Source: a virus. From it: DNA of 64,000 nt. The DNA lies in the IMG/VR virus record IMGVR_UViG_3300005549_000009, positions 1-64,000 of that record; one strand, given 5' to 3'. The position numbers and the translations under genes were made by a program. Positions within the stretch are counted from its first letter, which is position 1; each line of letters begins with the position of its first letter. Positions 1 through 64,000 of this stretch are shown here, piece after piece. The notes under the pieces are model-generated. The model saw only the letters and a list, made by a program, of their open reading frames with translations. It was not told the origin of the DNA and did no database searches.

Positions 1-2
1 GC

Positions 3-167
3 ACAAACCTGAGTGAACCGATCATGCCTGAAGAGATCCGGAGCTGCATTGCAGCCGATCCAGAGCAGACGGTTCGGAATCTTATGGCAGCCTTTATTAT
101 CCTTCGACCGTTCAAAGCACCGGATGTGATCCTGACCAATGGCGAAGGAGTGTCGCCCAGCAAATGA
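3..167 (+). CDS. C-terminal fragment of unknown phage protein (partial)
   Basis: An open frame runs in from the left edge and stops at TGA 165-167, giving 54 residues that end in GEGVSPSK. It reads like protein: hydrophobic and charged residues alternate and there are no stops. The start lies outside the window. I recognise no family. It directly precedes the prohead protease gene, so it probably belongs to the head module or to the sugar cluster that ends this window on the other side. Confidence 0.5.
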   Translation, partial: TNLSEPIMPEEIRSCIAADPEQTVRNLMAAFIILRPFKAPDVILTNGEGVSPSK

Positions 168-239
168 GCGGACCAATCACAAGCTGTTGTGCTTTTTCCG
201 TTGCTATCCTTGAGCATCACACTATACCTGAGGGACGTA

Positions 240-2015
240 ATGCGGAAACATCGGCATAAGAAGCAGGGACTTGTCACCAATGTAACGGCCCCCACAGAGA
301 AGCAAGAGATCGTTACTCTTACGCTCAACCTGCTCCCCAAAGCTTGCCGAGTGGACAATCTCGAAGGCCAGGAATATACCGTGATTCCGATGGTTATCCT
401 CACGGAAGGGGTTCATGCCGGATCGATGGGACCGCTTTACTACCCCAAGGATGAGCTAGCCAAGACGCCTCAATGCTGGAATCACAAACCCATTGTGGTC
501 TACCACCCGACCATGAACGGTGTGGGAGTGTCCGCCTGCGACCCGATAGTGATCAACTCGCGCAAGGTCGGGCTGATGATGAACACGAAGTTTCAGGGCG
601 GGAAGCTCAAGAGTGAGGCTTGGATTCGCAAGGACCGGGCTGAAACCGTGGACAACCGGATTATGGCCGCCGTCAATTCTGGCGAGATGATGGAGCTTTC
701 AACGGGGGTTTTCGTCGATGTTGAGGAAACTGATGGGACCTACTACGGCGAGGAATACGGTGGGATAGCCAGGAACTATCGCCCGGATCACCTCGCACTT
801 TTGCCCGATCAGATCGGGGCCTGTTCTATTGCGGACGGCGCGGGGTTCCTCCGCAATCAAGCCATGAAAAGCGAGGCGGACGGCAAGCACCCGGCCTCAC
901 ATTACCTCGTGGTCCAGGACGCAGCCGAGTCATCCAGCTGGCACCTGCGCGTGCGCGGGAAGGACGGCAAACCTGATCACCGGCTCATGGGGGCCGCGTG
1001 GGCCGCCCTGCACAAAGGTTTCCGAGGCAATAAATATTCCGGCCCGGCGAAAGAATCGGCTCTGAAGAAGCTGAAGGGCCTCTATAACGCCGAGGAATTG
1101 GCTCTGCCCACGGATAACGAGTTGCTGGCGGACAATGAGCTGAGTTTCGACGCGATTCGTTCGGCGCTTTACATGGAATTGCAGGAGCGGTTCCCGCAGC
1201 CAATGATTCCAGGGGACACTTACGCTCAGTCGCCGTGTTACATCGAGGGCGTTTACTCCAATTTCTTCATCTTCGAAAAGAACGGAACACTCTATCGCCT
1301 GGGCTATACCGCCAATGATACGGACGTTGAGTTGAGCGAGGATGAACCGGTCGAGGTGGTTAGAGTGTCGGAATACCGCACAGTTGAAAATCAAATCGAA
1401 AACATTATGGACAAAGAACTTAAGACTCTCGTCGATAGCATCATCGGCAACGCTACCTGGACCAAAGAAGATCAGGACAAACTCGGCAAACTCCCCAAGG
1501 AGCAGCTTCAGACGCTGGCCGCGCTCAAGAAAGCCGATCCGAACTTCCAAGTCACCCTTTCGTCAACAAACCCCGCCAAAGCGAGCGACAATCTCCCCCA
1601 ACCCGCCGCTGTGCTGACCCTAACTCCGGCATCGGTTTCTGCTCCAGTGCCTGCTACGAATCAGCAGATTGGCGGGGCTTCCTCGAAGCCGGTCACGGTC
1701 AATGATTACATTGCTGCCGCGCCTCGCGAATTTCAGGAGGTTTTGAACAACAGCATGGCCGTCTACAACGAAGAGAAGGCTGGACTCGTGGCCGCCATCG
1801 CTGCCAACGAAAACAACGCTTTCACCCCAGAGGAATTGAATGCTCGCGCTTTGCCCGAGCTGCGCAAGATGGCTCGCCTCATGGGGGCCAAGCCTCAGGC
1901 CGCAGCCGAAGGCCGGGCCGCCAGTTACGCTGGACAGGCTCCCGTGGCCGACAACTCAACGCAAGAAGAGGCATTGGTGATGCCTACGATTAATTTCGAC
2001 CGCAAGACCGCCTAA
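240..2015 (+). CDS. DUF2213-type prohead protease fused to scaffold region
   Basis: The protein is predicted to mature the prohead and act as the assembly scaffold. Residues about 20-210 match the DUF2213 pattern and end in the typical RPDHLALLPDQIGACSIADG block. Residues about 215-290 carry the 'HLRVRGKDGKPDHRLMGAAW' module often attached to such proteases. The last third (from the internal Met at 1408) is helical and Ala/Gln-rich, as in scaffolds. ATG 240 is chosen because GAGGG sits 5 nt upstream; an in-frame GTG at 189 would add 17 residues. Decoration and capsid genes follow directly. The protease family assignment is from motif recognition only. Confidence 0.8.
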   Translation: MRKHRHKKQGLVTNVTAPTEKQEIVTLTLNLLPKACRVDNLEGQEYTVIPMVILTEGVHAGSMGPLYYPKDELAKTPQCWNHKPIVVYHPTMNGVGVSACDPIVINSRKVGLMMNTKFQGGKLKSEAWIRKDRAETVDNRIMAAVNSGEMMELSTGVFVDVEETDGTYYGEEYGGIARNYRPDHLALLPDQIGACSIADGAGFLRNQAMKSEADGKHPASHYLVVQDAAESSSWHLRVRGKDGKPDHRLMGAAWAALHKGFRGNKYSGPAKESALKKLKGLYNAEELALPTDNELLADNELSFDAIRSALYMELQERFPQPMIPGDTYAQSPCYIEGVYSNFFIFEKNGTLYRLGYTANDTDVELSEDEPVEVVRVSEYRTVENQIENIMDKELKTLVDSIIGNATWTKEDQDKLGKLPKEQLQTLAALKKADPNFQVTLSSTNPAKASDNLPQPAAVLTLTPASVSAPVPATNQQIGGASSKPVTVNDYIAAAPREFQEVLNNSMAVYNEEKAGLVAAIAANENNAFTPEELNARALPELRKMARLMGAKPQAAAEGRAASYAGQAPVADNSTQEEALVMPTINFDRKTA

Positions 2016-2051
2016 GGCGTCTGACAACAACAACAACGAAAGATAAACGAT

Positions 2052-2513
2052 ATGGCAACTTCAACAGGAACGCCTTCCCGGATTCAGCTCAAAGGCAATA
2101 GCGGATGCTACGAGGAATACCTGGCGGCTGGAGTAATTAAGCCCGGTCATTTGATTCGGGTTCAACTCAATGGCTTTGTGATTCCGCATGACTTCGAACG
2201 CGGGCAAGCCGAGCGCATGTTCGCACTCGAAGATGCTTTGCAGGGTCGCGGGATCGAAACGGCTTACGCTTCCGGCGAGCGAGTCTTTTGTTACCTGGCT
2301 GTGCCGGGCGAACAGATTTACGCCTGGCTAGCCTTCGGGCAGTCGGTGCAGATTGGCGACTTTCTGGCCTCGGACGGCAACGGGAACCTGGCGGCTATCG
2401 CTGAATCTGGCGGGGCTACATTCCAACGGGATTCCGTAGCTGTCGCTATGGAAGCGGTGGACAACAACGACTCAGGAGACAACAACGCCCGAATCAAGGT
2501 CCGTATCCTGTAA
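2052..2513 (+). CDS. head decoration / stabilisation protein
   Basis: This 153-residue protein has the layout of phage head decoration proteins: an early 'GVIKPGHLIRV' turn, a central region listing properties of a beta-rich trimer, and a C-terminal 'NARIKVRIL' strand. It lies between the protease/scaffold and the major capsid gene, where lambda gpD-like or DUF2190-like proteins usually sit. It probably binds the capsid surface after expansion. The family is inferred from position and pattern, with no catalytic residues to check. Confidence 0.7.
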   Translation: MATSTGTPSRIQLKGNSGCYEEYLAAGVIKPGHLIRVQLNGFVIPHDFERGQAERMFALEDALQGRGIETAYASGERVFCYLAVPGEQIYAWLAFGQSVQIGDFLASDGNGNLAAIAESGGATFQRDSVAVAMEAVDNNDSGDNNARIKVRIL

Positions 2514-2544
2514 TCAATCACAACACACTGAAAGAGACACTATT

Positions 2545-3600
2545 ATGGACTTTATTCTGAACGGCCAGGCTCAAGGGAATGTCGCAACGACCCTACTTGC
2601 CAACGGCTTTGATATCGGTGCGCTTCGCCCCTGGGTTGGCAAAGACGGCCGCTCTTACATTACCCAGAATCGTGCGGGCAAGATGGTGGCCTGCCCTGTG
2701 CCGGTGGCTAACGCCACCTTGCGCCATGAGGAATGGAAGGTTTTGGACGAAGCTATCGTCATGGCCGCCAAGGAACGATTGCGGGTCATTGCGGATCTGC
2801 GCGGCGCGGGGCTCGTTTACAACCTTCCCAACGGCATGGGCAAGACCGTGTTGGAGACTGAGAGCATGAGTGATATCACTCCGGCGACGATCAGCATGGA
2901 CCCGGTGCGCGAGAGTGAGAACGACCGGCCTGAAATCGACCTGGTGAACCTTCCGCTACCGGTGATTCACAAAGACTTCTTTTTCTCGGCGCGCCAAGTG
3001 GCCACCAGCCGAAACATTGGAGCCGGTATCGATGTGACCACCGCCCAGCTGGCCGCTCGCCGCGTGGCTGAGGAAGCGGAGAAACTGGTTTTGGGTGTTA
3101 GCCCATCCTTTAGTTACGGTGGTGGAAGCATTTACGGTTACACAAATTTCCCATCACGGATCACGCGGACTATCACGGCACCCACGGGAAGCAACCAAGC
3201 GACGACCGTGCAACAGGTTCTGGCGATGCGGCAGGACTCGATTGACGCCTTCCACTACGGGCCTTGGGTCCTCTACACATCACCGGCCTGGAGCCAATAT
3301 TTGGACGATGATTACTCTACCGCCAAGGGCGACAACACTCTGCGCCAACGGTTACAGTCCATTGATGGGATCACCGATGTTCGAACGGCGGACTTTTTGA
3401 GCCCAACTGCATTCATCCTGATCCTGGTGCAACAGACGGCTGATGTAGCGCGCCTGGTCATGGGGATGGATATCACCACAGTTCAATGGGAAACCCACGG
3501 CGGCATGCGGTTACATTTCAAGGTCATGGCCATTATGGTCCCGCAAGTGAGAGCGGATTTTAACGGCAACACGGGCATCGTGCATGGTGCAACTGCGTAA
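2545..3600 (+). CDS. major capsid protein (HK97 fold)
   Basis: This 351-residue protein is the expected size for an HK97-fold coat protein and lies just after the scaffold and decoration genes. An N-arm-like segment, 'VNLPLPVIHKDFFFSARQ' near residue 133, a helix rich in Ala/Glu (the spine-helix candidate) and 'GPWVLYTSPAWSQYL' near residue 233 resemble encapsulin/Linocin-type and related phage coat proteins. A strong stem-loop follows the stop, as expected for a highly expressed gene. The fold is an assignment by pattern and context. Confidence 0.85.
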   Translation: MDFILNGQAQGNVATTLLANGFDIGALRPWVGKDGRSYITQNRAGKMVACPVPVANATLRHEEWKVLDEAIVMAAKERLRVIADLRGAGLVYNLPNGMGKTVLETESMSDITPATISMDPVRESENDRPEIDLVNLPLPVIHKDFFFSARQVATSRNIGAGIDVTTAQLAARRVAEEAEKLVLGVSPSFSYGGGSIYGYTNFPSRITRTITAPTGSNQATTVQQVLAMRQDSIDAFHYGPWVLYTSPAWSQYLDDDYSTAKGDNTLRQRLQSIDGITDVRTADFLSPTAFILILVQQTADVARLVMGMDITTVQWETHGGMRLHFKVMAIMVPQVRADFNGNTGIVHGATA

Positions 3601-3614
3601 GTTTTGCTGCCAGC

Positions 3615-3651
3615 GGCGGGGTCTTGTGGCCAGTGCTCCATGAGCCCCGCC
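3615..3651 (+). terminator. stem-loop after capsid gene
   Basis: GGCGGGG (3615-3621) pairs perfectly with CCCCGCC (3645-3651) around a 23-nt loop that can form a small inner TGG/CCA helix. There is only a short T-run (ATTTC) after it, so it may be a weak terminator or an mRNA-stabilising hairpin that separates the abundant capsid message from the connector genes. Confidence 0.45.
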
Positions 3652-3670
3652 ATTTCAAAAAACCGATATC

Positions 3671-3949
3671 ATGAAACAGTTTGAAGTCTTATCCGGTCAA
3701 CATATCGAGCCTCTTGGGCTTCGAGAGAAGAAGACCTACACCAAAGGCCAGATCGTCCTGAGCGAGAAAAACTTGACCGCAATGTTTCCGCTGAAGTTCA
3801 AGGATTTGGGACTGGCTCCTGAGCACGCACGCGAAGCAGAAGCTGAATCGGAACCAGTGTTGGCCGCTGGTGGCGTTCTTAGCGACGAAGCTGTAGCAAC
3901 TTCTTCACGCGGCAAGCGGGGCAAAGCCAGCCTTACCCCCAATGAGTAA
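3671..3949 (+). CDS. small head-module protein, unknown
   Basis: A 92-residue protein of a type common between capsid and connector genes in siphophages. The first 55 residues (MKQFEVLSGQHIE..., with YTKGQIV and a Leu-rich helix) look like a small folded domain. The rest is a low-complexity tail rich in Glu, Ala and Ser ending in basic residues. The stop overlaps the ATG of the next gene by one base, indicating translational coupling. No function can be assigned. Confidence 0.6.
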   Translation: MKQFEVLSGQHIEPLGLREKKTYTKGQIVLSEKNLTAMFPLKFKDLGLAPEHAREAEAESEPVLAAGGVLSDEAVATSSRGKRGKASLTPNE

Positions 3950-4356
3950 TGCCTATCCGCACAACCGAGGAAGCTGTTGCTGGCATCATCGAGGTTGACA
4001 GTTCCATTAGCCTCACGCCGTTCATCGAGACGGCCTCGAACCTAACAGACCGCGTTGCAGCGGGAGATTTCCCGGTTACTCTCACCACGCTTGAGCTTAT
4101 CGAGCGGTGGCTTTCGGCTCACTTCTACGCCCAACGTGACCCACGGGTTACTTCTGAGCGCGCAGGTTCGGTTGGAGCCAGCTACCAGAGCGCGGTCAAA
4201 ACAGGCTTCAAGAATACCCACTACGGTCAGATGGCTCTTGCCTTGGACCCCACCGGCATCCTCGCGAGCTTAACTGAGGGCACGCGCCTGGCCAGAGTGG
4301 ATTGGCTGGGCACCGAATCGCAGCGGGGTGCCGTGGGCGACGCAGCGGAGGAATGA
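3949..4356 (+). CDS. head-tail connector protein
   Basis: At 135 residues this matches the usual head-tail adaptor: 'IRTTEEAVAGIIEVDSSISL', then 'LIERWLSAHFYAQRDPR' near residue 50 and 'KTGFKNTHYGQMALALD' near residue 85. These helices resemble adaptors of the gp6/gp15 or DUF4054 kind that bind below the portal. It sits two genes after the capsid protein. The exact Pfam family was not verified. Confidence 0.75.
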   Translation: MPIRTTEEAVAGIIEVDSSISLTPFIETASNLTDRVAAGDFPVTLTTLELIERWLSAHFYAQRDPRVTSERAGSVGASYQSAVKTGFKNTHYGQMALALDPTGILASLTEGTRLARVDWLGTESQRGAVGDAAEE

Positions 4357-4359
4357 ACG

Positions 4360-5004
4360 ATGCTATGGACCCCCGAACGCTGCTGGGAGGGCCAGGACGC
4401 CTTTGTCATTGGCGGGGGCGCTTCGCTCAAGGACTTTGATTGGGACCGGCTTCGGGGCCGGAACACGATTGGCTGCAATGACGCCTTCCGGTTGGGGCCG
4501 GAGATTTCTAAGGTCTGCCTGTTCGGGGACCAGTCTTGGTGGCAGAAGACCAAGCACGAGCTGGAGCACTTCACGGGGCCGATCTTCCACATTGCCCCAT
4601 CGCTGGCCAAGCTAGACCTGAAAGGGATCACTGGGCTTACCAGGAAGCCGACCGGTCTTCATGAGGGCAGGAACTGCGGGTGGAACTTTTCAACCGGTGC
4701 CTCGGCCGTCAACCTGGTGATCAACATGGGGGCCAAACGGATCTTTCTGCTTGGGATCGATCTTGGCTTGGTGGGCGGCAAGTCCCATTGGCACGATTAC
4801 CGGCCACGAGTTACGCAAGGCGAGATTTTGCAGCGGTTCTTGAAGGGGTTCAAGTTCATTGGCGACGGGCTCAAGCTTCCGCAGTATCAAGGCGTTCAGG
4901 TCATTCACGTAAGCGACGGCCCGGTTGTGATGCCGTTCTTCATGAAGATGCCTTTTGCTGAGCTTTACACTATCATTCCCAAGCCTGAGGCGGTGTCGGC
5001 GTGA
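4360..5004 (+). CDS. DUF115/MptE-like Rossmann protein, possible sugar-linked function
   Basis: A 214-residue protein starting with 'CWEGQDAFVIGGGASLKDFD', a glycine-rich Rossmann-like loop, followed by 'IGCNDAFRLG' and 'GAKRIFLLGIDL'. This order is that of DUF115 / 6-hydroxymethylpterin pyrophosphokinase MptE-like proteins. In flagellar and phage settings such proteins are linked to nonulosonic-acid or glycosyl transfer. It is odd between head-tail connector genes, and together with the sugar cluster at 57.7-63.7 kb suggests virion or surface glycan modification. The enzyme activity is inference. Confidence 0.6.
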   Translation: MLWTPERCWEGQDAFVIGGGASLKDFDWDRLRGRNTIGCNDAFRLGPEISKVCLFGDQSWWQKTKHELEHFTGPIFHIAPSLAKLDLKGITGLTRKPTGLHEGRNCGWNFSTGASAVNLVINMGAKRIFLLGIDLGLVGGKSHWHDYRPRVTQGEILQRFLKGFKFIGDGLKLPQYQGVQVIHVSDGPVVMPFFMKMPFAELYTIIPKPEAVSA

Positions 5005-5351
5005 GATTCAACCGTCAGATCAAAATCTGCCCGAAGTGTCAGTTGCGAGATACAAAACCGCTTCATGGATATTGCTACGAATGCAGCGCGGAATACATGC
5101 GCAATTGGCGTAAAACGCACAGACTCAATGGAGAGGCGAGGAAGCGTTCTAATGCCAGGAGCTACACTAGGATTTACATCAAACGTGGAAATATAGTTCC
5201 ATTACCATGTTGTGTCTGTGGGGCGCAACCTGCTCAACCGCATCACTTTGATTACGATGACCCGTTGGATGTCGGTTGGTTTTGCAGAAAGCACCATCTC
5301 GGCCTCCATGGCAAAACCCATCGCAGGAAATTCCACAAACATTCCAGATAA
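5001..5351 (+). CDS. small HNH-like zinc-binding protein
   Basis: It starts with GTG at 5001, overlapping the previous stop (GTGA). Two Cys pairs (CPKC at residues 10-13, CYEC at 25-28) precede a second zinc site 'CCVCG' and 'PHHFDYDDPLDVGWFCRKHH', which is the phage-type HNH fold with its His-rich motif. It is 116 residues and nearly the whole protein is metal-binding. Lying between connector genes, it looks like a free-standing homing nuclease insertion. DNA cleavage is inferred from the fold. Confidence 0.7.
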   Translation: MRFNRQIKICPKCQLRDTKPLHGYCYECSAEYMRNWRKTHRLNGEARKRSNARSYTRIYIKRGNIVPLPCCVCGAQPAQPHHFDYDDPLDVGWFCRKHHLGLHGKTHRRKFHKHSR

Positions 5352-5384
5352 GGCGCTGAATGTGGATCATGGAACAATTTTAAA

Positions 5385-5732
5385 ATGAGCATCATCAAGA
5401 AGATGCGCAAACAGCATGCCGTTCTATGGATTCGTTCCGATGCTCCGGACCGGTTCGGCCGTTTCAGCTACGGGAGCCCGGCTCAGATCAAATGCCGCTG
5501 GGAAGATGTTGTGCAAGAGTTTCGCGACAGCCAAGGGCAAGCCACGGTTTCAAGATCGATTGTTTACGTGGACCGGATCATCAAAGCGGGGGACATGCTC
5601 AAACGCGGCGAGCTAGAAAGCGATACGCCGAGCGATCCACGGGACGAGCCTGAACTTGCCTGGGAAGTGCGCCGATTTGATCAGCTGCCCAAGCTCAACA
5701 ACAAAGAAACGCTCCTGACTGCCTACCTCTGA
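5385..5732 (+). CDS. head closure (neck) protein
   Basis: A 115-residue protein that resembles phage head-completion proteins, with 'DRFGRFSYGSPAQIKCRWED' near the N-terminus and 'VSRSIVYVDRIIKAGDML' in the centre, the beta-barrel core of head-closure proteins. It follows the connector and precedes a gp10-like neck protein, the standard siphovirus order apart from two inserted genes. Its stop overlaps the next ATG. Confidence 0.7.
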   Translation: MSIIKKMRKQHAVLWIRSDAPDRFGRFSYGSPAQIKCRWEDVVQEFRDSQGQATVSRSIVYVDRIIKAGDMLKRGELESDTPSDPRDEPELAWEVRRFDQLPKLNNKETLLTAYL

Positions 5733-6136
5733 TGCCAGCACTCGTTACAGGCGCGAAAGAGATCCTTTCGAACATGAAGAAGCACCAGAAACTGCTCGGG
5801 CTTGGCGTCGCAGCTGGGCTCAAGGCTGCCGGTCTCGCGTTGCAACGGGAGAGTCAGCAGTTGGTCCCGGTCGATACCGGGAACCTCAAGGCATCGGCAT
5901 TCACGCGGGCCGAAGGAAGCGGGCTAAACACGGCCGTCACGGTCGGCTACACGGCCGCCTACGCGCTTTTCGTTCATGAACTGATCGGTATGAAGCTGGA
6001 GGGCCAGCCCCGTCCTGGGGGCAGGGGGCGCTACTGGGACCCGGCTGGGCGGGGTCGGGCTAAGTTCCTAGAAGAACCAGCGCGGCGCATGGCTCCGCAG
6101 CTGGTGGCCATCGTGAAGAAGTTCGCCAAGATATGA
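5732..6136 (+). CDS. HK97 gp10-like neck/tail-completion protein
   Basis: The 134-residue protein has the family's clear core: 'AAGLALQRESQQLVPVDTGNLKASA' (basic helix, then the DTGxL turn) followed by 'VTVGYTAAYALFVHE' and a C-terminal 'AKFLEEPARRM'. HK97 gp10-like proteins join the head connector to the tail. It overlaps both neighbours (ATG at the previous stop, next ATG at 6133), so it is co-translated with the head closure and tail terminator genes. Confidence 0.85.
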   Translation: MPALVTGAKEILSNMKKHQKLLGLGVAAGLKAAGLALQRESQQLVPVDTGNLKASAFTRAEGSGLNTAVTVGYTAAYALFVHELIGMKLEGQPRPGGRGRYWDPAGRGRAKFLEEPARRMAPQLVAIVKKFAKI

Positions 6137-7287
6137 ACAGCGCCGCTGAGGTCATTTACCAGTTTCTGCTCGATGCAGGGCTTGCGGATGATTCAGGAGG
6201 TGGGTGGCCGCTGCACATCTCCTTCATGCCGAACCTGCCCAATGTGGCCATTTGCGTTTATGACACAGCAGGCGAGAAAGATGGCCGGATCATGCAAGGG
6301 TCGACCATCGAGCATCACGGCATCCAAGTTGTGATTCGAAACCCGCTTTACGATGAAGGCTGGCGCAAGGCGCGAGCGATTGCCGATGCTTTTGATAACC
6401 AGGTCAAGACCAGCGTTGCGGTGGACAGTGCCTCTCTCTACACTTTGCACGACGTGTCCCGGCGCGGGTTAATCATCCCGGTCGGGGTCGATGAGCAAGA
6501 CGGTCAGCGCCGTCACTATTTTACGATCAACGCCGTGGTAACATACGCCCAAGTAACTACCGATTCTGTCGATCCTGTTCCGGAGCTGGAACCCCCTGCT
6601 CCTGGTGTTTGGTATCGGGCGGACTTCGGCGTTACGCTGTTAGGGGTTCAAGCTGTTAATGGTGGGCTGGTCGATCAATGGAACGATAAAAGTGGGAACG
6701 GCTATGAGGCTGTTCAGGCTAGTGCCGCTCAGCAACCAACCTATAACACGAATGTCCTTAATGGGCATCCTGTCTTGCATTTCCCGCGCACGACGAATCA
6801 GTTGCTGACGATTCCGAGCAGTGCCGCATTGTTGCCGCCAACCAATCAGGCGTTTTCGTTGTTCGCAGTGTTAAGGCCAACGAACTTCGCAAATGCGATT
6901 GTCCTTTTCGAAGGCGATACGGGCGGAGGTTTCGTGCAATGGTATCTTGACAGCTCAACTGGCAAGCAGGTTTTTTCAGATGGAAATCCAAGTGTCGCAT
7001 CTACCACCGGATTGACTGCGGGAGCTTGGAACCGGATCGGAGTGCGGGTGCCCACACGGGGCAGCGGCAACACGAATTATTATTTGAACGGGGTTGCCAA
7101 TGGAGTTCAGTCGCAAGGCATCAGTGGCATTGTCGGATCGATGGTGACATCGCTTATGGGGGATCGGCCGCCGTTCGTGTTTCCTCTCATTGGTGACATA
7201 GCAGAGTTCCTTTTCTATGCACGGGATGTGACTGCTGGCGAAATAGCTGATATTGATGCTTACTTTGTGGACCGTTACGCGCTCTAA
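6133..7287 (+). CDS. tail terminator fused to LamG-like lectin domain
   Basis: Residues 1-140 look like a siphovirus tail-terminator/minor tail protein ('VIYQFLLDAGLAD', 'MQGSTIEHHGIQVVIRNPLYDEG', 'HYFTINAVVTYAQ'). Usual members stop there at about 130-150 residues. A Pro-rich linker (about 145-155) then leads into a concanavalin/LamG-like domain (about 157-384) with the typical 'LVDQWNDKSGNG', 'FSLFAVLRP' and 'GDIAEFLFYARDVTAGEI' strands. The C-terminus could display a carbohydrate-binding surface at the tail-head junction. The fusion is seen in the sequence; binding is inference. Confidence 0.75.
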   Translation: MNSAAEVIYQFLLDAGLADDSGGGWPLHISFMPNLPNVAICVYDTAGEKDGRIMQGSTIEHHGIQVVIRNPLYDEGWRKARAIADAFDNQVKTSVAVDSASLYTLHDVSRRGLIIPVGVDEQDGQRRHYFTINAVVTYAQVTTDSVDPVPELEPPAPGVWYRADFGVTLLGVQAVNGGLVDQWNDKSGNGYEAVQASAAQQPTYNTNVLNGHPVLHFPRTTNQLLTIPSSAALLPPTNQAFSLFAVLRPTNFANAIVLFEGDTGGGFVQWYLDSSTGKQVFSDGNPSVASTTGLTAGAWNRIGVRVPTRGSGNTNYYLNGVANGVQSQGISGIVGSMVTSLMGDRPPFVFPLIGDIAEFLFYARDVTAGEIADIDAYFVDRYAL

Positions 7288-7292
7288 AATAA

Positions 7293-9665
7293 ATGGCTGC
7301 CTACACAACATCCTTAGGGATAAGTGAGCTGGACCCATTCGGGTCAGCTGAGCTGCTGAACTGGGCAGGAGACTTGTTCGAGGTCTACAACCTGGACGCG
7401 GAGCTTGGGAGGCGGAATCAGAACATCTCAATGCATCAGATGTTCAAGGACCTGATGACCTTCTCGGACGCGGGTCACATCGTTCTTGAGGGCGGCGATA
7501 CGGTCAGAGTTGATGCCAACAGCCGCAGCGTTTCGATGGTGGGCGGCACAGCCAAGGCGAGCGGTGCTTACCTGGAAGTGTTTGGGGACTCACACGCCAC
7601 GACGCCAGGGCAAGTTGAAGCGCGGATCAAGGGCACGGGTTCATTCAAGGTGACGACGACGGTTTTCGGATCCACGACGCCTACGACGGTTGTTGCAGTC
7701 AACTCCAGCGGCACGGTGGCAATTACTCAGGGGACCATTACCGCAGATCACCCGGCTATCGACGCGAGCGTCACTTGGAATAATGTGGCGACTACGTTCA
7801 CGGGCTGGAAGCTGAACGTTACCGATTCGGCTGCCGCAACCGCGTCCATGCTGCTGGACATCCAATACAACTCGGCCACGATGCTGAATCTGCGCAAGGA
7901 TGGGCGGCTGGTCCTGGCAGGCCGGGCCAGTTTCCTGACGACCAGCTCAATAGGACATGGCTTCGCCGTCTCGGATACGAACACAGTTTCCTCGGTGATT
8001 GTAGCGGCTCTCACGCATAACCTCAGCTCAGGGACTCCAGCCGCTGGAATGGGCATCCATTTTGACTGGAATATTGATTCAACGACAACGGCCAGCACGC
8101 GAGCGGCGCGTTGGACCACGGCTTGGACAAATGCAACGCATGCGACGCGGAGCGCAACGACGACGATCAATACTTTCGTGAGCGGGACGGAGTCACCACA
8201 TCTTGTGATTGGTGGTAATCAGATCGGAGGGCCAGTAGGGACGGCGCTATTGCCGAGCTGGGTCAACCGGAACGATACGACTACGGGCATTTGGTATCCG
8301 GCAGCCAGCACGATTGCGTGGAGCTTGGGTGCGGTGGAAGCGATGCGGTTAGATTCTACCGGATTGGGAATTGGAAGAGCGGCTACGGTAAATCTGGATA
8401 TTTATACCACCACAACCGTGACAAGTGCATTGATTGAAACATCCACGGCTGGAATATCATATATCGAGTTTAAGAATTCAAACGGTAGGTTTTTGGTAGG
8501 CAAGGCCAGGACCACGTCCAACGGAGGTTTGATTGGCGGTGGTTTGGTTAATGCGGGCGTAATAACTACCGTTGGGGCTCAGCCACTGCAATTTGGGACG
8601 GCTGGCGGAGCCCGAATGACTATTCTGGGTAGTGGAACGATGGGTGTCGGAATAGGGACAGACTCGCCAGATGGGATTCTGCATGTTGCTAGTAGTGTTT
8701 CAGGGGCCGCACAATTTTTATACGAGCAAGCATGCGATACCATTGATGGTGCAGACATTGTATTTCAAAAGGCTCGTGGGAGTGTGGGGGCTGGGAATCG
8801 AACTACGATTTTCACAGGCGATGAGCTTGGCGGTTTTTTTTGGCAGGGGCATGATGGCACCACATACAGGAATGCTGCCGGGGTTCGTGTTAAGACGACT
8901 GGAACGATAGCAACCAATCAGATCCCAGGCGTGATGATCTTATCTACCAGCACGAGCGGTGGAGTGCTTACGGATCGAATGACTCTCGATCAGCAAGCCC
9001 GAGTCGGCCTAGGCCCGTCCCTGACCCCCTGCTCCAATCTCTGCGTCAACAACTCGACCACCGCCACCGTCTCCAACTTCTACGAGACTACAGATGGCCT
9101 CGCTTCTCCGGTCGATTACCGCCGCTTCACCATTACGACCCAAGCAGGCAACACGCTTCTCCGCACCGAAGCTGGCGGCACGGGGGCCAGTGCATTGAGC
9201 GGGCTGCCGCGTATCTTGCAGGTGGGCACGGGGCCGTCGGTTGGAGCGGACATCAACGGGCAGAATGTTATTTGGCACTCTGGAGCTGGTACGGGCTCTG
9301 GGACGGGAGGCTCGCACCTTTTTCAAGTGAGCGCGCCAGGCGCATCGGCCTCAACGGAGCGAGCATTGGCGACGAGGCTAACGTTGAATACGACGGACCT
9401 CACCATCGCGACTGCGGTGCGCTTAGCTGTTGCTAGTGGCACAAATCAGCGTGCTGGCGATGCAACTTTGGTTGGAGGAACTGTTACGGTTAGCAACACG
9501 ACCGTGACGGCGAACACAAGAGTGTTTGTCACGCGAAAGACTGCGGGAGGAACGATTGGATTTGCAGTGACCTACACCGTCAGTGCCGGGACAAGCTTCA
9601 CCCTGACAAGCGACAACGTTCTTGATACGAGCGTCTACTCTTACATCTTAATCGAGGTGCCTTAG
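7293..9665 (+). CDS. large tail fibre / appendage protein
   Basis: A 790-residue, Thr/Ser/Gly-rich, beta-strand-rich protein with few charged clusters, typical of fibres. The first ~60 residues (with 'LNWAGDLFEVYNLDAELGRR') may be the attachment part. Repeated 'GIGTDSPDGILHV' and 'EAMRLDSTGLGIGR' blocks are the structural elements common in phage fibres that end in a chaperone or tail domain. The last ~70 residues form a conserved trimerising-type module with 'VSAGTSFTLTS'. It lies unusually early, before the tail tube gene, so it may attach near the neck or tail top. Receptor is unknown. Confidence 0.75.
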   Translation: MAAYTTSLGISELDPFGSAELLNWAGDLFEVYNLDAELGRRNQNISMHQMFKDLMTFSDAGHIVLEGGDTVRVDANSRSVSMVGGTAKASGAYLEVFGDSHATTPGQVEARIKGTGSFKVTTTVFGSTTPTTVVAVNSSGTVAITQGTITADHPAIDASVTWNNVATTFTGWKLNVTDSAAATASMLLDIQYNSATMLNLRKDGRLVLAGRASFLTTSSIGHGFAVSDTNTVSSVIVAALTHNLSSGTPAAGMGIHFDWNIDSTTTASTRAARWTTAWTNATHATRSATTTINTFVSGTESPHLVIGGNQIGGPVGTALLPSWVNRNDTTTGIWYPAASTIAWSLGAVEAMRLDSTGLGIGRAATVNLDIYTTTTVTSALIETSTAGISYIEFKNSNGRFLVGKARTTSNGGLIGGGLVNAGVITTVGAQPLQFGTAGGARMTILGSGTMGVGIGTDSPDGILHVASSVSGAAQFLYEQACDTIDGADIVFQKARGSVGAGNRTTIFTGDELGGFFWQGHDGTTYRNAAGVRVKTTGTIATNQIPGVMILSTSTSGGVLTDRMTLDQQARVGLGPSLTPCSNLCVNNSTTATVSNFYETTDGLASPVDYRRFTITTQAGNTLLRTEAGGTGASALSGLPRILQVGTGPSVGADINGQNVIWHSGAGTGSGTGGSHLFQVSAPGASASTERALATRLTLNTTDLTIATAVRLAVASGTNQRAGDATLVGGTVTVSNTTVTANTRVFVTRKTAGGTIGFAVTYTVSAGTSFTLTSDNVLDTSVYSYILIEVP

Positions 9666-9687
9666 CGATGAAAAACAAAAGGATTTT

Positions 9688-10062
9688 ATGGTAGTCTTTA
9701 GCGCACTTACCTATACGGGGGTCGCGGACCAGCTAGAGATTTTGGCTGCCGACTTCGCGATCACCGCCGCCAATACATTGATCACCGCCGAGAACGCCCG
9801 CCGCGCCGCCCTCGTGCCCCCCGGTACCCCGCTGGCTCTGTGGCCCAACAGCACCAACGCCGAAAAGAAAGCCAGCTACCTCGGTATCCTGCTCCAAGGC
9901 GTTACCAATACGCACGCGAGCTATGTCCAGCAGGCGTCCAGCCCGCAGGAGTTTGAAAACTGGTTCACACAACCGGAACGGCAGCAGATTCGAGCTAATT
10001 TCATCACACGCCGCAAAGCGGGCGAGACTGGAGCTTCATTGGTAACCGATTCCGCCGCGTAA
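9688..10062 (+). CDS. small protein following the fibre, unknown
   Basis: A 124-residue protein with an AAGGA ribosome site 4 nt before ATG. The first half is an Ala-rich helix ('ILAADFAITAANTLITAENARRA'). A central Pro-Trp stretch is followed by 'EFENWFTQPERQQIRANFI'. I recognise no family. Its place directly after the fibre gene suggests a fibre chaperone, a fibre-attached subunit or a structural accessory, but nothing in the sequence decides between these. Confidence 0.55.
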   Translation: MVVFSALTYTGVADQLEILAADFAITAANTLITAENARRAALVPPGTPLALWPNSTNAEKKASYLGILLQGVTNTHASYVQQASSPQEFENWFTQPERQQIRANFITRRKAGETGASLVTDSAA

Positions 10063-10106
10063 ATGAAACTAGCTAATCGCAACCAGACCAATTAGAACTG
10101 CAAACG

Positions 10107-10481
10107 ATGAAACGCATCCTAGACCTGAACTTCCCGTGCCTGAATCTCGATGGCGAGCCCTACACCATGAAGAGCAAGGAAAGCAAGGAGCCCGAGACCG
10201 TTGGGAGGTTCATAGCAAACTTCCTAGTCCAATCACCCAAGGGCGACGTGCTCAAGCACTACGACTGGGCCTTGGCTCTCAACAAAGGGAAGCCCATCGA
10301 GCTGGACGAGTCGGACTGGAACACGTTCAAGGAATGGCTCAAGACTCACGAGACCATGATCCCGCTCTTCAAGGCTCCAGCTTACCGCGCCATGCTTGAC
10401 GCCGAGAAAGACCGCGAAAAAGACAACGGCGCGCCCAACCGCAGCGCATCCTTTGAAGCCGAAAAACCAGCCACCATTTAA
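10107..10481 (+). CDS. tail-region protein, unknown
   Basis: A 124-residue, highly charged protein: 'KRILDLNFPCLNLDGEPY' at the N-terminus, a Lys/Asp-rich middle and a disordered C-terminal tail. It lies between the fibre-associated genes and the tail tube gene with normal coding composition. It could be a tail assembly factor. No motif supports a specific role. Confidence 0.55.
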   Translation: MKRILDLNFPCLNLDGEPYTMKSKESKEPETVGRFIANFLVQSPKGDVLKHYDWALALNKGKPIELDESDWNTFKEWLKTHETMIPLFKAPAYRAMLDAEKDREKDNGAPNRSASFEAEKPATI

Positions 10482-10496
10482 CAAAAAGGACACACC

Positions 10497-10952
10497 ATGC
10501 CAGCCGCTAACCAGCTCCGTCTCGATGACGGGTTCGCAACATTCATCACATTCGAAAATCTCCCGAACATCAAACTGTTCGAGAAAGAGGTAAACCCGCC
10601 CGGCATCTCGGCTAACGGTCCTATTGACACGACCACGATGCGAAACACGGCTTGGCGCACCATGGCCCCGAAGGCTCTGCGCACCATGCCGCAGATCACG
10701 GCTACCGTTGCATATGCGACAGATGCCATTGAACTGCTCTATCAGCAGGTGGGAGTCAATCAGCCGATTATCGTAACGATGCCGGATGGGTCCACGATTC
10801 ATTTCTGGGGCTGGATCGAGGAGTTCGTGCCGGGGGCCAACGTGGAAGGGGAGCAGCCGACAGCTACCCTCACGATTCAACCGAGTCTGCGCAACACGGC
10901 GGGTGCGGAAGTGTCGCCTGCGTATCTGGAGCCTGATGCTGTTTCGGCGTAA
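10497..10952 (+). CDS. major tail (tube) protein
   Basis: At 151 residues with 'GISANGPIDTTTMRNTAWRT' and 'STIHFWGWIEEFVPGANVEGEQPTATLTI' this is the classic small tube protein that forms stacked hexamers along the tail. The Gly-Glu-Gln-Pro turn and alternating Thr/Ile strands fit the tube fold. AAAAGGA precedes the ATG. It sits directly before the G/GT chaperone pair and the tape measure, which is the conserved order. Confidence 0.8.
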   Translation: MPAANQLRLDDGFATFITFENLPNIKLFEKEVNPPGISANGPIDTTTMRNTAWRTMAPKALRTMPQITATVAYATDAIELLYQQVGVNQPIIVTMPDGSTIHFWGWIEEFVPGANVEGEQPTATLTIQPSLRNTAGAEVSPAYLEPDAVSA

Positions 10953-10964
10953 TCGGGGAGCTGA

Positions 10965-11303
10965 ATGAAAGAAATCACGCTCGAATGCAAACGGGAGACC
11001 TACAAGCTCAACTTGCCAGGTGGCACGCATCGGATGGTTGAACTGCGCGAGATGACAGCGGCCGTTCGGGACAAGCATATGGATGGGCTTAGGGGCAGGA
11101 TGGATGCCGACAATGGTATCATCAAGTTCGATGAGATGGAGGCCGACCTGCTTTGCCGGTGTCTTTACGACGTAGCAAGCGACAAGCTTATCCCGCTCTC
11201 AGAGATTCAATCCTGGCCAGCTTCCTCCGTGCATTTTCTATACACCGAAGCCAATGAGATGCACAAGATAGTGCCGGGCGGAGAAACGCCAAAAAACGGA
11301 TGA
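10965..11303 (+). CDS. tail assembly chaperone, G-type (upstream frame)
   Basis: This 112-residue protein is the lambda gpG counterpart: a small acidic/basic chaperone before the tape measure. Near its 3' end is a full -1 frameshift signal (see 11276-11342), so most ribosomes should stop at TGA 11301 while some continue into the next frame and make a fused G-T product of about 217 residues. 'RLEMTAAV..KHMDGLRGRMDADNG' has the helical look of such chaperones. The role follows from position and the frameshift signal. Confidence 0.7.
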   Translation: MKEITLECKRETYKLNLPGGTHRMVELREMTAAVRDKHMDGLRGRMDADNGIIKFDEMEADLLCRCLYDVASDKLIPLSEIQSWPASSVHFLYTEANEMHKIVPGGETPKNG

Positions 11304-11342
11304 CGGGTGAGAGGCTGGCTTGGTTCAGGGTTGCCTCTCATC
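11276..11342 (+). promoter_or_regulatory. programmed -1 ribosomal frameshift signal (G/GT)
   Basis: The heptamer A AAA AAC occupies 11291-11297 in exact zero-frame phase (codons CCA AAA AAC). A Shine-Dalgarno-like GGAG lies at 11280-11283. Eight nucleotides after the heptamer begins a stem: GG-TGAGAGGC (11306-11315) pairs with GCCTCTCA-TC (11333-11342), ten pairs with one wobble. A -1 slip enters the frame of the gene starting at 11300. This is the standard geometry of bacterial and phage -1 frameshifting; efficiency is not known. Confidence 0.85.
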
Positions 11343-11617
11343 TAAAGCTCACGATTGGTGAATTGCGTGAGCGTATCACAGCGACTGAGTTCCTTGGCTG
11401 GTTGCAGTTCCTGGATTGGGAAGAGCGTCGTGAAACCAAGCAAGATTACTACCTTGCTCAGATAGCAGCGGAGACACGGCGTGGCAATGTGAAGCATCCG
11501 AATCGCATCAAAGTGAAAGACCTGCTCCTCAAATTCGAGAACGGCAAGGAAGGAAATTGCGAACGGAGTAAATCGATTTGGCTGAACGCGGTAGGATTGA
11601 AACCGGCAAAGAAATGA
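11300..11617 (+). CDS. tail assembly chaperone T-domain (expressed by frameshift)
   Basis: The open frame starts at ATG 11300, in the -1 frame of the upstream chaperone. The 105 residues include 'LKLTIGELRERITATEFLGWLQ' and 'DYYLAQIAAETRR', matching the small DUF4035-like T domains that follow G in siphophages. The likely product is a G-T fusion ending here; a separate product from the ATG is possible. It precedes the tape measure by 1 nt, so it probably binds the tape measure during tail assembly. Confidence 0.75.
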   Translation: MTGERLAWFRVASHLKLTIGELRERITATEFLGWLQFLDWEERRETKQDYYLAQIAAETRRGNVKHPNRIKVKDLLLKFENGKEGNCERSKSIWLNAVGLKPAKK

Positions 11618-11618
11618 T

Positions 11619-14108
11619 ATGCCTGTAGCACAAACAGCACTTCTCGGCACGCTGGGCATCCGTTTGACGGCCGACGCAATCTCCTTGTTGCACGGGATGG
11701 CTGAGGCCGAGTTTGCGGTCATTTCCAGCAGCCAGAAAATGCTAAGGCAGGCAGGCTTGCTTGGTGCCGGTCTTGCGACTGCGTTTGCTGGAATTGCAGG
11801 AGCTGGAGTTCGTGCGTTCGCTCAGTTCGATAAGGCAATGACGGATTCTGTATCCATCATGGGCGATGTGAGCGCGGAGATGCGTAAGGAGTTGGAAACT
11901 ACCGCTCGTGTCCTCGCGACTGATACCACCAAGAGCGCGAAGGAATTAGCTGAAGCCTACCAGTTCTTGGCCTCTGCTGGATTCGACGCCAAAGAATCCC
12001 AGGTGGCTTTAGCGACTGTTACCAAGTTTTCTATTGCTGGAAAATTCGGCTTGGAAAAAGCAACCACGTTGTTAGCCGATTCCACAACTGCGCTCGGTTT
12101 GCGTTCGAAGGATGCCGAGCAAAACATGCTCAACATGACGCGGGTTTCGGATGTGTTGACCAAGGCAAACATCATTGCCAGTGGGACGACCGAGGACTTT
12201 GCGGAAGCGTTGACAAACGGACCCGCCGCCGCGCTGCGATTGGCGCACAAGGACCTGGAAGAAGGCGTTGCTGTTCTGGCTGCTTTGGCTTCTCAGAATA
12301 TAAAGGGCGCTGAAGCTGGGACTCAGTTTTCAATTGTGATGCGGGATTTGCAGACCAAGGCCATCAAAAATCGGGAAGAATTTGCTCACTTCGGTATCGA
12401 GGTTTCTGATGCTGGCGGTAAAATGAACAATCTGGCGGATATTATCGGCCAGCTTGAGGCGGCTCTTGGAACGATGACCCCGCAGCAACAGAAGGCTAAC
12501 CTTTTACTTCTCGGGTTCAGCGACAGGAGTTTGAAATCGATTCAATCTTTGATCGGAATGTCGCAGCAGATTCGAGATTATGAGACAGCCTTGAGAGGGG
12601 CAGGCGGCACTACGAAGGATGTCTCGGACAAGGTGATGACTTCATTTTCTGATCGTCTTACGAATCTCAAGAATAATGTCAATGAGCTACTTCTCTCCGT
12701 TGGCGAAGGATTAACTCCGACGCTTGTTGCACTCACGCAGACGATAAAAGATTTCTTGAAGAGCAATGACGAGGCTAGCTCGACGATCAAAAGCAACATG
12801 GAGGCTGTCGGCGCTGCCTTTGTTGGAGTTGCTAAAGCGGCTGCCTTTGTTTTCAACGGCCTGATGAACTTCATGCGGACGGTGGGGATCGTGATCCTCG
12901 GCGTAACCAATGACATCATTGCTGGCATCAAGGAGGCCGTTGGATTCATCAACAAGCTAATCGGCATGGCCAACAAGGTCAGAGCCCATTTCGGCGGTGA
13001 ACTGCTTGAACCCATTGATATCAATTTCACGGTTGGTGGGCAGACCATGGATCAATGGATGACTACGGTTGAAGGAGCCCAGAAAGAGCTTTGGGCTGAT
13101 TTGGAAAAGGGAGCATTCAAAACTGCTGAGGTTGTCCCTAAAGCCGTTCGTGACGCGGTGAGAGGCGTTACCCAAGAAGTGACTGCTGTGGTATCTGATA
13201 CTGCGGACCAGATCAAACAGATGTCAGACATTGCGATGACATCCATTGACGCGATGCGAGCTAGGGACAGAGAGCTGGGCATCCAATCCCCGGCAGATGC
13301 AAAAAGGGCGCGTGGCCAAGCCGCCAATGCTGCGATTGCTAACCCAGACGTTGAGCTTCAAAAAGGTTTCCAGGAGGAGATTCAGCGCATGAAGGATAAC
13401 CTCGCTGAATTGGAGGCTGTAGGGAATGCCGAAGTTGAGCTAACCCAAGAAGTGCAAGCCGAAAAACTCAAAGCCATCCAAGAGTATAACGACCGGCTAA
13501 GGGCGCTTCAAATGGCACAGGCCAGAATCCAACTCGATGCAGCTAGCCAGACATTTGAGTCCTTGGCCAATATCACCGAGAGCTTCGGTGCCCGTCAATC
13601 CGGAGTGTTCAAGGCAATGTTTGCGGCCAGCAAAGCCTTCGCCATCGCCGACGCTACAATCAGTATCGCGCAGGGCTTATCCAAGGCCGCGAGTCTCGGT
13701 TTCCCTGCGGGGATCATTGGTATGGCTCAAGTGGCCGCTGCTACCTCAACAATCGTTTCCTCGATCCAAGCCGTGCAATTAGAGTTCGCCGGAGGTCGAG
13801 CCGCGGGTGGCCCGGTGATGCCTGGCAAAGCGTTTCTGGTTGGCGAGCGCGGCCCGGAGCTGTTCAGCCCAGGCTCTGCAGGCAACATCACACCCAACGA
13901 CCGGCTCGGCGGCAAGGTCAATATCGTGGTGAACAATTTCACTGATGCGCAAGCCGAAGTCCGCACAACCGACAACGGCGACGAGAAAACGGTCGAGATC
14001 ATCATTGCCCGCACCAAGAACAGCATCGCCTCGGACATCCGCCAAGGCACCGGGGACGTGAACCGGTCCATGCAATCCAGCTTCGGTCTGAAACGAGCGG
14101 GCCGGTAA
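11619..14108 (+). CDS. tape measure protein
   Basis: An 829-residue protein, the longest tail-module protein apart from the tip protein, with the conserved TP901-type core at about 70-330: 'AQFDKAMTDSVSIMGDVSAE', 'ELAEAYQFLASAGFDAKES', 'TTEDFAEALTNGPAAA'. Two hydrophobic segments lie around 398-435. The C-terminal third is helical and ends in a 'AGGPVMPGKAFLVGERGPEL' glycine-rich block typical of tape measures. It sets tail length and probably enters the host envelope at infection. Confidence 0.9.
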   Translation: MPVAQTALLGTLGIRLTADAISLLHGMAEAEFAVISSSQKMLRQAGLLGAGLATAFAGIAGAGVRAFAQFDKAMTDSVSIMGDVSAEMRKELETTARVLATDTTKSAKELAEAYQFLASAGFDAKESQVALATVTKFSIAGKFGLEKATTLLADSTTALGLRSKDAEQNMLNMTRVSDVLTKANIIASGTTEDFAEALTNGPAAALRLAHKDLEEGVAVLAALASQNIKGAEAGTQFSIVMRDLQTKAIKNREEFAHFGIEVSDAGGKMNNLADIIGQLEAALGTMTPQQQKANLLLLGFSDRSLKSIQSLIGMSQQIRDYETALRGAGGTTKDVSDKVMTSFSDRLTNLKNNVNELLLSVGEGLTPTLVALTQTIKDFLKSNDEASSTIKSNMEAVGAAFVGVAKAAAFVFNGLMNFMRTVGIVILGVTNDIIAGIKEAVGFINKLIGMANKVRAHFGGELLEPIDINFTVGGQTMDQWMTTVEGAQKELWADLEKGAFKTAEVVPKAVRDAVRGVTQEVTAVVSDTADQIKQMSDIAMTSIDAMRARDRELGIQSPADAKRARGQAANAAIANPDVELQKGFQEEIQRMKDNLAELEAVGNAEVELTQEVQAEKLKAIQEYNDRLRALQMAQARIQLDAASQTFESLANITESFGARQSGVFKAMFAASKAFAIADATISIAQGLSKAASLGFPAGIIGMAQVAAATSTIVSSIQAVQLEFAGGRAAGGPVMPGKAFLVGERGPELFSPGSAGNITPNDRLGGKVNIVVNNFTDAQAEVRTTDNGDEKTVEIIIARTKNSIASDIRQGTGDVNRSMQSSFGLKRAGR

Positions 14109-14110
14109 CC

Positions 14111-14605
14111 ATGTCACGGGCCGTCAACGTTACCAACGAGTGGCCAGCTACCCTCCCGCTTCCTTACATCGACTTCAGCGGCGGTGCTGATGTAGCAACG
14201 CTGTTCTCGCCCGATGATGCGGCCGTCATCAAACGCAGGAGCAGACAGACTCAAACTTTTGCCACAATTGGAATCGTCTGGAAGTTCACCCCGGAACAAT
14301 TCACCGAGTTCAAAGAGTTTTGGGAGGACAACCTAGGCGTGGGAGCGGCTGTGTTCGCCATTGAACTGCGTTACCCGAAAATCTCGGAGCTGAACACTTG
14401 GCTGGTCAAGATGGTTTCAGAGCTGTCTATTGAGGACACGGACCACGAGATTTACGAAGTGACGGCTCGGGTTCAGGTCCTGAGCCTCGCTACCGTGGAC
14501 GATAAAGCACCCATCGTCACAGTTGCCGGGATCGTGCGCCTCTTGGATGACACGATATTCAAGCGCCTCTTGGATGACACGGCTCACTTTCGGCTTTTGG
14601 AATAG
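14111..14605 (+). CDS. distal-tail-type protein 1
   Basis: A 164-residue protein opening with 'NEWPATLPLPYIDFSGG' and containing 'KFTPEQFTEFKEFWEDNLGVGA', a common layout of minor tail proteins near the tail tip. The neighbour at 14608 shares this opening (WP-LPLP) and the 'QDEFDAFKTFF' helix, so the two are tandem paralogues. The C-terminus carries a nine-residue duplication (RLLDDT twice). Probably part of the distal tail ring below the tape measure. Confidence 0.65.
   Translation: MSRAVNVTNEWPATLPLPYIDFSGGADVATLFSPDDAAVIKRRSRQTQTFATIGIVWKFTPEQFTEFKEFWEDNLGVGAAVFAIELRYPKISELNTWLVKMVSELSIEDTDHEIYEVTARVQVLSLATVDDKAPIVTVAGIVRLLDDTIFKRLLDDTAHFRLLE
14536..14581 (+). repeat. 27-nt-period direct repeat in distal-tail gene
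   Basis: A 19-nt sequence beginning GCGCCTCTTGG occurs at 14536-14554 and again, identical, at 14563-14581. The 27-nt period keeps the reading frame and duplicates nine residues at the protein C-terminus. Confidence 0.8.
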
Positions 14606-14607
14606 CT

Positions 14608-15393
14608 ATGGCGAGCGCACCCATCTACTGGCCAGCTGATTTGCCGCTGCCGCTCATGGCTCCAGCGCGGGAGTATCGACCCCGGCACGAGATTCACCGG
14701 ATGGAAAGCAAGCGCGTGCGCGTGCGTAGATACTTTCCGGATTTCTTCACTGTTTACGACTTTGAATGGAACTTTACCCAAGACGAGTTTGACGCCTTCA
14801 AAACGTTTTTCCAAGACGCACTGGACAACGGCGCGGAAGCGTTCCGGATTCAGATGCTGGACCCAGACGACTCTGGCCAGCTATCCATTATCGACTACGC
14901 CTTTTTTGAGGCTGGCTACCAGTTCACTTACACGGACGGAGTTTTCAAAGTAACGGCCACAGTCATCATCGAGGAGGAGCAGCTGGAACCGTTCCCGGAA
15001 CCGCCGCCCAGGAGCCTCTGTGAGGTGGACATCTTTCCAGAGGTCAGCGATGGGATCGGAGGGGGAACTACTTTCGAGTGTTACGACGTGGGCAATTATT
15101 CGGATGAAGTCTTCGACACAGAAGGCTCTTATCTTACCTCCATTCGACACGGCGGAGGCGAGTTTGGTTTCCAGGGTGGGGAGGATTTTGATGCGTTCCC
15201 AGTAGGAGCTTTGTTTGCAGGATCGCCTTCAATAGGTTCCAATTTGGTGCTGATGTTTTTTGGCACAGCTGATACAGGGTTCGCTGGATATGGCGAAACC
15301 TTTGAAGATGAGGCCCTGGGCGCTTACGTGCCAGCTTCTCAAGAGTTGGATGAAAACGGAGTGATAGATACCTTTGCAGGAGACGGGCCTTGA
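14608..15393 (+). CDS. distal-tail-type protein 2 with glycine/acidic extension
   Basis: The first ~130 residues are paralogous to the preceding gene ('WPADLPLPLMAPAREYRPR', 'FEWNFTQDEFDAFKTFFQDA'). The remaining ~130 residues form an unusual extension rich in Gly, Phe, Asp and Glu that is absent from the paralogue and might be a surface-exposed or adhesin-like part. It starts at ATG 14608 two nucleotides after the previous stop. A specific role (distal tail ring or tip adaptor) is inferred from position only. Confidence 0.6.
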   Translation: MASAPIYWPADLPLPLMAPAREYRPRHEIHRMESKRVRVRRYFPDFFTVYDFEWNFTQDEFDAFKTFFQDALDNGAEAFRIQMLDPDDSGQLSIIDYAFFEAGYQFTYTDGVFKVTATVIIEEEQLEPFPEPPPRSLCEVDIFPEVSDGIGGGTTFECYDVGNYSDEVFDTEGSYLTSIRHGGGEFGFQGGEDFDAFPVGALFAGSPSIGSNLVLMFFGTADTGFAGYGETFEDEALGAYVPASQELDENGVIDTFAGDGP

Positions 15394-15394
15394 T

Positions 15395-16090
15395 ATGAGC
15401 ACAGTCATTGAAACAGTAACTATCGGGACGGCAGACAAAAGGCTTCTTTTGGGCAACGCGCATTGGGCAGCTACCATTTCAGCTGGCACGAGCTGGACCC
15501 GGCTACGCATCGCGGCGCGAATGGCATTGGATGATACGTCGGGGGACATCACGGGCACGCCGCGTCTTTACTTGGGGATGCTGGCTTCGCCGGCGGTTGG
15601 GCTTACCAACGGCCCGTTGAATGCCGCATGCAGTCATTTCGTTGGGTTCATTTCCGCTTCAACCGACTTCAGTCGCATCGCGGCTCCGACACCGGTTGCT
15701 TACGCAATGAGTTCTCAACTCTTGGGTAAAAAGATCGGTGCATCCATTACCATGGCCGGGACCAGTCAAGGGCACAGGATTTCTGCGGCTCCAACGACGG
15801 CTCGGCAAGTGACGATGGTTGAGATTGAAAAGGGCAGCCCTAACTTTACGCTGAGGTGCGGATTGTTCGCGGCGGCTCCAGCGGACATTTCTGAAACGGT
15901 TTTGATCTCGTCTCTCGAAAATTCAACCTTTACCAGTGCTGTGGGAGGCACGATGAGCCAGAGCCCGCACAGCACGACTTTGGCCGTCACGGAAGCTGTA
16001 GCTGGATTCTTAAACGCAATCTGCATCGGCTGGGACCGATCCTCCTCAAAGCTTCACGTCTCGGAGATGTATTACGCCATCTACGCATGA
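15395..16090 (+). CDS. tail-tip region protein, unknown
   Basis: A 231-residue Thr/Ala/Ser-rich protein with alternating beta-type sequence ('VIETVTIGTADKRLLLG'). ATG 15395 is preferred over the in-frame TTG at 15374; AGGAG lies 12 nt upstream of it. It sits between the distal-tail genes and DUF1833 and overlaps the latter (ATGA at 16087). It may be a baseplate or tip component. No motif gives a closer call. Confidence 0.55.
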   Translation: MSTVIETVTIGTADKRLLLGNAHWAATISAGTSWTRLRIAARMALDDTSGDITGTPRLYLGMLASPAVGLTNGPLNAACSHFVGFISASTDFSRIAAPTPVAYAMSSQLLGKKIGASITMAGTSQGHRISAAPTTARQVTMVEIEKGSPNFTLRCGLFAAAPADISETVLISSLENSTFTSAVGGTMSQSPHSTTLAVTEAVAGFLNAICIGWDRSSSKLHVSEMYYAIYA

Positions 16091-16587
16091 ACACGTCGCT
16101 CTCAGATGCGATTCGCGAAGCTTACGCGATTTGTCCAACGACCAAGACCGTTATCAACACGTTGGAGATCCGGCAGACCGGAGTCCAAACTGCTATCTTT
16201 ATTTCACAGACTCGCACTGGCATCAATGCTTTCGATGAGGACGGCGACGAGCACACCTTCCAAGCGTGTGGGTTTCAGTTCACCCTGCCGCCCTCGGATG
16301 AGGACGGGTTCAAATCGCTCACGGTAGCGGTGGACAATATCAACCGAGTTGCTTCGGACTTCATCGAAACGGCTCGCCAATCGGTCGTCCCGGTAGAAGT
16401 GGTTTACCGGCCATACATGAGCGATAACCTTTCGGCCCCGGCCATGGACCCGCCGCTAATTCTCTATCTTAAGGATGTTCAGATCACCACGTTTCAAGTT
16501 GTTGGAAAATGCACCTTTCAGGATCTAGTAAACAAAAAGTTCCCGAGCGATCTGTATCTGCGCTCCCGGTTTCCGAGCCTGGGCTGA
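16087..16587 (+). CDS. DUF1833 family tail protein
   Basis: At 166 residues with 'IREAYAICPTTKTVINTLEI', 'CGFQFTLPPSDEDGFKSLTVAVDNINR' and a VPVEVVYRPYMSDN strand this matches DUF1833, which lies next to the NlpC/P60 and J genes in many siphophages. Its function is thought to be structural at the tail tip. It overlaps both neighbours by a few bases, supporting co-translation. Confidence 0.75.
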   Translation: MNTSLSDAIREAYAICPTTKTVINTLEIRQTGVQTAIFISQTRTGINAFDEDGDEHTFQACGFQFTLPPSDEDGFKSLTVAVDNINRVASDFIETARQSVVPVEVVYRPYMSDNLSAPAMDPPLILYLKDVQITTFQVVGKCTFQDLVNKKFPSDLYLRSRFPSLG

Positions 16588-17006
16588 TGCATTGGCATTG
16601 GGCGACGGCCTACGTCGGGAAACCGTATCGGCACGGAGCGACCGGGCCGGAAGCTTACGATTGCTGGGGCCTTCTCTGGCACGTTTACTTGCACCAGTTC
16701 GGAATTGAGCTGCCGCTGATGCCAGGAATTTCGGAAGCATCGGCGGCTTGCATCATTCGTGAAATTGATTCGGCAGCGCGGGAACAATGGGCCGAGAGGC
16801 AGCATCCAAAGGAAGGCTACGCCGTGGCTATGTCGCAGCGAACGGCCTTTCATCATGTGGGTGTGTGCGTGCGCGTGAATGGCGGTCTTTCGATCCTTCA
16901 CGCTATGGACGGAGAGCAAGTCTTTGTTGAGAGCCTTCGTCGTTTAAAGCTTCGCGGCATCAAACGAATCGCCTACTTTCGGCATTGGTTATGGCCTACA
17001 TCATAG
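16587..17006 (+). CDS. NlpC/P60-type tail-associated cell wall hydrolase
   Basis: The ATG at 16587 shares its A with the previous TGA and yields 139 residues. 'YDCWGLLWHVY' near residue 24 carries the catalytic Cys, and 'FHHVGVCVRVN' near residue 88 the catalytic His. Such enzymes sit at the tail tip next to J and cut peptidoglycan peptide cross-links during genome injection. Start sites further upstream only extend into the overlapping DUF1833 frame. Confidence 0.85.
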   Translation: MHWHWATAYVGKPYRHGATGPEAYDCWGLLWHVYLHQFGIELPLMPGISEASAACIIREIDSAAREQWAERQHPKEGYAVAMSQRTAFHHVGVCVRVNGGLSILHAMDGEQVFVESLRRLKLRGIKRIAYFRHWLWPTS

Positions 17007-20000
17007 AAACGCCCAACCCGTTCAAGCCGCTGACCGATATCAAGCGGCATACGGTTCAACCGGGGCAGACCATCAGCCAATGGTTAAGCTTTCGCTTCGC
17101 TGGCTTTGTTGAGTTTGAGACTCCGACAATTTGCGTCGTCAATGGAGCGGGGTTGCTCCGTAAAGATTGGCCGACCTACACGATTCAACCTAATGACGTG
17201 ATCAACTTCGTGGCGGTTCCTGGGACCGTTCCGCTCCTGATCATTTCCATCGTGTTGGCACTGGCTTCTGTTGCTGTGACTCTGTTCCTGGGCACACCGC
17301 AGCCGGAGACGCCTGGGGAGCAACCAGCTTCTGATCCGGTCTTCACGAGCAAGGGACAGGCGAACGCAATTCGAATCAGTGAGCCCATCGAGTGTCCCTA
17401 CGGCCGGAATCGCATCTACCCATCCTATGCCTCTCGCCCCTACTTTCAGTATGAGGGCAACGATCAGTTCCAGTATTCGCTATTTTGCATCGGGCAAGGG
17501 TTTTACGAGATCGAGACCGTTCAGATTGGGGATACCGACATCAATCTTTTTCAAGAGGTGGAGTATGAAGTTGTCGAGCCGGGCGACGACGTAACCCTGT
17601 TTCCAACGAACGTCTACACGGCACCGGAAGCGGGTGGCCAGGAGCTATTCGCGCCGAACGATGATGATTACAGCGGCGATGGATACGTGGGTCCTTTTGC
17701 GGCTGCACCGAGCGGCAGCCAGTCCAACGCAATTCAGATCGATTTAGTTTTCCCTAAGGGCCTTTACTACTCGAACAACGACGGCGGCCTTTCCTCTCAG
17801 ACAGTCATTGTCCAAGCGCAGGCGCGCGAGATTGACGATGATGGATTGCCGTTGACACTGTTTGCCGATATCTTCGGCGGACCGATCACGGTTACTGGTC
17901 GAACCACCACGCCGCAGCGCAGAACCTACTCGCAGCCGACTTCGCCCGCTCGTTACGAGGTTCGCGTTCGCCGCACGAACACGCGCCAAGACGGCCACCG
18001 GTTCGGCAACCAAGTGGAATGGGAAGGGCTCAGATCCTTTATCTTGGATGATCAAGCTTTCGGAGACGTGACGCTCCTGGCCGTCAAGATCCGCGCCACG
18101 AACAACCTGAACGAACGGACACAGCAACGGTTCAACGTCGTTTGCACCCGCAAGCTTCAGATGCATCAGAGCGACGGGTTCACGACTCCTTACGTGGCCA
18201 CACGTTCTATTGTTTGGGCCTTGGTGGACGTGTTCCGAGCGCAGTATGGGGCGCGCATTACCGAAGATCGGTTTTATGACTGGGACATGCTCTATGAGTT
18301 AGAGGCTCTGTACGAGGAGCGCAACGAGCATTTCGATTGGATTTTCAGGGACCCGATAACCGTTTGGGAAGCAGCCAGGGTCATTGCGCGGGCTGGGCGA
18401 GCTATCCCTCTGATTGTTGGGTCTCTGATCTCGATGAAGCGAGACGGGCAGCTGGACACGCCCGTGGCGATGTTCGGAAAGGAGAACATCATCGAAGGCA
18501 GTTTCTCCTGGGACGTGAAGCTATGGGACCTGGACGAATATGACTCGGCCCGCGTCTCTTACATCGAGCCGGATGCCGGTTACAAAGAGGTGCCTGTTGT
18601 TGCCACGCTGCCGGGCGGCGACACTGATACTCCGGAGGACATCCGGCTGCCAGGCGTCCAGGACCGGGACCACGCTTACCATGAGGGCCTCTACATCCGA
18701 GCGGTCAGGACGTATCAGCGGGAGAACATCAGCTTTAGCACAGGGATGGAAGGTTACATTCCGACCTTCGGAGACTTGATCATTGTCGCGCATGACGTGC
18801 CACGGTGGGCTGCTAATGGTTACGTTGTTCACGGGGAATCGGAGTCGAACGGGGACTTTCATCTATGGCTCTCTGAGCCGGTCGAGTTTGAGTCCAACGA
18901 AACTTCGGTTGTGATGCTCAGGAACCATCTGGGCGAGGTGCTTGGACCTTACGAAGCGTTTGAGACCGAAGACCCGAAGCAGATTCGTATCACGGTTACA
19001 GGCATCCTGATCGACTTCTTGGAGACGGGCACGACTGAGCCCATGCTGTTCATCTTCGGAACGAGCGGCCAGATCAACAAATATTGTCGGGTGGTTAAAG
19101 TCGAACCGCAGGACCGGGAGATCATGCGGATTACAGCCGTGAACGAAGATTCCCGCGTCCATAGCTTCGATGGATTGAGTGCGCCATCGTTCCAAAACGA
19201 GGACAGTGTGCCGGTGACTCCGGATTTGCCTGAGGTAATGAACCTGGAGCTGACTCAGCTTAACACAAGTGTCCTTTCTGTTCTGGCTTCCTGGAGCGCG
19301 GCCTTTGGAGCGGACTATTACATCGTTCAATACAGCCAGGACGGTGAGAACTGGGACAACGTTGGGACCACGGACAGGACCAGCCTCGAATGGCAAGTGC
19401 GGCCGGGCACCCTCTACGTGCGGGTGGCTGGCGTCGGCATTGGACAGGGGCCATGGGCTGAAGCTGTGGTCAGCATCGGGAACCTGGCGGGCTTGGATCT
19501 AATCGATGATTTCGACAATGACATTGACTGGACAATTGAATGGTTGGAGCTGCTCAACGCCGAGAGTTATGACGTGCGCGTCTATGACAATTCGAGCCCA
19601 ACCTTTCCGGTGCTGAAGCGGACAACCAACATTCTGAGCACAGCCGACCGCACCTTTACCTATGATCTAGACGACGCGCTTGCCGATGGAAATGTCAATC
19701 GGCACATGCTGGTGAGCGTCACGCCGAAGTTCTCGGACGCAGACGGGACCGCGACAGAGCTGGAGATCGACAACCCGATACCGTCGCCGCCTACGGCGCT
19801 CAGCGTCCTGGCTACGCCGCAGGACTCCGACGCTACCGACATGGAATACAAGCTCACCTGGAGCAACCCAGCTGAGGAGGATCTAATTTGTATCTCCGTG
19901 TGGCTGGAACCGGTGAGCGGTTTTGACCCGGAAGTTGCGACGCCGTATCTGCACGAGTGCGATTCTGCGGTAGGGTTCGCGGGGCTGATCGAGGAGCTGA

Positions 20001-20143
20001 TTGTTTCGGTGCCGCTGGATTCGTTTGGGGAGCACGGGCCTTACTTTTGGCGGGTGGCTTGCTTTGATGTCTGGGGCCAGGAGATATCAACGAACGTGAG
20101 CGAGGAAGGCGAGATACCGGCTACGTCGGGGTGGGTGCCGTAA
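16991..20143 (+). CDS. J-like host-specificity / tail tip protein
   Basis: This largest protein of the window (about 1050 residues) follows NlpC/P60 as expected for gpJ-type central tip proteins. A hydrophobic, membrane-spanning-like segment lies at about 77-100 ('LLIISIVLALASVAVTLFLG'). Residues ~100-700 fit the tip barrel, and ~745-830, 840-930 and 930-1040 look like fibronectin type III-like domains (e.g. 'SWSAAFGADYYIVQYSQDGE'). It probably binds the host receptor and starts genome release. ATG 16991 is chosen over TTG 16985. Confidence 0.8.
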   Translation: MAYIIETPNPFKPLTDIKRHTVQPGQTISQWLSFRFAGFVEFETPTICVVNGAGLLRKDWPTYTIQPNDVINFVAVPGTVPLLIISIVLALASVAVTLFLGTPQPETPGEQPASDPVFTSKGQANAIRISEPIECPYGRNRIYPSYASRPYFQYEGNDQFQYSLFCIGQGFYEIETVQIGDTDINLFQEVEYEVVEPGDDVTLFPTNVYTAPEAGGQELFAPNDDDYSGDGYVGPFAAAPSGSQSNAIQIDLVFPKGLYYSNNDGGLSSQTVIVQAQAREIDDDGLPLTLFADIFGGPITVTGRTTTPQRRTYSQPTSPARYEVRVRRTNTRQDGHRFGNQVEWEGLRSFILDDQAFGDVTLLAVKIRATNNLNERTQQRFNVVCTRKLQMHQSDGFTTPYVATRSIVWALVDVFRAQYGARITEDRFYDWDMLYELEALYEERNEHFDWIFRDPITVWEAARVIARAGRAIPLIVGSLISMKRDGQLDTPVAMFGKENIIEGSFSWDVKLWDLDEYDSARVSYIEPDAGYKEVPVVATLPGGDTDTPEDIRLPGVQDRDHAYHEGLYIRAVRTYQRENISFSTGMEGYIPTFGDLIIVAHDVPRWAANGYVVHGESESNGDFHLWLSEPVEFESNETSVVMLRNHLGEVLGPYEAFETEDPKQIRITVTGILIDFLETGTTEPMLFIFGTSGQINKYCRVVKVEPQDREIMRITAVNEDSRVHSFDGLSAPSFQNEDSVPVTPDLPEVMNLELTQLNTSVLSVLASWSAAFGADYYIVQYSQDGENWDNVGTTDRTSLEWQVRPGTLYVRVAGVGIGQGPWAEAVVSIGNLAGLDLIDDFDNDIDWTIEWLELLNAESYDVRVYDNSSPTFPVLKRTTNILSTADRTFTYDLDDALADGNVNRHMLVSVTPKFSDADGTATELEIDNPIPSPPTALSVLATPQDSDATDMEYKLTWSNPAEEDLICISVWLEPVSGFDPEVATPYLHECDSAVGFAGLIEELIVSVPLDSFGEHGPYFWRVACFDVWGQEISTNVSEEGEIPATSGWVP

Positions 20144-20151
20144 TTTTCCGC

Positions 20152-20221
20152 TAGACGAGTTGCGGCGAGGTGCTACAGTGTCCGGCGTTAGACCGAACCG
20201 AGCCGATTACAAGGGAAAGAA
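20152..20221 (+). promoter_or_regulatory. candidate promoter and conserved leader before helicase
   Basis: TACAGT (20174-20179) is a -10-like box; TAGACG (20152-20157) is a weaker -35-like box 16 bp away. Downstream, ACCGAACCGAGCCGATTACA and an AAGGG ribosome site lead to ATG 20222. The same leader motif recurs before other genes. This marks the boundary between the long tail operon and the replication/modification genes. Confidence 0.45.
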
Positions 20222-21589
20222 ATGACAGTAGCTGGACTCTATAACCAATTTCTTGACGCTAAGACCCAGCAAGGCGCTGACTCTGGTTTTGAACCTCTAT
20301 GGCTTCCTGATTCTCTATTTCCGTTCCAGCGAAATCTTGTTGAGTGGGCGATTCGTAAGGGCAGGGCGGGCGTATTCGCAGATTGTGGACTTGGGAAGAC
20401 TTTGCTTCAACTTTGCTGGGCTGAGAATGTGGCCCGCAAAACCGGGAAACGAGTCTTGGTTTTGACTCCGCTGGCCGTGGCGCATCAGACTGTCATGGAG
20501 GGGCAAAAGTTCGGGATTGAATGCAGTCAATCCCGCGATGGCAAGATGCCGAGCCAAATTACAGTCACAAATTATCAAAAGCTTCATCACTTTTCTTCCG
20601 ATGATCTTGCAGGCGTCGTGTGCGATGAATCTGGAATCCTTAAAAACTTCGACGGGGCGATCAAAGCGCAAGTGACCGACTTCATGCGCAAAGTGCCGTA
20701 TCGAAGTCTTTGGACAGCTACGGCTGCACCAAACGATTACATCGAATTGGGCACATCGAGCGAAGCGTTAGGCGAGCTTGGTTTTCAGGATATGCTCTCT
20801 AAGTTCTTCAAGAAGAAACAGGCCACCAGCACGCGCTCCGATGAATATCGGGCTGGAGTCTGGGCCTTCAGAGGGCATGCCGAGCGCGACTTTTGGCGAT
20901 GGGTGTGCAGCTGGGCGCGGGCGGTCCGGAAGCCGTCCGATCTTGGTTTTGAGGATGGAGACTTTGCCTTGCCGGAGCTTCGAACCGTTGAGCACGTGGT
21001 CAGCGCACGCACTCGGCGAGCGGGCTGGCTGTTTGACATGCCAGCCATGGATCTACACGAGCAACGGGAGGAACGAAGGCGAACGATTGTTGAGCGTTGT
21101 GAGATGGTTGCGGAGTTGCTCCAGCATGACCGGCCTGCGGTCGCTTGGTGCCATTTGAACGACGAAGGCAAGTTACTAGAGAAACTGATACCGGATGCCG
21201 TCGAGGTGGATGGTCATGACAGTGACGATTTCAAAGAGGAAACGTATCTTGCTTTTGCCAAAGGCGAGATTTCCAAAGTCATTAGCAAGCCCATCCTTTC
21301 AGGGTATGGGTTAAACTGGCAGCACTGCGCTCACGAAACATTTTTCCCATCGCACAGCTTCGAGCAATGGTATCAAGCCATCCGCCGTTGTTGGAGATTC
21401 GGCCAAAAGAATCCAGTGCGAGTGGATATGGTAACATCGGAAGGCGAGCGAGGCGTGTTACAGAACCTGAACCGGAAAGCGGCTGCTGCTGCCGAGATGT
21501 CTGCTCAGCTGGTGGCCTTGATGAACGAAGGCTTGAATGTGCGACGAATCGATAAATTGAAGAAAGGAACTGTCCCAGGCTGGCTATGA
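20222..21589 (+). CDS. SNF2/DEAD-like helicase, paired with DNA methyltransferase
   Basis: The 455-residue protein has SF2 hallmarks: 'FQRNLVEWAI' Q-motif region, Walker A 'CGLGKT' near residue 53, the 'VLVLTPLAVAHQTV' motif Ia, 'CDESG' near 133 in place of DEAH, a 'TATAAPND' motif III and 'QAIRRCWRFGQKN' motif VI. It overlaps the methyltransferase by 4 nt (ATGA) and both are likely made together. SF2/methyltransferase pairs are known in phages; a role in DNA modification, replication or antirestriction is inference. DNA as substrate is assumed. Confidence 0.8.
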   Translation: MTVAGLYNQFLDAKTQQGADSGFEPLWLPDSLFPFQRNLVEWAIRKGRAGVFADCGLGKTLLQLCWAENVARKTGKRVLVLTPLAVAHQTVMEGQKFGIECSQSRDGKMPSQITVTNYQKLHHFSSDDLAGVVCDESGILKNFDGAIKAQVTDFMRKVPYRSLWTATAAPNDYIELGTSSEALGELGFQDMLSKFFKKKQATSTRSDEYRAGVWAFRGHAERDFWRWVCSWARAVRKPSDLGFEDGDFALPELRTVEHVVSARTRRAGWLFDMPAMDLHEQREERRRTIVERCEMVAELLQHDRPAVAWCHLNDEGKLLEKLIPDAVEVDGHDSDDFKEETYLAFAKGEISKVISKPILSGYGLNWQHCAHETFFPSHSFEQWYQAIRRCWRFGQKNPVRVDMVTSEGERGVLQNLNRKAAAAAEMSAQLVALMNEGLNVRRIDKLKKGTVPGWL

Positions 21590-22548
21590 GTGATCATGTT
21601 TTAACCGATAATTACGCGCTGTATCACGGCGACTGTATCGACATTATGGCCGATCTGCCGGATGGGAAAGTTGACATGTCAATTTACAGTCCGCCTTTCG
21701 TGGGTTTGTTCAGCTATTCAAGTTCTGTCCGTGACCTGTCCAACTGCCGAAACTACGAAGAGTTTTTTAAGCATTACAAATTCGTGGTGGAACACATCGC
21801 ACGGCTGACCAAGCCCGGTAGAATCACAGCGGTTCATTGCATGGACATCCCGCGCTCTGGCGCGAACCTGGGGGGCGGGTTGATCGACTTCCCTGGGGAT
21901 ATCATCCGTTTGCATGAGCAATTCGGCTTCAATTACTGCGCCCGGTATCACGTTTGGAAAGAGCCGCTGGGAGTCAGAAATCGGACCATGGCAAAGGGCC
22001 TGGCGCATCGTCAAGTTGTGGAGGACTCTTCTTTGTGCGACGTGGCCGCCGCCGATTACCTGCTTATGTTCCGAAAGAAAGGAGTTAACACGATTCCAGT
22101 GACGCACCCGACCGGCCTGCACCGTTACGCAGGCGAGCGCAAGGTGCCCCACGAGCTTCACCAATGGCGCGGGCATACCGGCAAACAAACCGAGAACCGT
22201 TTTTCGCATTGGATTTGGCGACAATACGCCAGTGCCTTTTGGGATGATGTGCGCATCGAGAGAGTCCTGCCCTACCGGGAGAGCAAAGACCCGGAGGATG
22301 AGAAGCATGTTCACCCCCTTCAACTGGATGTTATCGAGCGGGCTTGCGTGCTTTGGACCAATCCTGGGGAGATCGTTTTCACGCCGTTCATGGGTGTAGG
22401 CAGCGAAGTTTTTGGTGCAGTTATTAACGGGCGCAAAGGGATCGGAGTTGAGTTAAAAGACTCATACTTCAAGCAGGCTGTGCGCAACTTGGCTGATGCT
22501 AAGCCGGAAGCCGAAGGCGATTTGCTGCCATTAGAGAAACATGACTGA
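21586..22548 (+). CDS. DNA (adenine N6/cytosine N4) methyltransferase, beta type
   Basis: At 320 residues with catalytic 'SPPF' near residue 34 (the DPPY-type motif IV) and the SAM-binding 'PFMGVGSEVFGAVINGRKGIGVEL' block near residue 266. Motif IV before motif I is the beta-class order of N4/N6 DNA methyltransferases. It starts with ATGA overlap to the upstream helicase. The recognition site cannot be read from sequence. It probably protects phage DNA from host restriction. Confidence 0.85.
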   Translation: MSDHVLTDNYALYHGDCIDIMADLPDGKVDMSIYSPPFVGLFSYSSSVRDLSNCRNYEEFFKHYKFVVEHIARLTKPGRITAVHCMDIPRSGANLGGGLIDFPGDIIRLHEQFGFNYCARYHVWKEPLGVRNRTMAKGLAHRQVVEDSSLCDVAAADYLLMFRKKGVNTIPVTHPTGLHRYAGERKVPHELHQWRGHTGKQTENRFSHWIWRQYASAFWDDVRIERVLPYRESKDPEDEKHVHPLQLDVIERACVLWTNPGEIVFTPFMGVGSEVFGAVINGRKGIGVELKDSYFKQAVRNLADAKPEAEGDLLPLEKHD

Positions 22549-22738
22549 AGAATCGAAGAAAGTCGGCCGCCCCACCGTCTTCCGTTGCACCAGCTGCAAG
22601 AAATGGGAACTGGAGCCAGGCCGCTGGTTGCCGGTGAACAAGAATCTGAGGACGCTGGACGGCACCAAAGTTATCGACACCTTATGCCCAAAATGCGGAT
22701 TGCACCAAGAGAGCGACAGGTCTACAACGAAACCATGA
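22541..22738 (+). CDS. small zinc-ribbon protein
   Basis: The 65-residue protein has two Cys pairs, CTSC near residue 16 and CPKC near residue 49, a plausible zinc ribbon, with 'GRPTVFRC' at the start. It overlaps the methyltransferase end by 8 nt. It may regulate transcription or bind nucleic acid. Nothing more specific can be said. Confidence 0.65.
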   Translation: MTEESKKVGRPTVFRCTSCKKWELEPGRWLPVNKNLRTLDGTKVIDTLCPKCGLHQESDRSTTKP

Positions 22739-22896
22739 AACCCCCGCTCGTAACCATCCAAGGCCGCGAGGTCCGTTTCCCCCGCTGGCCCCGCTTCGAT
22801 GCCTGGCTTCGGGCAAACGAGGCGACACTGTTGCTGACGCTGAGCCTGTATCTGGGCTCGCTGGTTCTGATCTGGTATCTGCTACCGAGACCTTGA
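22735..22896 (+). CDS. single-pass membrane protein, paralogue of 24114-24254
   Basis: The 53-residue protein begins at ATG 22735 inside the previous stop (ATGA). Residues 1-30 are basic/aromatic ('REVRFPRWPRFDAW') and about 31-51 form one membrane segment. The gene at 24114 shares the pattern 'EVRFPxRPRx' plus a C-terminal membrane segment, so the two are likely paralogues. Both stand beside genes for exported proteins. Function unknown. Confidence 0.6.
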   Translation: MKPPLVTIQGREVRFPRWPRFDAWLRANEATLLLTLSLYLGSLVLIWYLLPRP

Positions 22897-22900
22897 ACCT

Positions 22901-23596
22901 ATGCGCAGAATCACATTCCTTTGTTTGCTGCTACTTACCGTGACTAGCCTCGCAGTAATGCCCCGGCTCCGCGTCCGGCTGCCACCACAACAGCCACGAA
23001 TCAGGATCGTGCTGGGAGATGAAGGTTACCGGAACGTATTGGTGACGGATACAAACGTGGACAACAACATTTATGGGCTCGCTGGGTTAGAGCCGCATCA
23101 GTTCGATGATCAAAGCATGACGATTTTGGCGGATGGGCCGGGTGAGCGGTTGCTTAAGTTTAATGTTGTGCTCGTGAACATTGGCGCGGGCAACTTGAAC
23201 TTCGCAGCTGAGTCGGTCATTCCTGATCCGGTTTACGGCGATGCGATTCCTGTGGTTCACGATTTCTTTAAATTCTCGCTCCTGGACACCAACCGAACGG
23301 AGCTACTGGCTGTTTACCGAGATGCGCGGCTCATGAATTGGGATCTTTTCGCGCTTGTTTCGTTCGCTCGTGAAAATCACAGCTGGTTTGCTCCAGGACT
23401 TTCAGCGGGCCGAGGTGTCGGTTCACCGGACAATTATACAGCAGGTAACTGGATCGATATTGCATCGGTTGGGAATGGTGAATTTATCCTTGGCATTGAA
23501 TGCGATCCTCACCGCGAGCATGGGCTGTGGGTTTACGACCGAAAGGATGTCCGAATCCGAATCGAAGCGTTTCAGGTAACCATTCTCGACTTATGA
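22901..23596 (+). CDS. secreted lysyl-oxidase-like protein (copper site apparently lost)
   Basis: A signal peptide (residues 1-19, Leu-rich) precedes a domain that tracks the prokaryotic lysyl oxidase fold in order: 'LLKFNVVLVNIGAGNLNF', then 'VVHDFFKFSLLD' where the copper-binding HxHxH would be, then 'GLSAGRGVGSPDNYTAGN' and 'WIDIASVGNGEFILGIECD'. The classical copper histidines (HGHWHFxxF) are mostly absent, only one His remains, so activity is doubtful. It may be a degraded enzyme or a fold reused for binding. Family call by pattern only. Confidence 0.5.
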   Translation: MRRITFLCLLLLTVTSLAVMPRLRVRLPPQQPRIRIVLGDEGYRNVLVTDTNVDNNIYGLAGLEPHQFDDQSMTILADGPGERLLKFNVVLVNIGAGNLNFAAESVIPDPVYGDAIPVVHDFFKFSLLDTNRTELLAVYRDARLMNWDLFALVSFARENHSWFAPGLSAGRGVGSPDNYTAGNWIDIASVGNGEFILGIECDPHREHGLWVYDRKDVRIRIEAFQVTILDL

Positions 23597-24117
23597 TCAT
23601 TCGAATTCAAACTCGACTTGGGGTAACCATCATCGGCTTGCTTCTCCTTGTTGGATTGGGACTGGCTACGATCTGCGGCTCGCTCTACGTGGCGCGCAAA
23701 GCCTTGGCAGCCGGGCAACGCATCCAGGACGCGCACGACGCGGCTCTGAGTAACGCGGTCAGCGTCGTGGAGAAAATGGCCGCGCATCAAAACGAGGATT
23801 TGTTCATTGACACACCTGGAGCAGTCTGGACCGAGCTAACGAACGCTCCCGGCTGGTGGAAGGTCGAGATACCCGATGAGGAATACGCTGCCGCGCTGGC
23901 TGAGCCGCAGCTGTGGGCTATCCTGGAAGCAACCGAGCTGGCCGGGCCATGGACTGATACCGGCCGCCGCGAGCCTGGCAACGGGGCTTCGGTGCAGCAG
24001 CTGCTCCGGGATCAGGTTCGTTACGAGGGGCCGCAAGCGAGCCATGATTTTGGGCCGATGCGGTTTTACCGGCGCGTGTTGCCGAGCGAGGTTCCGCCGC
24101 CACTGGAGGAGAAATGA
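23593..24117 (+). CDS. membrane-anchored exported protein with FYRR-type C-terminus
   Basis: ATG 23593 overlaps the previous stop. A membrane segment at about 9-35 is followed by an Ala/Glu helix and a soluble domain. The end of the protein, 'LAGPWTDTG...MRFYRRVLP', has the style of short repeats common in secreted proteins of Verrucomicrobiota and related bacteria. It stands in a run of exported proteins before SSB. Function unknown. Confidence 0.55.
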   Translation: MIIRIQTRLGVTIIGLLLLVGLGLATICGSLYVARKALAAGQRIQDAHDAALSNAVSVVEKMAAHQNEDLFIDTPGAVWTELTNAPGWWKVEIPDEEYAAALAEPQLWAILEATELAGPWTDTGRREPGNGASVQQLLRDQVRYEGPQASHDFGPMRFYRRVLPSEVPPPLEEK

Positions 24118-24254
24118 TCCAGATCGACCCACGCTCCTGGGAAGTGCGCTTCCCGAACCGGCCCCGGCTGGAACGGGTTGTAAACGGCTATCTGCTGCCG
24201 GGAGCACTGTTCGTTCTGTTCCTGGCGTTCTTGCTTTGGTTTTGCAGCCGGTGA
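24114..24254 (+). CDS. small membrane protein, paralogue of 22735-22896
   Basis: A 46-residue frame starting at ATG 24114 within the previous stop (ATGA) and ending at TGA 24252-24254. It has 'WEVRFPNRPRLERV' followed by one hydrophobic segment rich in Leu/Phe and a C-terminal CSR. The similarity in layout to the 53-residue protein at 22735 suggests duplication. Coding support comes from the coupling overlap and the amino-acid pattern. Confidence 0.5.
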   Translation: MIQIDPRSWEVRFPNRPRLERVVNGYLLPGALFVLFLAFLLWFCSR

Positions 24255-24295
24255 CGTGGATACTGATCATGAGTAAAAACTAAAAAGGAAACATT

Positions 24296-24451
24296 ATGCC
24301 TCTCATCATAATTTACTGCGTGTTGTTAGCCTTCTGGTGTTTCTGCGTGTTCGGTGCCATCACCGTAGCCGCTTGGGTGCCCTTCGCTGCCCTGGCTGGG
24401 ATGCTGGTGATTCTCGGTTGGAAGATCATGGGGCCGTTGATCAAAGGATGA
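24296..24451 (+). CDS. two-pass small membrane protein
   Basis: A 51-residue frame (ATG 24296, TGA 24449) consisting almost entirely of two membrane segments ('IIIYCVLLAFWCFCVFGAI' and 'VPFAALAGMLVILGW'). An AAAAAGGA ribosome site precedes it, and the SSB ATG lies inside its stop (ATGA). It could be a holin-like or membrane-stress protein; the sequence does not decide. Confidence 0.5.
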   Translation: MPLIIIYCVLLAFWCFCVFGAITVAAWVPFAALAGMLVILGWKIMGPLIKG

Positions 24452-24927
24452 ACTATAACCATGTCACTATCGCAGGCAACCTGACTCGTGATCCGGAGCT
24501 GCGCTGGACTCCCAAAGGCATGGCCATCTGCGCGGGCGGGCTGGCCATCAACCGCAAGGTGAAGACTGAAGGTGGCGAGCAAAAAGATGATGTGACGTTT
24601 GTTGACTTCACCGCGTTTGGCAAAACCGCCGAGAACATCAATCAATGGTTCTCCAAAGGGAAACCCATCTTTCTGGTGGGCCGTCTCCGCATGGAATCCT
24701 GGACTGACAAGGCCAGCGGCCAGAACCGCAGCAAGCTCTCGGTTGTCGTGGATTCCTTCCAGTTTGTTGGCGGCAAGGAGCCGGATGCGGAGCCTGGACC
24801 GGCCCCGCCGCCACCGGCAGCGCAGCCGAATCTGCCACCGAGCATGCCGCCGCCGCGAGCCATGGCTGGAGCCGCTAAGGGCGGCAAGGCGGGCGATCCG
24901 CAGAACAATGATGATCTTCCATTTTGA
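24448..24927 (+). CDS. ssb: single-stranded DNA-binding protein
   Basis: The 159-residue protein is a standard OB-fold SSB: 'NHVTIAGNLTRDPELRWTPKG', 'VDFTAFGKTAENI' and 'VGRLRMESWTDK' strands, then a Pro/Ala/Gln-rich linker and the acidic tip NDDLPF that recruits replication partners. The ATG at 24448 overlaps the previous stop. It coats single-stranded DNA in replication and recombination. Confidence 0.95.
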   Translation: MNYNHVTIAGNLTRDPELRWTPKGMAICAGGLAINRKVKTEGGEQKDDVTFVDFTAFGKTAENINQWFSKGKPIFLVGRLRMESWTDKASGQNRSKLSVVVDSFQFVGGKEPDAEPGPAPPPPAAQPNLPPSMPPPRAMAGAAKGGKAGDPQNNDDLPF

Positions 24928-24932
24928 TCTGT

Positions 24933-24952
24933 AAAACCGAACTGAGCTGATT
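24933..24952 (+). promoter_or_regulatory. conserved leader motif before 24953 gene
   Basis: The leader CCGAACTGAGCTGATT abuts ATG 24953. It is the same sequence as before 29189 and close to those at 20190, 27938, 41299 and 46053. No clear -35/-10 pair is visible, so this could be a translational leader or an overlapping promoter. Confidence 0.4.
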
Positions 24953-25654
24953 ATGAAATCATTAGAAGTAACCGCGTCTACGCCGCAGGAGATGGTCCAG
25001 AGCCAGAGCAAACTCATTGCTTGGTGCGGGGCCAAGATCACATCGCTCGCAGAAGAGAAAGCCAAGATTGAATCGGATCTTGAGCACGCGAGGAAACACA
25101 AGTGGAAGATCGAACCGTTTCAACGAATGGCGCGCAGACTTCAGAAATCAATGGAGTTTTACGGCAAGATGCGCAGCGCGCTGGAACACGGGCTCTGTAT
25201 CGTCCCGAACTTTCCTTGCGACGTGTTCGCGGTTCGGGTTGCTGGCAGGCCAAAGGGCAAAGCGACAGTAGGTGGCCGGTTTGAACATGCAGGTCAATCA
25301 TTGCCGGAAGGTGAAGGCGATTGGGTCAATCCATTTCCTTTTACAGGGGAGACAACGATAGTGGAGAAAAATCGCGATGGAACGACCAACACCGTCGAAG
25401 CGACTTACCCGCATTCGTGGGACACTGAGATTGATTTCCCGGTTGAAATGGCTCGACCCCACATCATGGATCTGACTACCGCAGCGATGCAGAACAAGTT
25501 CTTTGATGAGCTAGGATTCTCTCCAGAACGCAATCGATTGTCTAGAGGTGATCCGATGATTCTGGGCCGCATTTTGATGCCGAAGGCTGGCTGGTCTGCG
25601 CGCAAGGCAATCTCGTTTTTAATCGCGTGGCACATTGATACGCGAGAGCTTTGA
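24953..25654 (+). CDS. conserved phage protein next to SSB, unknown
   Basis: A 233-residue protein with a long helical first third ('LIAWCGAKITSLAEEKAKI'), a middle beta-like part with 'FTGETTIVEKNRDG' and a C-terminal 'GDPMILGRILMPK'. It is located right after SSB and before several exported proteins, so a DNA-transaction role is possible. I recognise no known fold. Confidence 0.55.
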   Translation: MKSLEVTASTPQEMVQSQSKLIAWCGAKITSLAEEKAKIESDLEHARKHKWKIEPFQRMARRLQKSMEFYGKMRSALEHGLCIVPNFPCDVFAVRVAGRPKGKATVGGRFEHAGQSLPEGEGDWVNPFPFTGETTIVEKNRDGTTNTVEATYPHSWDTEIDFPVEMARPHIMDLTTAAMQNKFFDELGFSPERNRLSRGDPMILGRILMPKAGWSARKAISFLIAWHIDTREL

Positions 25655-25899
25655 TGCCCGAAGAAGCAATCAAATACGACGGCAGCTATCAATCATTCAA
25701 AGACATGATTGCCGATGCCCCCATTACTTGGCTTCCTGGATTGCTCTCGCACATGATCGAAACAGCGCAGACCAAAAACGTCTTTGTCGAGGGCGGTCTT
25801 GAGAAATTTACGGCCGATGTTCTTCGGCGCTGGAATGAAAAACAAAATCTCGATATCAAGATTCATAACTCGGGCCAGACCCGCAAAGAAAGCGAATGA
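25654..25899 (+). CDS. small protein, unknown
   Basis: 81 residues from ATG 25654 (TGATG overlap with the previous stop) with no signal or membrane segment. 'NVFVEGGLEKFTADVLRRWN' is its most ordered stretch. It overlaps the next gene by four bases and may simply be translated with it. Function unknown. Confidence 0.5.
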   Translation: MPEEAIKYDGSYQSFKDMIADAPITWLPGLLSHMIETAQTKNVFVEGGLEKFTADVLRRWNEKQNLDIKIHNSGQTRKESE

Positions 25900-27074
25900 A
25901 GATGCACCTGCTTCCGATCCTGTTAGCTGCCGCTACTGTTTCCCTCGCCTGGGACCCCAACCCAGAAACCGTTACTGGCTACGAACTGCGCCAAGGCAAA
26001 GCTCCCGGCCTCTATGACACAACCAATCAACTCGGCAATGTAACAACAGCGACGGTCGATGGCTTGGAAGCAAGTCAGACCTATTACTTTGTCGTGGCTG
26101 CTCAGAACGAGGCGGGTGTTGGCCAGCCGAGCGCCGAGATTACCTATACAGTTTCTGGCCCCGCTACACTGCCGATTCACCGGTTGCAACTGTGGCTGCG
26201 CGGGGACGCGGGCATCGAGTTGGCTGGGGAAGGCATTACGCGCTGGCGGGATCAAAGCGGCAACGCCCGAGACGCTGGGCAGGGGACCGGGTTCATGATG
26301 CCCAGGCGCGGGACAAATACCGCAGCGACTGTTTTCTTTGATGGGATCAATGATTTCATGGCCTTGCCCCTGCCGATTCTGAACGCCACTGGGCTCACGG
26401 TCATCGCAGTCAGTGCCAATTCGATTTACCAAGGGCCGGGCAACGCTGGGCCGGAGCGAGCGGTTATTTACTGGCCATCGACCACCAGCCAGCCAGGAGC
26501 GAGCTTGGCGGTCTTCCAGAACTTCATCAGCTTCGGGTTCGGGGACGGGTTCCAGATGACTTCGGCGCGGCCGGAGCCAATCGGACCCGTGCTGACCATG
26601 ACCACAGCCATCAAGGATGGCCGCGTGGACCGGCTTTACATCGACGGGAAGCTTGTGCGCGTGGAAGGCAGCCGGTCGCCTATGGTGGTAGCCGTTTCCG
26701 ATGTTGCGACGTTGGGCCGTGGTTACGGCAATAATACGTTCTGGTCCGGGCAACTGGCTGAGCTGCTTGTTTATGATCGGGTCCTGGAAGAAGCAGAGCG
26801 GGCCGTCGTCGAGGGTTACCTGCGCAACCGGTATCTGACTGGCGCGGCCACGGCAGATGCGCCGACCTGGACACAGGCGCGGAGCCTGAGCCTGGAGACG
26901 GCAACGGCTGGCGGAGCCATCTGGTATGCGCTTGGCGGCGAGGAGCCGACGAATGGGCCGCCGAGCCAGTTGTATGCGATACCGTTTCAGGTTGAGCGAG
27001 GCGAGATGGTCAAGGCGCAGACTTTCAAGGACGGGATTAGTGCGAGCCGCGTGACGGTTATCGTGGTTCCATGA
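25896..27074 (+). CDS. secreted FN3-LamG-FN3-associated protein
   Basis: A signal peptide (1-18) is followed by a shortened FN3 domain (about 19-85, 'WDPNPETVTGYELRQG' and 'YYFVVAAQNEAGVG'), a LamG/concanavalin-like domain (about 95-315, 'LQLWLRGDAGIEL', 'ITRWRDQSGNARD', 'GQLAELLVYDRVLEEAER') and a C-terminal FN3-associated strand (320-392). This combination is typical of secreted proteins in Verrucomicrobiota and Planctomycetes, which suggests the host group. It might bind extracellular sugars. The long antisense frame under it is a composition artefact. Confidence 0.65.
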   Translation: MKMHLLPILLAAATVSLAWDPNPETVTGYELRQGKAPGLYDTTNQLGNVTTATVDGLEASQTYYFVVAAQNEAGVGQPSAEITYTVSGPATLPIHRLQLWLRGDAGIELAGEGITRWRDQSGNARDAGQGTGFMMPRRGTNTAATVFFDGINDFMALPLPILNATGLTVIAVSANSIYQGPGNAGPERAVIYWPSTTSQPGASLAVFQNFISFGFGDGFQMTSARPEPIGPVLTMTTAIKDGRVDRLYIDGKLVRVEGSRSPMVVAVSDVATLGRGYGNNTFWSGQLAELLVYDRVLEEAERAVVEGYLRNRYLTGAATADAPTWTQARSLSLETATAGGAIWYALGGEEPTNGPPSQLYAIPFQVERGEMVKAQTFKDGISASRVTVIVVP

Positions 27075-27081
27075 TTCTGCC

Positions 27082-27111
27082 TTACTTTTTCTCGTAGTTG
27101 GCCGATATACT
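27082..27111 (+). promoter_or_regulatory. candidate promoter TTACTT-N18-TATACT
   Basis: TTACTT (27082-27087) and TATACT (27106-27111) are 18 bp apart. The whole 30-bp segment is shared with 27899-27928 (same TTACTTTTT and GGCCGATATA). The -10 box ends 4 nt before ATG 27116, so a transcript from it would begin at or inside that start codon; an almost leaderless message is implied. Confidence 0.45.
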
Positions 27112-27115
27112 TCAA

Positions 27116-27604
27116 ATGTTGAACCCGCCGCCAAAATTTAGGAAACCCAGGAAGCCGATTCGCCGTCGCACGCCATTAAAGCGTAGCAGGAAACCGATTC
27201 GGAACAGGTCCCGGACTTATGAGAGGCTCATGGCCTATTACCGGTTGCAGGTGCGAATCTGGATCTATGGGAAGCACTGCATCCGTTGCCCGCAAGCTCC
27301 GCACCCTGTCAAAGCAACCTGCAACCATCATGTGCGTGGCCGAGTCGGGACGTTGCTACTCGATAAACGATTCTGGGCGCCTTTGTGCCGGACGTGTCAT
27401 CAGTGGGTGCATTGTAATATTGCCTTGGCGCGGGAAGCCAGGCTGATAGCTTTGCCAGGCGATTGGGGCCGTGCTCCTGATGACTTCCAGACGGCCGAGA
27501 TTCGGGAAGTGATGCGCAGGCTTAAAGCGGAAATCGGAAGGGCCAGTCAGGACCGTATTGAAGTTTTACGTGCCTGCCCAGCTTATCAGAAAAGTTTGGT
27601 TTAA
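27116..27604 (+). CDS. HNH endonuclease-like protein
   Basis: The first ~45 residues are strongly basic (Lys/Arg/Pro-rich), suited to DNA binding. Then 'CIRCPQAPHP', 'ATCNHHVRGRVG' and 'CRTCHQWVHC' form a zinc-supported HNH motif, with NHH as the catalytic histidines. Length 162 residues from ATG 27116; a TTG at 27098 would add six residues. It could act in packaging, recombination or as a mobile nuclease. Confidence 0.7.
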   Translation: MLNPPPKFRKPRKPIRRRTPLKRSRKPIRNRSRTYERLMAYYRLQVRIWIYGKHCIRCPQAPHPVKATCNHHVRGRVGTLLLDKRFWAPLCRTCHQWVHCNIALAREARLIALPGDWGRAPDDFQTAEIREVMRRLKAEIGRASQDRIEVLRACPAYQKSLV

Positions 27605-27606
27605 TC

Positions 27607-27879
27607 ATGAGCCCCGTTAATTTTCCAGAGGCAAATACGCATTTTGGCCCGCCGCCCGGTTATACAGTCGAGCAAGTGCAGATTGTTCCTGCGTTTGTAG
27701 GAAAGATTCTGATGGGGTCTTTGGATGGGGCTGAGGCAATAGTTGTTGCTTGGAAACCGGATGCTCAGGATTTGAAAGCTATTGTCCAAGGTTCACCAGT
27801 TTTCTTGATTTGCGTTGGTGGTTTGCCTGCGCACGCGCTGGCAACGGAAGGGCAGTTTCGAATGTCCGGAGGCGGCTAA
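27607..27879 (+). CDS. small protein, unknown
   Basis: 90 residues of hydrophobic strand-like sequence ('VQIVPAFVGKILMGSLDG', 'AIVVAWKPDAQDLKA') with no signal peptide. It is followed by a terminator-like hairpin and a new promoter, so it ends its transcription unit. No family is recognised. Confidence 0.5.
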   Translation: MSPVNFPEANTHFGPPPGYTVEQVQIVPAFVGKILMGSLDGAEAIVVAWKPDAQDLKAIVQGSPVFLICVGGLPAHALATEGQFRMSGGG

Positions 27880-27880
27880 G

Positions 27881-27908
27881 AAAGGTTCGAAACCACCTTT
27901 ACTTTTTG
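27881..27908 (+). terminator. rho-independent terminator candidate
   Basis: AAAGGT (27881-27886) pairs with ACCTTT (27895-27900) around an 8-nt loop, and ACTTTTT follows immediately. It lies just after the stop of the unknown gene and just before a promoter-like element. Confidence 0.5.
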
Positions 27909-27965
27909 ACTTGGGTGGCCGATATAGTTCTTGAAAGTCCGAACTGATTACAAGGGAAAGTTTTT
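27899..27965 (+). promoter_or_regulatory. candidate promoter TTACTT-N18-TATAGT plus conserved leader
   Basis: TTACTT (27899-27904) and TATAGT (27923-27928) are separated by 18 bp. The leader AGTCCGAACTGATTACAAGG and a long AAGGGAAAG ribosome site lead to ATG 27966. This is the clearest promoter-plus-leader in the window and matches the ones at 41262 and 46007. Confidence 0.55.
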
Positions 27966-28712
27966 ATGGTTATGAGCAACACCAGCAGCAGCGCAGAGAG
28001 TCTATGGCATTCGGCATTGGTAGCAATGGGTAAGGTCATGGTTACCGTTAGGAGCGATGTCCGAGCTTCCAAGTATCCTGACACCAAACGTTCTCCGCTA
28101 TTTCGCGGCAACCCAGAAAAGCCGCCTGTGGTTTACCTGGAGATCGACGGCAAGGAACGGCTTTACAAGATCGAGAATGACCGATGCGCGGAGTTCTTCA
28201 GCAACCAACGGAACCGGATCATGATCATCCAAGCGAGTGGGGACCGGGACAAGGCCGCCATCGAGTTTATCCAGGACGTTGCCGCACCGGTCCAGCAGCA
28301 GCCCAATAACGGCCACGCTACCGCGCCGCAGAACACAGCACAGCACAGCACAGCACAGCACAGTGCGCCCACAGCGGCCACCAACCCGCCGCCGCGTCCC
28401 CAGGAGACTCCGCAACCAGAGCCCGTGAACCCGAGGCAGGCGGCCAATGTGCCGTTAGCTGAAGGACTCAAGGAGCCGGTCATGCCGCCGCCGAGGCAGC
28501 CGAATCCTGCGGAGACCGATGCCATCGCCAACCAGCACGCGCACCTGATGCTTGTAGCCTTGGAAAAGAGCCGCGTGATTCAACGGGTCTGGCACCGGAA
28601 GACAACGGAGACGCTCCGGGAAGAGGAGTTGCAGGGGATGAAAACCAGCTTGTATTTGGATCTGGTGCGACGCGGCCAGACTCAGAACATGCCGACCACG
28701 GAGCCGCAATGA
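27966..28712 (+). CDS. ssDNA/nucleoprotein-type phage protein with Pro/Gln linker
   Basis: The 248-residue protein has a folded N-terminus (about 1-95, 'GKVMVTVRSDVRASK', 'VVYLEIDGKERLYKIEN'), a Pro/Gln/Ala-rich linker with a pentanucleotide tandem repeat, and a C-terminal helix (about 175-230, 'MLVALEKSRVIQRVWHRKTT'). I do not recognise the family. It leads an operon with small proteins and the split Rad50. Confidence 0.5.
   Translation: MVMSNTSSSAESLWHSALVAMGKVMVTVRSDVRASKYPDTKRSPLFRGNPEKPPVVYLEIDGKERLYKIENDRCAEFFSNQRNRIMIIQASGDRDKAAIEFIQDVAAPVQQQPNNGHATAPQNTAQHSTAQHSAPTAATNPPPRPQETPQPEPVNPRQAANVPLAEGLKEPVMPPPRQPNPAETDAIANQHAHLMLVALEKSRVIQRVWHRKTTETLREEELQGMKTSLYLDLVRRGQTQNMPTTEPQ
28334..28363 (+). 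repeat. pentanucleotide CACAG tandem repeat inside a gene
   Basis: Six perfect copies of CACAG span 28334-28363 in the linker-coding part of the 27966 gene. As 5 is not a multiple of 3, loss or gain of one copy shifts the frame and would cut off the C-terminal domain. Confidence 0.85.
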
Positions 28713-28894
28713 AGTCTGCACAATATTGGTTTCTCGATATGAAGTCGCGCCCGTGTGTTACCGAGAACGATCTTTTAGTCATTATCAAAGAAATTCAAGA
28801 CGACGCATGCGCTGACTTGCGCGATGAGCTGAAGCAGCTGCAAAAGGAGCATCAAGCCGAGCTGCGGGATGCCGTGGCGGAAGCGCGCTGGTAA
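28709..28894 (+). CDS. small coiled-coil protein
   Basis: 61 residues overlapping the previous stop (ATGA). Residues ~30-60 form a charged helix ('LRDELKQLQKEHQAELRDAV') with heptad character. It probably works as a partner of a neighbour. No family is recognised. Confidence 0.5.
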   Translation: MKSAQYWFLDMKSRPCVTENDLLVIIKEIQDDACADLRDELKQLQKEHQAELRDAVAEARW

Positions 28895-28908
28895 GCCAAA
28901 GAGGAATC

Positions 28909-29148
28909 ATGATCCCCACCGCTTCCCTCCTCCGCGCCGCTGGCCTCCAAGTGACCACCGGCTACCCTCCGCCCGGCCACCCGAAGCTGTTTGTGCGGTA
29001 TCCTAGAGCCAGTCACTGGCGGCAGCGGCTGGTCTGGCAGGAGCTGACTCCGGATATGTGGGAGCGGATGCAGGCGGCCGGGATCGTGAGCGGGTTTCTG
29101 GAGGGGAGCGGGGAAAGGCCGTCTTTTGAACCGCTGGTAAAGTCCTGA
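28909..29148 (+). CDS. small protein, unknown
   Basis: 79 residues with 'LLRAAGLQVTTGYPPPGHPKL' and a Trp-rich middle. AGAGGA precedes the ATG at a normal distance. It comes just before the leader of the Rad50-type gene. Function unknown. Confidence 0.5.
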   Translation: MIPTASLLRAAGLQVTTGYPPPGHPKLFVRYPRASHWRQRLVWQELTPDMWERMQAAGIVSGFLEGSGERPSFEPLVKS

Positions 29149-29168
29149 GCCGAGTCTGCCGATAGAGA

Positions 29169-29188
29169 AGATCCGAACTGAGCTGATT
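29169..29188 (+). promoter_or_regulatory. conserved leader motif before Rad50-type gene
   Basis: ATCCGAACTGAGCTGATT directly precedes ATG 29189, identical in its core to the leader at 24933. A GCCGATAG element stands just upstream, but I see no convincing -35 box. Confidence 0.4.
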
Positions 29189-30031
29189 ATGAGAATCAAA
29201 ACCGTGGCCGCCACCGGCCTAAAACTTCCGCACTTCAAACACGACTTGGACGCCGTAACAGTTTTCGTCGGCAAGTCCGAAGCAGGCAAAAGTTGCGTCA
29301 TGGATGCCATTGCCGTTGCGTTGCTCGGCCGTCACCCGACTCTCAAAGGCCACGGCAACCAAGGGACGTTCAAGCTAGCGCGAGGCTCCAAAATGACTTG
29401 CGGCGTTCAATTGGATGACGGCCGCGAATTGATGCGATCCTTCACGAGCGACGGCGAAAAGATTGAAGCCTTGGATTCACCCGACTGTGAAAACTTCCAG
29501 ATGCCGGAAATGTTGTTCAACTTGGGCAAATATTTCGCGATGACGGAAGCCGAGCGACTGAACCTGATTTTCAGTCTATGCGCCATCGACGCGAACGAAG
29601 GCCACGAAAAGATTCTGGCATCACTCCGTAGCATGCTCTTGGAAACGAGCACAGAGTATCACGAGGAAGCCATCAAGGCGGTTGTCGATGAGGCAACAGT
29701 GGCGTGGGACCAAGCCCAAGCGGAGCAGGCATCGCTTCAAGATTGGATTGCGCTCCTGCTTAAAGAGCTGGGGGAGCAACTGAAAGCGGCTCGCGCATCG
29801 ATCAAAGATTTCGGCGGCCTCGTTACCGCCGAAGCCCAGTTACGGGCGGCCCGTGGCGCTGGCTTGGTGGAGAATGTGGAAACCGAGCTGGCCGCCCACC
29901 GGGAAGCTTTGGCGGCTTTAGAGTTGGAACTGCAACGGGCCGAGGACGGGCGACAGGTGCGAGCCACGGCGGAAGCGAAGCTAGCAGCGGTGCGGGGGAT
30001 GTTGGAGCGGGCGTTGCCGAAGGTTTCCTGA
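29189..30031 (+). CDS. Rad50/SbcC-type ATPase, N-terminal half
   Basis: The 280 residues start like an SMC/Rad50 N-lobe: 'IKTVAATGLKLPHFKHDLD', Walker A GKSEAGKS at about 27-34, and a Leu/Glu/Ala coiled-coil arm from ~150 to the end. It lacks the ABC signature and Walker B, which occur in the gene at 30257. The protein therefore should need that partner. It probably processes or tethers DNA ends in phage recombination. Confidence 0.75.
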   Translation: MRIKTVAATGLKLPHFKHDLDAVTVFVGKSEAGKSCVMDAIAVALLGRHPTLKGHGNQGTFKLARGSKMTCGVQLDDGRELMRSFTSDGEKIEALDSPDCENFQMPEMLFNLGKYFAMTEAERLNLIFSLCAIDANEGHEKILASLRSMLLETSTEYHEEAIKAVVDEATVAWDQAQAEQASLQDWIALLLKELGEQLKAARASIKDFGGLVTAEAQLRAARGAGLVENVETELAAHREALAALELELQRAEDGRQVRATAEAKLAAVRGMLERALPKVS

Positions 30032-30043
30032 ACGGAGGTTTCT

Positions 30044-30247
30044 ATGGATGAATTGGAACGACAAAAAAGCATCGCGGCCATCGCTGAGGCTGCTGACACG
30101 ACGGTTGAAATAATTGAGCAAGCCATTCAGGAGCAATGTCAGGAAATGGGAATGGACTTCGATGAACTGGTTTTGACTCATTTGAATTTTGTCAAAACGA
30201 GCCCGCCTGGATTCATGGCTCAACTCAAAGCTCTATACCGCCGATAA
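30044..30247 (+). CDS. small protein between the two Rad50 halves
   Basis: 67 residues, mostly helical ('KSIAAIAEAADTTVEIIEQA', 'DELVLTHLNFVKT'). It is separated by 12 and 9 nt from the two halves of the split Rad50-type ATPase, so it is co-transcribed and possibly a cofactor such as a nuclease-bridging or regulatory subunit. Its role is unknown. Confidence 0.45.
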   Translation: MDELERQKSIAAIAEAADTTVEIIEQAIQEQCQEMGMDFDELVLTHLNFVKTSPPGFMAQLKALYRR

Positions 30248-30256
30248 AAGGAAAGC

Positions 30257-31561
30257 ATGTCTACCTACGAAACCGAGATTAAGCAGCTGCGCGCTGAACT
30301 AGCCACCGCTCAGCAACAGTTCGACGCCGTTACCAAGACATTGGCCGCCCGCACAACTGACCTGGCTTTGCTCCGAGAATCGATCCGCACGGGCGAACTG
30401 GAAGCGCACCGGCTGGCTGGCGCAATTAAAGCAGTTGTGGAAAAGGTCGAAGAGGTTGAGCACATGAACCGTTGCCCAACTTGCCAAACGAAAGCAGATG
30501 GCTGGCAAGAACCGTGGCTCAAGAAACTCTCAGACGAACAGATACTCGCCGAAGCCGCCGCCCTCAAAGTCGCCCAAACCATCAAAGACTCGCGCGAATC
30601 CGAGGCCATGCTCCTCAAAACGATCCAGAACGAAGAGCTGCGGCTGGCCACATTCCGGAAGACGCTCAATGACCTGGCCGATCAAATCGAAGTCAAACAG
30701 TTGCTCAACCAAAAGGCCGCCGCCGCCGAACTGGAAGCGCAGAAGCAAAAGACGGCCGCCGAAGCCGCCAAAGTGGAACAGGCTCGGCTCGCTGCCGAAC
30801 GGCAAGCCGCCGAAACCAAAGCCGCCACCGAACGCGCCGAAGCCGAGTCCAAAGCCAAGGCCGCCCGCGCAGCCCTGGAAGGCCAGGAGCGAGCGTTGCT
30901 CGATTCACTGCCTGCGGCGCTCAGCAATGAGGCAATGGACGCTTTACAGGCCAAGGTGCTCACGGCGCGGGGCTACCTGACGCAGCTGGAGACCAAACAA
31001 AAGAACTGGCTCAAGGTCAAAGCCGCCGAAGCGACCGTAGCCGCCGCCCAGAAGGAGCGCGGGAAGCTGGAAGCCAAGAAGCTGGTCCTGGATCTGGCGG
31101 TCGCAGCGGTGCAGGGGCACCAGGAGCGGTTAGTGGGGGTGGCGGTGGGGGAACTGATGGAAGGCGCGAATATGTTCCTTCGTGGGATTCTCCCAGGCGA
31201 GCTGGAGTATCGGGCAGACCTTGGAGACTTTGGTTACTGGGCTGATGGTGTCCAAGGCTTTCGGGAGGGCTGGGTTAGTCACGCTACTTTCTCGGGTACG
31301 AGACGTGCCTTGGCATATGTAGGCTTGAGCGTGGCTCTGGCCGCTCAGTCACCGATCCGGCTCGTTCTCCTAGATGAGTTGGGTGTGATGGACCCCGTGA
31401 CTCGGGCAACCGTGGTGCAGCGGCTCTGTGAGCTGGTAGCGGCGGGCAAAATTGATCAAGCGATTCTCTGCGATTCGAATAAAGAAATGTGGCTGGAGCC
31501 GGTCAAGGTGCAGGGGCTGCCGCCGTATGTGGGGCTCAAGGTGATTGAGGTGGCGTCGTGA
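30257..31561 (+). CDS. Rad50/SbcC-type ATPase, C-terminal half with zinc hook
   Basis: The 434-residue protein begins with a coiled arm, then a zinc-hook 'NRCPTCQTK' near residue 72, a very long Ala/Glu/Lys coiled coil (about 100-300), the ABC signature region 'SHATFSGTRRALAYVGLS' near 345 and Walker B 'LVLLDELGVMDP' near 370. With the Walker A subunit upstream it makes one complete Rad50-type cycle divided between two polypeptides at the apex of the arm. Nuclease partner (Mre11/SbcD) is not in the window. Confidence 0.75.
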   Translation: MSTYETEIKQLRAELATAQQQFDAVTKTLAARTTDLALLRESIRTGELEAHRLAGAIKAVVEKVEEVEHMNRCPTCQTKADGWQEPWLKKLSDEQILAEAAALKVAQTIKDSRESEAMLLKTIQNEELRLATFRKTLNDLADQIEVKQLLNQKAAAAELEAQKQKTAAEAAKVEQARLAAERQAAETKAATERAEAESKAKAARAALEGQERALLDSLPAALSNEAMDALQAKVLTARGYLTQLETKQKNWLKVKAAEATVAAAQKERGKLEAKKLVLDLAVAAVQGHQERLVGVAVGELMEGANMFLRGILPGELEYRADLGDFGYWADGVQGFREGWVSHATFSGTRRALAYVGLSVALAAQSPIRLVLLDELGVMDPVTRATVVQRLCELVAAGKIDQAILCDSNKEMWLEPVKVQGLPPYVGLKVIEVAS

Positions 31562-31878
31562 GTTTTTGGAAAAAGCTGCTCGCGTTCGTGGCAAATCGAG
31601 AGCCGCAGCCACAGGTTGCACCTGAGCCAGATCCTGATCTTGGTGTTTTTGGTCATTCGCCGACCTATGTCATGGAAAAGTTCGCAGCGTGTCCAAGATG
31701 CGGCTCGAACAAAGTCCGAGTGACTCCCTATGCCTTAGACTTTGGTGCGGAGTGTGGGAACTGCGGCTTCGGAGATAGTCGCGGCATGAGCAGTGGCCAA
31801 GCAGCAGCCCGGCTGAACGGCAAGTTTATGGATCTCCAAAAAGAGAAAACGAAAAACCAAACTGATACAAACCAATGA
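31558..31878 (+). CDS. Lar-like zinc-ribbon protein
   Basis: GTG start at 31558 overlaps the previous stop. The middle holds CPRCG and CGNCGFGDSRG, two Cys pairs about 25 residues apart, followed by 'AAARLNGKF', a layout seen in phage Lar-type restriction-alleviation proteins. With 106 residues it is longer than typical Lar (about 65). The family call is tentative. Confidence 0.45.
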   Translation: MSFWKKLLAFVANREPQPQVAPEPDPDLGVFGHSPTYVMEKFAACPRCGSNKVRVTPYALDFGAECGNCGFGDSRGMSSGQAAARLNGKFMDLQKEKTKNQTDTNQ

Positions 31879-32267
31879 TGACCCAACTAACCCTGCGCGA
31901 CCTAAAACGCATCGAGCCCCTGATCCGCCGCAAGCAACGTTACCTGGACCGGCTGGCTGCCCTGAACCGGCAGCTGGAAACGTTCGGCGGCAGTCGCAGT
32001 AACGGCCTCATGTCAAGCGGAAAGATCGGAGGAAATCGGACGAAACCGGACAGGAACGGACACTACAAGCCCGGCAAGTCCGGTTCGCTTATCAACCGCA
32101 TCAAGGCCACCCTGAAAGCCGCAGGCAAAGCCGGGCTCTCGCTCAAGGAGCTGGCGGCCGCCTGCAAGACCAGCCGCCTGAACATCAGCTCCTCCATCTG
32201 CTATGCCCAGAAGCACGGGGGCGGCATCGAACGGATTGGGTGGGGGCGGTATTGGAGCAAGGCGTGA
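31875..32267 (+). CDS. basic protein with winged-helix-like C-terminus
   Basis: 130 residues: a basic N-terminus ('LRDLKRIEPLIRRKQRYLDR'), a Gly/Lys-rich linker and a C-terminal 'AGLSLKELAAACKTSRLNIS', which looks like helix-turn-helix. It is probably a DNA-binding regulator. An ACCAAACTGATACAAACC leader fragment related to the conserved leader lies upstream. Confidence 0.5.
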   Translation: MMTQLTLRDLKRIEPLIRRKQRYLDRLAALNRQLETFGGSRSNGLMSSGKIGGNRTKPDRNGHYKPGKSGSLINRIKATLKAAGKAGLSLKELAAACKTSRLNISSSICYAQKHGGGIERIGWGRYWSKA

Positions 32268-32309
32268 AGTTTGGCTCAAGTTTCTGGCTGTTCGACCGAT
32301 GATAGAAAC

Positions 32310-32534
32310 ATGATAAAAAAGTTCATCATCTATCGCAGCTGGCAGGCGAGCACTCGGAGTCTTCTGATCGTCGAGGCATCCAATTTTGCCCGGTTCGTTG
32401 AAACGCCGGAGGACACGTCCTGGCAGGGCTACTTCGAGATCGACGCGAACCTTGACGATTACCTCAGTGGCTTCGCCCGAGGCGTCACGCTGGCCAACGG
32501 TGAAAAGATAATAACCAAGCAGGTGATTCAATGA
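32310..32534 (+). CDS. small protein, unknown
   Basis: 74 residues from ATG 32310; the open frame extends upstream to a TTG at 32271 but lacks a ribosome site. 'WQGYFEIDANLDDYLSGFA' is its most structured part. It is followed by overlapping starts (ATG at 32531). Function unknown. Confidence 0.45.
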   Translation: MIKKFIIYRSWQASTRSLLIVEASNFARFVETPEDTSWQGYFEIDANLDDYLSGFARGVTLANGEKIITKQVIQ

Positions 32535-32614
32535 CCCCGCTCCTCGCCGCCCTCCTCGTAACCGTGGCCCTGGCTGCGGAGCTGTTGCTGCCGAAACCGG
32601 ATGGGAAGCGATGA
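32531..32614 (+). CDS. tiny membrane peptide
   Basis: A 27-residue hydrophobic frame: ATG 32531 overlaps the previous stop and TGA 32612-32614 overlaps the next ATG at 32611. 'PLLAALLVTVALAAELLLP' is a single membrane segment. The double coupling overlap is the main support. Could be a small toxin, a membrane-stress peptide or merely a translation bridge. Confidence 0.45.
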   Translation: MTPLLAALLVTVALAAELLLPKPDGKR

Positions 32615-32838
32615 CCACTACCGAACAAAAAGCCATCGGCAAAGCCCAAGAGAACTACGAGGAAGCTGCAAGGCATCTATGCAGGTGCGCCGACCTTCAC
32701 GCTTCCACTTTTGCAACCCGCCCCCACGCCGACGGCCGCCACGACAACTGCCGCCGCTGCTGTCTCCTGGCTCAGGCGCGGGCCATCCTGCGAGGGTTCG
32801 GGATCGAGGCTAAAGCCGCAGAGGAACCCAGCCGATAA
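32611..32838 (+). CDS. small Cys-rich protein
   Basis: 75 residues with Cys near 24, 26, 47 and 50 ('LCRCAD', 'CRRCCLLAQ') and a His-rich stretch, which may bind zinc. It overlaps the tiny membrane peptide by four bases. Function unknown. Confidence 0.5.
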   Translation: MTTTEQKAIGKAQENYEEAARHLCRCADLHASTFATRPHADGRHDNCRRCCLLAQARAILRGFGIEAKAAEEPSR

Positions 32839-32845
32839 CCTAGCC

Positions 32846-33553
32846 ATGAGTGAAAAAGAATCCGTTCTGGACAAGATCAAGAAGTTGCTCCGGCTCACGT
32901 CGTCTAGCAACCAGCACGAATCGCAGCTGGCCATGGAGCGCGCCCAGGAGCTTGCACTAAGGCACGGGATCGATATTTCAGGCGTTGATTCGAAGGAGCC
33001 GGATGCTTCGGAGATCATCCAAGAGCAAGCGGATTATCGGCGAACTACGCACGGGAAATTTGCTGGCGCAATCGTGCTCCAGTTCTGGCCGGTTAAGGCC
33101 GTCAAAGCCGCGACGGTCCTTTTTTGGATTGGCACACGCGAAGATGTTCAAATGGCGCGCTACGTCTACGAGTTTCTCATGGTCGAGTTTCCGCGCCTCT
33201 GGAAGATGCATCAACGAGCTGAGGGCCTCGCTGTCAATTCGCGAGGTGACTACTTCTATGGTTTGTATCGTGGCTTGAGTCAGAAGCTGAAGAAGAACAA
33301 GGATCGGATTCTTGCGCAGGAACAGGCAGCCAGAGGCCATGCTGCAATGAACAGTTACGCGCTGGCCGTTCGCAATAAGGATGTCGCGCTGGCCAAAGCG
33401 ATGCGCAAGTTGCATCCAAATACACGGTCGAGTGGCACCAGTCGCGTTTCGATTCGTAACCATAGCGTCGTCGCCTCCGGCGAGCAGGCTGGCCGCCAGA
33501 TCAACCTGAACCGGCCCGTCGAAGGCGTCGGGAACCGTAAGCAACTCGGTTAG
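32846..33553 (+). CDS. DUF2786 protein
   Basis: The first 40 residues, 'VLDKIKKLLRLTSSSNQHES' and 'MERAQELALRHGID', are the DUF2786 helices. The rest has 'GTREDVQMARYVYEFLMVEF', a shared second part of many phage DUF2786 proteins, and a basic C-terminal tail. The ATG 32846 is preferred because a long upstream extension would overlap the previous gene. DUF2786 proteins are common next to recombination and replication genes; their role is unknown. Confidence 0.75.
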   Translation: MSEKESVLDKIKKLLRLTSSSNQHESQLAMERAQELALRHGIDISGVDSKEPDASEIIQEQADYRRTTHGKFAGAIVLQFWPVKAVKAATVLFWIGTREDVQMARYVYEFLMVEFPRLWKMHQRAEGLAVNSRGDYFYGLYRGLSQKLKKNKDRILAQEQAARGHAAMNSYALAVRNKDVALAKAMRKLHPNTRSSGTSRVSIRNHSVVASGEQAGRQINLNRPVEGVGNRKQLG

Positions 33554-33571
33554 TCTGCCGATAACAAAGAG

Positions 33572-35236
33572 ATGAGCACCGACACCCTATCCGCCGCCCA
33601 GCGCGCCGCCGCCGAAACCGCCGCAAAAAACGTGCTCTGCATCGCAGGCGCCGGGTCGGGCAAGTCCAAAACGCTTTGCGCCCGCATCCGCCACCAAGTA
33701 GCCAGCGCCATGGACCCAGCGCAGATCGTGGCCATCACTTTCACGAATCAAGCGGCTCTGGTGCTGAAGCAACGGCTGCCGGACCTGACGCTTGGTCATG
33801 TTGGAACGATCCATAGCTGGATTCTCCGCCTCTTGCGCGAGCATGGCCCCGCGCTCCTGGGGCTCCCGAAGCGGCTCACGGTTCTGACGGCCACCCAAGC
33901 GGAAGAGTTGCTGGCCGAGGTGCAGGCCGGGTTCGGGGGCAAGGTGGCGAAGCTGAGTGCAACGCGGGTTTCGAATTCGATTAAGAATGAAGCGGTTTTG
34001 GCCGGATTCAATAGAGGCGACATGTCCGATCCTGCCAGATTGGTCAACTTTGAATTCCACTCCCGTCTGCTCCGCGACGGGATGCTGAGCTTCGACGCGA
34101 TTTTGCACTTTGGATTTCTGCTGGCTGAGCGGCTGGCGGCAACCAAGACGCCCGTCTGCCATACGCTTTTGATTGACGAATACCAAGACTGCTCAATTTT
34201 GGTTCACCAGATTCTGCTTCTCTTACCGACACTCAGCAAGTTCGCGGTCGGAGATCCAGACCAGAGTATCATGAGCTTCGCGGGCGGCTCCATCCAAGGT
34301 ATCCTGGGGCTATCGCGCAACCCCTCCTGGGAGACCCACATCCTGGGCGATAACTATCGGTGCGGCCAAGTGATCTGTGACGCGGCCAACCGGCTGATCA
34401 GCCACAACAAGGCGCGGGTGCCAAAGGAGATCAAGGCGGCCAGTGGCCACGCTTCATACGTTATGGAATTTTCACGCGCTGACGAGGCGACACAAACCCA
34501 ATTCATTGTCGATTATCTTAAGCGCATGCCCCCCGACAAAACCGCCATGATCCTAGCCCGCACAAACTTCCAAGTGCGCCAGCTTTCCGACGCCCTCCGC
34601 GCTGCCGGTATCCAGCTCCAGGAACGGTTGCAGCCGGACCTGCCCCCTGATTGGGAAGCGGTGCGCCAGTTCGTAGCCTTCCTGGGGCAGCCGGATAACG
34701 ATTGGCTCGCCTACCGGTTCCTGTGCCAGACGCGGAGTAGGGCTGAGGCGAATTCCTGGCGACAATCATCGGCAGAAGCGATGACATCTATTTGGCATCG
34801 GCTTTGTAGCCAGCAACCTGAGTTTCAGCGGCAGTTCTATGGCGACGTGGCAACAACGGCGGCTCGATTCTTCTCTCGGGCCTCCTGCGAACTGCTCCAG
34901 CGCATCGTGGCCAGCCAGCCAGGGATACCGGTTGCCGAGCTTGGCTTAGCCCTGGAGGGCGTCGGGACGGTTGGACAGCCAGACGCACGAATTGTCTGCC
35001 AGACCGCGCACAAGGCTAAGGGCGGCGAAGCTGACTGGATTTTCGTGGCTGGTCTGACTGCCGACGTTTGGAACGCCAAGCCCGAAGAGACTGAGGAAAA
35101 TCGACGACTTTTATACGTTTGCCTCACTCGCGCCCGCGAAGCCGTGTTCCTCTCCGCGCCTCGCTACGGCCGCACTGCGGAGTGGCAGCGGCGGCCGAGC
35201 GAGCTGGAACCGAGTCAGTTTTTGGGGGAGTTATGA
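33572..35236 (+). CDS. UvrD/Rep-like SF1 DNA helicase
   Basis: A 554-residue protein with ordered SF1A motifs: Walker A 'GAGSGKSKT' near residue 28, 'ITFTNQAALVLKQRL' (Ia), 'IDEYQDCS' near 202, 'VGDPDQSIMSF' near 227, 'NYRCGQ' (IV) and 'LLYVCLTRARE' near 518 (VI). It is somewhat short for UvrD (about 720), with reduced 1B/2B domains. It probably unwinds DNA ahead of the phage replisome or in repair. Confidence 0.85.
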   Translation: MSTDTLSAAQRAAAETAAKNVLCIAGAGSGKSKTLCARIRHQVASAMDPAQIVAITFTNQAALVLKQRLPDLTLGHVGTIHSWILRLLREHGPALLGLPKRLTVLTATQAEELLAEVQAGFGGKVAKLSATRVSNSIKNEAVLAGFNRGDMSDPARLVNFEFHSRLLRDGMLSFDAILHFGFLLAERLAATKTPVCHTLLIDEYQDCSILVHQILLLLPTLSKFAVGDPDQSIMSFAGGSIQGILGLSRNPSWETHILGDNYRCGQVICDAANRLISHNKARVPKEIKAASGHASYVMEFSRADEATQTQFIVDYLKRMPPDKTAMILARTNFQVRQLSDALRAAGIQLQERLQPDLPPDWEAVRQFVAFLGQPDNDWLAYRFLCQTRSRAEANSWRQSSAEAMTSIWHRLCSQQPEFQRQFYGDVATTAARFFSRASCELLQRIVASQPGIPVAELGLALEGVGTVGQPDARIVCQTAHKAKGGEADWIFVAGLTADVWNAKPEETEENRRLLYVCLTRAREAVFLSAPRYGRTAEWQRRPSELEPSQFLGEL

Positions 35237-35427
35237 CACAAAAGCCTTCCAGGAAAGAGGTTGCCACAATCCGCTCGCTGATTGCTAAGGAGAACAGGCG
35301 GCGAAAGAAAAAGCATTTACCTCTGTTGCCGAACGTGACCGCCAAGCAATTAAAAATGGGTTACGAGCGGATCATTGCCGACAACTTGAAAGCAGCCTGG
35401 AGAAGGTCAATTAAACGCGCCAAATGA
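35233..35427 (+). CDS. small basic protein, unknown
   Basis: 64 residues, very rich in Lys and Arg ('AKENRRRKKKHLPLLP'), beginning with ATG 35233 inside the previous stop. Nucleic-acid binding is likely from the charge. It overlaps the next ATG by four bases. No family is recognised. Confidence 0.5.
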   Translation: MTQKPSRKEVATIRSLIAKENRRRKKKHLPLLPNVTAKQLKMGYERIIADNLKAAWRRSIKRAK

Positions 35428-35627
35428 AAACCGAAGCCGAGATCCGGGCTGCGATGGAACAACTCGCCCACTTAAGCCATTTGGCCTGCGAGGAAAACGA
35501 TCACGAAACAGTCAATAGGCTAGGTTTATTTATCGGCGCGTTTCAATGGGTGATCGGGGACGGCACCGGTAGATTTGAATCATTATTATCCGATCTAAAC
35601 GCGACCTTCCAGGAACCAAAACCATGA
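35424..35627 (+). CDS. small acidic protein A, tandem paralogue
   Basis: 67 residues beginning MKTEAEIRAAMEQLAHL. It shares its opening and a central 'A/HxxQWV' pattern ('GAFQWVIGD') with the next gene ('HALQWVLEK'), so the pair came from a tandem duplication. Both are joined by ATGA overlaps. Function unknown. Confidence 0.5.
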   Translation: MKTEAEIRAAMEQLAHLSHLACEENDHETVNRLGLFIGAFQWVIGDGTGRFESLLSDLNATFQEPKP

Positions 35628-35833
35628 GAACCGAGCCTGAAATCCGGGACCTGCTCCGCGCTATGACCTGCGCCGCAGCCGACATGGAAGCCAACTCAGA
35701 TGGCCAAGTGATGGCCGTCAACATCGTGCATGCCCTGCAATGGGTTCTCGAAAAGGAATCGTCGCCCGCCTTTGCCGTCATGGTTCAGGAAGCAAAGGGC
35801 TTCCTTGCCCGCCGCGCCGCCCGCAGCAACTAG
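35624..35833 (+). CDS. small acidic protein B, tandem paralogue
   Basis: 69 residues with MRTEPEIRDLLRAMTCA at the start, matching the preceding gene in layout and 'QWV' core. The C-terminus 'FLARRAARSN' is more basic. The gene closes the operon before a 214-nt non-coding gap. Confidence 0.5.
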   Translation: MRTEPEIRDLLRAMTCAAADMEANSDGQVMAVNIVHALQWVLEKESSPAFAVMVQEAKGFLARRAARSN

Positions 35834-36047
35834 CCTCCCCGAATCCAGAGGCCGCGCAAGGCGGCCCACGACCCCCCACGGTTAGTAGCGCGCCTGGCAA
35901 CGGCCTCTGGTGCCCCTGAGTCTGCCAGCTGGGCGGCTGGGGCGGTAGCTGGACTTTGGGGTAGGGGAAATCCAGTGAATAAGTTGTGGGCAAGTTCTGA
36001 CTTTTTGCACTGTTAAATTGAGTTAACACGTGTTTACGTTTGTTTGC
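35834..36047 (+). promoter_or_regulatory. non-coding gap before replication initiator, AACACGTGTT palindrome
   Basis: The GC-rich left half holds no feature I can support. The right half is AT-rich and carries a perfect 10-bp palindrome AACACGTGTT at 36025-36034, 13 nt before ATG 36048, suited to a dimeric repressor. Promoter boxes here are not clear. Transcription of the replication genes is likely to start in this gap. Confidence 0.4.
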
Positions 36048-36953
36048 ATGGCACACGCAAAACTCTTTTCATCTATCACGGATTCTTCGCTCTGGTCCTG
36101 CCCAAAAGACGTTCGGCTTCTGTTTATTACGCTGTTAGCCAAAGCGGATGCGACTGGGTTCTTTGAAGCTGCATTGCCTGGATTAGCTCGTGCGGCTAAC
36201 CTGACAATCGAGGAGACGAGGCCCGCGCTTGAAATCCTGATGGCCCCCGATCCACATTCGAAGGACCTGGACGATCAACCGGAGCTGGAAGGGCGACGAG
36301 TCGTTAAGGCCCCAGGGGGATGGATGGTTGTGAATTATCAAAAGTATCGAGCACGCCAGTCTGAGGAGGATAGGCGCGAATACATGCGTGATTACATGAG
36401 GGATTATCGGGCCAGTAAACAAACCGTTAACAGTGTTAGCGAAAGTAAAGAATCCCCTTCTGCTTCTGCTTCTGCTTCTGTTCCCTCCCCGAAGGGGGAA
36501 TCCAAAGGGGGAAGGTTTCAGCCGCCGACGTTGGAAGAGGTGAAGCGTATGGCTAAGGAGATCTCATTGCCGGAACCTGAGGCGTTTAAATTCCACTGCT
36601 ATTACGAATCGAACGGCTGGAAGGTCGGTCGGAACGCAATGCGGAATTGGCACACCGCCCTGTCAGGCTGGAAATCTAGAATTGAAACTTATGATCGACG
36701 ACCCACATCAAAAACCAATTCAGGAAACCTTGGAGGAAACTCTAGAGCGCTTGGCCAGTATGCGGACCCAAACCAGTCTGCCAAAACCGCAGCCACCGTT
36801 GAACGACTCGCCGCTAGACGACAGGCCGCGAATCGACCTTGCAACCCCGTGGCAACGCAAGTGGTTAGCCCTGTCAGCGTGGCACCCCAAGGTTCAGGAA
36901 GCAGCGACGGCCACGGAGCAATGGTGCAGCCGAGCCTGCCGCAACCAACGTAA
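36048..36953 (+). CDS. replication initiator / replisome organiser-like protein
   Basis: The 301-residue protein opens 'HAKLFSSITDSSLWSCPKDV' followed by 'LAKADATGFFEAALPGLARA' and 'NYQKYRARQSEEDRREYMRD', the winged-helix pattern of phage replication initiators (O/DnaD-like). An Ala/Ser linker and a helical second domain follow. The final ~87 residues are low complexity and overlap the DnaC-like gene in another frame. ATG 36048 preferred to GTG 36030. Confidence 0.75.
   Translation: MAHAKLFSSITDSSLWSCPKDVRLLFITLLAKADATGFFEAALPGLARAANLTIEETRPALEILMAPDPHSKDLDDQPELEGRRVVKAPGGWMVVNYQKYRARQSEEDRREYMRDYMRDYRASKQTVNSVSESKESPSASASASVPSPKGESKGGRFQPPTLEEVKRMAKEISLPEPEAFKFHCYYESNGWKVGRNAMRNWHTALSGWKSRIETYDRRPTSKTNSGNLGGNSRALGQYADPNQSAKTAATVERLAARRQAANRPCNPVATQVVSPVSVAPQGSGSSDGHGAMVQPSLPQPT
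36457..36480 (+). repeat. CTTCTG hexanucleotide tandem repeat
   Basis: Four copies of CTTCTG at 36457-36480 encode a Ser-Ala linker in the replication initiator. The unit is a multiple of three, so length change is harmless to frame. Confidence 0.7.
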
Positions 36954-37407
36954 CCAGCCACTGCTCGTTTTGGCCGGACCTACTGGTATCGGGAAAACGC
37001 ACTCGCTTATGGGTGCATGGCGATTCATGAACGCGGTTCAATTCCAGCTGTTCGAAAACGGAGACTGGATCAAGCGCATTGACGAGGGGACGGTTTCCGT
37101 CGAACGAGTCCTTTGGTCGAGGGTAGCAGACGAGATTAAAGAGAATGGATTCAACTTGTTCGAGTCCTTGATGGCCGCTGATATTGCGTTCATCGACGAC
37201 ATTGGGGCTGAGCACGATCCTTGGGGTCAAGTAACGGCCAAGCTTTGCCAAATTCTGACGCGACGTGAGGATAAGTTCACTATGATTACGACGAACTATG
37301 GGCCTGTGGATTGGACCGCGAAGTTTGATGCGCGAATTAGTGACCGTCTTTTGCGTGGCAGTGATATCGTCGATCTTGCAGGCGTTGAATCCTGGTCTCA
37401 ATTGTGA
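36691..37407 (+). CDS. DnaC-like helicase loader (AAA+)
   Basis: A 238-residue protein with Walker A 'GPTGIGKTHSL' near 95, Walker B 'AFIDDIGAEHD' near 165, 'MITTNYGP' sensor-1 and 'DARISDRLLRG' (arginine finger region), the DnaC/IstB pattern. ATG 36691 places the first ~87 codons over the initiator gene in another frame; ATG 36760 is a shorter alternative. It probably loads the replicative helicase together with the initiator. Confidence 0.8.
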   Translation: MIDDPHQKPIQETLEETLERLASMRTQTSLPKPQPPLNDSPLDDRPRIDLATPWQRKWLALSAWHPKVQEAATATEQWCSRACRNQRNQPLLVLAGPTGIGKTHSLMGAWRFMNAVQFQLFENGDWIKRIDEGTVSVERVLWSRVADEIKENGFNLFESLMAADIAFIDDIGAEHDPWGQVTAKLCQILTRREDKFTMITTNYGPVDWTAKFDARISDRLLRGSDIVDLAGVESWSQL

Positions 37408-38075
37408 TGATTCGCTTGACCCCTCGCCCCATGTGCCCGACACTGCCCCGCAGCAACCGAACTGATCCGAGAATGCGCAAGGAAGCCCGCAGCGAGAACC
37501 GCCCCGAAACCCGCAACCAATCGCCCCGCCTAGCCCCGCCCCCAGCTGCCGAAGCCATCCGCAACCTGGTGGAACGCATCCTGTGCGAGCTGGCCAAGCG
37601 GCGCGAGTTCCTGTTCGTCACCCTCGACCCGTTCGACGGCGGCTGGTCGATCCACGTCCAGTGCCACGAGTCGGACATGGGCCGGATTCTGGGGACTGGC
37701 GGGAAACGGTATGACGCGCTCCTGGAGGTTGTGAAGGCCCTGGGAGTTCGCGCCAAGCTGCGGATGCTGCTCCCTCGCTACCAGCCACCGGTTACGCAGC
37801 CAATGGGGCCGAGCTACATGTTCGAGCCTGCCGAGGCACAGGATAGGGTGACGCGGCTCGTCCTGGACCTGCTGAAGGCGTTGGACGACGGCACGGGCAC
37901 GGTTGGGGTGACCAAAGCCGGGATCGATCTGAGCTTCGATCTGCGCACGGAGGAGCCGGAGCTGTGGGAGCTGATCCTCGAGCATGTATCCACGATCTTC
38001 AAAGCCATTGGGTTTGGGACGGGGCTGAATCTTTCCTTGCGCGTCTTGCCGTTGGAACCGGAGCCGACCCCATGA
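37407..38075 (+). CDS. KH-domain RNA/ssDNA-binding protein
   Basis: A 222-residue protein whose residues ~55-120 contain 'GRILGTGGKRYDALLEVVKALG', the GxxG loop and helices of a KH domain close to KhpA. The N-terminus is basic and Pro-rich and the C-terminus adds a folded domain. ATG 37407 overlaps the previous stop; ATG 37473 is a shorter option preceded by the conserved ACCGAACTGATCCGAGA leader. Phage KH proteins are rare. Confidence 0.65.
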   Translation: MIRLTPRPMCPTLPRSNRTDPRMRKEARSENRPETRNQSPRLAPPPAAEAIRNLVERILCELAKRREFLFVTLDPFDGGWSIHVQCHESDMGRILGTGGKRYDALLEVVKALGVRAKLRMLLPRYQPPVTQPMGPSYMFEPAEAQDRVTRLVLDLLKALDDGTGTVGVTKAGIDLSFDLRTEEPELWELILEHVSTIFKAIGFGTGLNLSLRVLPLEPEPTP

Positions 38076-38332
38076 AACTAAACGAATTTGTCCGCATCGT
38101 GAGCCACCTGAACCCAGACAACCGTTACCGGATGGAAGAGCGCGCAGCCATCGCGGAGTTCCACGGCAACATGACGCGGGAGCAAGCCGAAGCTCAGACG
38201 GCGGCTCAAGCGGAAACGATCATCGTCCGGGACGAAACCTGCCAGCTCTGTGACGGGCGCGGGAAGGTCGGCGAGCAGCCCTGTGCCAATTGCAACGGAC
38301 AAGGGCGAATCGTGAGTCAAACTGCATCCTAA
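38072..38332 (+). CDS. zinc-finger protein with DnaJ-type CxxCxGxG repeats
   Basis: 86 residues: a basic/acidic N-terminal helix and a C-terminal pair of Cys motifs, 'CQLCDGRGKVG' and 'CANCNGQGRI', the repeat unit of the DnaJ zinc domain. It starts four bases before the previous stop. It may bind RNA or a host chaperone. Function unknown. Confidence 0.6.
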   Translation: MKLNEFVRIVSHLNPDNRYRMEERAAIAEFHGNMTREQAEAQTAAQAETIIVRDETCQLCDGRGKVGEQPCANCNGQGRIVSQTAS

Positions 38333-38541
38333 TGACTGAGCTACTCCCATGTCCGTTCTGTGGTGCGCCTGCCAAGATTGGCGGCAGAGCAACCGTGCTG
38401 GTTACATGCACGAACTGTTCAGCAACTACCTTTCAAATCTTGGCCGATAAACAGAGCGCAATCGTCGCTTGGAATCGCCGAGCAACCCCTAAAAACCTAT
38501 GCCATTTTTCGAACGTGGAAACGACAAGTTGCGGGAACTAG
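38332..38541 (+). CDS. Lar-like restriction alleviation protein
   Basis: The 69-residue protein begins 'LLPCPFCGAPAKIGGRATV' and has 'VTCTNCSATTF' and 'SAIVAWNRRA' at the end, the Lar family pattern (zinc ribbon followed by WNxR). Lar proteins reduce host type I restriction. It begins one base before the previous stop. The anti-restriction role is from the family. Confidence 0.75.
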   Translation: MTELLPCPFCGAPAKIGGRATVLVTCTNCSATTFQILADKQSAIVAWNRRATPKNLCHFSNVETTSCGN

Positions 38542-39056
38542 CCAACGATCTACTCTGCAAATTCGAGACGCACAAACCCGTGCTGGATGCCAAAGTGAAG
38601 ATCGATTACGTGTTCGCCTTCTGTGACCGGGACGAAGAAACCGGTGAGCCGCTAAACGACGCTCTGACCAAGAATGGAATGAAATGTCTTGGGCTGACGC
38701 GCAAGCTGCCACCCAAAGACCGAGTCATGGGCCGAGGTGACGCGGAGGTTGCCCTGGACGGCGACTGGTGGGCTAAGGCGAACCCGGACGAGCAAGCCGC
38801 GCTCCTGGACCATGAGTTGCACCATATCGCACCAAAGCTCAAGAAAGGTGTGCTCCAGGTCGATGCTCAGGGCCGCCCGCAGCTGTTTCTGCGCAAACAT
38901 GACTTTGAGGTGGGCTGGTTCCACATCATCGCCGCTCGGCACGAAGCCGCCGTTGAACGGCACCAGGCGCGGGGGCTCATGGACGGTTATGGGCAACTGT
39001 ATTGGCCGGAGCTGGTGGGGCCTGGCAAGGTAACGAAGCTGCCGAAGAGCGCATGA
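38499..39056 (+). CDS. putative phage metallopeptidase
   Basis: A 185-residue protein with 'ALLDHELHHIAPKL' near residue 108, a HExxH-type zinc site, and 'GWFHIIAARHEAAVERHQ' downstream, the pattern of the phage metallopeptidase-like family. Its ATG overlaps the previous gene by 43 nt. The substrate is unknown. Confidence 0.65.
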   Translation: MPFFERGNDKLRELANDLLCKFETHKPVLDAKVKIDYVFAFCDRDEETGEPLNDALTKNGMKCLGLTRKLPPKDRVMGRGDAEVALDGDWWAKANPDEQAALLDHELHHIAPKLKKGVLQVDAQGRPQLFLRKHDFEVGWFHIIAARHEAAVERHQARGLMDGYGQLYWPELVGPGKVTKLPKSA

Positions 39057-39101
39057 ATTTCCCGTTCCCGGACGAGCGATCCGCGTGGTTTCTGAGCATT
39101 C

Positions 39102-39218
39102 ATGCAGGTTCTGCGCCGCCATGACTCTGGGGACGGGAAGCTTTCGTTCCGTTGTAGCGACAAATGCCGATTCTCCCTGGAATACGGGTGGTTAGTAGCC
39201 ATGTCGGCATCGCGGTGA
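39102..39218 (+). CDS. possible short Cys-containing peptide
   Basis: A 38-residue frame from ATG 39102, with 'LSFRCSDKCRFSLEYGWLVA', reads like a small folded protein. No ribosome site is clear. A competing 23-residue frame begins at ATG 39053 with an ATGA overlap. Either may be the true product, or the gap 39057-39246 may be non-coding. Confidence 0.35.
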   Translation: MQVLRRHDSGDGKLSFRCSDKCRFSLEYGWLVAMSASR

Positions 39219-39246
39219 CCAGCGGAACGAATACTTTTAAAACGAT

Positions 39247-39672
39247 ATGAGTCGATCCGGTTACAACGATGAGGTAGACGATCAATTGCAGTTCGGTCGC
39301 TGGCGGGCCATGGTGGCTAGTGCGACGCGAGGCAAGCGTGGGCAGGCGATGTTCAAGGAGTTGCTGGCGGCGTTAGATGCGATGCCAAACAAGCGATTGA
39401 TTGCGCATGATCTTGAAAAGGAAGGCGAGGTTTGCACGCTAGGAGCCCTTGCAAAAGCCAACCAGATTCCAGTGGCCGGAGTCGATCCTGAGGAGCCGGA
39501 GCAGGTGGCGAAGCTGTTCGACATTGCGCCGTGCTTGGCGCAAGAGATCGAATATATGAACGACGAAAACTGGCCGTTCGAAGATTTCCGATCAGATACA
39601 AACGAACCGATGACCCCAGAGACGCGCTGGGAGCGGATGCGCGACTGGGTGGCCAAGCAGATCAAAACGTGA
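39247..39672 (+). CDS. conserved phage protein, unknown
   Basis: The 141-residue protein has the motif set 'RWRAMVASATRGKRGQAMFKE', 'LLAALDAMPNKRLIAHDLE' and 'LAQEIEYMNDE' that I have seen in many phage proteins of unknown function. Mostly helical, no signal. It overlaps the nuclease-like gene (GTGA at 39669). Confidence 0.6.
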   Translation: MSRSGYNDEVDDQLQFGRWRAMVASATRGKRGQAMFKELLAALDAMPNKRLIAHDLEKEGEVCTLGALAKANQIPVAGVDPEEPEQVAKLFDIAPCLAQEIEYMNDENWPFEDFRSDTNEPMTPETRWERMRDWVAKQIKT

Positions 39673-40127
39673 GCCAGCGAGCTGACCAACCTTGGGTAGA
39701 CCGGCACAACGCCCGCGTCGCCCGGCAGCGGGAGGATCGTGAAGCATGGCATCCGTTGCCAGCGAGCGGCATCCGAATCACGCCGCAGGACCTGCACAGT
39801 TTCGAAGCAGCCCAGGAAGCCCAGCGGCTGGCCCCCGACGCCGTAGACCTGGAAGAAAAGCTAGCCCAAGACATCATCGGCGAGTGCAACCGTCGCGGCT
39901 GGCTCTGGTTCCGAAGCCGAACCGACCTGGCCAGTACGAGGCGGGAAGGCGAATGGGACTTTGAGATCTTGGCCGACGGTGGCCGCACATTCCGGATCGA
40001 GTGCAAGCGCCGAGGCGAGAAAGAGCGACCAGAGCAATTGGGCCTGCGTCTCTGGGCCGAGCGGCTCGGGCACCGGGTAGCGGTGGTCTGGAGCTTTCGG
40101 CAGTTTCTTGAGGTGATCGATGCGTGA
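39669..40127 (+). CDS. VRR-NUC / PD-(D/E)XK nuclease-like protein
   Basis: GTG 39669 overlaps the previous stop and gives 152 residues. 'GWLWFRSRTDLASTRREGEW' and 'DFEILADGGRTFRIECKRRGE' contain the catalytic D...ExK core of VRR-NUC nucleases (E-C-K), followed by 'HRVAVVWSFRQFLEVI'. Such enzymes resolve branched DNA or repair damage. The exact subfamily is not confirmed. Confidence 0.65.
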   Translation: MSQRADQPWVDRHNARVARQREDREAWHPLPASGIRITPQDLHSFEAAQEAQRLAPDAVDLEEKLAQDIIGECNRRGWLWFRSRTDLASTRREGEWDFEILADGGRTFRIECKRRGEKERPEQLGLRLWAERLGHRVAVVWSFRQFLEVIDA

Positions 40128-40245
40128 CTTTTTAGTGCGGTTTTGGTGCTCGTTTCGTGGGCACGGTGATATGGAACATGTAGCTGGCTGGCCAGGATGG
40201 TATAGGCGTTGTAAGAAGTGTGGCAAGATCCTGAATCTGCACTGA
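40120..40245 (+). CDS. small Cys-rich protein
   Basis: A 41-residue frame (ATG 40120, TGA 40243) overlapping the nuclease gene end by 8 nt, with Cys at residue 10 and a 'RRCKKCGKILNL' half-knuckle. Aromatic residues are frequent (FWCSF, WPGWY). The residue pattern is protein-like and the overlap supports translation. Confidence 0.45.
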   Translation: MRDFLVRFWCSFRGHGDMEHVAGWPGWYRRCKKCGKILNLH

Positions 40246-40293
40246 GTTGTTTTCTTGTTCCAACCCCTTGCCTTTGTGGGCACTCTGCCACCC

Positions 40294-40968
40294 ATGAAGC
40301 GAATCTTTTTCTTCGTGAACGGCATCCGCACCTGGCCCGGCGACGACCGAAACTGGACCGGTCGGGCTGTTACCGCCACTCACACCCGCACCGAGCATAA
40401 AGCTGAAAAGGTTGAGTATGTGAGCCTTGCGTTGCTTCGTCCACTAGCTCAAGCGAGGCGCGCTCGAAAGCTGGTCCGCGTCCAGTCGTTCTACAACGGC
40501 TGGGAGCGCATCTTGGTAGTCCACTCGAATGGGGCCGATGTGGTTCTGGACGCCCTCGAAAAGCAGCCGTTCGGCATCCATCACTTGATCCTCATTTCGC
40601 CCGCTGTGCCCGCCAAGGAAGCCAGCGAGCAGCTACGCCGCCTCATGGAAGCCAAGCTGATCCATACCTGTGAAATCTGGGTAGGCAAAAAGGACTTCCC
40701 GTTGCACATGGCTTCCTGGTTCGTGGTGGCCCGGCTTCTGGGCTACGGGACGCTGGGTTTGTCTGGTCCCCTCATCGGTAACTGGGACCCGGCAACACTT
40801 TCCCGGTTGAGTGTCCGCACTGTCCCGAAATTTGGACACAGTGACTGGTTCGCAGACGAACACTTCGATGAGACGATGGGCAGGATTTGGCAGGCTGGGC
40901 CGACCAAGGAATCTGTAGTGACCACGGCCGAGACAGAGACCGTCCAGAACGTGTCTCCGAGTGCCTAG
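40294..40968 (+). CDS. alpha/beta hydrolase-like protein
   Basis: A 224-residue protein with 'IFFFVNGIRTWPGDDRNW' and 'RILVVHSNGADVVLDALE', where HSNGA stands for the usual GxSxG nucleophile elbow, followed by 'HHLILISPAVPAKE' and a late His near 'KFGHSDW', suiting a Ser-Asp-His triad. ATG 40294 chosen over TTG 40255. Substrate unknown; activity is inferred. Confidence 0.5.
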   Translation: MKRIFFFVNGIRTWPGDDRNWTGRAVTATHTRTEHKAEKVEYVSLALLRPLAQARRARKLVRVQSFYNGWERILVVHSNGADVVLDALEKQPFGIHHLILISPAVPAKEASEQLRRLMEAKLIHTCEIWVGKKDFPLHMASWFVVARLLGYGTLGLSGPLIGNWDPATLSRLSVRTVPKFGHSDWFADEHFDETMGRIWQAGPTKESVVTTAETETVQNVSPSA

Positions 40969-41025
40969 AAGCTGGAAACGGCCTGGCTGCGCAACGGTTG
41001 GCACGCGCTCAGCTATTAGGGTTTC

Positions 41026-41253
41026 GTGAATGCGAAACTGAGCGAAACAACCGGAACCGAAAAAGTCTTGAACTTCCTGAAGCTGGCCGCCGCGCTGGGT
41101 TGCGTGGCGCTGTTTTGTAACGGGATGTTGGCCCGCGCCAAAGCGGTTGCTCCGCTGGCTGTCGAATTGAAGACGACCCTGGTTGCCTGCGCGCAGCACA
41201 CGAGTGATGCGAACGCTGCCATCGACTTCGCCGCGAATCCTCGCAGCCGCTAA
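41026..41253 (+). CDS. small membrane protein
   Basis: GTG 41026 gives 75 residues. A membrane segment lies at about 16-38 ('FLKLAAALGCVALFCNG'); the rest is soluble with 'TTLVACAQHTSDANAAID'. Behind it lies a promoter-like element. Function unknown. Confidence 0.45.
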   Translation: MNAKLSETTGTEKVLNFLKLAAALGCVALFCNGMLARAKAVAPLAVELKTTLVACAQHTSDANAAIDFAANPRSR

Positions 41254-41261
41254 GAAGGCAG

Positions 41262-41331
41262 TTGACGGAACAAACGAGCGATTGTTAATCTCCTAAGGTC
41301 CGAACCAAACTGAGCCGATATCAAGGGTAGC
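41262..41331 (+). promoter_or_regulatory. candidate promoter TTGACG-N18-TAATCT plus conserved leader
   Basis: TTGACG (41262-41267) and TAATCT (41286-41291) are 18 bp apart, close to the sigma70 consensus. The leader GTCCGAACCAAACTGAGCC and an AAGGG ribosome site precede ATG 41332. The same box spacing and leader occur at 46007. Confidence 0.6.
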
Positions 41332-41598
41332 ATGAGCTGGAACATCAATTTCGAACGAACGATTCAACTCGAATCCAAACCGGTAACGCTGGCCTTCTGT
41401 GCCGACGTGATCCGCGCTTCTGAGACCTGCCACGGCAGCACCGAAGTGCGCGTGGGCCTGGACGACCTGGAAGCCGGGTCCGCTGAAGACAACCTGGTGC
41501 TGTGGGAAGCGGCCGAGCGATGGGTGCAAGCCAACGAGCCGGAGCTGGAGCGGGAAGCCTTGGAGCGGTATCGGATGCAGGAGGAGGTTTGGGCGTGA
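41332..41598 (+). CDS. small protein, unknown
   Basis: 88 residues, acidic, first gene behind the 41262 promoter. 'VTLAFCADVIRASETCHG' and 'LWEAAERWVQANEPELE' are its ordered parts. It is translationally coupled to the next gene (GTGA at 41595). Function unknown. Confidence 0.5.
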   Translation: MSWNINFERTIQLESKPVTLAFCADVIRASETCHGSTEVRVGLDDLEAGSAEDNLVLWEAAERWVQANEPELEREALERYRMQEEVWA

Positions 41599-41951
41599 GC
41601 GAGGCGATTGTTAGAGACGATTACGCGATCATCCCGCTGCAACGCGGCGAAGGCAAAGAGCCGAACTACTGGGGCACCTACAAGGAGCATCAGATTCACA
41701 TCAGCCGCGAGAGCCGAAAGACGGATTGGTATATTTGGGTTTATGCGCCATGCGGCAGTCTCTGCTATGATGGTTACTGGAAGGATTCGGAAGGCAAGAC
41801 GATCAGGCAAGCCGTGCGCGAGGCGATTCGGGGTGCGTGCATTGATGAAAATCCAGAAACTGGACATGTCCACCCAGAAACAGGACACCCGCCGCAGCCG
41901 CAGACTCCAGAACCCCAACAAAACCCGCTAGGCACAGACGCTGCTAGTTGA
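41595..41951 (+). CDS. small protein, unknown
   Basis: GTG 41595 (GTGA overlap) gives 118 residues, with 'PNYWGTYKEHQIHISRE' and a Pro/Gln-rich C-terminal tail. No signal, no known motif. In the operon behind the 41262 promoter. Confidence 0.5.
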   Translation: MSEAIVRDDYAIIPLQRGEGKEPNYWGTYKEHQIHISRESRKTDWYIWVYAPCGSLCYDGYWKDSEGKTIRQAVREAIRGACIDENPETGHVHPETGHPPQPQTPEPQQNPLGTDAAS

Positions 41952-41965
41952 CCGGCAGCGAAGCC

Positions 41966-42136
41966 ATGAAACCGAAACCTTTCGAGATTACGATGAGCGC
42001 CGAACAGAGATTTATTCTCGCCAGACAAGTTGCCGAGCAGGGTGGCTTATTCTCGGCGATCCGGTTCAATGAGCAGAACCCGGACATTCATTCGTTCCTG
42101 TTCAATGAGTGGAAGCGCAGTCAAAAGGACCAATGA
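41966..42136 (+). CDS. small protein, unknown
   Basis: 56 residues from ATG 41966 ('PKPFEITMSAEQRFILARQV'). An upstream TTG at 41948 is possible. It is coupled to the next gene by ATGA. Function unknown. Confidence 0.45.
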   Translation: MKPKPFEITMSAEQRFILARQVAEQGGLFSAIRFNEQNPDIHSFLFNEWKRSQKDQ

Positions 42137-42504
42137 CCACATGTAAAACTTGCAACGGACGCGGGAAAGTCCAAGACGGTTACGCCGGAGAAGAATTCCG
42201 CGATTGTCCGGACTGCGGAAACAATCGCCCAGAACTACGGGCTGAGAGGCTGTCGGCAGCCGAGAATGCCGACAAACCTTTTTGGTGGATGCCGCGTCGA
42301 ACCGATCCAACCCACCCAGGTTGGTATTACGTTCGCGAGGTGCAGCCTCGATTGTCTATTGGAATCCGTTACTTTGACGACTCAAAAGGTGAATGGTGGG
42401 CTGTATCGAAAGACGGAAAGAATGATGGCTCGCTTGTGCCGAACGAAACTTTCCATGACTGGCTGATAATACCAAACATTTCAGACAGACAAACACATTT
42501 ATGA
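42133..42504 (+). CDS. protein with DnaJ-type zinc motif, unknown
   Basis: 123 residues. The first 40 hold 'CKTCNGRGKVQDG' and 'CPDCGNNRPE', again a DnaJ-like zinc pair. The rest has a Trp-rich domain ('PTHPGWYYVREVQPR', 'ETFHDWLIIPN'). ATG 42133 overlaps the previous stop. Confidence 0.5.
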   Translation: MTTCKTCNGRGKVQDGYAGEEFRDCPDCGNNRPELRAERLSAAENADKPFWWMPRRTDPTHPGWYYVREVQPRLSIGIRYFDDSKGEWWAVSKDGKNDGSLVPNETFHDWLIIPNISDRQTHL

Positions 42505-42872
42505 GCATGACCCTCGAACGAATTGAAGCCATCCGCAACCTAACCGTGCTGGACCCGATGCTGAGTTATACCTGCAAAAACCCAGACGCCAGCGACGGTC
42601 CCCGCTACCGAGCCATCGGTGACGGCCAATGGCAGCTGGAGCACTCTGGGCGGGAGACCACCTTTATCATGCGTGAGGACGCGGTTAAGCGGCAGCTGAT
42701 CGACTGGCGGGCCAAGTGCGGCAGTGTGATGCTGACCGTGTGCAGCAAGTGCGCGGAGCCGGTTTTGTCGGCCGTGGTCAGTAGCATCGGTGGCAGCCAC
42801 GGGTTTTGTCCTGGGTGCGTAGCGGAGCAGCGGGCGGCGCTGGCGCGGCTGGTGGTGGGTCGGCAATCTTGA
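42501..42872 (+). CDS. zinc-binding protein, unknown
   Basis: 123 residues: an N-terminal strand-rich part and a C-terminal zinc site with 'CSKCAEPVLSAV' and 'CPGCVAEQRAALA'. It ends just before the structured non-coding gap at 42.9 kb. Function unknown. Confidence 0.5.
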   Translation: MSMTLERIEAIRNLTVLDPMLSYTCKNPDASDGPRYRAIGDGQWQLEHSGRETTFIMREDAVKRQLIDWRAKCGSVMLTVCSKCAEPVLSAVVSSIGGSHGFCPGCVAEQRAALARLVVGRQS

Positions 42873-43088
42873 TACTTTTGGACTTGCTCTCCGACTCGAC
42901 CACGGGTTGGCAGAAGGCAGCAGGTCCGATTTCGGAGCCCAACTGGACGGGCTCCAGCTTAGCGGTAGATAGCGCCAGCTGCTTTTCAACATGCGGCAGC
43001 TGGAAGCCAGGGAACGCTGGGCAACTTTGGGCTCACGGATGAGCCCGCCTCCGGGGCATGGATGCCTCGGGGGATTTGTTTTACCTAT
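42873..43088 (+). ncRNA. structured non-coding region A, four stem-loops with terminator
   Basis: No convincing gene fits here. Stems in order: GGAGCCC/GGGCTCC (42934-42955, 8-nt loop), CCAGCTGC/GCAGCTGG (42975-43003, 13-nt loop), GGGCTCA/TGAGCCC (43029-43046, 4-nt loop) and a ~12-pair terminal hairpin from 43048 to 43073 followed by ATTTGTTTT. Four perfect or near-perfect stems in 150 nt, ending in a terminator, suggest a small RNA or a 5' leader with attenuation. No promoter was found. Folding is by eye. Confidence 0.5.
43048..43085 (+). terminator. rho-independent terminator of region A
   Basis: A hairpin of up to 12 pairs (43048-43059 with 43062-43073, two GU pairs, very short loop) is followed by ATTTGTTTT. 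It is the last stem of structured region A and lies 4 nt before ATG 43089. Confidence 0.65.
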
Positions 43089-43271
43089 ATGAAATCAAAC
43101 AACGATCCATCTAAGTCTAGGCCATTCCGCTGCAACAACGGTTTCTGGGATCTGCCGCCGGAGGAGCGGGCGGCCCGCAAGGAAGCGGCCTGTCGCCGTT
43201 TCGGCGTCGATGATTTCAACGACCTGAGTCCAGAGGAGCGTGGCTGGGCTTACGGTTATGATGATGAATAG
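43089..43271 (+). CDS. small acidic protein, unknown
   Basis: 60 residues from ATG 43089; an in-frame ATG at 43062 lies inside the terminator hairpin and is rejected. The charged pattern with 'FWDLPPEERAARKEAACRR' and 'LSPEERGWAYGYDDE' (two PEER turns) looks protein-like. Function unknown. Confidence 0.45.
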   Translation: MKSNNDPSKSRPFRCNNGFWDLPPEERAARKEAACRRFGVDDFNDLSPEERGWAYGYDDE

Positions 43272-43309
43272 CCGCTAAAGTTTCCGCTGCTGCTACCGAT
43301 GATCTATGT

Positions 43310-43438
43310 ATGAGAGCGATCAAATCGAAGTTGGCGGGAAGCAGCGGAGGCCGAATCTTGTTGCACCTGGTTTGCATGGTGCAGAACGGCAAAGTCGCCT
43401 GGCATATCGCTGGCATCCGAAGGGAGATCAACCTATGA
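43310..43438 (+). CDS. small protein, unknown
   Basis: 42 residues, 'MRAIKSKLAGSSGGRILLHL' to 'HIAGIRREINL'. Its stop overlaps the ATG of the next gene (ATGA at 43435), which supports it over the longer frame starting at 43306. A TAAAGTTTCCGCTGCTGCTA element related to others in the window precedes it. Confidence 0.5.
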   Translation: MRAIKSKLAGSSGGRILLHLVCMVQNGKVAWHIAGIRREINL

Positions 43439-43755
43439 ACCTCGTATCTGTTTACTACACGTCGAACGGGCGAAAATTCACCGGGCACGTTTTGCTTGAT
43501 TCACCGGAGCCGGATTATACCGTTGCCCGCGAGAGCCGCGAAGCCTACAGAATCGAATGGCGAAAGTGGCGTCGTATCTGTGACCGAGCGACCACCGTTG
43601 CAAGTGAATATGGAAAGCTTCAGGAGCTGTCTTTTAAGGGGCTGGCGACATTCGGACCAGCTGAAGCCCGTTGCCTTCAACTCGCTCTTAGACTATCCAA
43701 ATTTGCCCAGGTCCAATATTCGGATGCCAATCAACGTTACTACCAAAAACCATGA
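43435..43755 (+). CDS. small protein, unknown
   Basis: 106 residues from ATG 43435. Starts 'NLVSVYYTSNGRKFTGHVLL', then a basic Trp-rich helix ('YRIEWRKWRRICDRATT'). It is coupled to the signal-peptide protein that follows (ATGA). Function unknown. Confidence 0.5.
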   Translation: MNLVSVYYTSNGRKFTGHVLLDSPEPDYTVARESREAYRIEWRKWRRICDRATTVASEYGKLQELSFKGLATFGPAEARCLQLALRLSKFAQVQYSDANQRYYQKP

Positions 43756-44081
43756 AACTAACCACCCTCGAAGTGTTCCTATTGATTCTGGCTTTGATGC
43801 TGGCTGCGATGGACGCCAAGAGCGCCGAACCCGCCCCGCTCGCCTGGACCCAGGAAACGCCGCCCGCGCCTAGGTCCGACTTCGTAGCTACCTGGAGAAT
43901 CGAATACTGCAACGGCTTCAGCGGCCCCTGGGCCGAGATACCGGGCGGAAGCCCTCCGGGGCGGTTCACTGCCGGGTTCATGAACGGTTACATTCATGAG
44001 CTTCTCAACTACGAGCTAGAGAACCATGTGACCGGAAATACGCCGCACAAGTGTTTTCGGTTCGTTCAGATTGGAGACTAG
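43752..44081 (+). CDS. secreted small protein
   Basis: 109 residues with a signal peptide (about 1-24, 'LEVFLLILALMLAAMDAK') and a soluble part with 'ATWRIEYCNGFSGPWAEIP' and 'NTPHKCFRFVQIG'. The GPW...FRFV shape resembles the other verrucomicrobial-style exported proteins here. Two Cys may form a disulfide. Function unknown. Confidence 0.55.
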   Translation: MKLTTLEVFLLILALMLAAMDAKSAEPAPLAWTQETPPAPRSDFVATWRIEYCNGFSGPWAEIPGGSPPGRFTAGFMNGYIHELLNYELENHVTGNTPHKCFRFVQIGD

Positions 44082-44086
44082 TCGTT

Positions 44087-44434
44087 ATGGAAATCGTCTT
44101 TGAAGGCCGCACTATTTGGAAGTTTCCGCTGAGTCAGCATCTGAACCCCAACTCGTTCCCGATGCCCAAAGGCGCGGAGATCCTTACGGTTCAGATGCAA
44201 GGCGCGGTCCCTACTATTTGGGCGGTCGTCAACCCGGCTGAGCCGCGAGACTTTTGGAAGACCGTCTACTTTCAGGTCATTGGCACCGGCTGGGGCTTCG
44301 ATACGCGGCACAAGCGGAAATACATCGGCACGGTTCAGGACGGGCCGCTCGTTTGGCATGTATTCCAGTTGCTAGACGACAATGCCGTCATTGATTGCGC
44401 AGAGCCTCAAGGTTTGTTGCCGGATGCATCATGA
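44087..44434 (+). CDS. DUF7352-like phage protein
   Basis: 115 residues from ATG 44087 matching a small phage family I know as 'IWKFPLxxx...MPKGAEILTVQMQ', '...VYFQVIGTGWGFD', 'YIGTVQDGPLVWHVFQLL'. The function of this widespread family is unknown. Coupled to the next gene by ATGA. Confidence 0.6.
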   Translation: MEIVFEGRTIWKFPLSQHLNPNSFPMPKGAEILTVQMQGAVPTIWAVVNPAEPRDFWKTVYFQVIGTGWGFDTRHKRKYIGTVQDGPLVWHVFQLLDDNAVIDCAEPQGLLPDAS

Positions 44435-44637
44435 GCCGCAAAACAAAAATCCGCTGGACCACGCTCCAAGTTGCCGTCAGCCAAGCAGAGAAAAACTTAA
44501 TGGAGTCCTTGCTCGAATCCGGCCGTTACGGGTTCACGCTGGAGGAAGTTGCCGAGCGGCTGATATCTCAGTCTCTGCGCGAGATTCTGCGCTCAGGGGA
44601 AATTATTCAATATTCTGAGCATCGAGCCGATACCTAA
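44431..44637 (+). CDS. small protein, unknown
   Basis: 68 residues from ATG 44431: 'TTLQVAVSQAEKNLMESLLE' and 'TLEEVAERLISQSLREIL', helical, possibly a DNA-binding or dimer protein. Coupled to its neighbours by overlap. Function unknown. Confidence 0.5.
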   Translation: MSRKTKIRWTTLQVAVSQAEKNLMESLLESGRYGFTLEEVAERLISQSLREILRSGEIIQYSEHRADT

Positions 44638-44639
44638 GC

Positions 44640-44858
44640 ATGGAAACAAACAAAGACGCCGTGATCAGCGCCCGAATCCTGAACCTCGTTGCCACCGGCA
44701 CCCCGCTGCGGGAAGCGATGGATGCGGTGCTCGGAGCTGGAACTTTTGACCTGGTGGTGAGCGAGGTATGGGACCAATCGCGAGCAGCTGAAATGGCAGC
44801 TAGATACCAAGAGAGTGATAAATGGTTCGCTCAGGCTCAAGCTCTGTTCCCGAGGTAG
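44640..44858 (+). CDS. small helical protein, unknown
   Basis: 72 residues, 'KDAVISARILNLVATGTPLR' then 'AMDAVLGAGTFDLVV'. Two nucleotides behind the previous stop. Function unknown. Confidence 0.5.
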   Translation: METNKDAVISARILNLVATGTPLREAMDAVLGAGTFDLVVSEVWDQSRAAEMAARYQESDKWFAQAQALFPR

Positions 44859-44896
44859 TCGTTAAAGAATCTGACTGCTGCGCCGATTACAAACCT

Positions 44897-45331
44897 GTGA
44901 AGACAATCCTAATACTGATCCTCGCCTGGCTGACCGTGAACCTTAACGCCCGCGCCGCCGCGCCAGTCGCCGTAACCCCGAAGCAAATTGCCGCCTGGAA
45001 GATCCCATGCGAAAAGGTCCCCTGCGGCTGTATCGAATACGCGATTTGCCTCAATTACGTGCTGTTCCAAAAGGGCATCCCGAGCCGGATGGTTGGCTAT
45101 CATTATGGAGGAGTTGGCGGCCACGTCGTTGTTCTATTCGAGCTGGGCGGCAAGAACTACCTCATAGACAACGAGACCGACAAAGCGCACGTCGTCACCG
45201 GTTCCAATGACCTGGAGCGAATCCAGAGCTTCGATTCCGACGCGGTTGGCGTCGTTGTTCCGAACTATGGGCCGGAAGCGGCGCTGTATCTGGAGCATTT
45301 GGCTGCGGCTCGTGCTAAGTATGGATTTTGA
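44897..45331 (+). CDS. secreted transglutaminase-like cysteine protease
   Basis: The GTG at 44897 starts a 144-residue protein with a signal peptide (about 1-20). 'VPCGCIEYAICLNYVLFQKG', 'GGVGGHVVVLFELGGK' and 'NYLIDNETDK' place Cys, His and Asp in the order and spacing of transglutaminase-like cysteine proteases. Upstream is a leader fragment 'CCGATTACAAACC'. It would act outside the cytoplasm, perhaps on envelope or cell-wall peptides. The activity is inferred. Confidence 0.6.
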   Translation: MKTILILILAWLTVNLNARAAAPVAVTPKQIAAWKIPCEKVPCGCIEYAICLNYVLFQKGIPSRMVGYHYGGVGGHVVVLFELGGKNYLIDNETDKAHVVTGSNDLERIQSFDSDAVGVVVPNYGPEAALYLEHLAAARAKYGF

Positions 45332-45408
45332 TTTTATGCTGGCCTCAGAGGCTTTCGCCGTTCCCCTAACGGCACCTCCTTGGGTCTTTGGGGCCAGCAC
45401 CAAACTTT

Positions 45409-45627
45409 ATGAGCAAATGCATACACGTTAGGCTTCTCGCGAAGCGCATGAAATATAATGCTGGGTATCATGATGGCCGCCTCGGTCGTTACCAGAACCA
45501 AGACCATGAGCCGTATTACGTCATGGGCCACATCGAAGGGAAGAACGATGCCGAAGCGGGCCTCCCGCACGGCACGAGCAAGGCGGCATGGGACCGGAGC
45601 CGGGCGCGAATGAAGGAGGCAGCGTGA
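45409..45627 (+). CDS. small protein, unknown
   Basis: 72 residues from ATG 45409; TTG 45388 would add seven. 'AGYHDGRLGRYQNQDHEPYY' and 'GKNDAEAGLPHGTSK' are its core. The region before it (45332-45408) carries a GCCGTT/AACGGC hairpin at 45357-45373. An AGGAGG site serves the next gene from inside this one. Confidence 0.45.
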   Translation: MSKCIHVRLLAKRMKYNAGYHDGRLGRYQNQDHEPYYVMGHIEGKNDAEAGLPHGTSKAAWDRSRARMKEAA

Positions 45628-45863
45628 GCAAGAAGCGCAAGAAACCATGGCCCAAGCTTCCGAAGATTACCGCTGCTGAGCAGAAGGCACTGGACCAGAT
45701 TTTTGAGGACCTCAAATTGATAAAAAAGAGAGTCGATAGACTGAACAAGGGCCTCGGCTGCAAGCTCACTGCACAAGACAAACGGTTGCTTGCTCGGATA
45801 GCTCGCAAGGCTCGGCGCACAGTCGGCCAGCATCGTATCTTGAGTGAGATGTTGGTGGACTGA
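45624..45863 (+). CDS. small basic helical protein
   Basis: 79 residues from GTG 45624, which has a perfect AGGAGG ribosome site 4 nt upstream. Strongly Lys-rich ('KKRKKPWPKLPKITAAEQK') then a helical pair, so nucleic-acid binding is likely. It precedes structured region B. Confidence 0.55.
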   Translation: MSKKRKKPWPKLPKITAAEQKALDQIFEDLKLIKKRVDRLNKGLGCKLTAQDKRLLARIARKARRTVGQHRILSEMLVD

Positions 45864-45870
45864 ACTTTTG

Positions 45871-46000
45871 AAGACCGCTCCCCGACCGGGGCCGTGTGGC
45901 TCCTGTCGCGCTGGTCTCCACGGATAACCTGATTCACTCTCTTGTTATCGTGCGCGTGGAAGCCTGATCAAAAGGTAACTGCGACTAGGGGAGCGGTTTT
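45871..46000 (+). ncRNA. structured non-coding RNA candidate B (three-way junction)
   Basis: A 130-nt segment with no gene folds neatly: P1 (45871-45883 with 45988-46000, 13 pairs, 10 perfect), hairpin Pa GGGGCC/GGCTCC (45888-45903), P2 GTCGC/GCGAC (45905-45909 with 45981-45985), P3 TCCACG/CGTGGA and P4 GATAAC/GTTATC stacked on it with a 15-nt loop. Together about 42 pairs. Downstream is GGTTTTCTCC, weak for a terminator. A short alternative CCCC/GGGG hairpin at 45880-45891 would compete with P1. Folded by eye. Confidence 0.6.
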
Positions 46001-46006
46001 CTCCAA

Positions 46007-46078
46007 TTGACGCCGTAACGGGCAGCCTGTTACTGTTCCTGGGCAAAGACGGAACCGAACTGATCAAAGGAAAAAGGC
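46007..46078 (+). promoter_or_regulatory. candidate promoter TTGACG-N18-TACTGT plus conserved leader
   Basis: TTGACG (46007-46012) and TACTGT (46031-46036) are 18 bp apart, the same box and spacing as at 41262. The leader GGAACCGAACTGATC and the AAGG site lead to ATG 46079. It starts the operon with the endolysin. Confidence 0.6.
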
Positions 46079-46309
46079 ATGATAGACACGCATTTCGTAT
46101 TGGACACTCGTGGCCTCCGTTACCACGCCGTAAATGGGCACGGCTGCGGCTGCGCGGCCTGCGGGGAGCCGTTGCAATGGCAGACGCAACCGTTCTTGCT
46201 CACGATCAGCCACGAGCCGGGCATCTTCGTTACGTGGCCGCTGCATCAGAGTTGCGCGAGGCGGCGGATGCTGGTGCCGAGGGTGTGCGGGCGGGAGGTG
46301 TGTTCGTGA
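46079..46309 (+). CDS. small Cys/His protein, first gene of lysis-linked operon
   Basis: 76 residues with 'GHGCGCAACGEPLQWQ' and several later Cys, resembling a metal-binding protein. It follows promoter/leader 46007. Function unknown. Confidence 0.5.
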   Translation: MIDTHFVLDTRGLRYHAVNGHGCGCAACGEPLQWQTQPFLLTISHEPGIFVTWPLHQSCARRRMLVPRVCGREVCS

Positions 46310-46518
46310 AAGGCCCACCCAACTACCACATCGAACGCAACGAGAACGGCCGCCCCGTGATGCTCTCCTGGTCGGCCGCCATGGACCGCGCCATCCAAGA
46401 GAAGCTGGATGCCGAGCGACGCGAACGGGAGCTGAACCTGGAGCGGTTCCGGGCTCCTATGGCCTCCTATCGCGACTGGTGCAAGGCGCGAGGCTTACCG
46501 ACTGGGCCCGACCAATGA
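46306..46518 (+). CDS. small protein, unknown
   Basis: 70 residues from GTG 46306, overlapping the previous stop; a GGGAGG site is 7 nt upstream. 'NENGRPVMLSWSAAMDRAIQ' is followed by an Arg/Glu-rich helix. Function unknown. Confidence 0.5.
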   Translation: MKGPPNYHIERNENGRPVMLSWSAAMDRAIQEKLDAERRERELNLERFRAPMASYRDWCKARGLPTGPDQ

Positions 46519-46628
46519 CCATCCTCAAATACCTAATCGCTGCCCTCTGCCTGCTGTTCCTGGTCCAGGCCGCCCAGAGCGGTTACCGGCTGGCGGCTAG
46601 CTGCGTGAAGCGGTGGAGGAAGCCGTGA
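46515..46628 (+). CDS. small membrane peptide
   Basis: 37 residues between overlapping starts (ATG 46515, next GTG 46625). 'KYLIAALCLLFLVQAAQ' is one membrane segment with a basic tail. The double coupling overlap supports it. Confidence 0.45.
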   Translation: MTILKYLIAALCLLFLVQAAQSGYRLAASCVKRWRKP

Positions 46629-46849
46629 GCGGACCGATTGAAAAGGCTTGGTTCAAATGGGAGGCCATCGTTAAAGATAGGCCAGGCTTCAATCACGTGG
46701 CAGAACGGCAGGCATTTTATGCAGGGGCTGTTTATGCCTTACAGGAACTTGATGATTGTCTAACAAAAAGAGCTTTGGTTGATGAGATTGGCCAGTGGTC
46801 GGTAGATGAGGTCGAACGGCTAAAGTTTATGCGCCAAACAGCCGAATAA
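46625..46849 (+). CDS. small protein, unknown
   Basis: 74 residues from GTG 46625 with GGAGG 6 nt upstream. 'AFYAGAVYALQELDDCLTKR' and 'WSVDEVERLKFMRQ' are helical. It stands directly before the endolysin. Function unknown. Confidence 0.5.
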   Translation: MSGPIEKAWFKWEAIVKDRPGFNHVAERQAFYAGAVYALQELDDCLTKRALVDEIGQWSVDEVERLKFMRQTAE

Positions 46850-46855
46850 CTAAGC

Positions 46856-47278
46856 ATGAGAACGACACTCCTCGCGCTGATCGGATGGATGCTCCTGAAT
46901 GTGTCGGCTGCCGTGGCCGCGCCGACTCAGGCGCAATATGACCGATTCTTTGAGGCCTTGGGTGCCGTCGAATCCTGTAACCGCGACACGGTTGCAGACG
47001 GCGACAGTGGGCGAGCGATTGGACGTTACCAGATTTGGAAGTCGTATTTCGCGGACTCCCGCGTCACTGGTAGCTATGAGCAGTGCCGTAACGGTGACTA
47101 TGCGCGCCAGGTCGTGGAAGCGTATCTGAAACGGTATGCGGCCAAGGCTTGGGCGAGTGGGGATTGGGAGAGCCTTGCACGTTGCCACAACTCTGGCCCG
47201 CGCTGGGCTCAAAAGAAGGCGGCGACTCAGGCTTATTGGAACAAGGTGGCGAAGGAGATGGGGCGGGTGATCATATGA
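46856..47278 (+). CDS. secreted endolysin (lysozyme-like transglycosylase)
   Basis: A 140-residue protein with a signal peptide (about 1-22, ending AVAA) and a lysozyme-fold domain: 'EALGAVESCNRDTVADGDSG' carries the catalytic Glu near residue 38, then 'RAIGRYQIWKSYFADSRVTG', 'DYARQVVEAYLKRYA' and 'LARCHNSGP'. Sec-dependent export means it reaches the periplasm without a large-pore holin. It is followed by a small membrane protein (47532). Confidence 0.75.
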   Translation: MRTTLLALIGWMLLNVSAAVAAPTQAQYDRFFEALGAVESCNRDTVADGDSGRAIGRYQIWKSYFADSRVTGSYEQCRNGDYARQVVEAYLKRYAAKAWASGDWESLARCHNSGPRWAQKKAATQAYWNKVAKEMGRVII

Positions 47279-47535
47279 CAACGCACGACTTTCGCCACGG
47301 GCATTGGGGACACGACATTTTGTTAACGACGTTCGTCAAAGACAGTCATCCGCAATCGTGGGATACAATGGGCGTGGGCTCTGGCATCGGTAACGGGGAC
47401 GAGGTTGTCCTGGCCCTGAAAGCTGGTGGGGCTCTCGTGTTGAAGGCCAGCCAAGTAAAATACAACGAGAACCCGCCTGACGTGTTCCACTGCGTTCTGA
47501 CTTTGGATCGTCAATTTGAGGAGCAACCAAAGTGA
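47275..47535 (+). CDS. small protein, unknown
   Basis: 86 residues from ATG 47275 (ATGA with the endolysin). 'GNGDEVVLALKAGGALVLKA' is its core. Function unknown. Confidence 0.5.
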   Translation: MTTHDFRHGHWGHDILLTTFVKDSHPQSWDTMGVGSGIGNGDEVVLALKAGGALVLKASQVKYNENPPDVFHCVLTLDRQFEEQPK

Positions 47536-47729
47536 CAGCCGCCTCCCACCGTTGGCTCGATGCCTGCCTCTGGTTCCTGTTCGGAGCCGCCTTCACTGGC
47601 ATCGGCTTCTGGCTCAGCACGCCGCCCGTGCAGCCGTTCATAGCGCTACTGGCGACGGCTTGCGCGATGCTGTGGACCGGTATCGGGTGCCGGAAGCTGT
47701 ATCTGATTTTGAAGGAAACGAAAGACTAA
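47532..47729 (+). CDS. small two-pass membrane protein, holin candidate
   Basis: 65 residues starting at GTG 47532. Two membrane segments (about 12-31 and 36-55: 'WFLFGAAFTGIGFWLS', 'ALLATACAMLWTGIG') and a basic end. It follows the endolysin by one gene, so a holin or pinholin role is likely but not proven. Confidence 0.5.
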   Translation: MTAASHRWLDACLWFLFGAAFTGIGFWLSTPPVQPFIALLATACAMLWTGIGCRKLYLILKETKD

Positions 47730-47732
47730 ACT

Positions 47733-48155
47733 ATGGGCACACGAGCGGATTTCTATATTGGACGCGGCGAGAAAGCTGAGTGGTTAGGCAGCATTGCATT
47801 TGATGGCTATCCCGATGGCATCAGCAAAGACAAGTCAGTTTTCAATATTGCCAGTGAGTCGGGCTTTCGCGAACTGGTAGCACAAATCTTGCAATCCAGG
47901 AATGATGCGACGCTGCCGAGCCAAGGCTGGCCCTGGCCCTGGGAAGATAGCCGGACCACAGATTACGCTTACGCCTTCGATCAGGGTAAGATATGGGCCA
48001 GTAACTTCGGTTACGAATGGTTCGATCCACTACAAGAGGAGCCCGAAGACTCGCTCAAGACTGCTGTTTTCCCAGACATGCGGGCTAGGCAGAAAGTCGC
48101 GCTTGGTCCTCGCAGTGGGTTAATTATTATTCACACGAAAACACCAGACCAATGA
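47733..48155 (+). CDS. conserved phage protein, unknown
   Basis: 140 residues opening 'MGTRADFYIGRGEKAEWLGS', a conserved start in many phage proteins of unknown function. Soluble, with Trp-rich central and acidic parts. ATGA overlap with the next gene. Confidence 0.6.
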   Translation: MGTRADFYIGRGEKAEWLGSIAFDGYPDGISKDKSVFNIASESGFRELVAQILQSRNDATLPSQGWPWPWEDSRTTDYAYAFDQGKIWASNFGYEWFDPLQEEPEDSLKTAVFPDMRARQKVALGPRSGLIIIHTKTPDQ

Positions 48156-48805
48156 CAAAGGACGCTGTATATACTGAGACAATGACTAGAATTTATAGGG
48201 ATTCTAACACCCTGAACCAGCTCGGCCGCAAGAACCCGCTCCAGCTGCTTTGGATGGCTCGCGGCTGCGAGGTTCTGCGCGAGTGCGGCTACGACCCGAT
48301 CCCGCAAGCGGGCTCCTGTTTCTGGCAGATGGATGGTCCTGGCGGAGGCGTCTCCGTGTATCCCGAAGTATTCGACGCGCACGGCAACTTGCCCAAGATT
48401 GGCCACAAGATCGAAAACCAGTTACCGGAGATGCATTGCTGGCTATTCGAACGGCAGACCAATTGCCTGATTGATTTCGGTATCGAGCTGCTGAAGACCA
48501 AAGCCGAGCGCGCTTTCGGTCCTGGTCACGAGCACCCCATCGCCACCGATTTTCTGTGGCAACCGGTCAATACCATTTGCGGCATTGGCTACCAGCCTTC
48601 CGAGCTAGCAGCCAGCATCGCCGCCCGTGTCTGGGCGAAGCTGGTTACGGGGCCGCTTAGACTGATGCTTCAATGCGACTGCGGCCGCGTCCAGCGCCTC
48701 GGCTCCTGGAGCAACGGGCTGCCGAGCCCGAACAGCGTGCCGTGGCGGGGGCCACGAGCTTGGGCCGTGTGTCCGAGCTGCAGGACGAGGGGGGTGGCGG
48801 CGTGA
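48152..48805 (+). CDS. conserved phage protein with zinc-type tail
   Basis: 217 residues. The C-terminus has 'QCDCGRVQRLG' and 'CPSCRTRGV', a zinc pair. The N-terminal part is globular ('RGCEVLRECGYDPIPQAGS'). Function unknown. It is coupled to its neighbour. Confidence 0.5.
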   Translation: MTKDAVYTETMTRIYRDSNTLNQLGRKNPLQLLWMARGCEVLRECGYDPIPQAGSCFWQMDGPGGGVSVYPEVFDAHGNLPKIGHKIENQLPEMHCWLFERQTNCLIDFGIELLKTKAERAFGPGHEHPIATDFLWQPVNTICGIGYQPSELAASIAARVWAKLVTGPLRLMLQCDCGRVQRLGSWSNGLPSPNSVPWRGPRAWAVCPSCRTRGVAA

Positions 48806-49017
48806 GCAGTGATGCAGCAAGGTATCTGGCAGGGAAAATAGTTCACGATCTTTTCACGAACGGTATCGGGGATCGAGCTTCCAGGCTTGTGCTGGAGCTG
48901 TCGAATGAGAAGCGTGACGGCGGAGGTTGGTCCGAATATGCTGCGAGCATTAGAATTGAGCAGATCATTGATGCTGCATTGCGAGATGGAATTATTTTGT
49001 CAGGTCCGAAGTTTTAG
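48802..49017 (+). CDS. small protein, unknown
   Basis: 71 residues from GTG 48802 (GTGA overlap). 'AARYLAGKIVHDLFTNG' is helical. It is the last gene before structured region C. Confidence 0.5.
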   Translation: MSSDAARYLAGKIVHDLFTNGIGDRASRLVLELSNEKRDGGGWSEYAASIRIEQIIDAALRDGIILSGPKF

Positions 49018-49256
49018 CCTCCATACTCCCGAGACGAGTGACTCTGCGACGGCGGGGCTACGGCGTGCTAGGGTCGTGGGGCGAGGGCGCAGCCAGGTGC
49101 GCTAGCTGAGAAAGCGGGGGACGCCTCGAGCCTGGATAGTTTCGTAACCAAACGAACAGAGACCCACGGTTCTCGGCGCTGAAAGCGTCGAATGCCACTG
49201 CGCTGGTTTTCAGCTTGGCGCAGCAAAGACGAGCCGAGCGCCGTGGGCAGTTTTTT
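49018..49256 (+). ncRNA. structured non-coding region C ending in terminator hairpin
   Basis: About 240 nt without a convincing gene. GCGCA/TGCGC at 49087-49102 and TTCGT/ACGAA at 49141-49156 are small stems. The end, 49163-49247, is a long helix: CCCACGG/CCGTGGG, a 2x2 internal loop, CTCGGC/GCCGAG, CGTC/GACG and CTGCGC/GCGCAG around a GTTTT loop, followed by CAGTTTTTT. This reads as the 3' end of a stable RNA rather than a short terminator alone. No promoter was identified. Folded by eye. Confidence 0.5.
49163..49256 (+). terminator. long terminator-type hairpin with T6 run
   Basis: An 85-nt hairpin (7+6+4+6 pairs as described for region C) is followed directly by CAGTTTTTT at 49248-49256. 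The paired arms are longer than usual for a simple terminator. Confidence 0.55.
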
Positions 49257-49286
49257 ATGACGCAGAGAGTCAACCTAAGACGCCAC

Positions 49287-49463
49287 ATGTCGAAGCCAGG
49301 AACTGAAAAGGCTTGGGAGTTCTGGCGGCAAAGTGGCCACCGGATCTTCATCCCTAAATCGGTAGTGAGTCACATCTCGCAAACTGGGTTATACGACACG
49401 AGCGACTTCTGCGCGGTGCAAGTGGAAGTCGAGGAATGGTTCGCGGAAAAGGAAGGGCTATGA
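49287..49463 (+). CDS. small protein, unknown
   Basis: 58 residues from ATG 49287; ATG 49257 would add ten but would start translation on the terminator T-run. 'TEKAWEFWRQSGHRIFIPKS' and 'SDFCAVQVEVEEWFAEKEG' are protein-like. Coupled to the next gene by ATGA. Confidence 0.5.
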   Translation: MSKPGTEKAWEFWRQSGHRIFIPKSVVSHISQTGLYDTSDFCAVQVEVEEWFAEKEGL

Positions 49464-49654
49464 GTGCGGAGAATCATTGGGATGAAACCAACTACGAAAA
49501 AGGATGGACCGATGGGTACAACGGCCGCCATGCAAATCCATTCGCCCTCGATTCTTGGGCTGGGCTCGATTACGAAGAAGGTTACAACGATGCGGTCGCT
49601 GGCCATATCAATGCCAAGAAGTTTCTAGGAAAGGACTTCATTGAGCCAAAATAA
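49460..49654 (+). CDS. small acidic protein, unknown
   Basis: 64 residues from ATG 49460, with 'ENHWDETNYEKGWTDGYNG' and 'LDYEEGYNDAVAGHINAKKF' (two tandem G-Y-N-type turns). Function unknown. Confidence 0.5.
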   Translation: MSAENHWDETNYEKGWTDGYNGRHANPFALDSWAGLDYEEGYNDAVAGHINAKKFLGKDFIEPK

Positions 49655-49880
49655 AAAGAAACGCACTCCAGCAACCTGGGGCAGCATCTTTCGTAACGCG
49701 GTAGCTCGTGGCGAGGATCACGGTTACGCTGCTTCGCTGGCTGATGCTTGGGAACGACGGCAGGCGAAACGAGACTTTAACAAAACCAAAACGATGCCTC
49801 TTGCATCGCCGTCTGAACCGGTGAGAAGCCGTCTGGAGTCAGACCTAGCGGCGAGAAGCCGGGGCGGTGCAAGGGGCTGA
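49641..49880 (+). CDS. small basic protein, unknown
   Basis: 79 residues from TTG 49641, which has AAAGGA 6 nt upstream. 'MSQNKKKRTPATWGSIFRN' is basic. A shared weak helix follows. Function unknown; the TTG start is uncertain. Confidence 0.4.
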   Translation: MSQNKKKRTPATWGSIFRNAVARGEDHGYAASLADAWERRQAKRDFNKTKTMPLASPSEPVRSRLESDLAARSRGGARG

Positions 49881-49887
49881 AACTCCA

Positions 49888-50232
49888 ATGACCATCCTCG
49901 TCTGTGGCGGCCGCGACTACAACGACGCCGAAACCTTCAGAGCCTTCATGGACGCGATCCTGGACAGCTACGGTCCCTTCGAGAAGCTGATCCACGGCGG
50001 CCAAGACGGAGCCGATGCCTTGGCCGAAGCCTGGGCCAGCGAGCACGGTATCCCGACGCAACCGTTCCCAGCGGACTGGCAGCAGTTCGGCAAGTCAGCC
50101 GGGCCACGGCGCAACGCGGAGATGCTGAAGCTGGGGCAGCCGGATCTGGTGGTCGCGTTTCCTGGCAACCGGGGGACGGAGGACATGGTGGCCAAGGCTA
50201 CCAGGGCGGGCGTGCGGGTTGTGCGGGTGTGA
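49888..50232 (+). CDS. DUF2493 / SLOG-family protein
   Basis: 114 residues with 'ILVCGGRDYNDAETF', 'KLIHGGQDGADALAEAW', 'QPFPADWQQFGKSAGPRRNA' and 'VVAFPGNRGTEDMV', the conserved pattern of DUF2493 (a SLOG-type nucleotide-binding Rossmann fold). Members probably sense small nucleotide ligands. Exact ligand unknown. In phages it may modulate host signalling or defence. Confidence 0.8.
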   Translation: MTILVCGGRDYNDAETFRAFMDAILDSYGPFEKLIHGGQDGADALAEAWASEHGIPTQPFPADWQQFGKSAGPRRNAEMLKLGQPDLVVAFPGNRGTEDMVAKATRAGVRVVRV

Positions 50233-50235
50233 GTT

Positions 50236-51006
50236 ATGAGCGAAACCAACATCGCATGGACAGATTTTTCGTTCAATATCGTCATCGGTTGCACAAAGAT
50301 TGATCCCGGCTGCGCTAATTGCTACGCAGAAACGATGTCAAAGCGGATGGGCCGCGATGTGTGGGGGCCGGGCAAACCCAGAGACATTCTCTCGGAGAAT
50401 TACTGGAATCAGCCGTTGAAATGGAACAAAAAAGCGGCAGCTGGCTACGCAGGAGTATTGGGATTGGGCTATCCGCTCTTGGTTTTTTGCTCTAGCATGG
50501 CGGATGTGTGGGAAGACCATGAAACGGTAACGCAGCAGCGAGCGAGGCTATGGCCACTGATTCGAGCCACACCGAATCTGCATTGGCAGCTGCTCACTAA
50601 GCGAGCTGATCGTATCGCCGAAAATCTTCCTGAAGACTGGGGCAACGGTTATCTGAACGTATGGTTGGGCGTTTCTGTTTCGGAACCAAAAGGACTCTGG
50701 CGAATTATGGACCTACGGAAGATACCGGCTAAGGTTCGTTTTGTCAGCTACGAGCCTTCTCTTGCTGTAATTGGATCGACAATAGATCGACCAAACCTAG
50801 CGGGCATTGATTGGGTTATTAGTGGCGGCGAAAGCGGTCCAAATTTTAGGAAGGATGATCCAAGGTGGCATCACTTGATGTGGAATCATTGCTCAGAACA
50901 GGGCGTTGCCTATTTCTACAAACAGAGCGCGGCTTTACGTCCCGGTAACCGACCGCTCAATCTGCCCCAACAGTTCCCAAACATTGATGCTGATTCACTG
51001 ATATGA
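50236..51006 (+). CDS. phage Gp37/Gp68 family (DUF5131) protein
   Basis: 256 residues opening 'NIAWTDFSFNIVIGCTKIDP' with 'GCANCYAETMSKRMG', the conserved Cys-rich start of the Gp37/Gp68 (DUF5131) family, and 'WQLLTKRADRIAENLP', 'ISGGESGPNFR' later. These proteins may be radical-SAM-like metal enzymes. Their role in phage is not known. Confidence 0.85.
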   Translation: MSETNIAWTDFSFNIVIGCTKIDPGCANCYAETMSKRMGRDVWGPGKPRDILSENYWNQPLKWNKKAAAGYAGVLGLGYPLLVFCSSMADVWEDHETVTQQRARLWPLIRATPNLHWQLLTKRADRIAENLPEDWGNGYLNVWLGVSVSEPKGLWRIMDLRKIPAKVRFVSYEPSLAVIGSTIDRPNLAGIDWVISGGESGPNFRKDDPRWHHLMWNHCSEQGVAYFYKQSAALRPGNRPLNLPQQFPNIDADSLI

Positions 51007-51422
51007 GCGAACAATCAGATGGTATACCAAAAATTGACGGTCGTGGCAGACATGGAAATCATAGCAAGGGCGCAAACCATTCTAGGTGGCGAGGTGGTAA
51101 TCCAATTCCAGATCCTGAGAAACGCCGCATTAATGCTCATGCAAGCGCGAAGAGATACCCGCAGAAGGTGCATGCAAGGCAAGCTGTCAAAAGAGCGGTC
51201 AAGCTTGGGAGGATACCCGCAGCGAAAGATGCTCTTTGCTTTGACTGCGGAAAGCCAGCTAATCGTTACGATCATTATAATGGTTACGATAAGCCATTAG
51301 ATGTGCAGCCTGTCTGTTTTAAGTGTGATGGATTGCGAAGTAGGGCGAGGAAAGAGCATTCTGGACCGAGACCTGGGGCACGCGGTCCCCTTGCTCCAAA
51401 AACTTCAACAGAACAAATCTGA
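51003..51422 (+). CDS. small basic zinc/HNH-like protein
   Basis: 139 residues: a Lys/Arg/Gly-rich front, then 'CFDCGKPANRYDHYNGYDK' and 'DVQPVCFKCDGLRSRAR', resembling a short HNH-type zinc site with YDHYN. It starts one gene before the small terminase, where phages often carry HNH proteins that help packaging. Family moderate. Confidence 0.6.
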   Translation: MSEQSDGIPKIDGRGRHGNHSKGANHSRWRGGNPIPDPEKRRINAHASAKRYPQKVHARQAVKRAVKLGRIPAAKDALCFDCGKPANRYDHYNGYDKPLDVQPVCFKCDGLRSRARKEHSGPRPGARGPLAPKTSTEQI

Positions 51423-52033
51423 TGCCAGCCCACAAACGCAGCCCCACCGACATCGCCCGCGATGCCATCTGGATCGAGGAGCAATACATTCGTGGCATCC
51501 GCAACCCCAAGAAGATTGCCCAGCTGATGGGCAAAACGAACCGCCATTACAAGCTGAGCGGCGATCAGATCAAGAAGGACCTGGACAAGATGCGAGCGGC
51601 CTGGCGGGGCCGTTTTGGGGAACAGATGAAAACGGCCGCCGAGCAGACGCTGGCTACGCTGGACCTGCAAGAAGCCGAGCTGTGGGCCGCCTGGGAGCGG
51701 AGCAAATCCAACGAGCATACGGAGACCGAGAAAACGAAGCAGATGGCCGTGGTCCAGAACGATGGTATCGGGCAGCTGATGCCAGTCTCTGAAACTGAGC
51801 GCGGCAAGAAAGACGTTGGCCAGGTTGGTGACCCGAGTTTCCAGCGGCTGATCCTGGACATTCAGATTCGGCGCTGCCGGTTGCTGGGTCTGGACCGGCC
51901 GCAAAAGATGCAGGTCGAGCACGCGGGGGCTATCGCGGCCACGGTGGATATCGACTCCCTGAATTTGGATCTGGAGACTAGGAAAAAACTGCTCGAAGCG
52001 GTGCGGGCGTCCAATGGTGCTGGACGAGTTTAA
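51422..52033 (+). CDS. terminase small subunit-like
   Basis: A 203-residue protein with an N-terminal helix-turn-helix-like region ('KIAQLMGKTNRHYKLSG'), a long helical middle and a C-terminal tail overlapping the large terminase start by 20 nt. Position directly before TerL and the helical make-up support the call, but I see no unequivocal TerS motif. Confidence 0.6.
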   Translation: MPAHKRSPTDIARDAIWIEEQYIRGIRNPKKIAQLMGKTNRHYKLSGDQIKKDLDKMRAAWRGRFGEQMKTAAEQTLATLDLQEAELWAAWERSKSNEHTETEKTKQMAVVQNDGIGQLMPVSETERGKKDVGQVGDPSFQRLILDIQIRRCRLLGLDRPQKMQVEHAGAIAATVDIDSLNLDLETRKKLLEAVRASNGAGRV

Positions 52034-53450
52034 CCTCGTTGCGTCGATCACACGAGAGAGCTTCTATGAGTTCGTGCGGGAGTTTTGGGACACGATCATT
52101 GCAGAAAAACCTGTCTACAATTGGCACATCAAATATCTGTGCGATGAAGTGCAGTCCATGGCCGAGCGGGTTTTCCGAGGTGAGCCTAAAGCTTACGATC
52201 TGATTATCAACTTGCCTCCAGGGTCTTCAAAGTCGTCCGTAGTTTCTCAGATGTTCCCGGCCTGGTGTTGGACGCGGTTTCCGCAAGCTCGGTTCATCTG
52301 TGGCAGCTACGCGAAGGATGTAGCCCTCAAGGATTCGATTAAGACTCGCGATATCGTCCAGAGCGAGAAATTCCAAAGGGCCTTTCCAGGTATTCAGCTC
52401 CGTGAAGATGAGAACATGAAAGGACTCTTCACCAATACGAAGATGGGTTTCCGTTACTCGGCTGGCGTGGGGGGAGCAGTCACTGGTTACCATGGGCACT
52501 TTCTGATTGTCGATGACCCGATCAATCCCAAGGAAGCTTTCAGCAAAGCCGATTTGTTCACGGCCAACAATTGGATGACGAACACGCTCAGTAGTCGAAA
52601 AGTAAATAGGGAGGTGTCAGTGACGATCCTGATCCAGCAGCGATTGCATCAGATGGACCCAACTGGAGACTGGCTTGAACGCAATCAAGGCGTCGGCATC
52701 AAACACATCTGCTTGCCTGGTGAGCTGCTGAAAGACAAAAACGGAGACGTGCTTTATATCAGTCCGCCAGAGCTGGCAACTTTTTACAAAAATGATTTGT
52801 TCGATCCGGTTCGGCTGCCTCGCTCTGTCCTGATCGAAGAAAAGAAAACTCTGGGGGCTTACGGTTACGCGGGGCAGATCCTTCAGCATCCGGTGCCGTT
52901 GGACGCTGGGTTCTTTGAAACCGGCAAGATCGAGTTACGCCCTGAAGCGCCCAGGAAATTGGAGCGCATCATTCGCTCCTGGGACAAGGCCGGGACTCAG
53001 AACGGTGGCAACTGGAGCGTTGGCGTCAAGATGGGTTTGGACAAGCACGGTTGCTATTGGATCGTTGATGTTGTGCGTGGACAATGGTCGGCCACGAATC
53101 GAGAAGCCAATATCAAACAGACCGCCCAGCTGGATGGTAAAGAGGTTGAAATCGAACTGGAAATTGAGGGCGGGAGCGGCGGCAAGGAGTCCGGAGATAA
53201 CACGGTCAAGATGCTGGCTGGTTACATCGTCCATGTTAGCCATCCGACTGGGGACAAGTCTTCCCGTGCTTATCAGTTTGCGTCGCAGGTCGGGGCGGGC
53301 AACGTATTTTGCTTGAATCGACCTTGGACAAAAGATTTCATCGAAGAGTTGCGCTTCTTCGATAAGGGCCTTTACGATGACCAGGTGGACGCATCTAGCG
53401 GAGCATTCAATCGGTTGACCAAACCCAGGCAACGGATAGGAGGATGGTAG
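52014..53450 (+). CDS. terL: terminase large subunit
   Basis: A 478-residue packaging motor. Walker A-like 'NLPPGSSKSSVVSQ' near 66, Walker B 'FLIVDDPINP' near 163, 'RSWDKAGT' (first nuclease aspartate) near 321 and 'YDDQVDASSGAF' near 454 (last nuclease aspartates). These are the ATPase and RNase-H-like nuclease of TerL. The start at ATG 52014 overlaps the small subunit gene. Confidence 0.9.
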   Translation: MVLDEFNLVASITRESFYEFVREFWDTIIAEKPVYNWHIKYLCDEVQSMAERVFRGEPKAYDLIINLPPGSSKSSVVSQMFPAWCWTRFPQARFICGSYAKDVALKDSIKTRDIVQSEKFQRAFPGIQLREDENMKGLFTNTKMGFRYSAGVGGAVTGYHGHFLIVDDPINPKEAFSKADLFTANNWMTNTLSSRKVNREVSVTILIQQRLHQMDPTGDWLERNQGVGIKHICLPGELLKDKNGDVLYISPPELATFYKNDLFDPVRLPRSVLIEEKKTLGAYGYAGQILQHPVPLDAGFFETGKIELRPEAPRKLERIIRSWDKAGTQNGGNWSVGVKMGLDKHGCYWIVDVVRGQWSATNREANIKQTAQLDGKEVEIELEIEGGSGGKESGDNTVKMLAGYIVHVSHPTGDKSSRAYQFASQVGAGNVFCLNRPWTKDFIEELRFFDKGLYDDQVDASSGAFNRLTKPRQRIGGW

Positions 53451-53453
53451 CTT

Positions 53454-53684
53454 ATGACACTCGTCGAAGAACTAGACGCCTTGCAAAAGCAGAAGGCCGC
53501 CTTGGAAGCCGAGCTTGAAGCAGCAAGAGGAATATACCGGGCTCAGGCTGACGCCCTCCAAGCGAAAGCCGACGCGCTCGACGACCGCATCAATCAAATC
53601 CGCGCCGCCGCTACCGATGCCAGCGGCCTCAAAACGGACATCGAACGCCGCAGTAACCGACCGCCGCTCCTCCGGAAATCATGA
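53454..53684 (+). CDS. small coiled-coil protein
   Basis: 76 residues, almost entirely a heptad-repeat helix ('LVEELDALQKQKAALEAELE'), with a basic tail. It lies between TerL and the portal gene. It could be a packaging or structural accessory. Function unknown. Confidence 0.5.
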   Translation: MTLVEELDALQKQKAALEAELEAARGIYRAQADALQAKADALDDRINQIRAAATDASGLKTDIERRSNRPPLLRKS

Positions 53685-53723
53685 CTTGCGGACTTTGGGT
53701 TGTGCGGTCACGGTAGCCAGGAA

Positions 53724-54107
53724 ATGAAACAAAGCTGGCTCTGGTCGCTGCTATCGCGGCTGATACCGGCCACCAAAAGCGACATCAACGAACTAAGGAA
53801 TATTATGGCAACCGTTAAAGAAGCTTTAGATAAGTTCAAAACCGCCGCCGAGGCCCATCAAGCTGCCCAGGAGGAGCAACTGGAGGGCATTAAAACCTCT
53901 GTCGAAGGGATTACTGGGGACTTGACCTGGATCAAAAGCGAGCTGGACCGACTTAATAACAGCCCAGGAACGATCAGCGCCGAGGACCAAGCGACCTTGG
54001 ACGGCATCATTGCGAAGATGGCCAGCTTGAACGCAGGAGGAGCCGATGTTCGCAGCCGGTTGCAAGCTCTGGACAGTATGACCCCGCCCGTGCCTCCGGT
54101 AGTCTAA
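53724..54107 (+). CDS. small helical protein, unknown
   Basis: 127 residues from ATG 53724. An amphipathic Trp/Leu-rich front ('SWLWSLLSRLIPATK') is followed by a helical body rich in Ala/Glu ('DKFKTAAEAHQAAQEEQLEG') and a Pro-rich tail. An internal ATG at 53805 has a better ribosome site (AAGGA 7 nt upstream), so a shorter form may also be made. Function unknown. Confidence 0.45.
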   Translation: MKQSWLWSLLSRLIPATKSDINELRNIMATVKEALDKFKTAAEAHQAAQEEQLEGIKTSVEGITGDLTWIKSELDRLNNSPGTISAEDQATLDGIIAKMASLNAGGADVRSRLQALDSMTPPVPPVV

Positions 54108-54136
54108 CCCTGGCTACGGTCTTAGACATTCCGTTG

Positions 54137-54394
54137 ATGCCAATTGTGCTCGACGGTGAATACCTCGGAGAGAAGGATCTCTTCGAGGTTTCTGTTTTGG
54201 TTCATGGCATCGAATACCGCCAGACGTTCACCCCTGAGCAGCTGGCCGCCATGGTTAGCCGCATTGAAACTCGCTTTGAAGTGGCTGGCTTCCTGTTCGT
54301 TTACAACCAATACGACAAACGTGACATAGGCCCACGCGCTCGCCGTTCCTTCGTTCAATACTTCACAGCTCTCTTGGCGCAAGGCCGCAAGTAG
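54137..54394 (+). CDS. small protein before portal, unknown
   Basis: 85 residues from ATG 54137: 'DLFEVSVLVHGIEYRQTF' and 'RARRSFVQYFTALLAQ'. A TTG at 54134 would add one residue. Function unknown; between packaging and portal genes. Confidence 0.45.
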   Translation: MPIVLDGEYLGEKDLFEVSVLVHGIEYRQTFTPEQLAAMVSRIETRFEVAGFLFVYNQYDKRDIGPRARRSFVQYFTALLAQGRK

Positions 54395-54421
54395 CCCTTG
54401 TTCTATTGGGTTTCTGTCCCT

Positions 54422-55840
54422 ATGGTCAAGGCCATGACCAGCAGATTGGCCGCGAACCAGCTGAACGAGCTGACGACAAATCTCCTCCTTTCTCGGACGG
54501 CTTGGCTTCAGCGGCAGCTGGACCCAAGGCGGGACATTGGGGCTGAATGTGGGCATCCGGAGAACATCCTAACGTCTGATTACAACCTGATGTTTGAGCG
54601 TGGGGATATCGCTCGCCGCGTGGTCAATCTTTACCCCGAAGAGAGCTGGAGCGAATCCCCCGACGTGGTGGAAGTGGAGACCAAGGCTGAAACCAATTTC
54701 GAAAAGGAATGGAAAGCTCTGGAGGATAAGCTGCGCATCTGGAGCGTGCTGCAACGAGTGGACGTGCTTTCCGGGATCGGTCGCTATGGCATCGTTTTGC
54801 TCGGCTTCGGCGACGGAAAGCCAATGAACGAGCCCGTTGAAGGGAAGACAAACCAGCTCCTATACCTGCGCCCGTTCGAAGAATTTTACGTCGATGTTTC
54901 CACGCTCGAACAGGACGATAAGAACCCCCGTTTCGGGCTCCCGAACGTTTACAACATCCGTTTCGTTGATACTGCTTCCCAGCAGGGAGTGACGCAGCAA
55001 GCCAAGGCCATCGCCGCGCACTGGACCCGTGTGATCCACGTCGCGGATAACCGGACAAACTCGGACGTTTACGGCACCCCGCGAATGAAATGGGTTTTCA
55101 ACCGGCTCTTGGACCTGCGTAAAATCGCTGGGGGCTCCGGTGAGATGTTCTGGAAAGGTGGGTTCCCCGGTATCGCGCTAGAAGCTGCCGTGCCCGGCGA
55201 GAACGTGCAGCTGGACAAGGAAGCAACCCAAGCTCAGATCGATGCTTACCAGAACGGGCTCCAACGGTATCTCGCGCTCGTCGGCATGACGGCCAAGAGT
55301 CTCGCGCCGCAAGTGGCCGATCCGACTCCGCACATGGAAGCCCAGCTGCGGTTAATTGCGGCGGCTATGAGCTGTCCTTGGCGTGTGTTCATGGGCAGCG
55401 AGCAGGGTCAGCTTGCCAGCGGCCAGGATGACAAGACTTGGAACCGCCGCGTGCAACGGAGACGGGAGGAATATGTCACGCCGTTCATCATCCGCCCCTT
55501 GTTCGAGCGGCTCATGGAATTTGGCGCGCTCCCGATATCCGAAAACTACGAGGTCAAGTGGTCCGATCCGAATACCCCCTCCGACGAAGAGAAGGCCAGC
55601 GTGGCCGAGCGGAAAGCCAATGCGCTGTTTAAGTATGTCACCGGTGGCGTGGACGCGCTCCTGCCGCCGTTCCAATTTCTCACAATGGTGATCGGGCTCA
55701 CCGATGAGGAGGCCAACGGCGTGCTCAGGGACGCTGGAGACCGGCTCCTGGAGCTGGACGCGCCTACTGAACCGGATACGCCACTAGAACCGCTTCCAGC
55801 ACCAGCGCGGAGCAACGGCGGCCCAATCTCGCGGAGATAA
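54422..55840 (+). CDS. portal protein (DUF1073-type)
   Basis: A 472-residue protein with 'YNLMFERGDIARRVVNLYPE', 'RVDVLSGIGRYGIVLLGFGDG', 'WTRVIHVADN' and 'PWRVFMGSEQGQLASGQDDK', matching the DUF1073 portal family (the ring at the capsid vertex through which DNA enters). ATG 54422 is chosen over TTG 54398; ATG 54434 is also possible. The C-terminus is Pro-rich. Confidence 0.85.
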   Translation: MVKAMTSRLAANQLNELTTNLLLSRTAWLQRQLDPRRDIGAECGHPENILTSDYNLMFERGDIARRVVNLYPEESWSESPDVVEVETKAETNFEKEWKALEDKLRIWSVLQRVDVLSGIGRYGIVLLGFGDGKPMNEPVEGKTNQLLYLRPFEEFYVDVSTLEQDDKNPRFGLPNVYNIRFVDTASQQGVTQQAKAIAAHWTRVIHVADNRTNSDVYGTPRMKWVFNRLLDLRKIAGGSGEMFWKGGFPGIALEAAVPGENVQLDKEATQAQIDAYQNGLQRYLALVGMTAKSLAPQVADPTPHMEAQLRLIAAAMSCPWRVFMGSEQGQLASGQDDKTWNRRVQRRREEYVTPFIIRPLFERLMEFGALPISENYEVKWSDPNTPSDEEKASVAERKANALFKYVTGGVDALLPPFQFLTMVIGLTDEEANGVLRDAGDRLLELDAPTEPDTPLEPLPAPARSNGGPISRR

Positions 55841-55845
55841 ACACT

Positions 55846-56067
55846 ATGGAAGAACAAACAAAATCCAAAGGCATCGCCGTAACATGGGGCCTGCTCCGTC
55901 ACATCTTAACCGGTGGCGGCGCGGCTCTGATTCAGTGGGGCATTATGACCCCGGCCCAAGCGGGTGCTCTCACCGATAACTGGGCCATCATTGGCGGCTC
56001 GATTTCGGCCATTGCTGGAGTCATTGGCAGCATCGTTTCCAAGGTTCGCAAGAAACCAGCGGCCTAA
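55846..56067 (+). CDS. holin-like membrane protein
   Basis: 73 residues with 'GLLRHILTGGGAALIQWGIM' and 'NWAIIGGSISAIAGVIGSIVSK', two membrane segments joined by a short loop, ending in basic residues: the layout of Pam3-gp28-type holins. It stands between portal and minor head genes, away from the endolysin. A holin function is likely but not proven. Confidence 0.6.
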   Translation: MEEQTKSKGIAVTWGLLRHILTGGGAALIQWGIMTPAQAGALTDNWAIIGGSISAIAGVIGSIVSKVRKKPAA

Positions 56068-56093
56068 ACAAATCGTCAAAGAGGGTAGCAAGA

Positions 56094-56582
56094 ATGAGTG
56101 ATCGAACTGGGGCAGGTCCAGTGCATCAGGTTGACACGATTCCTTATGTGACGCTTCGTGAGTTTGAAATTACACGAGAATCTCAAGTCAAACTTGAAGA
56201 CGAGCGGGCTTTGCGTGTTGCGGAAGCTCGCCTGGCTATGGAGCGGTTGATTGATGCGAGATTGCTGCACTTGAAGGCCGAGGTCGAAGCTAAGTTCACG
56301 GCTGAAGACAAGGCGCGGTCATTGGACCGGGCTGACACACAGAAACATTTGGAACAGTTGAACGGTGAGCAGGCCAGATTGCTAGCGGATCGGGAGCGGA
56401 TGATCTCTCGCGAAAAATATGAAGCTGACCAGCATGGATTGGCCGAGTGGAAGGATTCGGTAAATGGTATTCTTTCGCTCGGGCGCGGGCGCGAAAAAGG
56501 GATAAGTTTAGCTTGGGTTGTAATCGTCGGCCTTGCTGGCCTGATATCCACACTCGTTGCGATCTTCAGCCACAAGCCATGA
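56094..56582 (+). CDS. coiled-coil protein with C-terminal membrane anchor
   Basis: 162 residues: a long Glu/Ala/Arg coiled coil (about 30-120, 'LAMERLIDARLLHLKAEVEA') and a C-terminal membrane segment ('LAWVVIVGLAGLISTLVAIF') followed by a short basic end. It may be a spanin-like or membrane-linked phage protein next to the holin. A clear spanin pair is not recognised. Confidence 0.55.
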   Translation: MSDRTGAGPVHQVDTIPYVTLREFEITRESQVKLEDERALRVAEARLAMERLIDARLLHLKAEVEAKFTAEDKARSLDRADTQKHLEQLNGEQARLLADRERMISREKYEADQHGLAEWKDSVNGILSLGRGREKGISLAWVVIVGLAGLISTLVAIFSHKP

Positions 56583-56824
56583 GCAGGTTCAAATTGAAAT
56601 ACTTGGCGAGCGGCGAGATTGTTGGTTACGAATCGCAGCCGCTGGCCATGATTGATCTTTTGGCTGCTTATCCATCAGGAGTTGCCAAGAATCCGCACGG
56701 CGAACTGGTGACTCCGCAAACTAAGGATTGGCCGGTGCGCGATGGGCTTATTTTCACCTTCTGGAGATACGCAGGCGAGGTTGACAATCCGCAAGGAATT
56801 TTCGCACAGTTCATAGCCCTTTAA
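56579..56824 (+). CDS. small protein, paralogue of 58407-58664
   Basis: 81 residues from ATG 56579. It shares 'DLLAAYPSGVAKNPHGELV' with 'DLLEAHPSGLAFDGNGNKV' of the later gene, plus a similar end. It sits directly before the minor head protein. Function unknown. Confidence 0.5.
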   Translation: MSRFKLKYLASGEIVGYESQPLAMIDLLAAYPSGVAKNPHGELVTPQTKDWPVRDGLIFTFWRYAGEVDNPQGIFAQFIAL

Positions 56825-57693
56825 TGGTCCATCAGCATCTAATCTCCAACGCCAAATTGCTCCGTGCCGACCCGACCCGAACCACCGGCATCGTGCGCCG
56901 CTTCGTTGCAGACCTGCGCCGCCGCGCCCGGAAGCTGATCGTAGCCGTGAGCGTGTTCCTGGATACCGAGGATGAGCTGGGGCTCAAGGAGCACACGACG
57001 CTGATCCGGATGGCTCGCCGCACGTTCGCGTTTCGGAGCGACGCCGACAAGCTCAAAGCTTTCAACGAATGGTTCGCGCAACAGGTGCAGCTGAACGTGC
57101 TGAGCGTCCCGGTCGGCACTGATCCGAGTCGGCCTTGGACTGCCCAGTATGTGGAATCGGCTTACAAGCGCGGGCTGCTGAACGCTTACTTTTCCACCAA
57201 GGCAGGTCGGGAGCTGGGCGAGTTCGAACAGAACCAGATCAGTTTCTTGCGGGCGGCTTTTACGAGTCCGGAAGCTGTGTCCAAGATGCGGCTTCTGGCA
57301 ACCCGATCCTTTGAGGATCTGAAAGGCGTCACGGCTCAGATGTCAGCGTCCATGAGTCGGATTCTGGCGAACGGGATGGCTGAGGGGAGGAACCCGCGAG
57401 ACATTGCTACGACGATGCGGCAGAACTTGGCTAAGCTGACACAGCAACGGGCTGAGCTGATTGCGAGGACTGAAGTGATCCATGCGCACGCAGACGCGCA
57501 GCTAGATGCGTTCACTAAGTTGGGTGTGAAGGAGCTTGGGATTCAAGCCGAACTTTCCACAGCGGGAGATGATAGAGTATGTAGCCAATGTGCGGCTTTA
57601 GAAGGTGCAGTTTATCCAATTGAAGAAGCCAGAAATATCATTCCGGTTCATCCGTTGTGCCGTTGTAATTGGACTCCTGTTACCGAACCATGA
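56824..57693 (+). CDS. Mu-F-type minor head protein
   Basis: A 289-residue protein ending with the MuF hallmark 'TAGDDRVCSQCAALEG' and 'IIPVHPLCRC'. The rest is helical with 'ILANGMAEGRNPRDIATTM'. Such proteins (SPP1 gp7, Mu gpF) associate with the portal and are packaged in the head. Its presence completes the portal-side head module. Confidence 0.85.
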   Translation: MVHQHLISNAKLLRADPTRTTGIVRRFVADLRRRARKLIVAVSVFLDTEDELGLKEHTTLIRMARRTFAFRSDADKLKAFNEWFAQQVQLNVLSVPVGTDPSRPWTAQYVESAYKRGLLNAYFSTKAGRELGEFEQNQISFLRAAFTSPEAVSKMRLLATRSFEDLKGVTAQMSASMSRILANGMAEGRNPRDIATTMRQNLAKLTQQRAELIARTEVIHAHADAQLDAFTKLGVKELGIQAELSTAGDDRVCSQCAALEGAVYPIEEARNIIPVHPLCRCNWTPVTEP

Positions 57694-58403
57694 TCGAAGC
57701 CCATCCGCCCATCTCGCTCGCCATACCGACCTGGAACCGTTTCGAGATGGTTCAGCGCGCCGTTGCCCAGGTCCTCAATGATTCGCGCATCAACGAAATT
57801 TGCATCACCGACGATGCCAGCTCGGACGGAAGTTACGAGAAACTGAAAGATTGGGCGGCCGGTCAGCAGAAGTTCATTAAGGTCATCCAAAACTCAAAGA
57901 ACCTCGATTGCTACTGCAACAAAGCTCAGGTCCTGCGCGATACGCTCGGCGAATGGGCAATCCTTTTCGACTCGGACAACGTGCTGCCAGTCTCCTACCT
58001 GGACGCGCTCTGGGCCTTGCCGCACTGGGACCCGATGACCAGCTACCTTCCCGTGTTTGCTCGGCCGCACTTCGACTACCGCGCCTTCGCAGGCAAGCTG
58101 ATCAACCGACATAACGTCGCGGGGTTCATGAACGATCCGACGTTTCGCTGCGCTCTGAATACGGCGAACTGCTTCGTGCATCGGCTCACCTATCTGAAGG
58201 TGTGGGACCCGAGCGTTGATCCGCACACGGTCGATTCAATGTTCATGAACTACCGGCTTCTGGAGGCCGGATACCGGTTGCAGTTCGTGCCGGGGCTGGA
58301 ATACGATCACGAGGTGCATGCCCAGAGCCATTACAAGCTGAACTTTCAAAAGACGGGCAGCTTTGCGGGTGTTGTTGAAACCAAACTGAGAGCGCTGAGG
58401 TAA
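57690..58403 (+). CDS. family 2-type glycosyltransferase (GT-A fold)
   Basis: 237 residues starting 'ISLAIPTWNRFEMVQRAVAQ', then 'CITDDASSDGSYEKL' and a DxD-type 'LFDSDNVLPV' near residue 92. These are the nucleotide-sugar binding motifs of GT2/GT-A enzymes. It overlaps the MuF gene by four bases, so it is in the same operon. Donor and acceptor are unknown. Confidence 0.8.
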   Translation: MIEAHPPISLAIPTWNRFEMVQRAVAQVLNDSRINEICITDDASSDGSYEKLKDWAAGQQKFIKVIQNSKNLDCYCNKAQVLRDTLGEWAILFDSDNVLPVSYLDALWALPHWDPMTSYLPVFARPHFDYRAFAGKLINRHNVAGFMNDPTFRCALNTANCFVHRLTYLKVWDPSVDPHTVDSMFMNYRLLEAGYRLQFVPGLEYDHEVHAQSHYKLNFQKTGSFAGVVETKLRALR

Positions 58404-58406
58404 GCC

Positions 58407-58664
58407 ATGAAATGTCGAATTGAATTTAACGATGGACGGGTTGTAGATTGCCCGCAGGTGGCGCTTACGATTGCTGACTTGCTGGAAGCTCACCCGAGTG
58501 GTCTGGCGTTTGATGGTAATGGCAACAAGGTTGACCGGAGCACTCGTGACAAAGATTACGAGATCAACAATGACTTGGTTGCTGTCATGTTCGAGAACAA
58601 GGAGGATGCCGAAGGTAGATTGGAGAAAAATGCCTTTGCGATAATCCGTGGCTTCAATGATTAA
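58407..58664 (+). CDS. small protein, paralogue of 56579-56824
   Basis: 85 residues with 'KCRIEFNDGRVVDCPQVALT' and the 'DLLEAHPSGLAFDGNGNKV' core shared with the protein at 56579. The pair brackets the minor head and glycosyltransferase genes, possibly from duplication. Function unknown. Confidence 0.5.
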   Translation: MKCRIEFNDGRVVDCPQVALTIADLLEAHPSGLAFDGNGNKVDRSTRDKDYEINNDLVAVMFENKEDAEGRLEKNAFAIIRGFND

Positions 58665-59010
58665 CCCCAAACTCAACAGCCTAAAAATCGCCCTATCGAG
58701 ACTGAACCGAAGGCGCGAGCAGGCTTTCGCCCGCAACGGAGCCGGTGAGGACAAACCGCTGCGCCCAAGTGAGCGAGCCGCCCGGCTCTGCGCCGAGGCA
58801 AAGAAAATGGGCCTCGCAGGCCCGACAGAGGGCATGATTGCCGCAGCTATTTGCAACGCTGAACTGGACACGCTCGCCTGCTATGAAATTGTCGCTGCGC
58901 ATCATGGCGGCTGCCGAGACGTGCTGAAGCTTTTACTTAGAAACTTTGCCTCTGAAGAGGACAAAGCTGAGATGTGGCAGCGTTACGTTCAGGAACTGGA
59001 CAGTCAATAG
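58657..59010 (+). CDS. conserved phage-like protein, unknown
   Basis: 117 residues from ATG 58657; GTG 58648 would add three. 'GPTEGMIAAAICNAELDTLAC' and 'REQAFARNGAGEDKPLRPS' are notable. It starts eight nt before the previous stop. Function unknown. Confidence 0.5.
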   Translation: MINPKLNSLKIALSRLNRRREQAFARNGAGEDKPLRPSERAARLCAEAKKMGLAGPTEGMIAAAICNAELDTLACYEIVAAHHGGCRDVLKLLLRNFASEEDKAEMWQRYVQELDSQ

Positions 59011-59011
59011 C

Positions 59012-59752
59012 ATGGTCATCCCGCGCACGTTTGGACGTTTAGGGAACTTTCTTTTCCAAGTGGCTGCTACCATCGGTTACGCCAAGCGCCATGGCTTGGA
59101 GTTCTCCGTTCCTACCGAAACCAACGATTCTAAATGGTCACCGGTTTATCTCGGGCACCTGGCGAATGAAAATTATACTCCACACCTTCCTGAAGTTCGT
59201 GTTGTCGAACGCGGCCATGCATATCAAGAGATTCCTTTTAAAGAGGAGTGGCGTCGCAAAAACATCGTGTTGGACGGCTACTGGCAGTCTGAGAAATACT
59301 TTGCCGATGTCCGCAACGAGATACTCCAGCAGTTTCAGTATCCTTGGCGACTGAACCCAGGAACCGTCTCCGTTCACGTTCGACGCGGGGACTACGTGCA
59401 GCTTGCCGCCAAGCATCCGCCACTTTCGGTTGAATGGTATGACGCAGCCATGAGCCGCTTTCCTGGGGCTGTGTTCCAGTTCTTTTCGGATGACATCGCC
59501 TATTGCAGAGTCCATTGGGGCAAGCGAAGCGATTGCACGTTTTCAACCTGGCGCACGGAGGAGCAGGATCTGGCGGCCGGTTCCTGGTGCGAGAATCACA
59601 TTTGCTCTGCCTCAACGTTCTCGTGGTGGCAAGCGTGGCTGAACCAGAACCCGCGCAAACGCATCCTGATTCCGCAGCGGTGGTTTTCGGTGGCCGAGGA
59701 GGCTAAGTGTTGCACGAAAGATATAGTGCCAGAAACTTGGGAGAGGTTGTGA
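59012..59752 (+). CDS. GT11-type alpha-1,2-fucosyltransferase-like enzyme
   Basis: 246 residues with the GT11 motifs: 'GRLGNFLFQVAATIGYAKRH' near residue 7, 'VSVHVRRGDYVQLAAKHPP' (HxRRGDY) near 120 and 'HICSASTFSWWQAW' near 202 (the typical third motif). Such enzymes add fucose from GDP-fucose to glycans. It supports the view that this phage builds or changes a sugar chain. The acceptor cannot be told. Confidence 0.8.
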   Translation: MVIPRTFGRLGNFLFQVAATIGYAKRHGLEFSVPTETNDSKWSPVYLGHLANENYTPHLPEVRVVERGHAYQEIPFKEEWRRKNIVLDGYWQSEKYFADVRNEILQQFQYPWRLNPGTVSVHVRRGDYVQLAAKHPPLSVEWYDAAMSRFPGAVFQFFSDDIAYCRVHWGKRSDCTFSTWRTEEQDLAAGSWCENHICSASTFSWWQAWLNQNPRKRILIPQRWFSVAEEAKCCTKDIVPETWERL

Positions 59753-59920
59753 ATGGATCACGCTGAGCAAATCGCGAAGTTCGAAAACGATCTGGACGCT
59801 TTGATTGACCGTTACCGTGTCGAGTTTGATATGACCTATGCGGCCATGGTAGGCTCGCTGTTTATCAAAGTCCATGCGCTCGCCAGTGAAGCAAACGGTG
59901 AGGATGAAGAAAGAGATTGA
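59753..59920 (+). CDS. small conserved phage protein
   Basis: A 55-residue frame (ATG 59753, TGA 59918) with 'IDRYRVEFDMTYAAMVGSLF' and a short acidic end. Only 1 nt separates it from the fucosyltransferase. It looks like the small acidic proteins often found before lipoproteins in phages. Function unknown. Confidence 0.5.
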   Translation: MDHAEQIAKFENDLDALIDRYRVEFDMTYAAMVGSLFIKVHALASEANGEDEERD

Positions 59921-59925
59921 GGCTT

Positions 59926-60183
59926 ATGAAACGATATTTGATTGCGGTTCTTTTGTTCGGGTTAGCTGGCTGCGCCCACATGGACAAAGCCGTCCTAACC
60001 GAGGTCAAGACTGCCGACGGCAAAGCCGTCTTAATCCCGAATCCTGTAATTGTTGGAACGACATCGGTAGTCGGGCCTGCTCTTGGTCCCTACGGCGTAG
60101 CTGGGTCTGCCGTCATTGTTTCCGGACTCTCGCTCTACGCTGCGCTCCGCAATCGAAAGAGTGAAAACGAACTGGAGAAATGA
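59926..60183 (+). CDS. lipoprotein, possible outer-spanin or surface protein
   Basis: 85 residues with a lipobox signal ('YLIAVLLFGLAGCAHM', LAGC) and a hydrophobic, Gly/Val-rich C-terminal part ('GVAGSAVIVSGLSLYAAL'). It would be anchored in the envelope by a lipid. It may serve in lysis (spanin-like) or superinfection exclusion; the sequence does not decide. Confidence 0.6.
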   Translation: MKRYLIAVLLFGLAGCAHMDKAVLTEVKTADGKAVLIPNPVIVGTTSVVGPALGPYGVAGSAVIVSGLSLYAALRNRKSENELEK

Positions 60184-60794
60184 GGGAGTTTCACAAGCAG
60201 ATCGACAAGCGAATGTTCGATTTCCAGGGCTTCTATTGGGACATGGCCAATTGGATGCCTAATGAAGCCGTCATTGCTGAAGTTGGCTGCGCCGAGGGAG
60301 CCAGCACGGTTTACCTCGCTGAGACGCTCCTTAACCTGGGCAAGACGTTTACATTTTACGCCATCGATAACTTGGCCTACGGGCGCGAAGACCAGTTGCG
60401 CGTTCTGATGAAGAACCTTGGGCAAGCGAACCTAGCGCACTTGGTTGAGATCGTGCCAGTCTCCAGCGTCGAAGGGGCCTGCCGGTTTCCTGATTTCCAT
60501 TTCGATTTTGTCTTCATCGATGCCAGTCACAAGATCGAATGGACCAAGGCGGACATTTTCCTCTGGTATCAGAAGCTGAAACACAATGGGATTCTGGCTG
60601 GCCACGATTACAATACCAGAGAAGGGTGGGAGGTTAAGATGGCCGTGGACGCCATCATCCCGAAGTCGATTCCAGATCACACCGATCCAAGTGGAGGAGC
60701 CAAAGTTAAGACCATCGAAATCATTCCAACTGAGAAAAGTCACAACGTATGGAAGGTGAAGAAACTCGACCGTCTCCAGCTCCGTCTCTCCTAA
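60180..60794 (+). CDS. class I SAM-dependent methyltransferase
   Basis: 204 residues with motif I 'IAEVGCAEGASTVYLAE' near residue 31, 'FYAIDNLAYGRED' and 'FVFIDASHKIEWTKAD', then 'NGILAGHDYN'. This is the Methyltransf_24-type Rossmann fold. In this cluster it probably methylates a sugar. The next gene overlaps its 3' end by 46 nt. Confidence 0.75.
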   Translation: MREFHKQIDKRMFDFQGFYWDMANWMPNEAVIAEVGCAEGASTVYLAETLLNLGKTFTFYAIDNLAYGREDQLRVLMKNLGQANLAHLVEIVPVSSVEGACRFPDFHFDFVFIDASHKIEWTKADIFLWYQKLKHNGILAGHDYNTREGWEVKMAVDAIIPKSIPDHTDPSGGAKVKTIEIIPTEKSHNVWKVKKLDRLQLRLS

Positions 60795-61564
60795 ACGATT
60801 CTTACATCAGCTTCGTCAACTTGAAGCATCGGCAGGATCGATTGCAGAAGATGCTGGAGACGCTGACCAGTCGTAACATGGTTGCAGTTCGGCAAGAGGC
60901 CCTTTACCCAGCCGACGTAACCGACAAGATCCAACCTGCTGCTCGGCTCAAGATCATGCAGCAGCGCACGCCCGGTGCGATAGGTTGCCACTTCAGTCAA
61001 GTTGCCATCATGGAGGAGGCGCTGAAACAAAAGAAGCATGCCTGGGTCATGGAAGATGATCTGAAAATTTGCGCGGACATTCATGAGCGGCTGGCCTACA
61101 TAGACCGGTTCATTGCCACGCACCCGTGGGATATTTTATGGATGGGAGGCACATTCCACGTCAACCCACCGCACTGGCACAAAGGGCCGCCATTGAATCG
61201 GGATGCCGAATGCACGGACGATCCAAGAATGATGCGAACCTACGGAGCCTTTTGCACCTACTCTTACATTGTGAATCGTGCTTCGATTCCGAAAGTCCTG
61301 GAAGGGCTGGATCATTGGCTGGACAAGTCGATGGGAATTGATTGGGCGATGATCATGATGCAGCCGAGTTTGCATACCTACGCTTTTGTGCCGGGTTGTT
61401 GCGTTCAATACGACAATCTTTCAGATATCGGAATAGACCGCAAAGGCGTGGCGGCCGTCACAAATTTTAGCGGCTTCAAGCGGCTTGGTCCCTACTGGTT
61501 TGCAAATCATATGGGCGATTTCGATCCGACCCGGTTCAATTGGCACGAAGCATCGAAGCGATGA
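60749..61564 (+). CDS. GT25-type (LPS) glycosyltransferase
   Basis: 271 residues with 'ISFVNLKHRQDRLQKMLE' near 19, 'GAIGCHFSQVAIMEEAL' and 'AWVMEDDLKI', which are the GT25 motifs (DxD-like EDD). GT25 enzymes modify lipopolysaccharide or, in animals, collagen. It overlaps the preceding methyltransferase gene and is joined to the next by ATGA. Confidence 0.8.
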   Translation: MEGEETRPSPAPSLLNDSYISFVNLKHRQDRLQKMLETLTSRNMVAVRQEALYPADVTDKIQPAARLKIMQQRTPGAIGCHFSQVAIMEEALKQKKHAWVMEDDLKICADIHERLAYIDRFIATHPWDILWMGGTFHVNPPHWHKGPPLNRDAECTDDPRMMRTYGAFCTYSYIVNRASIPKVLEGLDHWLDKSMGIDWAMIMMQPSLHTYAFVPGCCVQYDNLSDIGIDRKGVAAVTNFSGFKRLGPYWFANHMGDFDPTRFNWHEASKR

Positions 61565-62481
61565 GAACGGCAGTGCTGATAACAGGCGGCGCTTACAATT
61601 GCAGATACGCGCTTCCTTCGCTCGCTGCGAATCTCGTGCTGCCCAATGATGCCGACGTGTTCATGTTGCTTAGCCGCTACAACCGTCGCCGAAAAGCGCC
61701 TTTTACTGAGGACCGGGTTCCATCCGACCGAATTGATGATTGGATTCAGAAGGTGAAGACGCAAGTCGTAGACGAGAGCCCATTGTCAGACGCGGAAATT
61801 GACTTCATCAAGGAAGTGTTCGGAGATCGGCTCAAAGTTTTTCTGTTGTTGGAGGAGATGCCAGCCTATGAGAATTACATCATGAGGCAGCGGGACCTGA
61901 TGATGCATCTGATCAATCGCTTCCGAAAACAGAGTGTCGAACTAGGCTTGCCCCCTCCATTTGGCGGGGACGTGGCTTTTGGGGACAATGGAAACGTGCG
62001 GATCGTCATCGACCAATATCACCATGTCGCAGAATGCTACCGGCAGATGGTGAAGTTTGAGGTGGCAAGTTCAGTGAGATACGATTCAGTGATCCGCATC
62101 CGGCCCGATTTCATCGTCGAGAAACCAGCTGTCTTGCAGAGCTTTTACGACAGGCACCGCCATATCGAAGCCCTCTACGTCTGCGGGAGTTTCCGGGAAG
62201 ATCCAATGGAATGGGCGGATGAGTTTTGTTTCTTTGGCGAGCGGCCGATTGCCGATAAAGTCTTTCCAAACTTGGATCAAATGGGTTTCATGGAGGACCG
62301 ACGATACGCCACCGTCTACAAAGGCAACGAGTATATGTTCGCTCCCGAGACCCAGTTCTCAATCCTGCTCTGGAAGCTGGAGGTTCCAGTCGTTTCGCTC
62401 CCTATCTATCGCTCCTCCTGTTACTCGGACGGAAAGGATGGATGGGATTACCTCAACTACACGATCCCATTAGGAGGTTGA
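61561..62481 (+). CDS. glycosyltransferase-like protein
   Basis: 306 residues opening 'TAVLITGGAYNCRYALPS' and with 'SVRYDSVIRIRPDFIVEKPA', motifs of proteins that occur in capsule or surface sugar clusters (sialyltransferase-/galactosyl-type). A precise CAZy family is not certain. Coupled to the GT25 gene. Probably part of the same glycan pathway. Confidence 0.6.
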   Translation: MRTAVLITGGAYNCRYALPSLAANLVLPNDADVFMLLSRYNRRRKAPFTEDRVPSDRIDDWIQKVKTQVVDESPLSDAEIDFIKEVFGDRLKVFLLLEEMPAYENYIMRQRDLMMHLINRFRKQSVELGLPPPFGGDVAFGDNGNVRIVIDQYHHVAECYRQMVKFEVASSVRYDSVIRIRPDFIVEKPAVLQSFYDRHRHIEALYVCGSFREDPMEWADEFCFFGERPIADKVFPNLDQMGFMEDRRYATVYKGNEYMFAPETQFSILLWKLEVPVVSLPIYRSSCYSDGKDGWDYLNYTIPLGG

Positions 62482-62483
62482 TT

Positions 62484-63041
62484 ATGAATCCGACTCTGGT
62501 CCGATACCGGCGCGATTTGTGGCAGCTGTTAGGCAATCAATCGATACTTGGCGACGCGGCAGAAGTCGGCACCGCAGAAGGCAACTTCGCTGAGGAAATC
62601 CTGCGCTGGCCGGTTGCGTTTCGTCTGGTTTATCTCGTGGACCGATGGAAAAGCATGCCTATGATGCGTGGAGATTCGGCTAAGCCACAAGCGTGGCACG
62701 ATGCGAATCGAATCCGGGCTGCGTCGCGGGTTGCACGGTTCAAAGATCGGGTTCAGGTTTTGCACATGGAAAGCGTAGCAGCCGCCAGAGTCGTTCCAGA
62801 TGCGAGCCTCTCCTTCGTGAACGTTGACGCCGATCATTCTTACGAAGGCGTCCGAGCCGATATCCTGGCTTGGTGGCCGAAACTGAAAACGGGTGCTGTC
62901 ATCTCGTTCCATGATTACGAGCAGCCTTCCTATGGAGTCAAGCGAGCGGTGAGTGAATTTGCTTCGGAGCGTGGTCTGGTGGTCTACGAGTTGCCAGAGG
63001 ACAAGGAGGAGGACGCGGGCGCGTTCCTGATCAAATGCTGA
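62484..63041 (+). CDS. class I SAM methyltransferase (Methyltransf_24-type)
   Basis: 185 residues with 'AAEVGTAEGNFAEEILRW' near 24, 'YLVDRWKSMPM', 'LSFVNVDADHSYEGVRADI' and 'GAVISFHDYEQPSYGVKRA'. Like the gene at 60180 it is a sugar-type O-methyltransferase candidate. It follows the glycosyltransferase by 2 nt and overlaps the FkbM gene. Confidence 0.7.
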   Translation: MNPTLVRYRRDLWQLLGNQSILGDAAEVGTAEGNFAEEILRWPVAFRLVYLVDRWKSMPMMRGDSAKPQAWHDANRIRAASRVARFKDRVQVLHMESVAAARVVPDASLSFVNVDADHSYEGVRADILAWWPKLKTGAVISFHDYEQPSYGVKRAVSEFASERGLVVYELPEDKEEDAGAFLIKC

Positions 63042-63736
63042 TTCCATTTTCTGAACTTTGGACCCGGCACGGGTTGCGAAACGTTAGCGAAGTTTTGCAC
63101 TGCGGAGCCAACGAAGGCCAGGAAGCCGAGGAATACAATCGGCTTGGAATTAAGCGGGTCGTCTGGATCGAAGCGCACGAGCCGACATATCAGAAGCTAG
63201 TTCATCACATCGCATCATTGAAATATGGGTCAAATCATCTTAAGCGGTTCGATCATGTCCAGCATGACTGCGTGACGTTCCATAACGGTGCGATTCATGT
63301 TTGTTTGAATGCCTGCATCAGCGACAAGGACGGCGAGCCGGTTACCTTCCACGTCGCCAACAACGGCAGCCAAAGCTCATCGATTCTGGAGCTAGGCACG
63401 CACGCTGAAGAACATCCTAGTGTTAAATACGTTGAAGCAGTGCAGATGAAGACGACGCGGCTGGATACGTTGCTGGCTGGCTTCGTTCCGTTTAATCCTG
63501 GGGCGTTATTTAATTGCGACATCCAAGGTGCAGAGTTACTGGCCTTAAAAGGGATCGGAGACATGCTCAAGCAGTTCTCTTGGCTTTACTTGGAGATTAA
63601 CACTAAACCATTATATGTCGGTTGTTCTTTGGTCGAAGAAATTGATGAATTTTTGGATGAATATGGATTTAAAAGACTTCAGACCAAGTTGACCAATCAT
63701 GGTTGGGGAGACGCTATCTATGGGCGATCAGCTTAA
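63035..63736 (+). CDS. FkbM-type methyltransferase
   Basis: 233 residues with 'EVLHCGANEGQEAEEYNRL' near 19, 'VVWIEAHEPTYQKL', 'TTRLDTLLAGF' and 'NCDIQGAELLALKG', the pattern of FkbM-family O-methyltransferases common in surface sugar clusters. The 3' end is AT-richer and overlaps the next gene. Substrate presumed a sugar hydroxyl. Confidence 0.8.
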   Translation: MLIPFSELWTRHGLRNVSEVLHCGANEGQEAEEYNRLGIKRVVWIEAHEPTYQKLVHHIASLKYGSNHLKRFDHVQHDCVTFHNGAIHVCLNACISDKDGEPVTFHVANNGSQSSSILELGTHAEEHPSVKYVEAVQMKTTRLDTLLAGFVPFNPGALFNCDIQGAELLALKGIGDMLKQFSWLYLEINTKPLYVGCSLVEEIDEFLDEYGFKRLQTKLTNHGWGDAIYGRSA

Positions 63737-64000
63737 AAATATTAAAGGCCAAAAGTTCAATCGCTGGACTGTTCTTGAATTTAGTCATAATAATGGGCGT
63801 AAATCATTTTGGAAATGCCGCTGTGATTGTGGAACAGAAAGCGTAATAGGCAGTTATTCTTTGAGGTCTGGAGGTAGTAAATCTTGCGGTTGCTTCCGAA
63901 GACTCTTAGACAATCAACCTGGGACTATACACGGAATGACTGGCACTCCAACTTTTAAATCATGGTGCCGAATGATTGCGCGTTGTTGTCAGCCAGGATC
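63720..64000 (+). CDS. HNH/AP2-type homing endonuclease (partial, runs off window)
   Basis: The frame starts at ATG 63720 inside the FkbM gene and continues past the window edge (93 codons seen). 'LKNIKGQKFNRWTVLEFS' and 'WKCRCDCGTESVIGSYSL', 'KSCGCFRRL' are the zinc-ribbon start of phage HNH/AP2 proteins. It is clearly AT-richer than the surrounding genes, as expected for a recently acquired mobile nuclease. The HNH part would lie beyond 64000. Confidence 0.75.
   Translation, partial: MGDQLKNIKGQKFNRWTVLEFSHNNGRKSFWKCRCDCGTESVIGSYSLRSGGSKSCGCFRRLLDNQPGTIHGMTGTPTFKSWCRMIARCCQPG

Follow-up and report, generated by a model that had tools for sequence, protein, structure and literature searches.

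A predicted branched, end-closed RNA structure in a gene gap of a viral genome: a possible long-looped terminator at the end of an operon

Background

The prediction of canonical intrinsic terminators allows for loops of 3-13 nt and a full length of no more than 59 nt (PMC1852404), and terminators that have been mapped show a median loop of 4 nt (PMC12207403). In the Cluster K mycobacteriophages, start-associated sequences (SAS) are accompanied by ESAS, imperfect inverted repeats of 17 bp whose spacer varies, located just upstream of the SAS (PMC3203893). Structured RNA following a stop codon, exemplified by the L17 downstream element of bacterial 3' UTRs, has been described as highly unusual in bacteria (PMC2864571). 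These systems provide the background against which we consider element B, a predicted end-closed RNA in the 67,082-base record of an uncultivated phage, of which a stretch of 64 kb (hereafter the window) was analysed. Nearly all genes in the window lie on the + strand.

In the packaging RNA (pRNA) of phi29-type phages, the two ends pair to enclose a multi-way junction. The ends of element B do the same, but it has no Rfam match, and both the kind of phage and the position in the genome are different. With intrinsic terminators as modelled by TransTermHP it shares a GC-rich perfect stem that runs into a U-run, a 5' flank that is A-rich in part and base-pairs with the U's, and a placement at the end of an operon; it departs from them in its loop of 104 nt (versus 3-13), its extent of 132 nt (versus at most 59) and the folding of this loop into three arms (PMC1852404). 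The resemblance to the SAS/ESAS system lies in a repeated start-associated motif with an inverted repeat upstream at some sites, whereas the sequences of both motif and repeat differ, the repeat is absent at most sites, and the spacer in element B is long and structured (PMC3203893). As with the L17 downstream element, we are dealing with a structured RNA after a stop codon; however, that element is conserved across species, while element B is an orphan without a sequence or Rfam match (PMC2864571).

We tentatively propose, at somewhat less than an even chance, that element B closes the upstream rightward operon, as a terminator or 3'-end structure with a branched shape and a long loop. Its role would then most likely be an ordinary one, the end of a transcript, and its shape the unusual part.

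Results and discussion

The gap and the predicted fold

Element B lies in a gap of 215 nt (45864-46078), bounded by an upstream stop ending at 45863 and the next ATG at 46079, which bears out the first-pass annotation in calling this segment gene-free (Table 1). The codon score of the upstream gene is 0.054 per codon, against a gene mean of 0.104, and its product gave no significant family match (Pfam, PHROGs; nothing convincing). The downstream gene, also without a match in Pfam or PHROGs, is weakly supported because its codon score is -0.02. Cumulative GC skew takes no turn near 46 kb, and therefore lends no support to a replication origin there.

Table 1. Positions of the genes, signals and predicted RNA structures discussed in the text
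Feature	Position	Strand	Description
Element C	42876-43075	+	five tandem hairpins in gap; -106.5 kcal/mol, z -6.15
Elements D/E	39058-39236	+	tandem end-closed structures in gap; closing helices of 15 and 12 pairs
Element A	45337-45399	+	irregular hairpin of 18 pairs, z about -5; fills most of a 78-nt gap
Upstream small gene	45588-45863	+	91 aa; ORF list; ends 6 nt before element B
Element B	45870-46001	+	predicted end-closed branched RNA (folding); 132 nt
P1, 5' strand	45870-45883	+	GAAGACCGCTCCCC; pair probabilities 0.95-1.0
Arm P2	45888-45918	+	13 pairs, many G-U; probabilities 0.78-0.85
Arm P3	45919-45952	+	AUAAC/GUUAU core 0.86-0.99, lower pairs 0.47-0.80
Arm P4	45955-45983	+	probabilities 0.75-0.96
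P1, 3' strand	45988-46001	+	GGGGAGCGGTTTTC; includes the U-run 45997-46000
Promoter-like site	46007-46036	+	TTGACG-N18-TACTGT; begins 5 nt after P1
Start-associated leader	46050-46064	+	CGGAACCGAACTGAT; one of several genome copies
Downstream gene	46079-46309	+	76 aa; ORF list
Element F	49796-49877	+	closing helix of 15 pairs, z -5.05

The full-length element on the + strand has a minimum free energy (MFE) of -62.7 to -63.9 kcal/mol, with z about -4.5 to -5.5, and its MFE structure does not change between 20 and 45 C. This best fold is a cloverleaf-like four-way junction of the closing helix P1 and the three arms, in place of the three-way junction of the earlier description. That description also had a closing helix of 13 pairs; the helix is indeed present, with 14 consecutive pairs, one of them G-U and most of them G-C, so that its ends fall at 45870 and 46001. 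Pair probabilities in P1 are 0.95-1.0, and those in the three arms 0.75-0.99, except for a single pair at 0.47. The stacked arm that had been drawn from GATAAC/GTTATC and TCCACG/CGTGGA is not part of the MFE structure. A fold that has it, with UCCACG/CGUGGA (45917-45960) stacked on GATAAC/GTTATC, is 1.1 kcal/mol weaker (-62.8 versus -63.9), and given so small a gap both folds are possible from the sequence.

When growing prefixes of the element are folded, the inner arms come first, and P1 closes once its 3' strand has been made. Until 45990 the 5' strand of P1 is held in another hairpin, in which AGACC pairs with GGUCU; relative to the last prefix that still lacks P1 (-41.6), the complete fold (-63.9) gains about 22 kcal/mol. 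This early hairpin reflects the order of folding and is no evidence of a switch. The CCCC/GGGG hairpin, earlier taken as a hint of one, makes a weak case, with a cost of about 12 kcal/mol when it is forced (-52.0 versus -63.9).

How improbable the fold is

The 130 nt from 45871 to 46000 passed the control with shuffled sequences that had been proposed for them: on the + strand the MFE is -59.8 kcal/mol (z -4.47) and none of 200 dinucleotide shuffles folded as well, and on the opposite strand the z is -4.07. Most of this excess comes from P1. The inner 104 nt reach a z of only -1.9 to -2.0, or -1.86 when folded alone, and if P1 is kept constant while only the interior is shuffled the z is -1.9, with 18 of 500 shuffles as good.

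The earlier description of element B was largely right, with the exception of its claim that perfect long-range pairing of this kind is improbable, which was overstated. Helices at least as stable as P1 and spanning 60-200 nt number three in the window, against a mean of 0.85 (0-4) in 20 shuffles of the whole 64 kb. The claim is rescued by position, because a 132-nt element would fit within a gap at only 2.2% of positions; the product of these two figures suggests that about 0.02 helices like P1 would be expected inside gaps. Among all 130-nt windows element B is the third strongest by regression z (-4.17), with others close to it, some of them in coding sequence.

Strong predicted structure is concentrated in the gaps in general. 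Windows with z<-3 make up 4.5% of the mostly-gap windows versus 0.2% of those in genes, which makes strong structure about 20 times commoner in gaps. Of 1437 long-range helices, the top four in stability (those of A, F, B and D) all lie in gaps, which hold only 3.4% of these helices. The enrichment is indicative rather than a proof, because the gene calls are rough, combining a simple codon score with hand additions made after element B had been inspected, and because it depends on the mask: under a blanket mask, which counts any ORF of at least 100 aa on either strand as coding, helix F alone of the strong helices in the window is still non-coding, since the remaining gaps are overlapped by improbable antisense ORFs.

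It is here that chance has to be weighed, namely that element B is a GC-rich spacer which folds well by coincidence and was picked by a reader for its pairing ends. We consider this unlikely, albeit deserving of serious attention: a shuffled 64 kb is expected to yield nearly one helix as stable as P1, the regression z of element B is approached in coding sequence, and its inner arms are marginal. Chance becomes less likely because P1 sits in a real gap, where strong structure concentrates and where the expected number of such helices is close to nil; that the four leading helices without exception fall in gaps, and that P1 carries a U-run and abuts a promoter, also speaks against it.

The promoter and the start-associated leader

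The promoter and conserved leader that had been reported directly downstream of element B were both recovered. The promoter-like layout TTGACG-N18-TACTGT gave one match, as against 0.08 expected in shuffles, and the same layout is present at 20152 and 41262, so that three leader sites have such a site; the promoters at 20152 and 41262 are not preceded by a structure resembling element B. The leader consensus CCGAACTGAGCTGAT occurs at 9 sites with at most 3 mismatches (2.2 expected), with copies just before start codons at 20193, 24937, 29173, 41305 and 46050 and a shorter form at 27939. Some of the start codons preceded by it have no Shine-Dalgarno-like stretch. As a bait in viral contigs the motif retrieved three unrelated sites only.

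Two further observations concern repeated sequences of this genome. The inverted repeats at 28919-29111 and 45870-46001 (+) carry, in their 3' arms, the only exact copies of AGGGGAGCGG in the window. Moreover, TTACTTTTT-N-TGGCCGATATA is repeated at 27082-27110 and 27899-27928 (+), and is possibly a second type of promoter of this phage.

Upstream of 45870 we found no phage-like promoter (no site of at least 10/12 in or just before 45.8-45.87 kb), and element B is accordingly expected to be transcribed at the end of the upstream operon. This bears on the suggestion that it might be a stand-alone or processed RNA of about 130 nt, with a promoter of its own or cleaved from the upstream mRNA, and with a trans-acting or protein-binding role. 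The compact fold with paired ends, the U-rich 3' end and the strong z would suit such an RNA. The missing promoter, inner arms that reach only a z of about -2 and the failure to find an Rfam match or a homologue make it rather unlikely, and the first-pass annotation is not supported on this point. Its other suggestion, a structured 5' or 3' element of the neighbouring messages, fared better, the 3' element of the upstream message being the version that fits best.

The leader also raises the possibility of an ESAS-like arrangement, in which the arms of P1 would be a regulator's site paired with the leader downstream. The leader motif is repeated and start-associated, and at two of its six sites, 46050 and 29173, a strong inverted repeat including AGGGGAGCGG lies 54-62 nt upstream, the one at 29173 ending in AGGGGAGCGG 62 nt upstream. 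The other four sites lack an inverted repeat, AGGGGAGCGG with one mismatch is not over-represented (9 versus 6.25), the repeat at 29173 falls in coding sequence, and no repeat consensus is common to the sites. We therefore regard this arrangement as improbable.

Search for relatives and known families

Searches of Rfam with element B returned no hits at the gathering score and none at E<=10; blastn against phages gave only 27-nt chance matches, and patterns of the closing helix in viral contigs gave chance matches, none with the fold of element B. A covariance model of the element, which reaches only near relatives because it was built from one sequence, detected only element B itself over about 50 related records and 76 sources. 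Relatives were also sought via the terminase, a lysozyme-like gene, a 217-aa gene, a UvrD-like helicase, a DUF5131 gene and a genome scan, in collections that may lack records very close to the window, and none was found with the element B region; the nearest, L016 (71% in the terminase), is a contig that stops short of it. The fold and function of element B are without evolutionary support.

Three kinds of mobile or guide-associated element were rejected. The reverse transcriptase profile PF00078, expected with a retron msr-msd RNA, has no match in the 67-kb record, and PF07282, expected with a TnpB/Cas12f guide RNA, has none in the genome, although both profiles detect their controls. A MITE-like insertion was dismissed for want of matching flanks (target-site duplication) and of a second copy in the window or record.

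Other structured gaps

Several gaps besides that of element B hold strong predicted structures (Table 1). Element A is not directly followed by a U-run on either strand. The last hairpin of element C (43048-43073) is followed by ATTTGTTTT in a terminator-like manner, and element C is a stronger structured-RNA candidate than element B. The tandem structures D/E have z values of -2.7 and -3.8, and element F lies in a gap or at the end of a possible 79-aa ORF that overlaps it. In L016 an end-closed structure of 129 nt occupies the gap behind the terminase (5356-5484, z -3.4), with no sequence likeness to element B. A 10-mer, GGTTAGTAGC, is common to two other structured gaps, which is within chance. 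That A, B, C, D/E, F and the structure in L016 are sequence-unrelated, end-closed structured RNAs filling the gaps of this lineage, and form a non-coding RNA layer undescribed for such phages, is in our estimation a long shot.

Element B as a terminator

If element B is a terminator, P1, with its 3' strand running into the U-run, would act as the intrinsic terminator stem, and the oversized loop of 104 nt, by folding into three arms, would bring the two strands of P1 together. Read-through into the promoter at 46007 would thereby be stopped or weakened, and this promoter would start a new transcription unit with the start-associated leader. The computation gives the fold, its position in the gap, a U-run confined to the + side and, further downstream, the promoter-like site and the leader; transcription of element B, timely closure of P1 and a halt of RNA polymerase at this point are inferred.

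The terminator reading draws on the following. 1) P1 is GC-rich, closes with a probability near 1 and runs into UUUUC. 2) The U-run is on the + strand side, the direction of nearly all genes, its counterpart on the - strand being TCTTC. 3) The element is placed between the upstream stop and the promoter-leader layout. 4) The stretch from the upstream gene to the element shows no promoter of this kind. 5) Strong structure is concentrated in the gaps. 6) The inner arms precede P1 in the prefix folds. The U-run after P1 is short (UUUUCU), and TTTTCTCC has a tail value of 3.53. The window has 3 long stems with TTTT behind them, versus 0.76 per shuffle, and since such combinations arise in shuffled sequence the U-run alone is no strong evidence. 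The initial engagement of the 5' strand of P1 in another hairpin also counts against termination, as does the lack of a comparable structure ahead of the promoters at 20152 and 41262. As element B fails the size rules for canonical terminators, we do not file it as one, though it may work like one.

A 3'-UTR element for stability or processing (an exonuclease block or a double-strand RNase site), or a regulated attenuator with AGACC/GGUCU as its second state, is very improbable, since the final fold so far exceeds the last one without P1, notwithstanding the stability of the alternative that detains the 5' strand and the long stems without a U-run that both this phage and L016 have in further gaps.

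Conclusions

If element B does terminate transcription, it would be a terminator invisible to the standard programs, because its stem encloses 104 folded nucleotides, and terminators of this kind would be missed across phage genomes. More broadly, the concentration of strong predicted RNA structure in the few gene gaps of this phage amounts to a testable claim on how the transcripts of this virus are organised.
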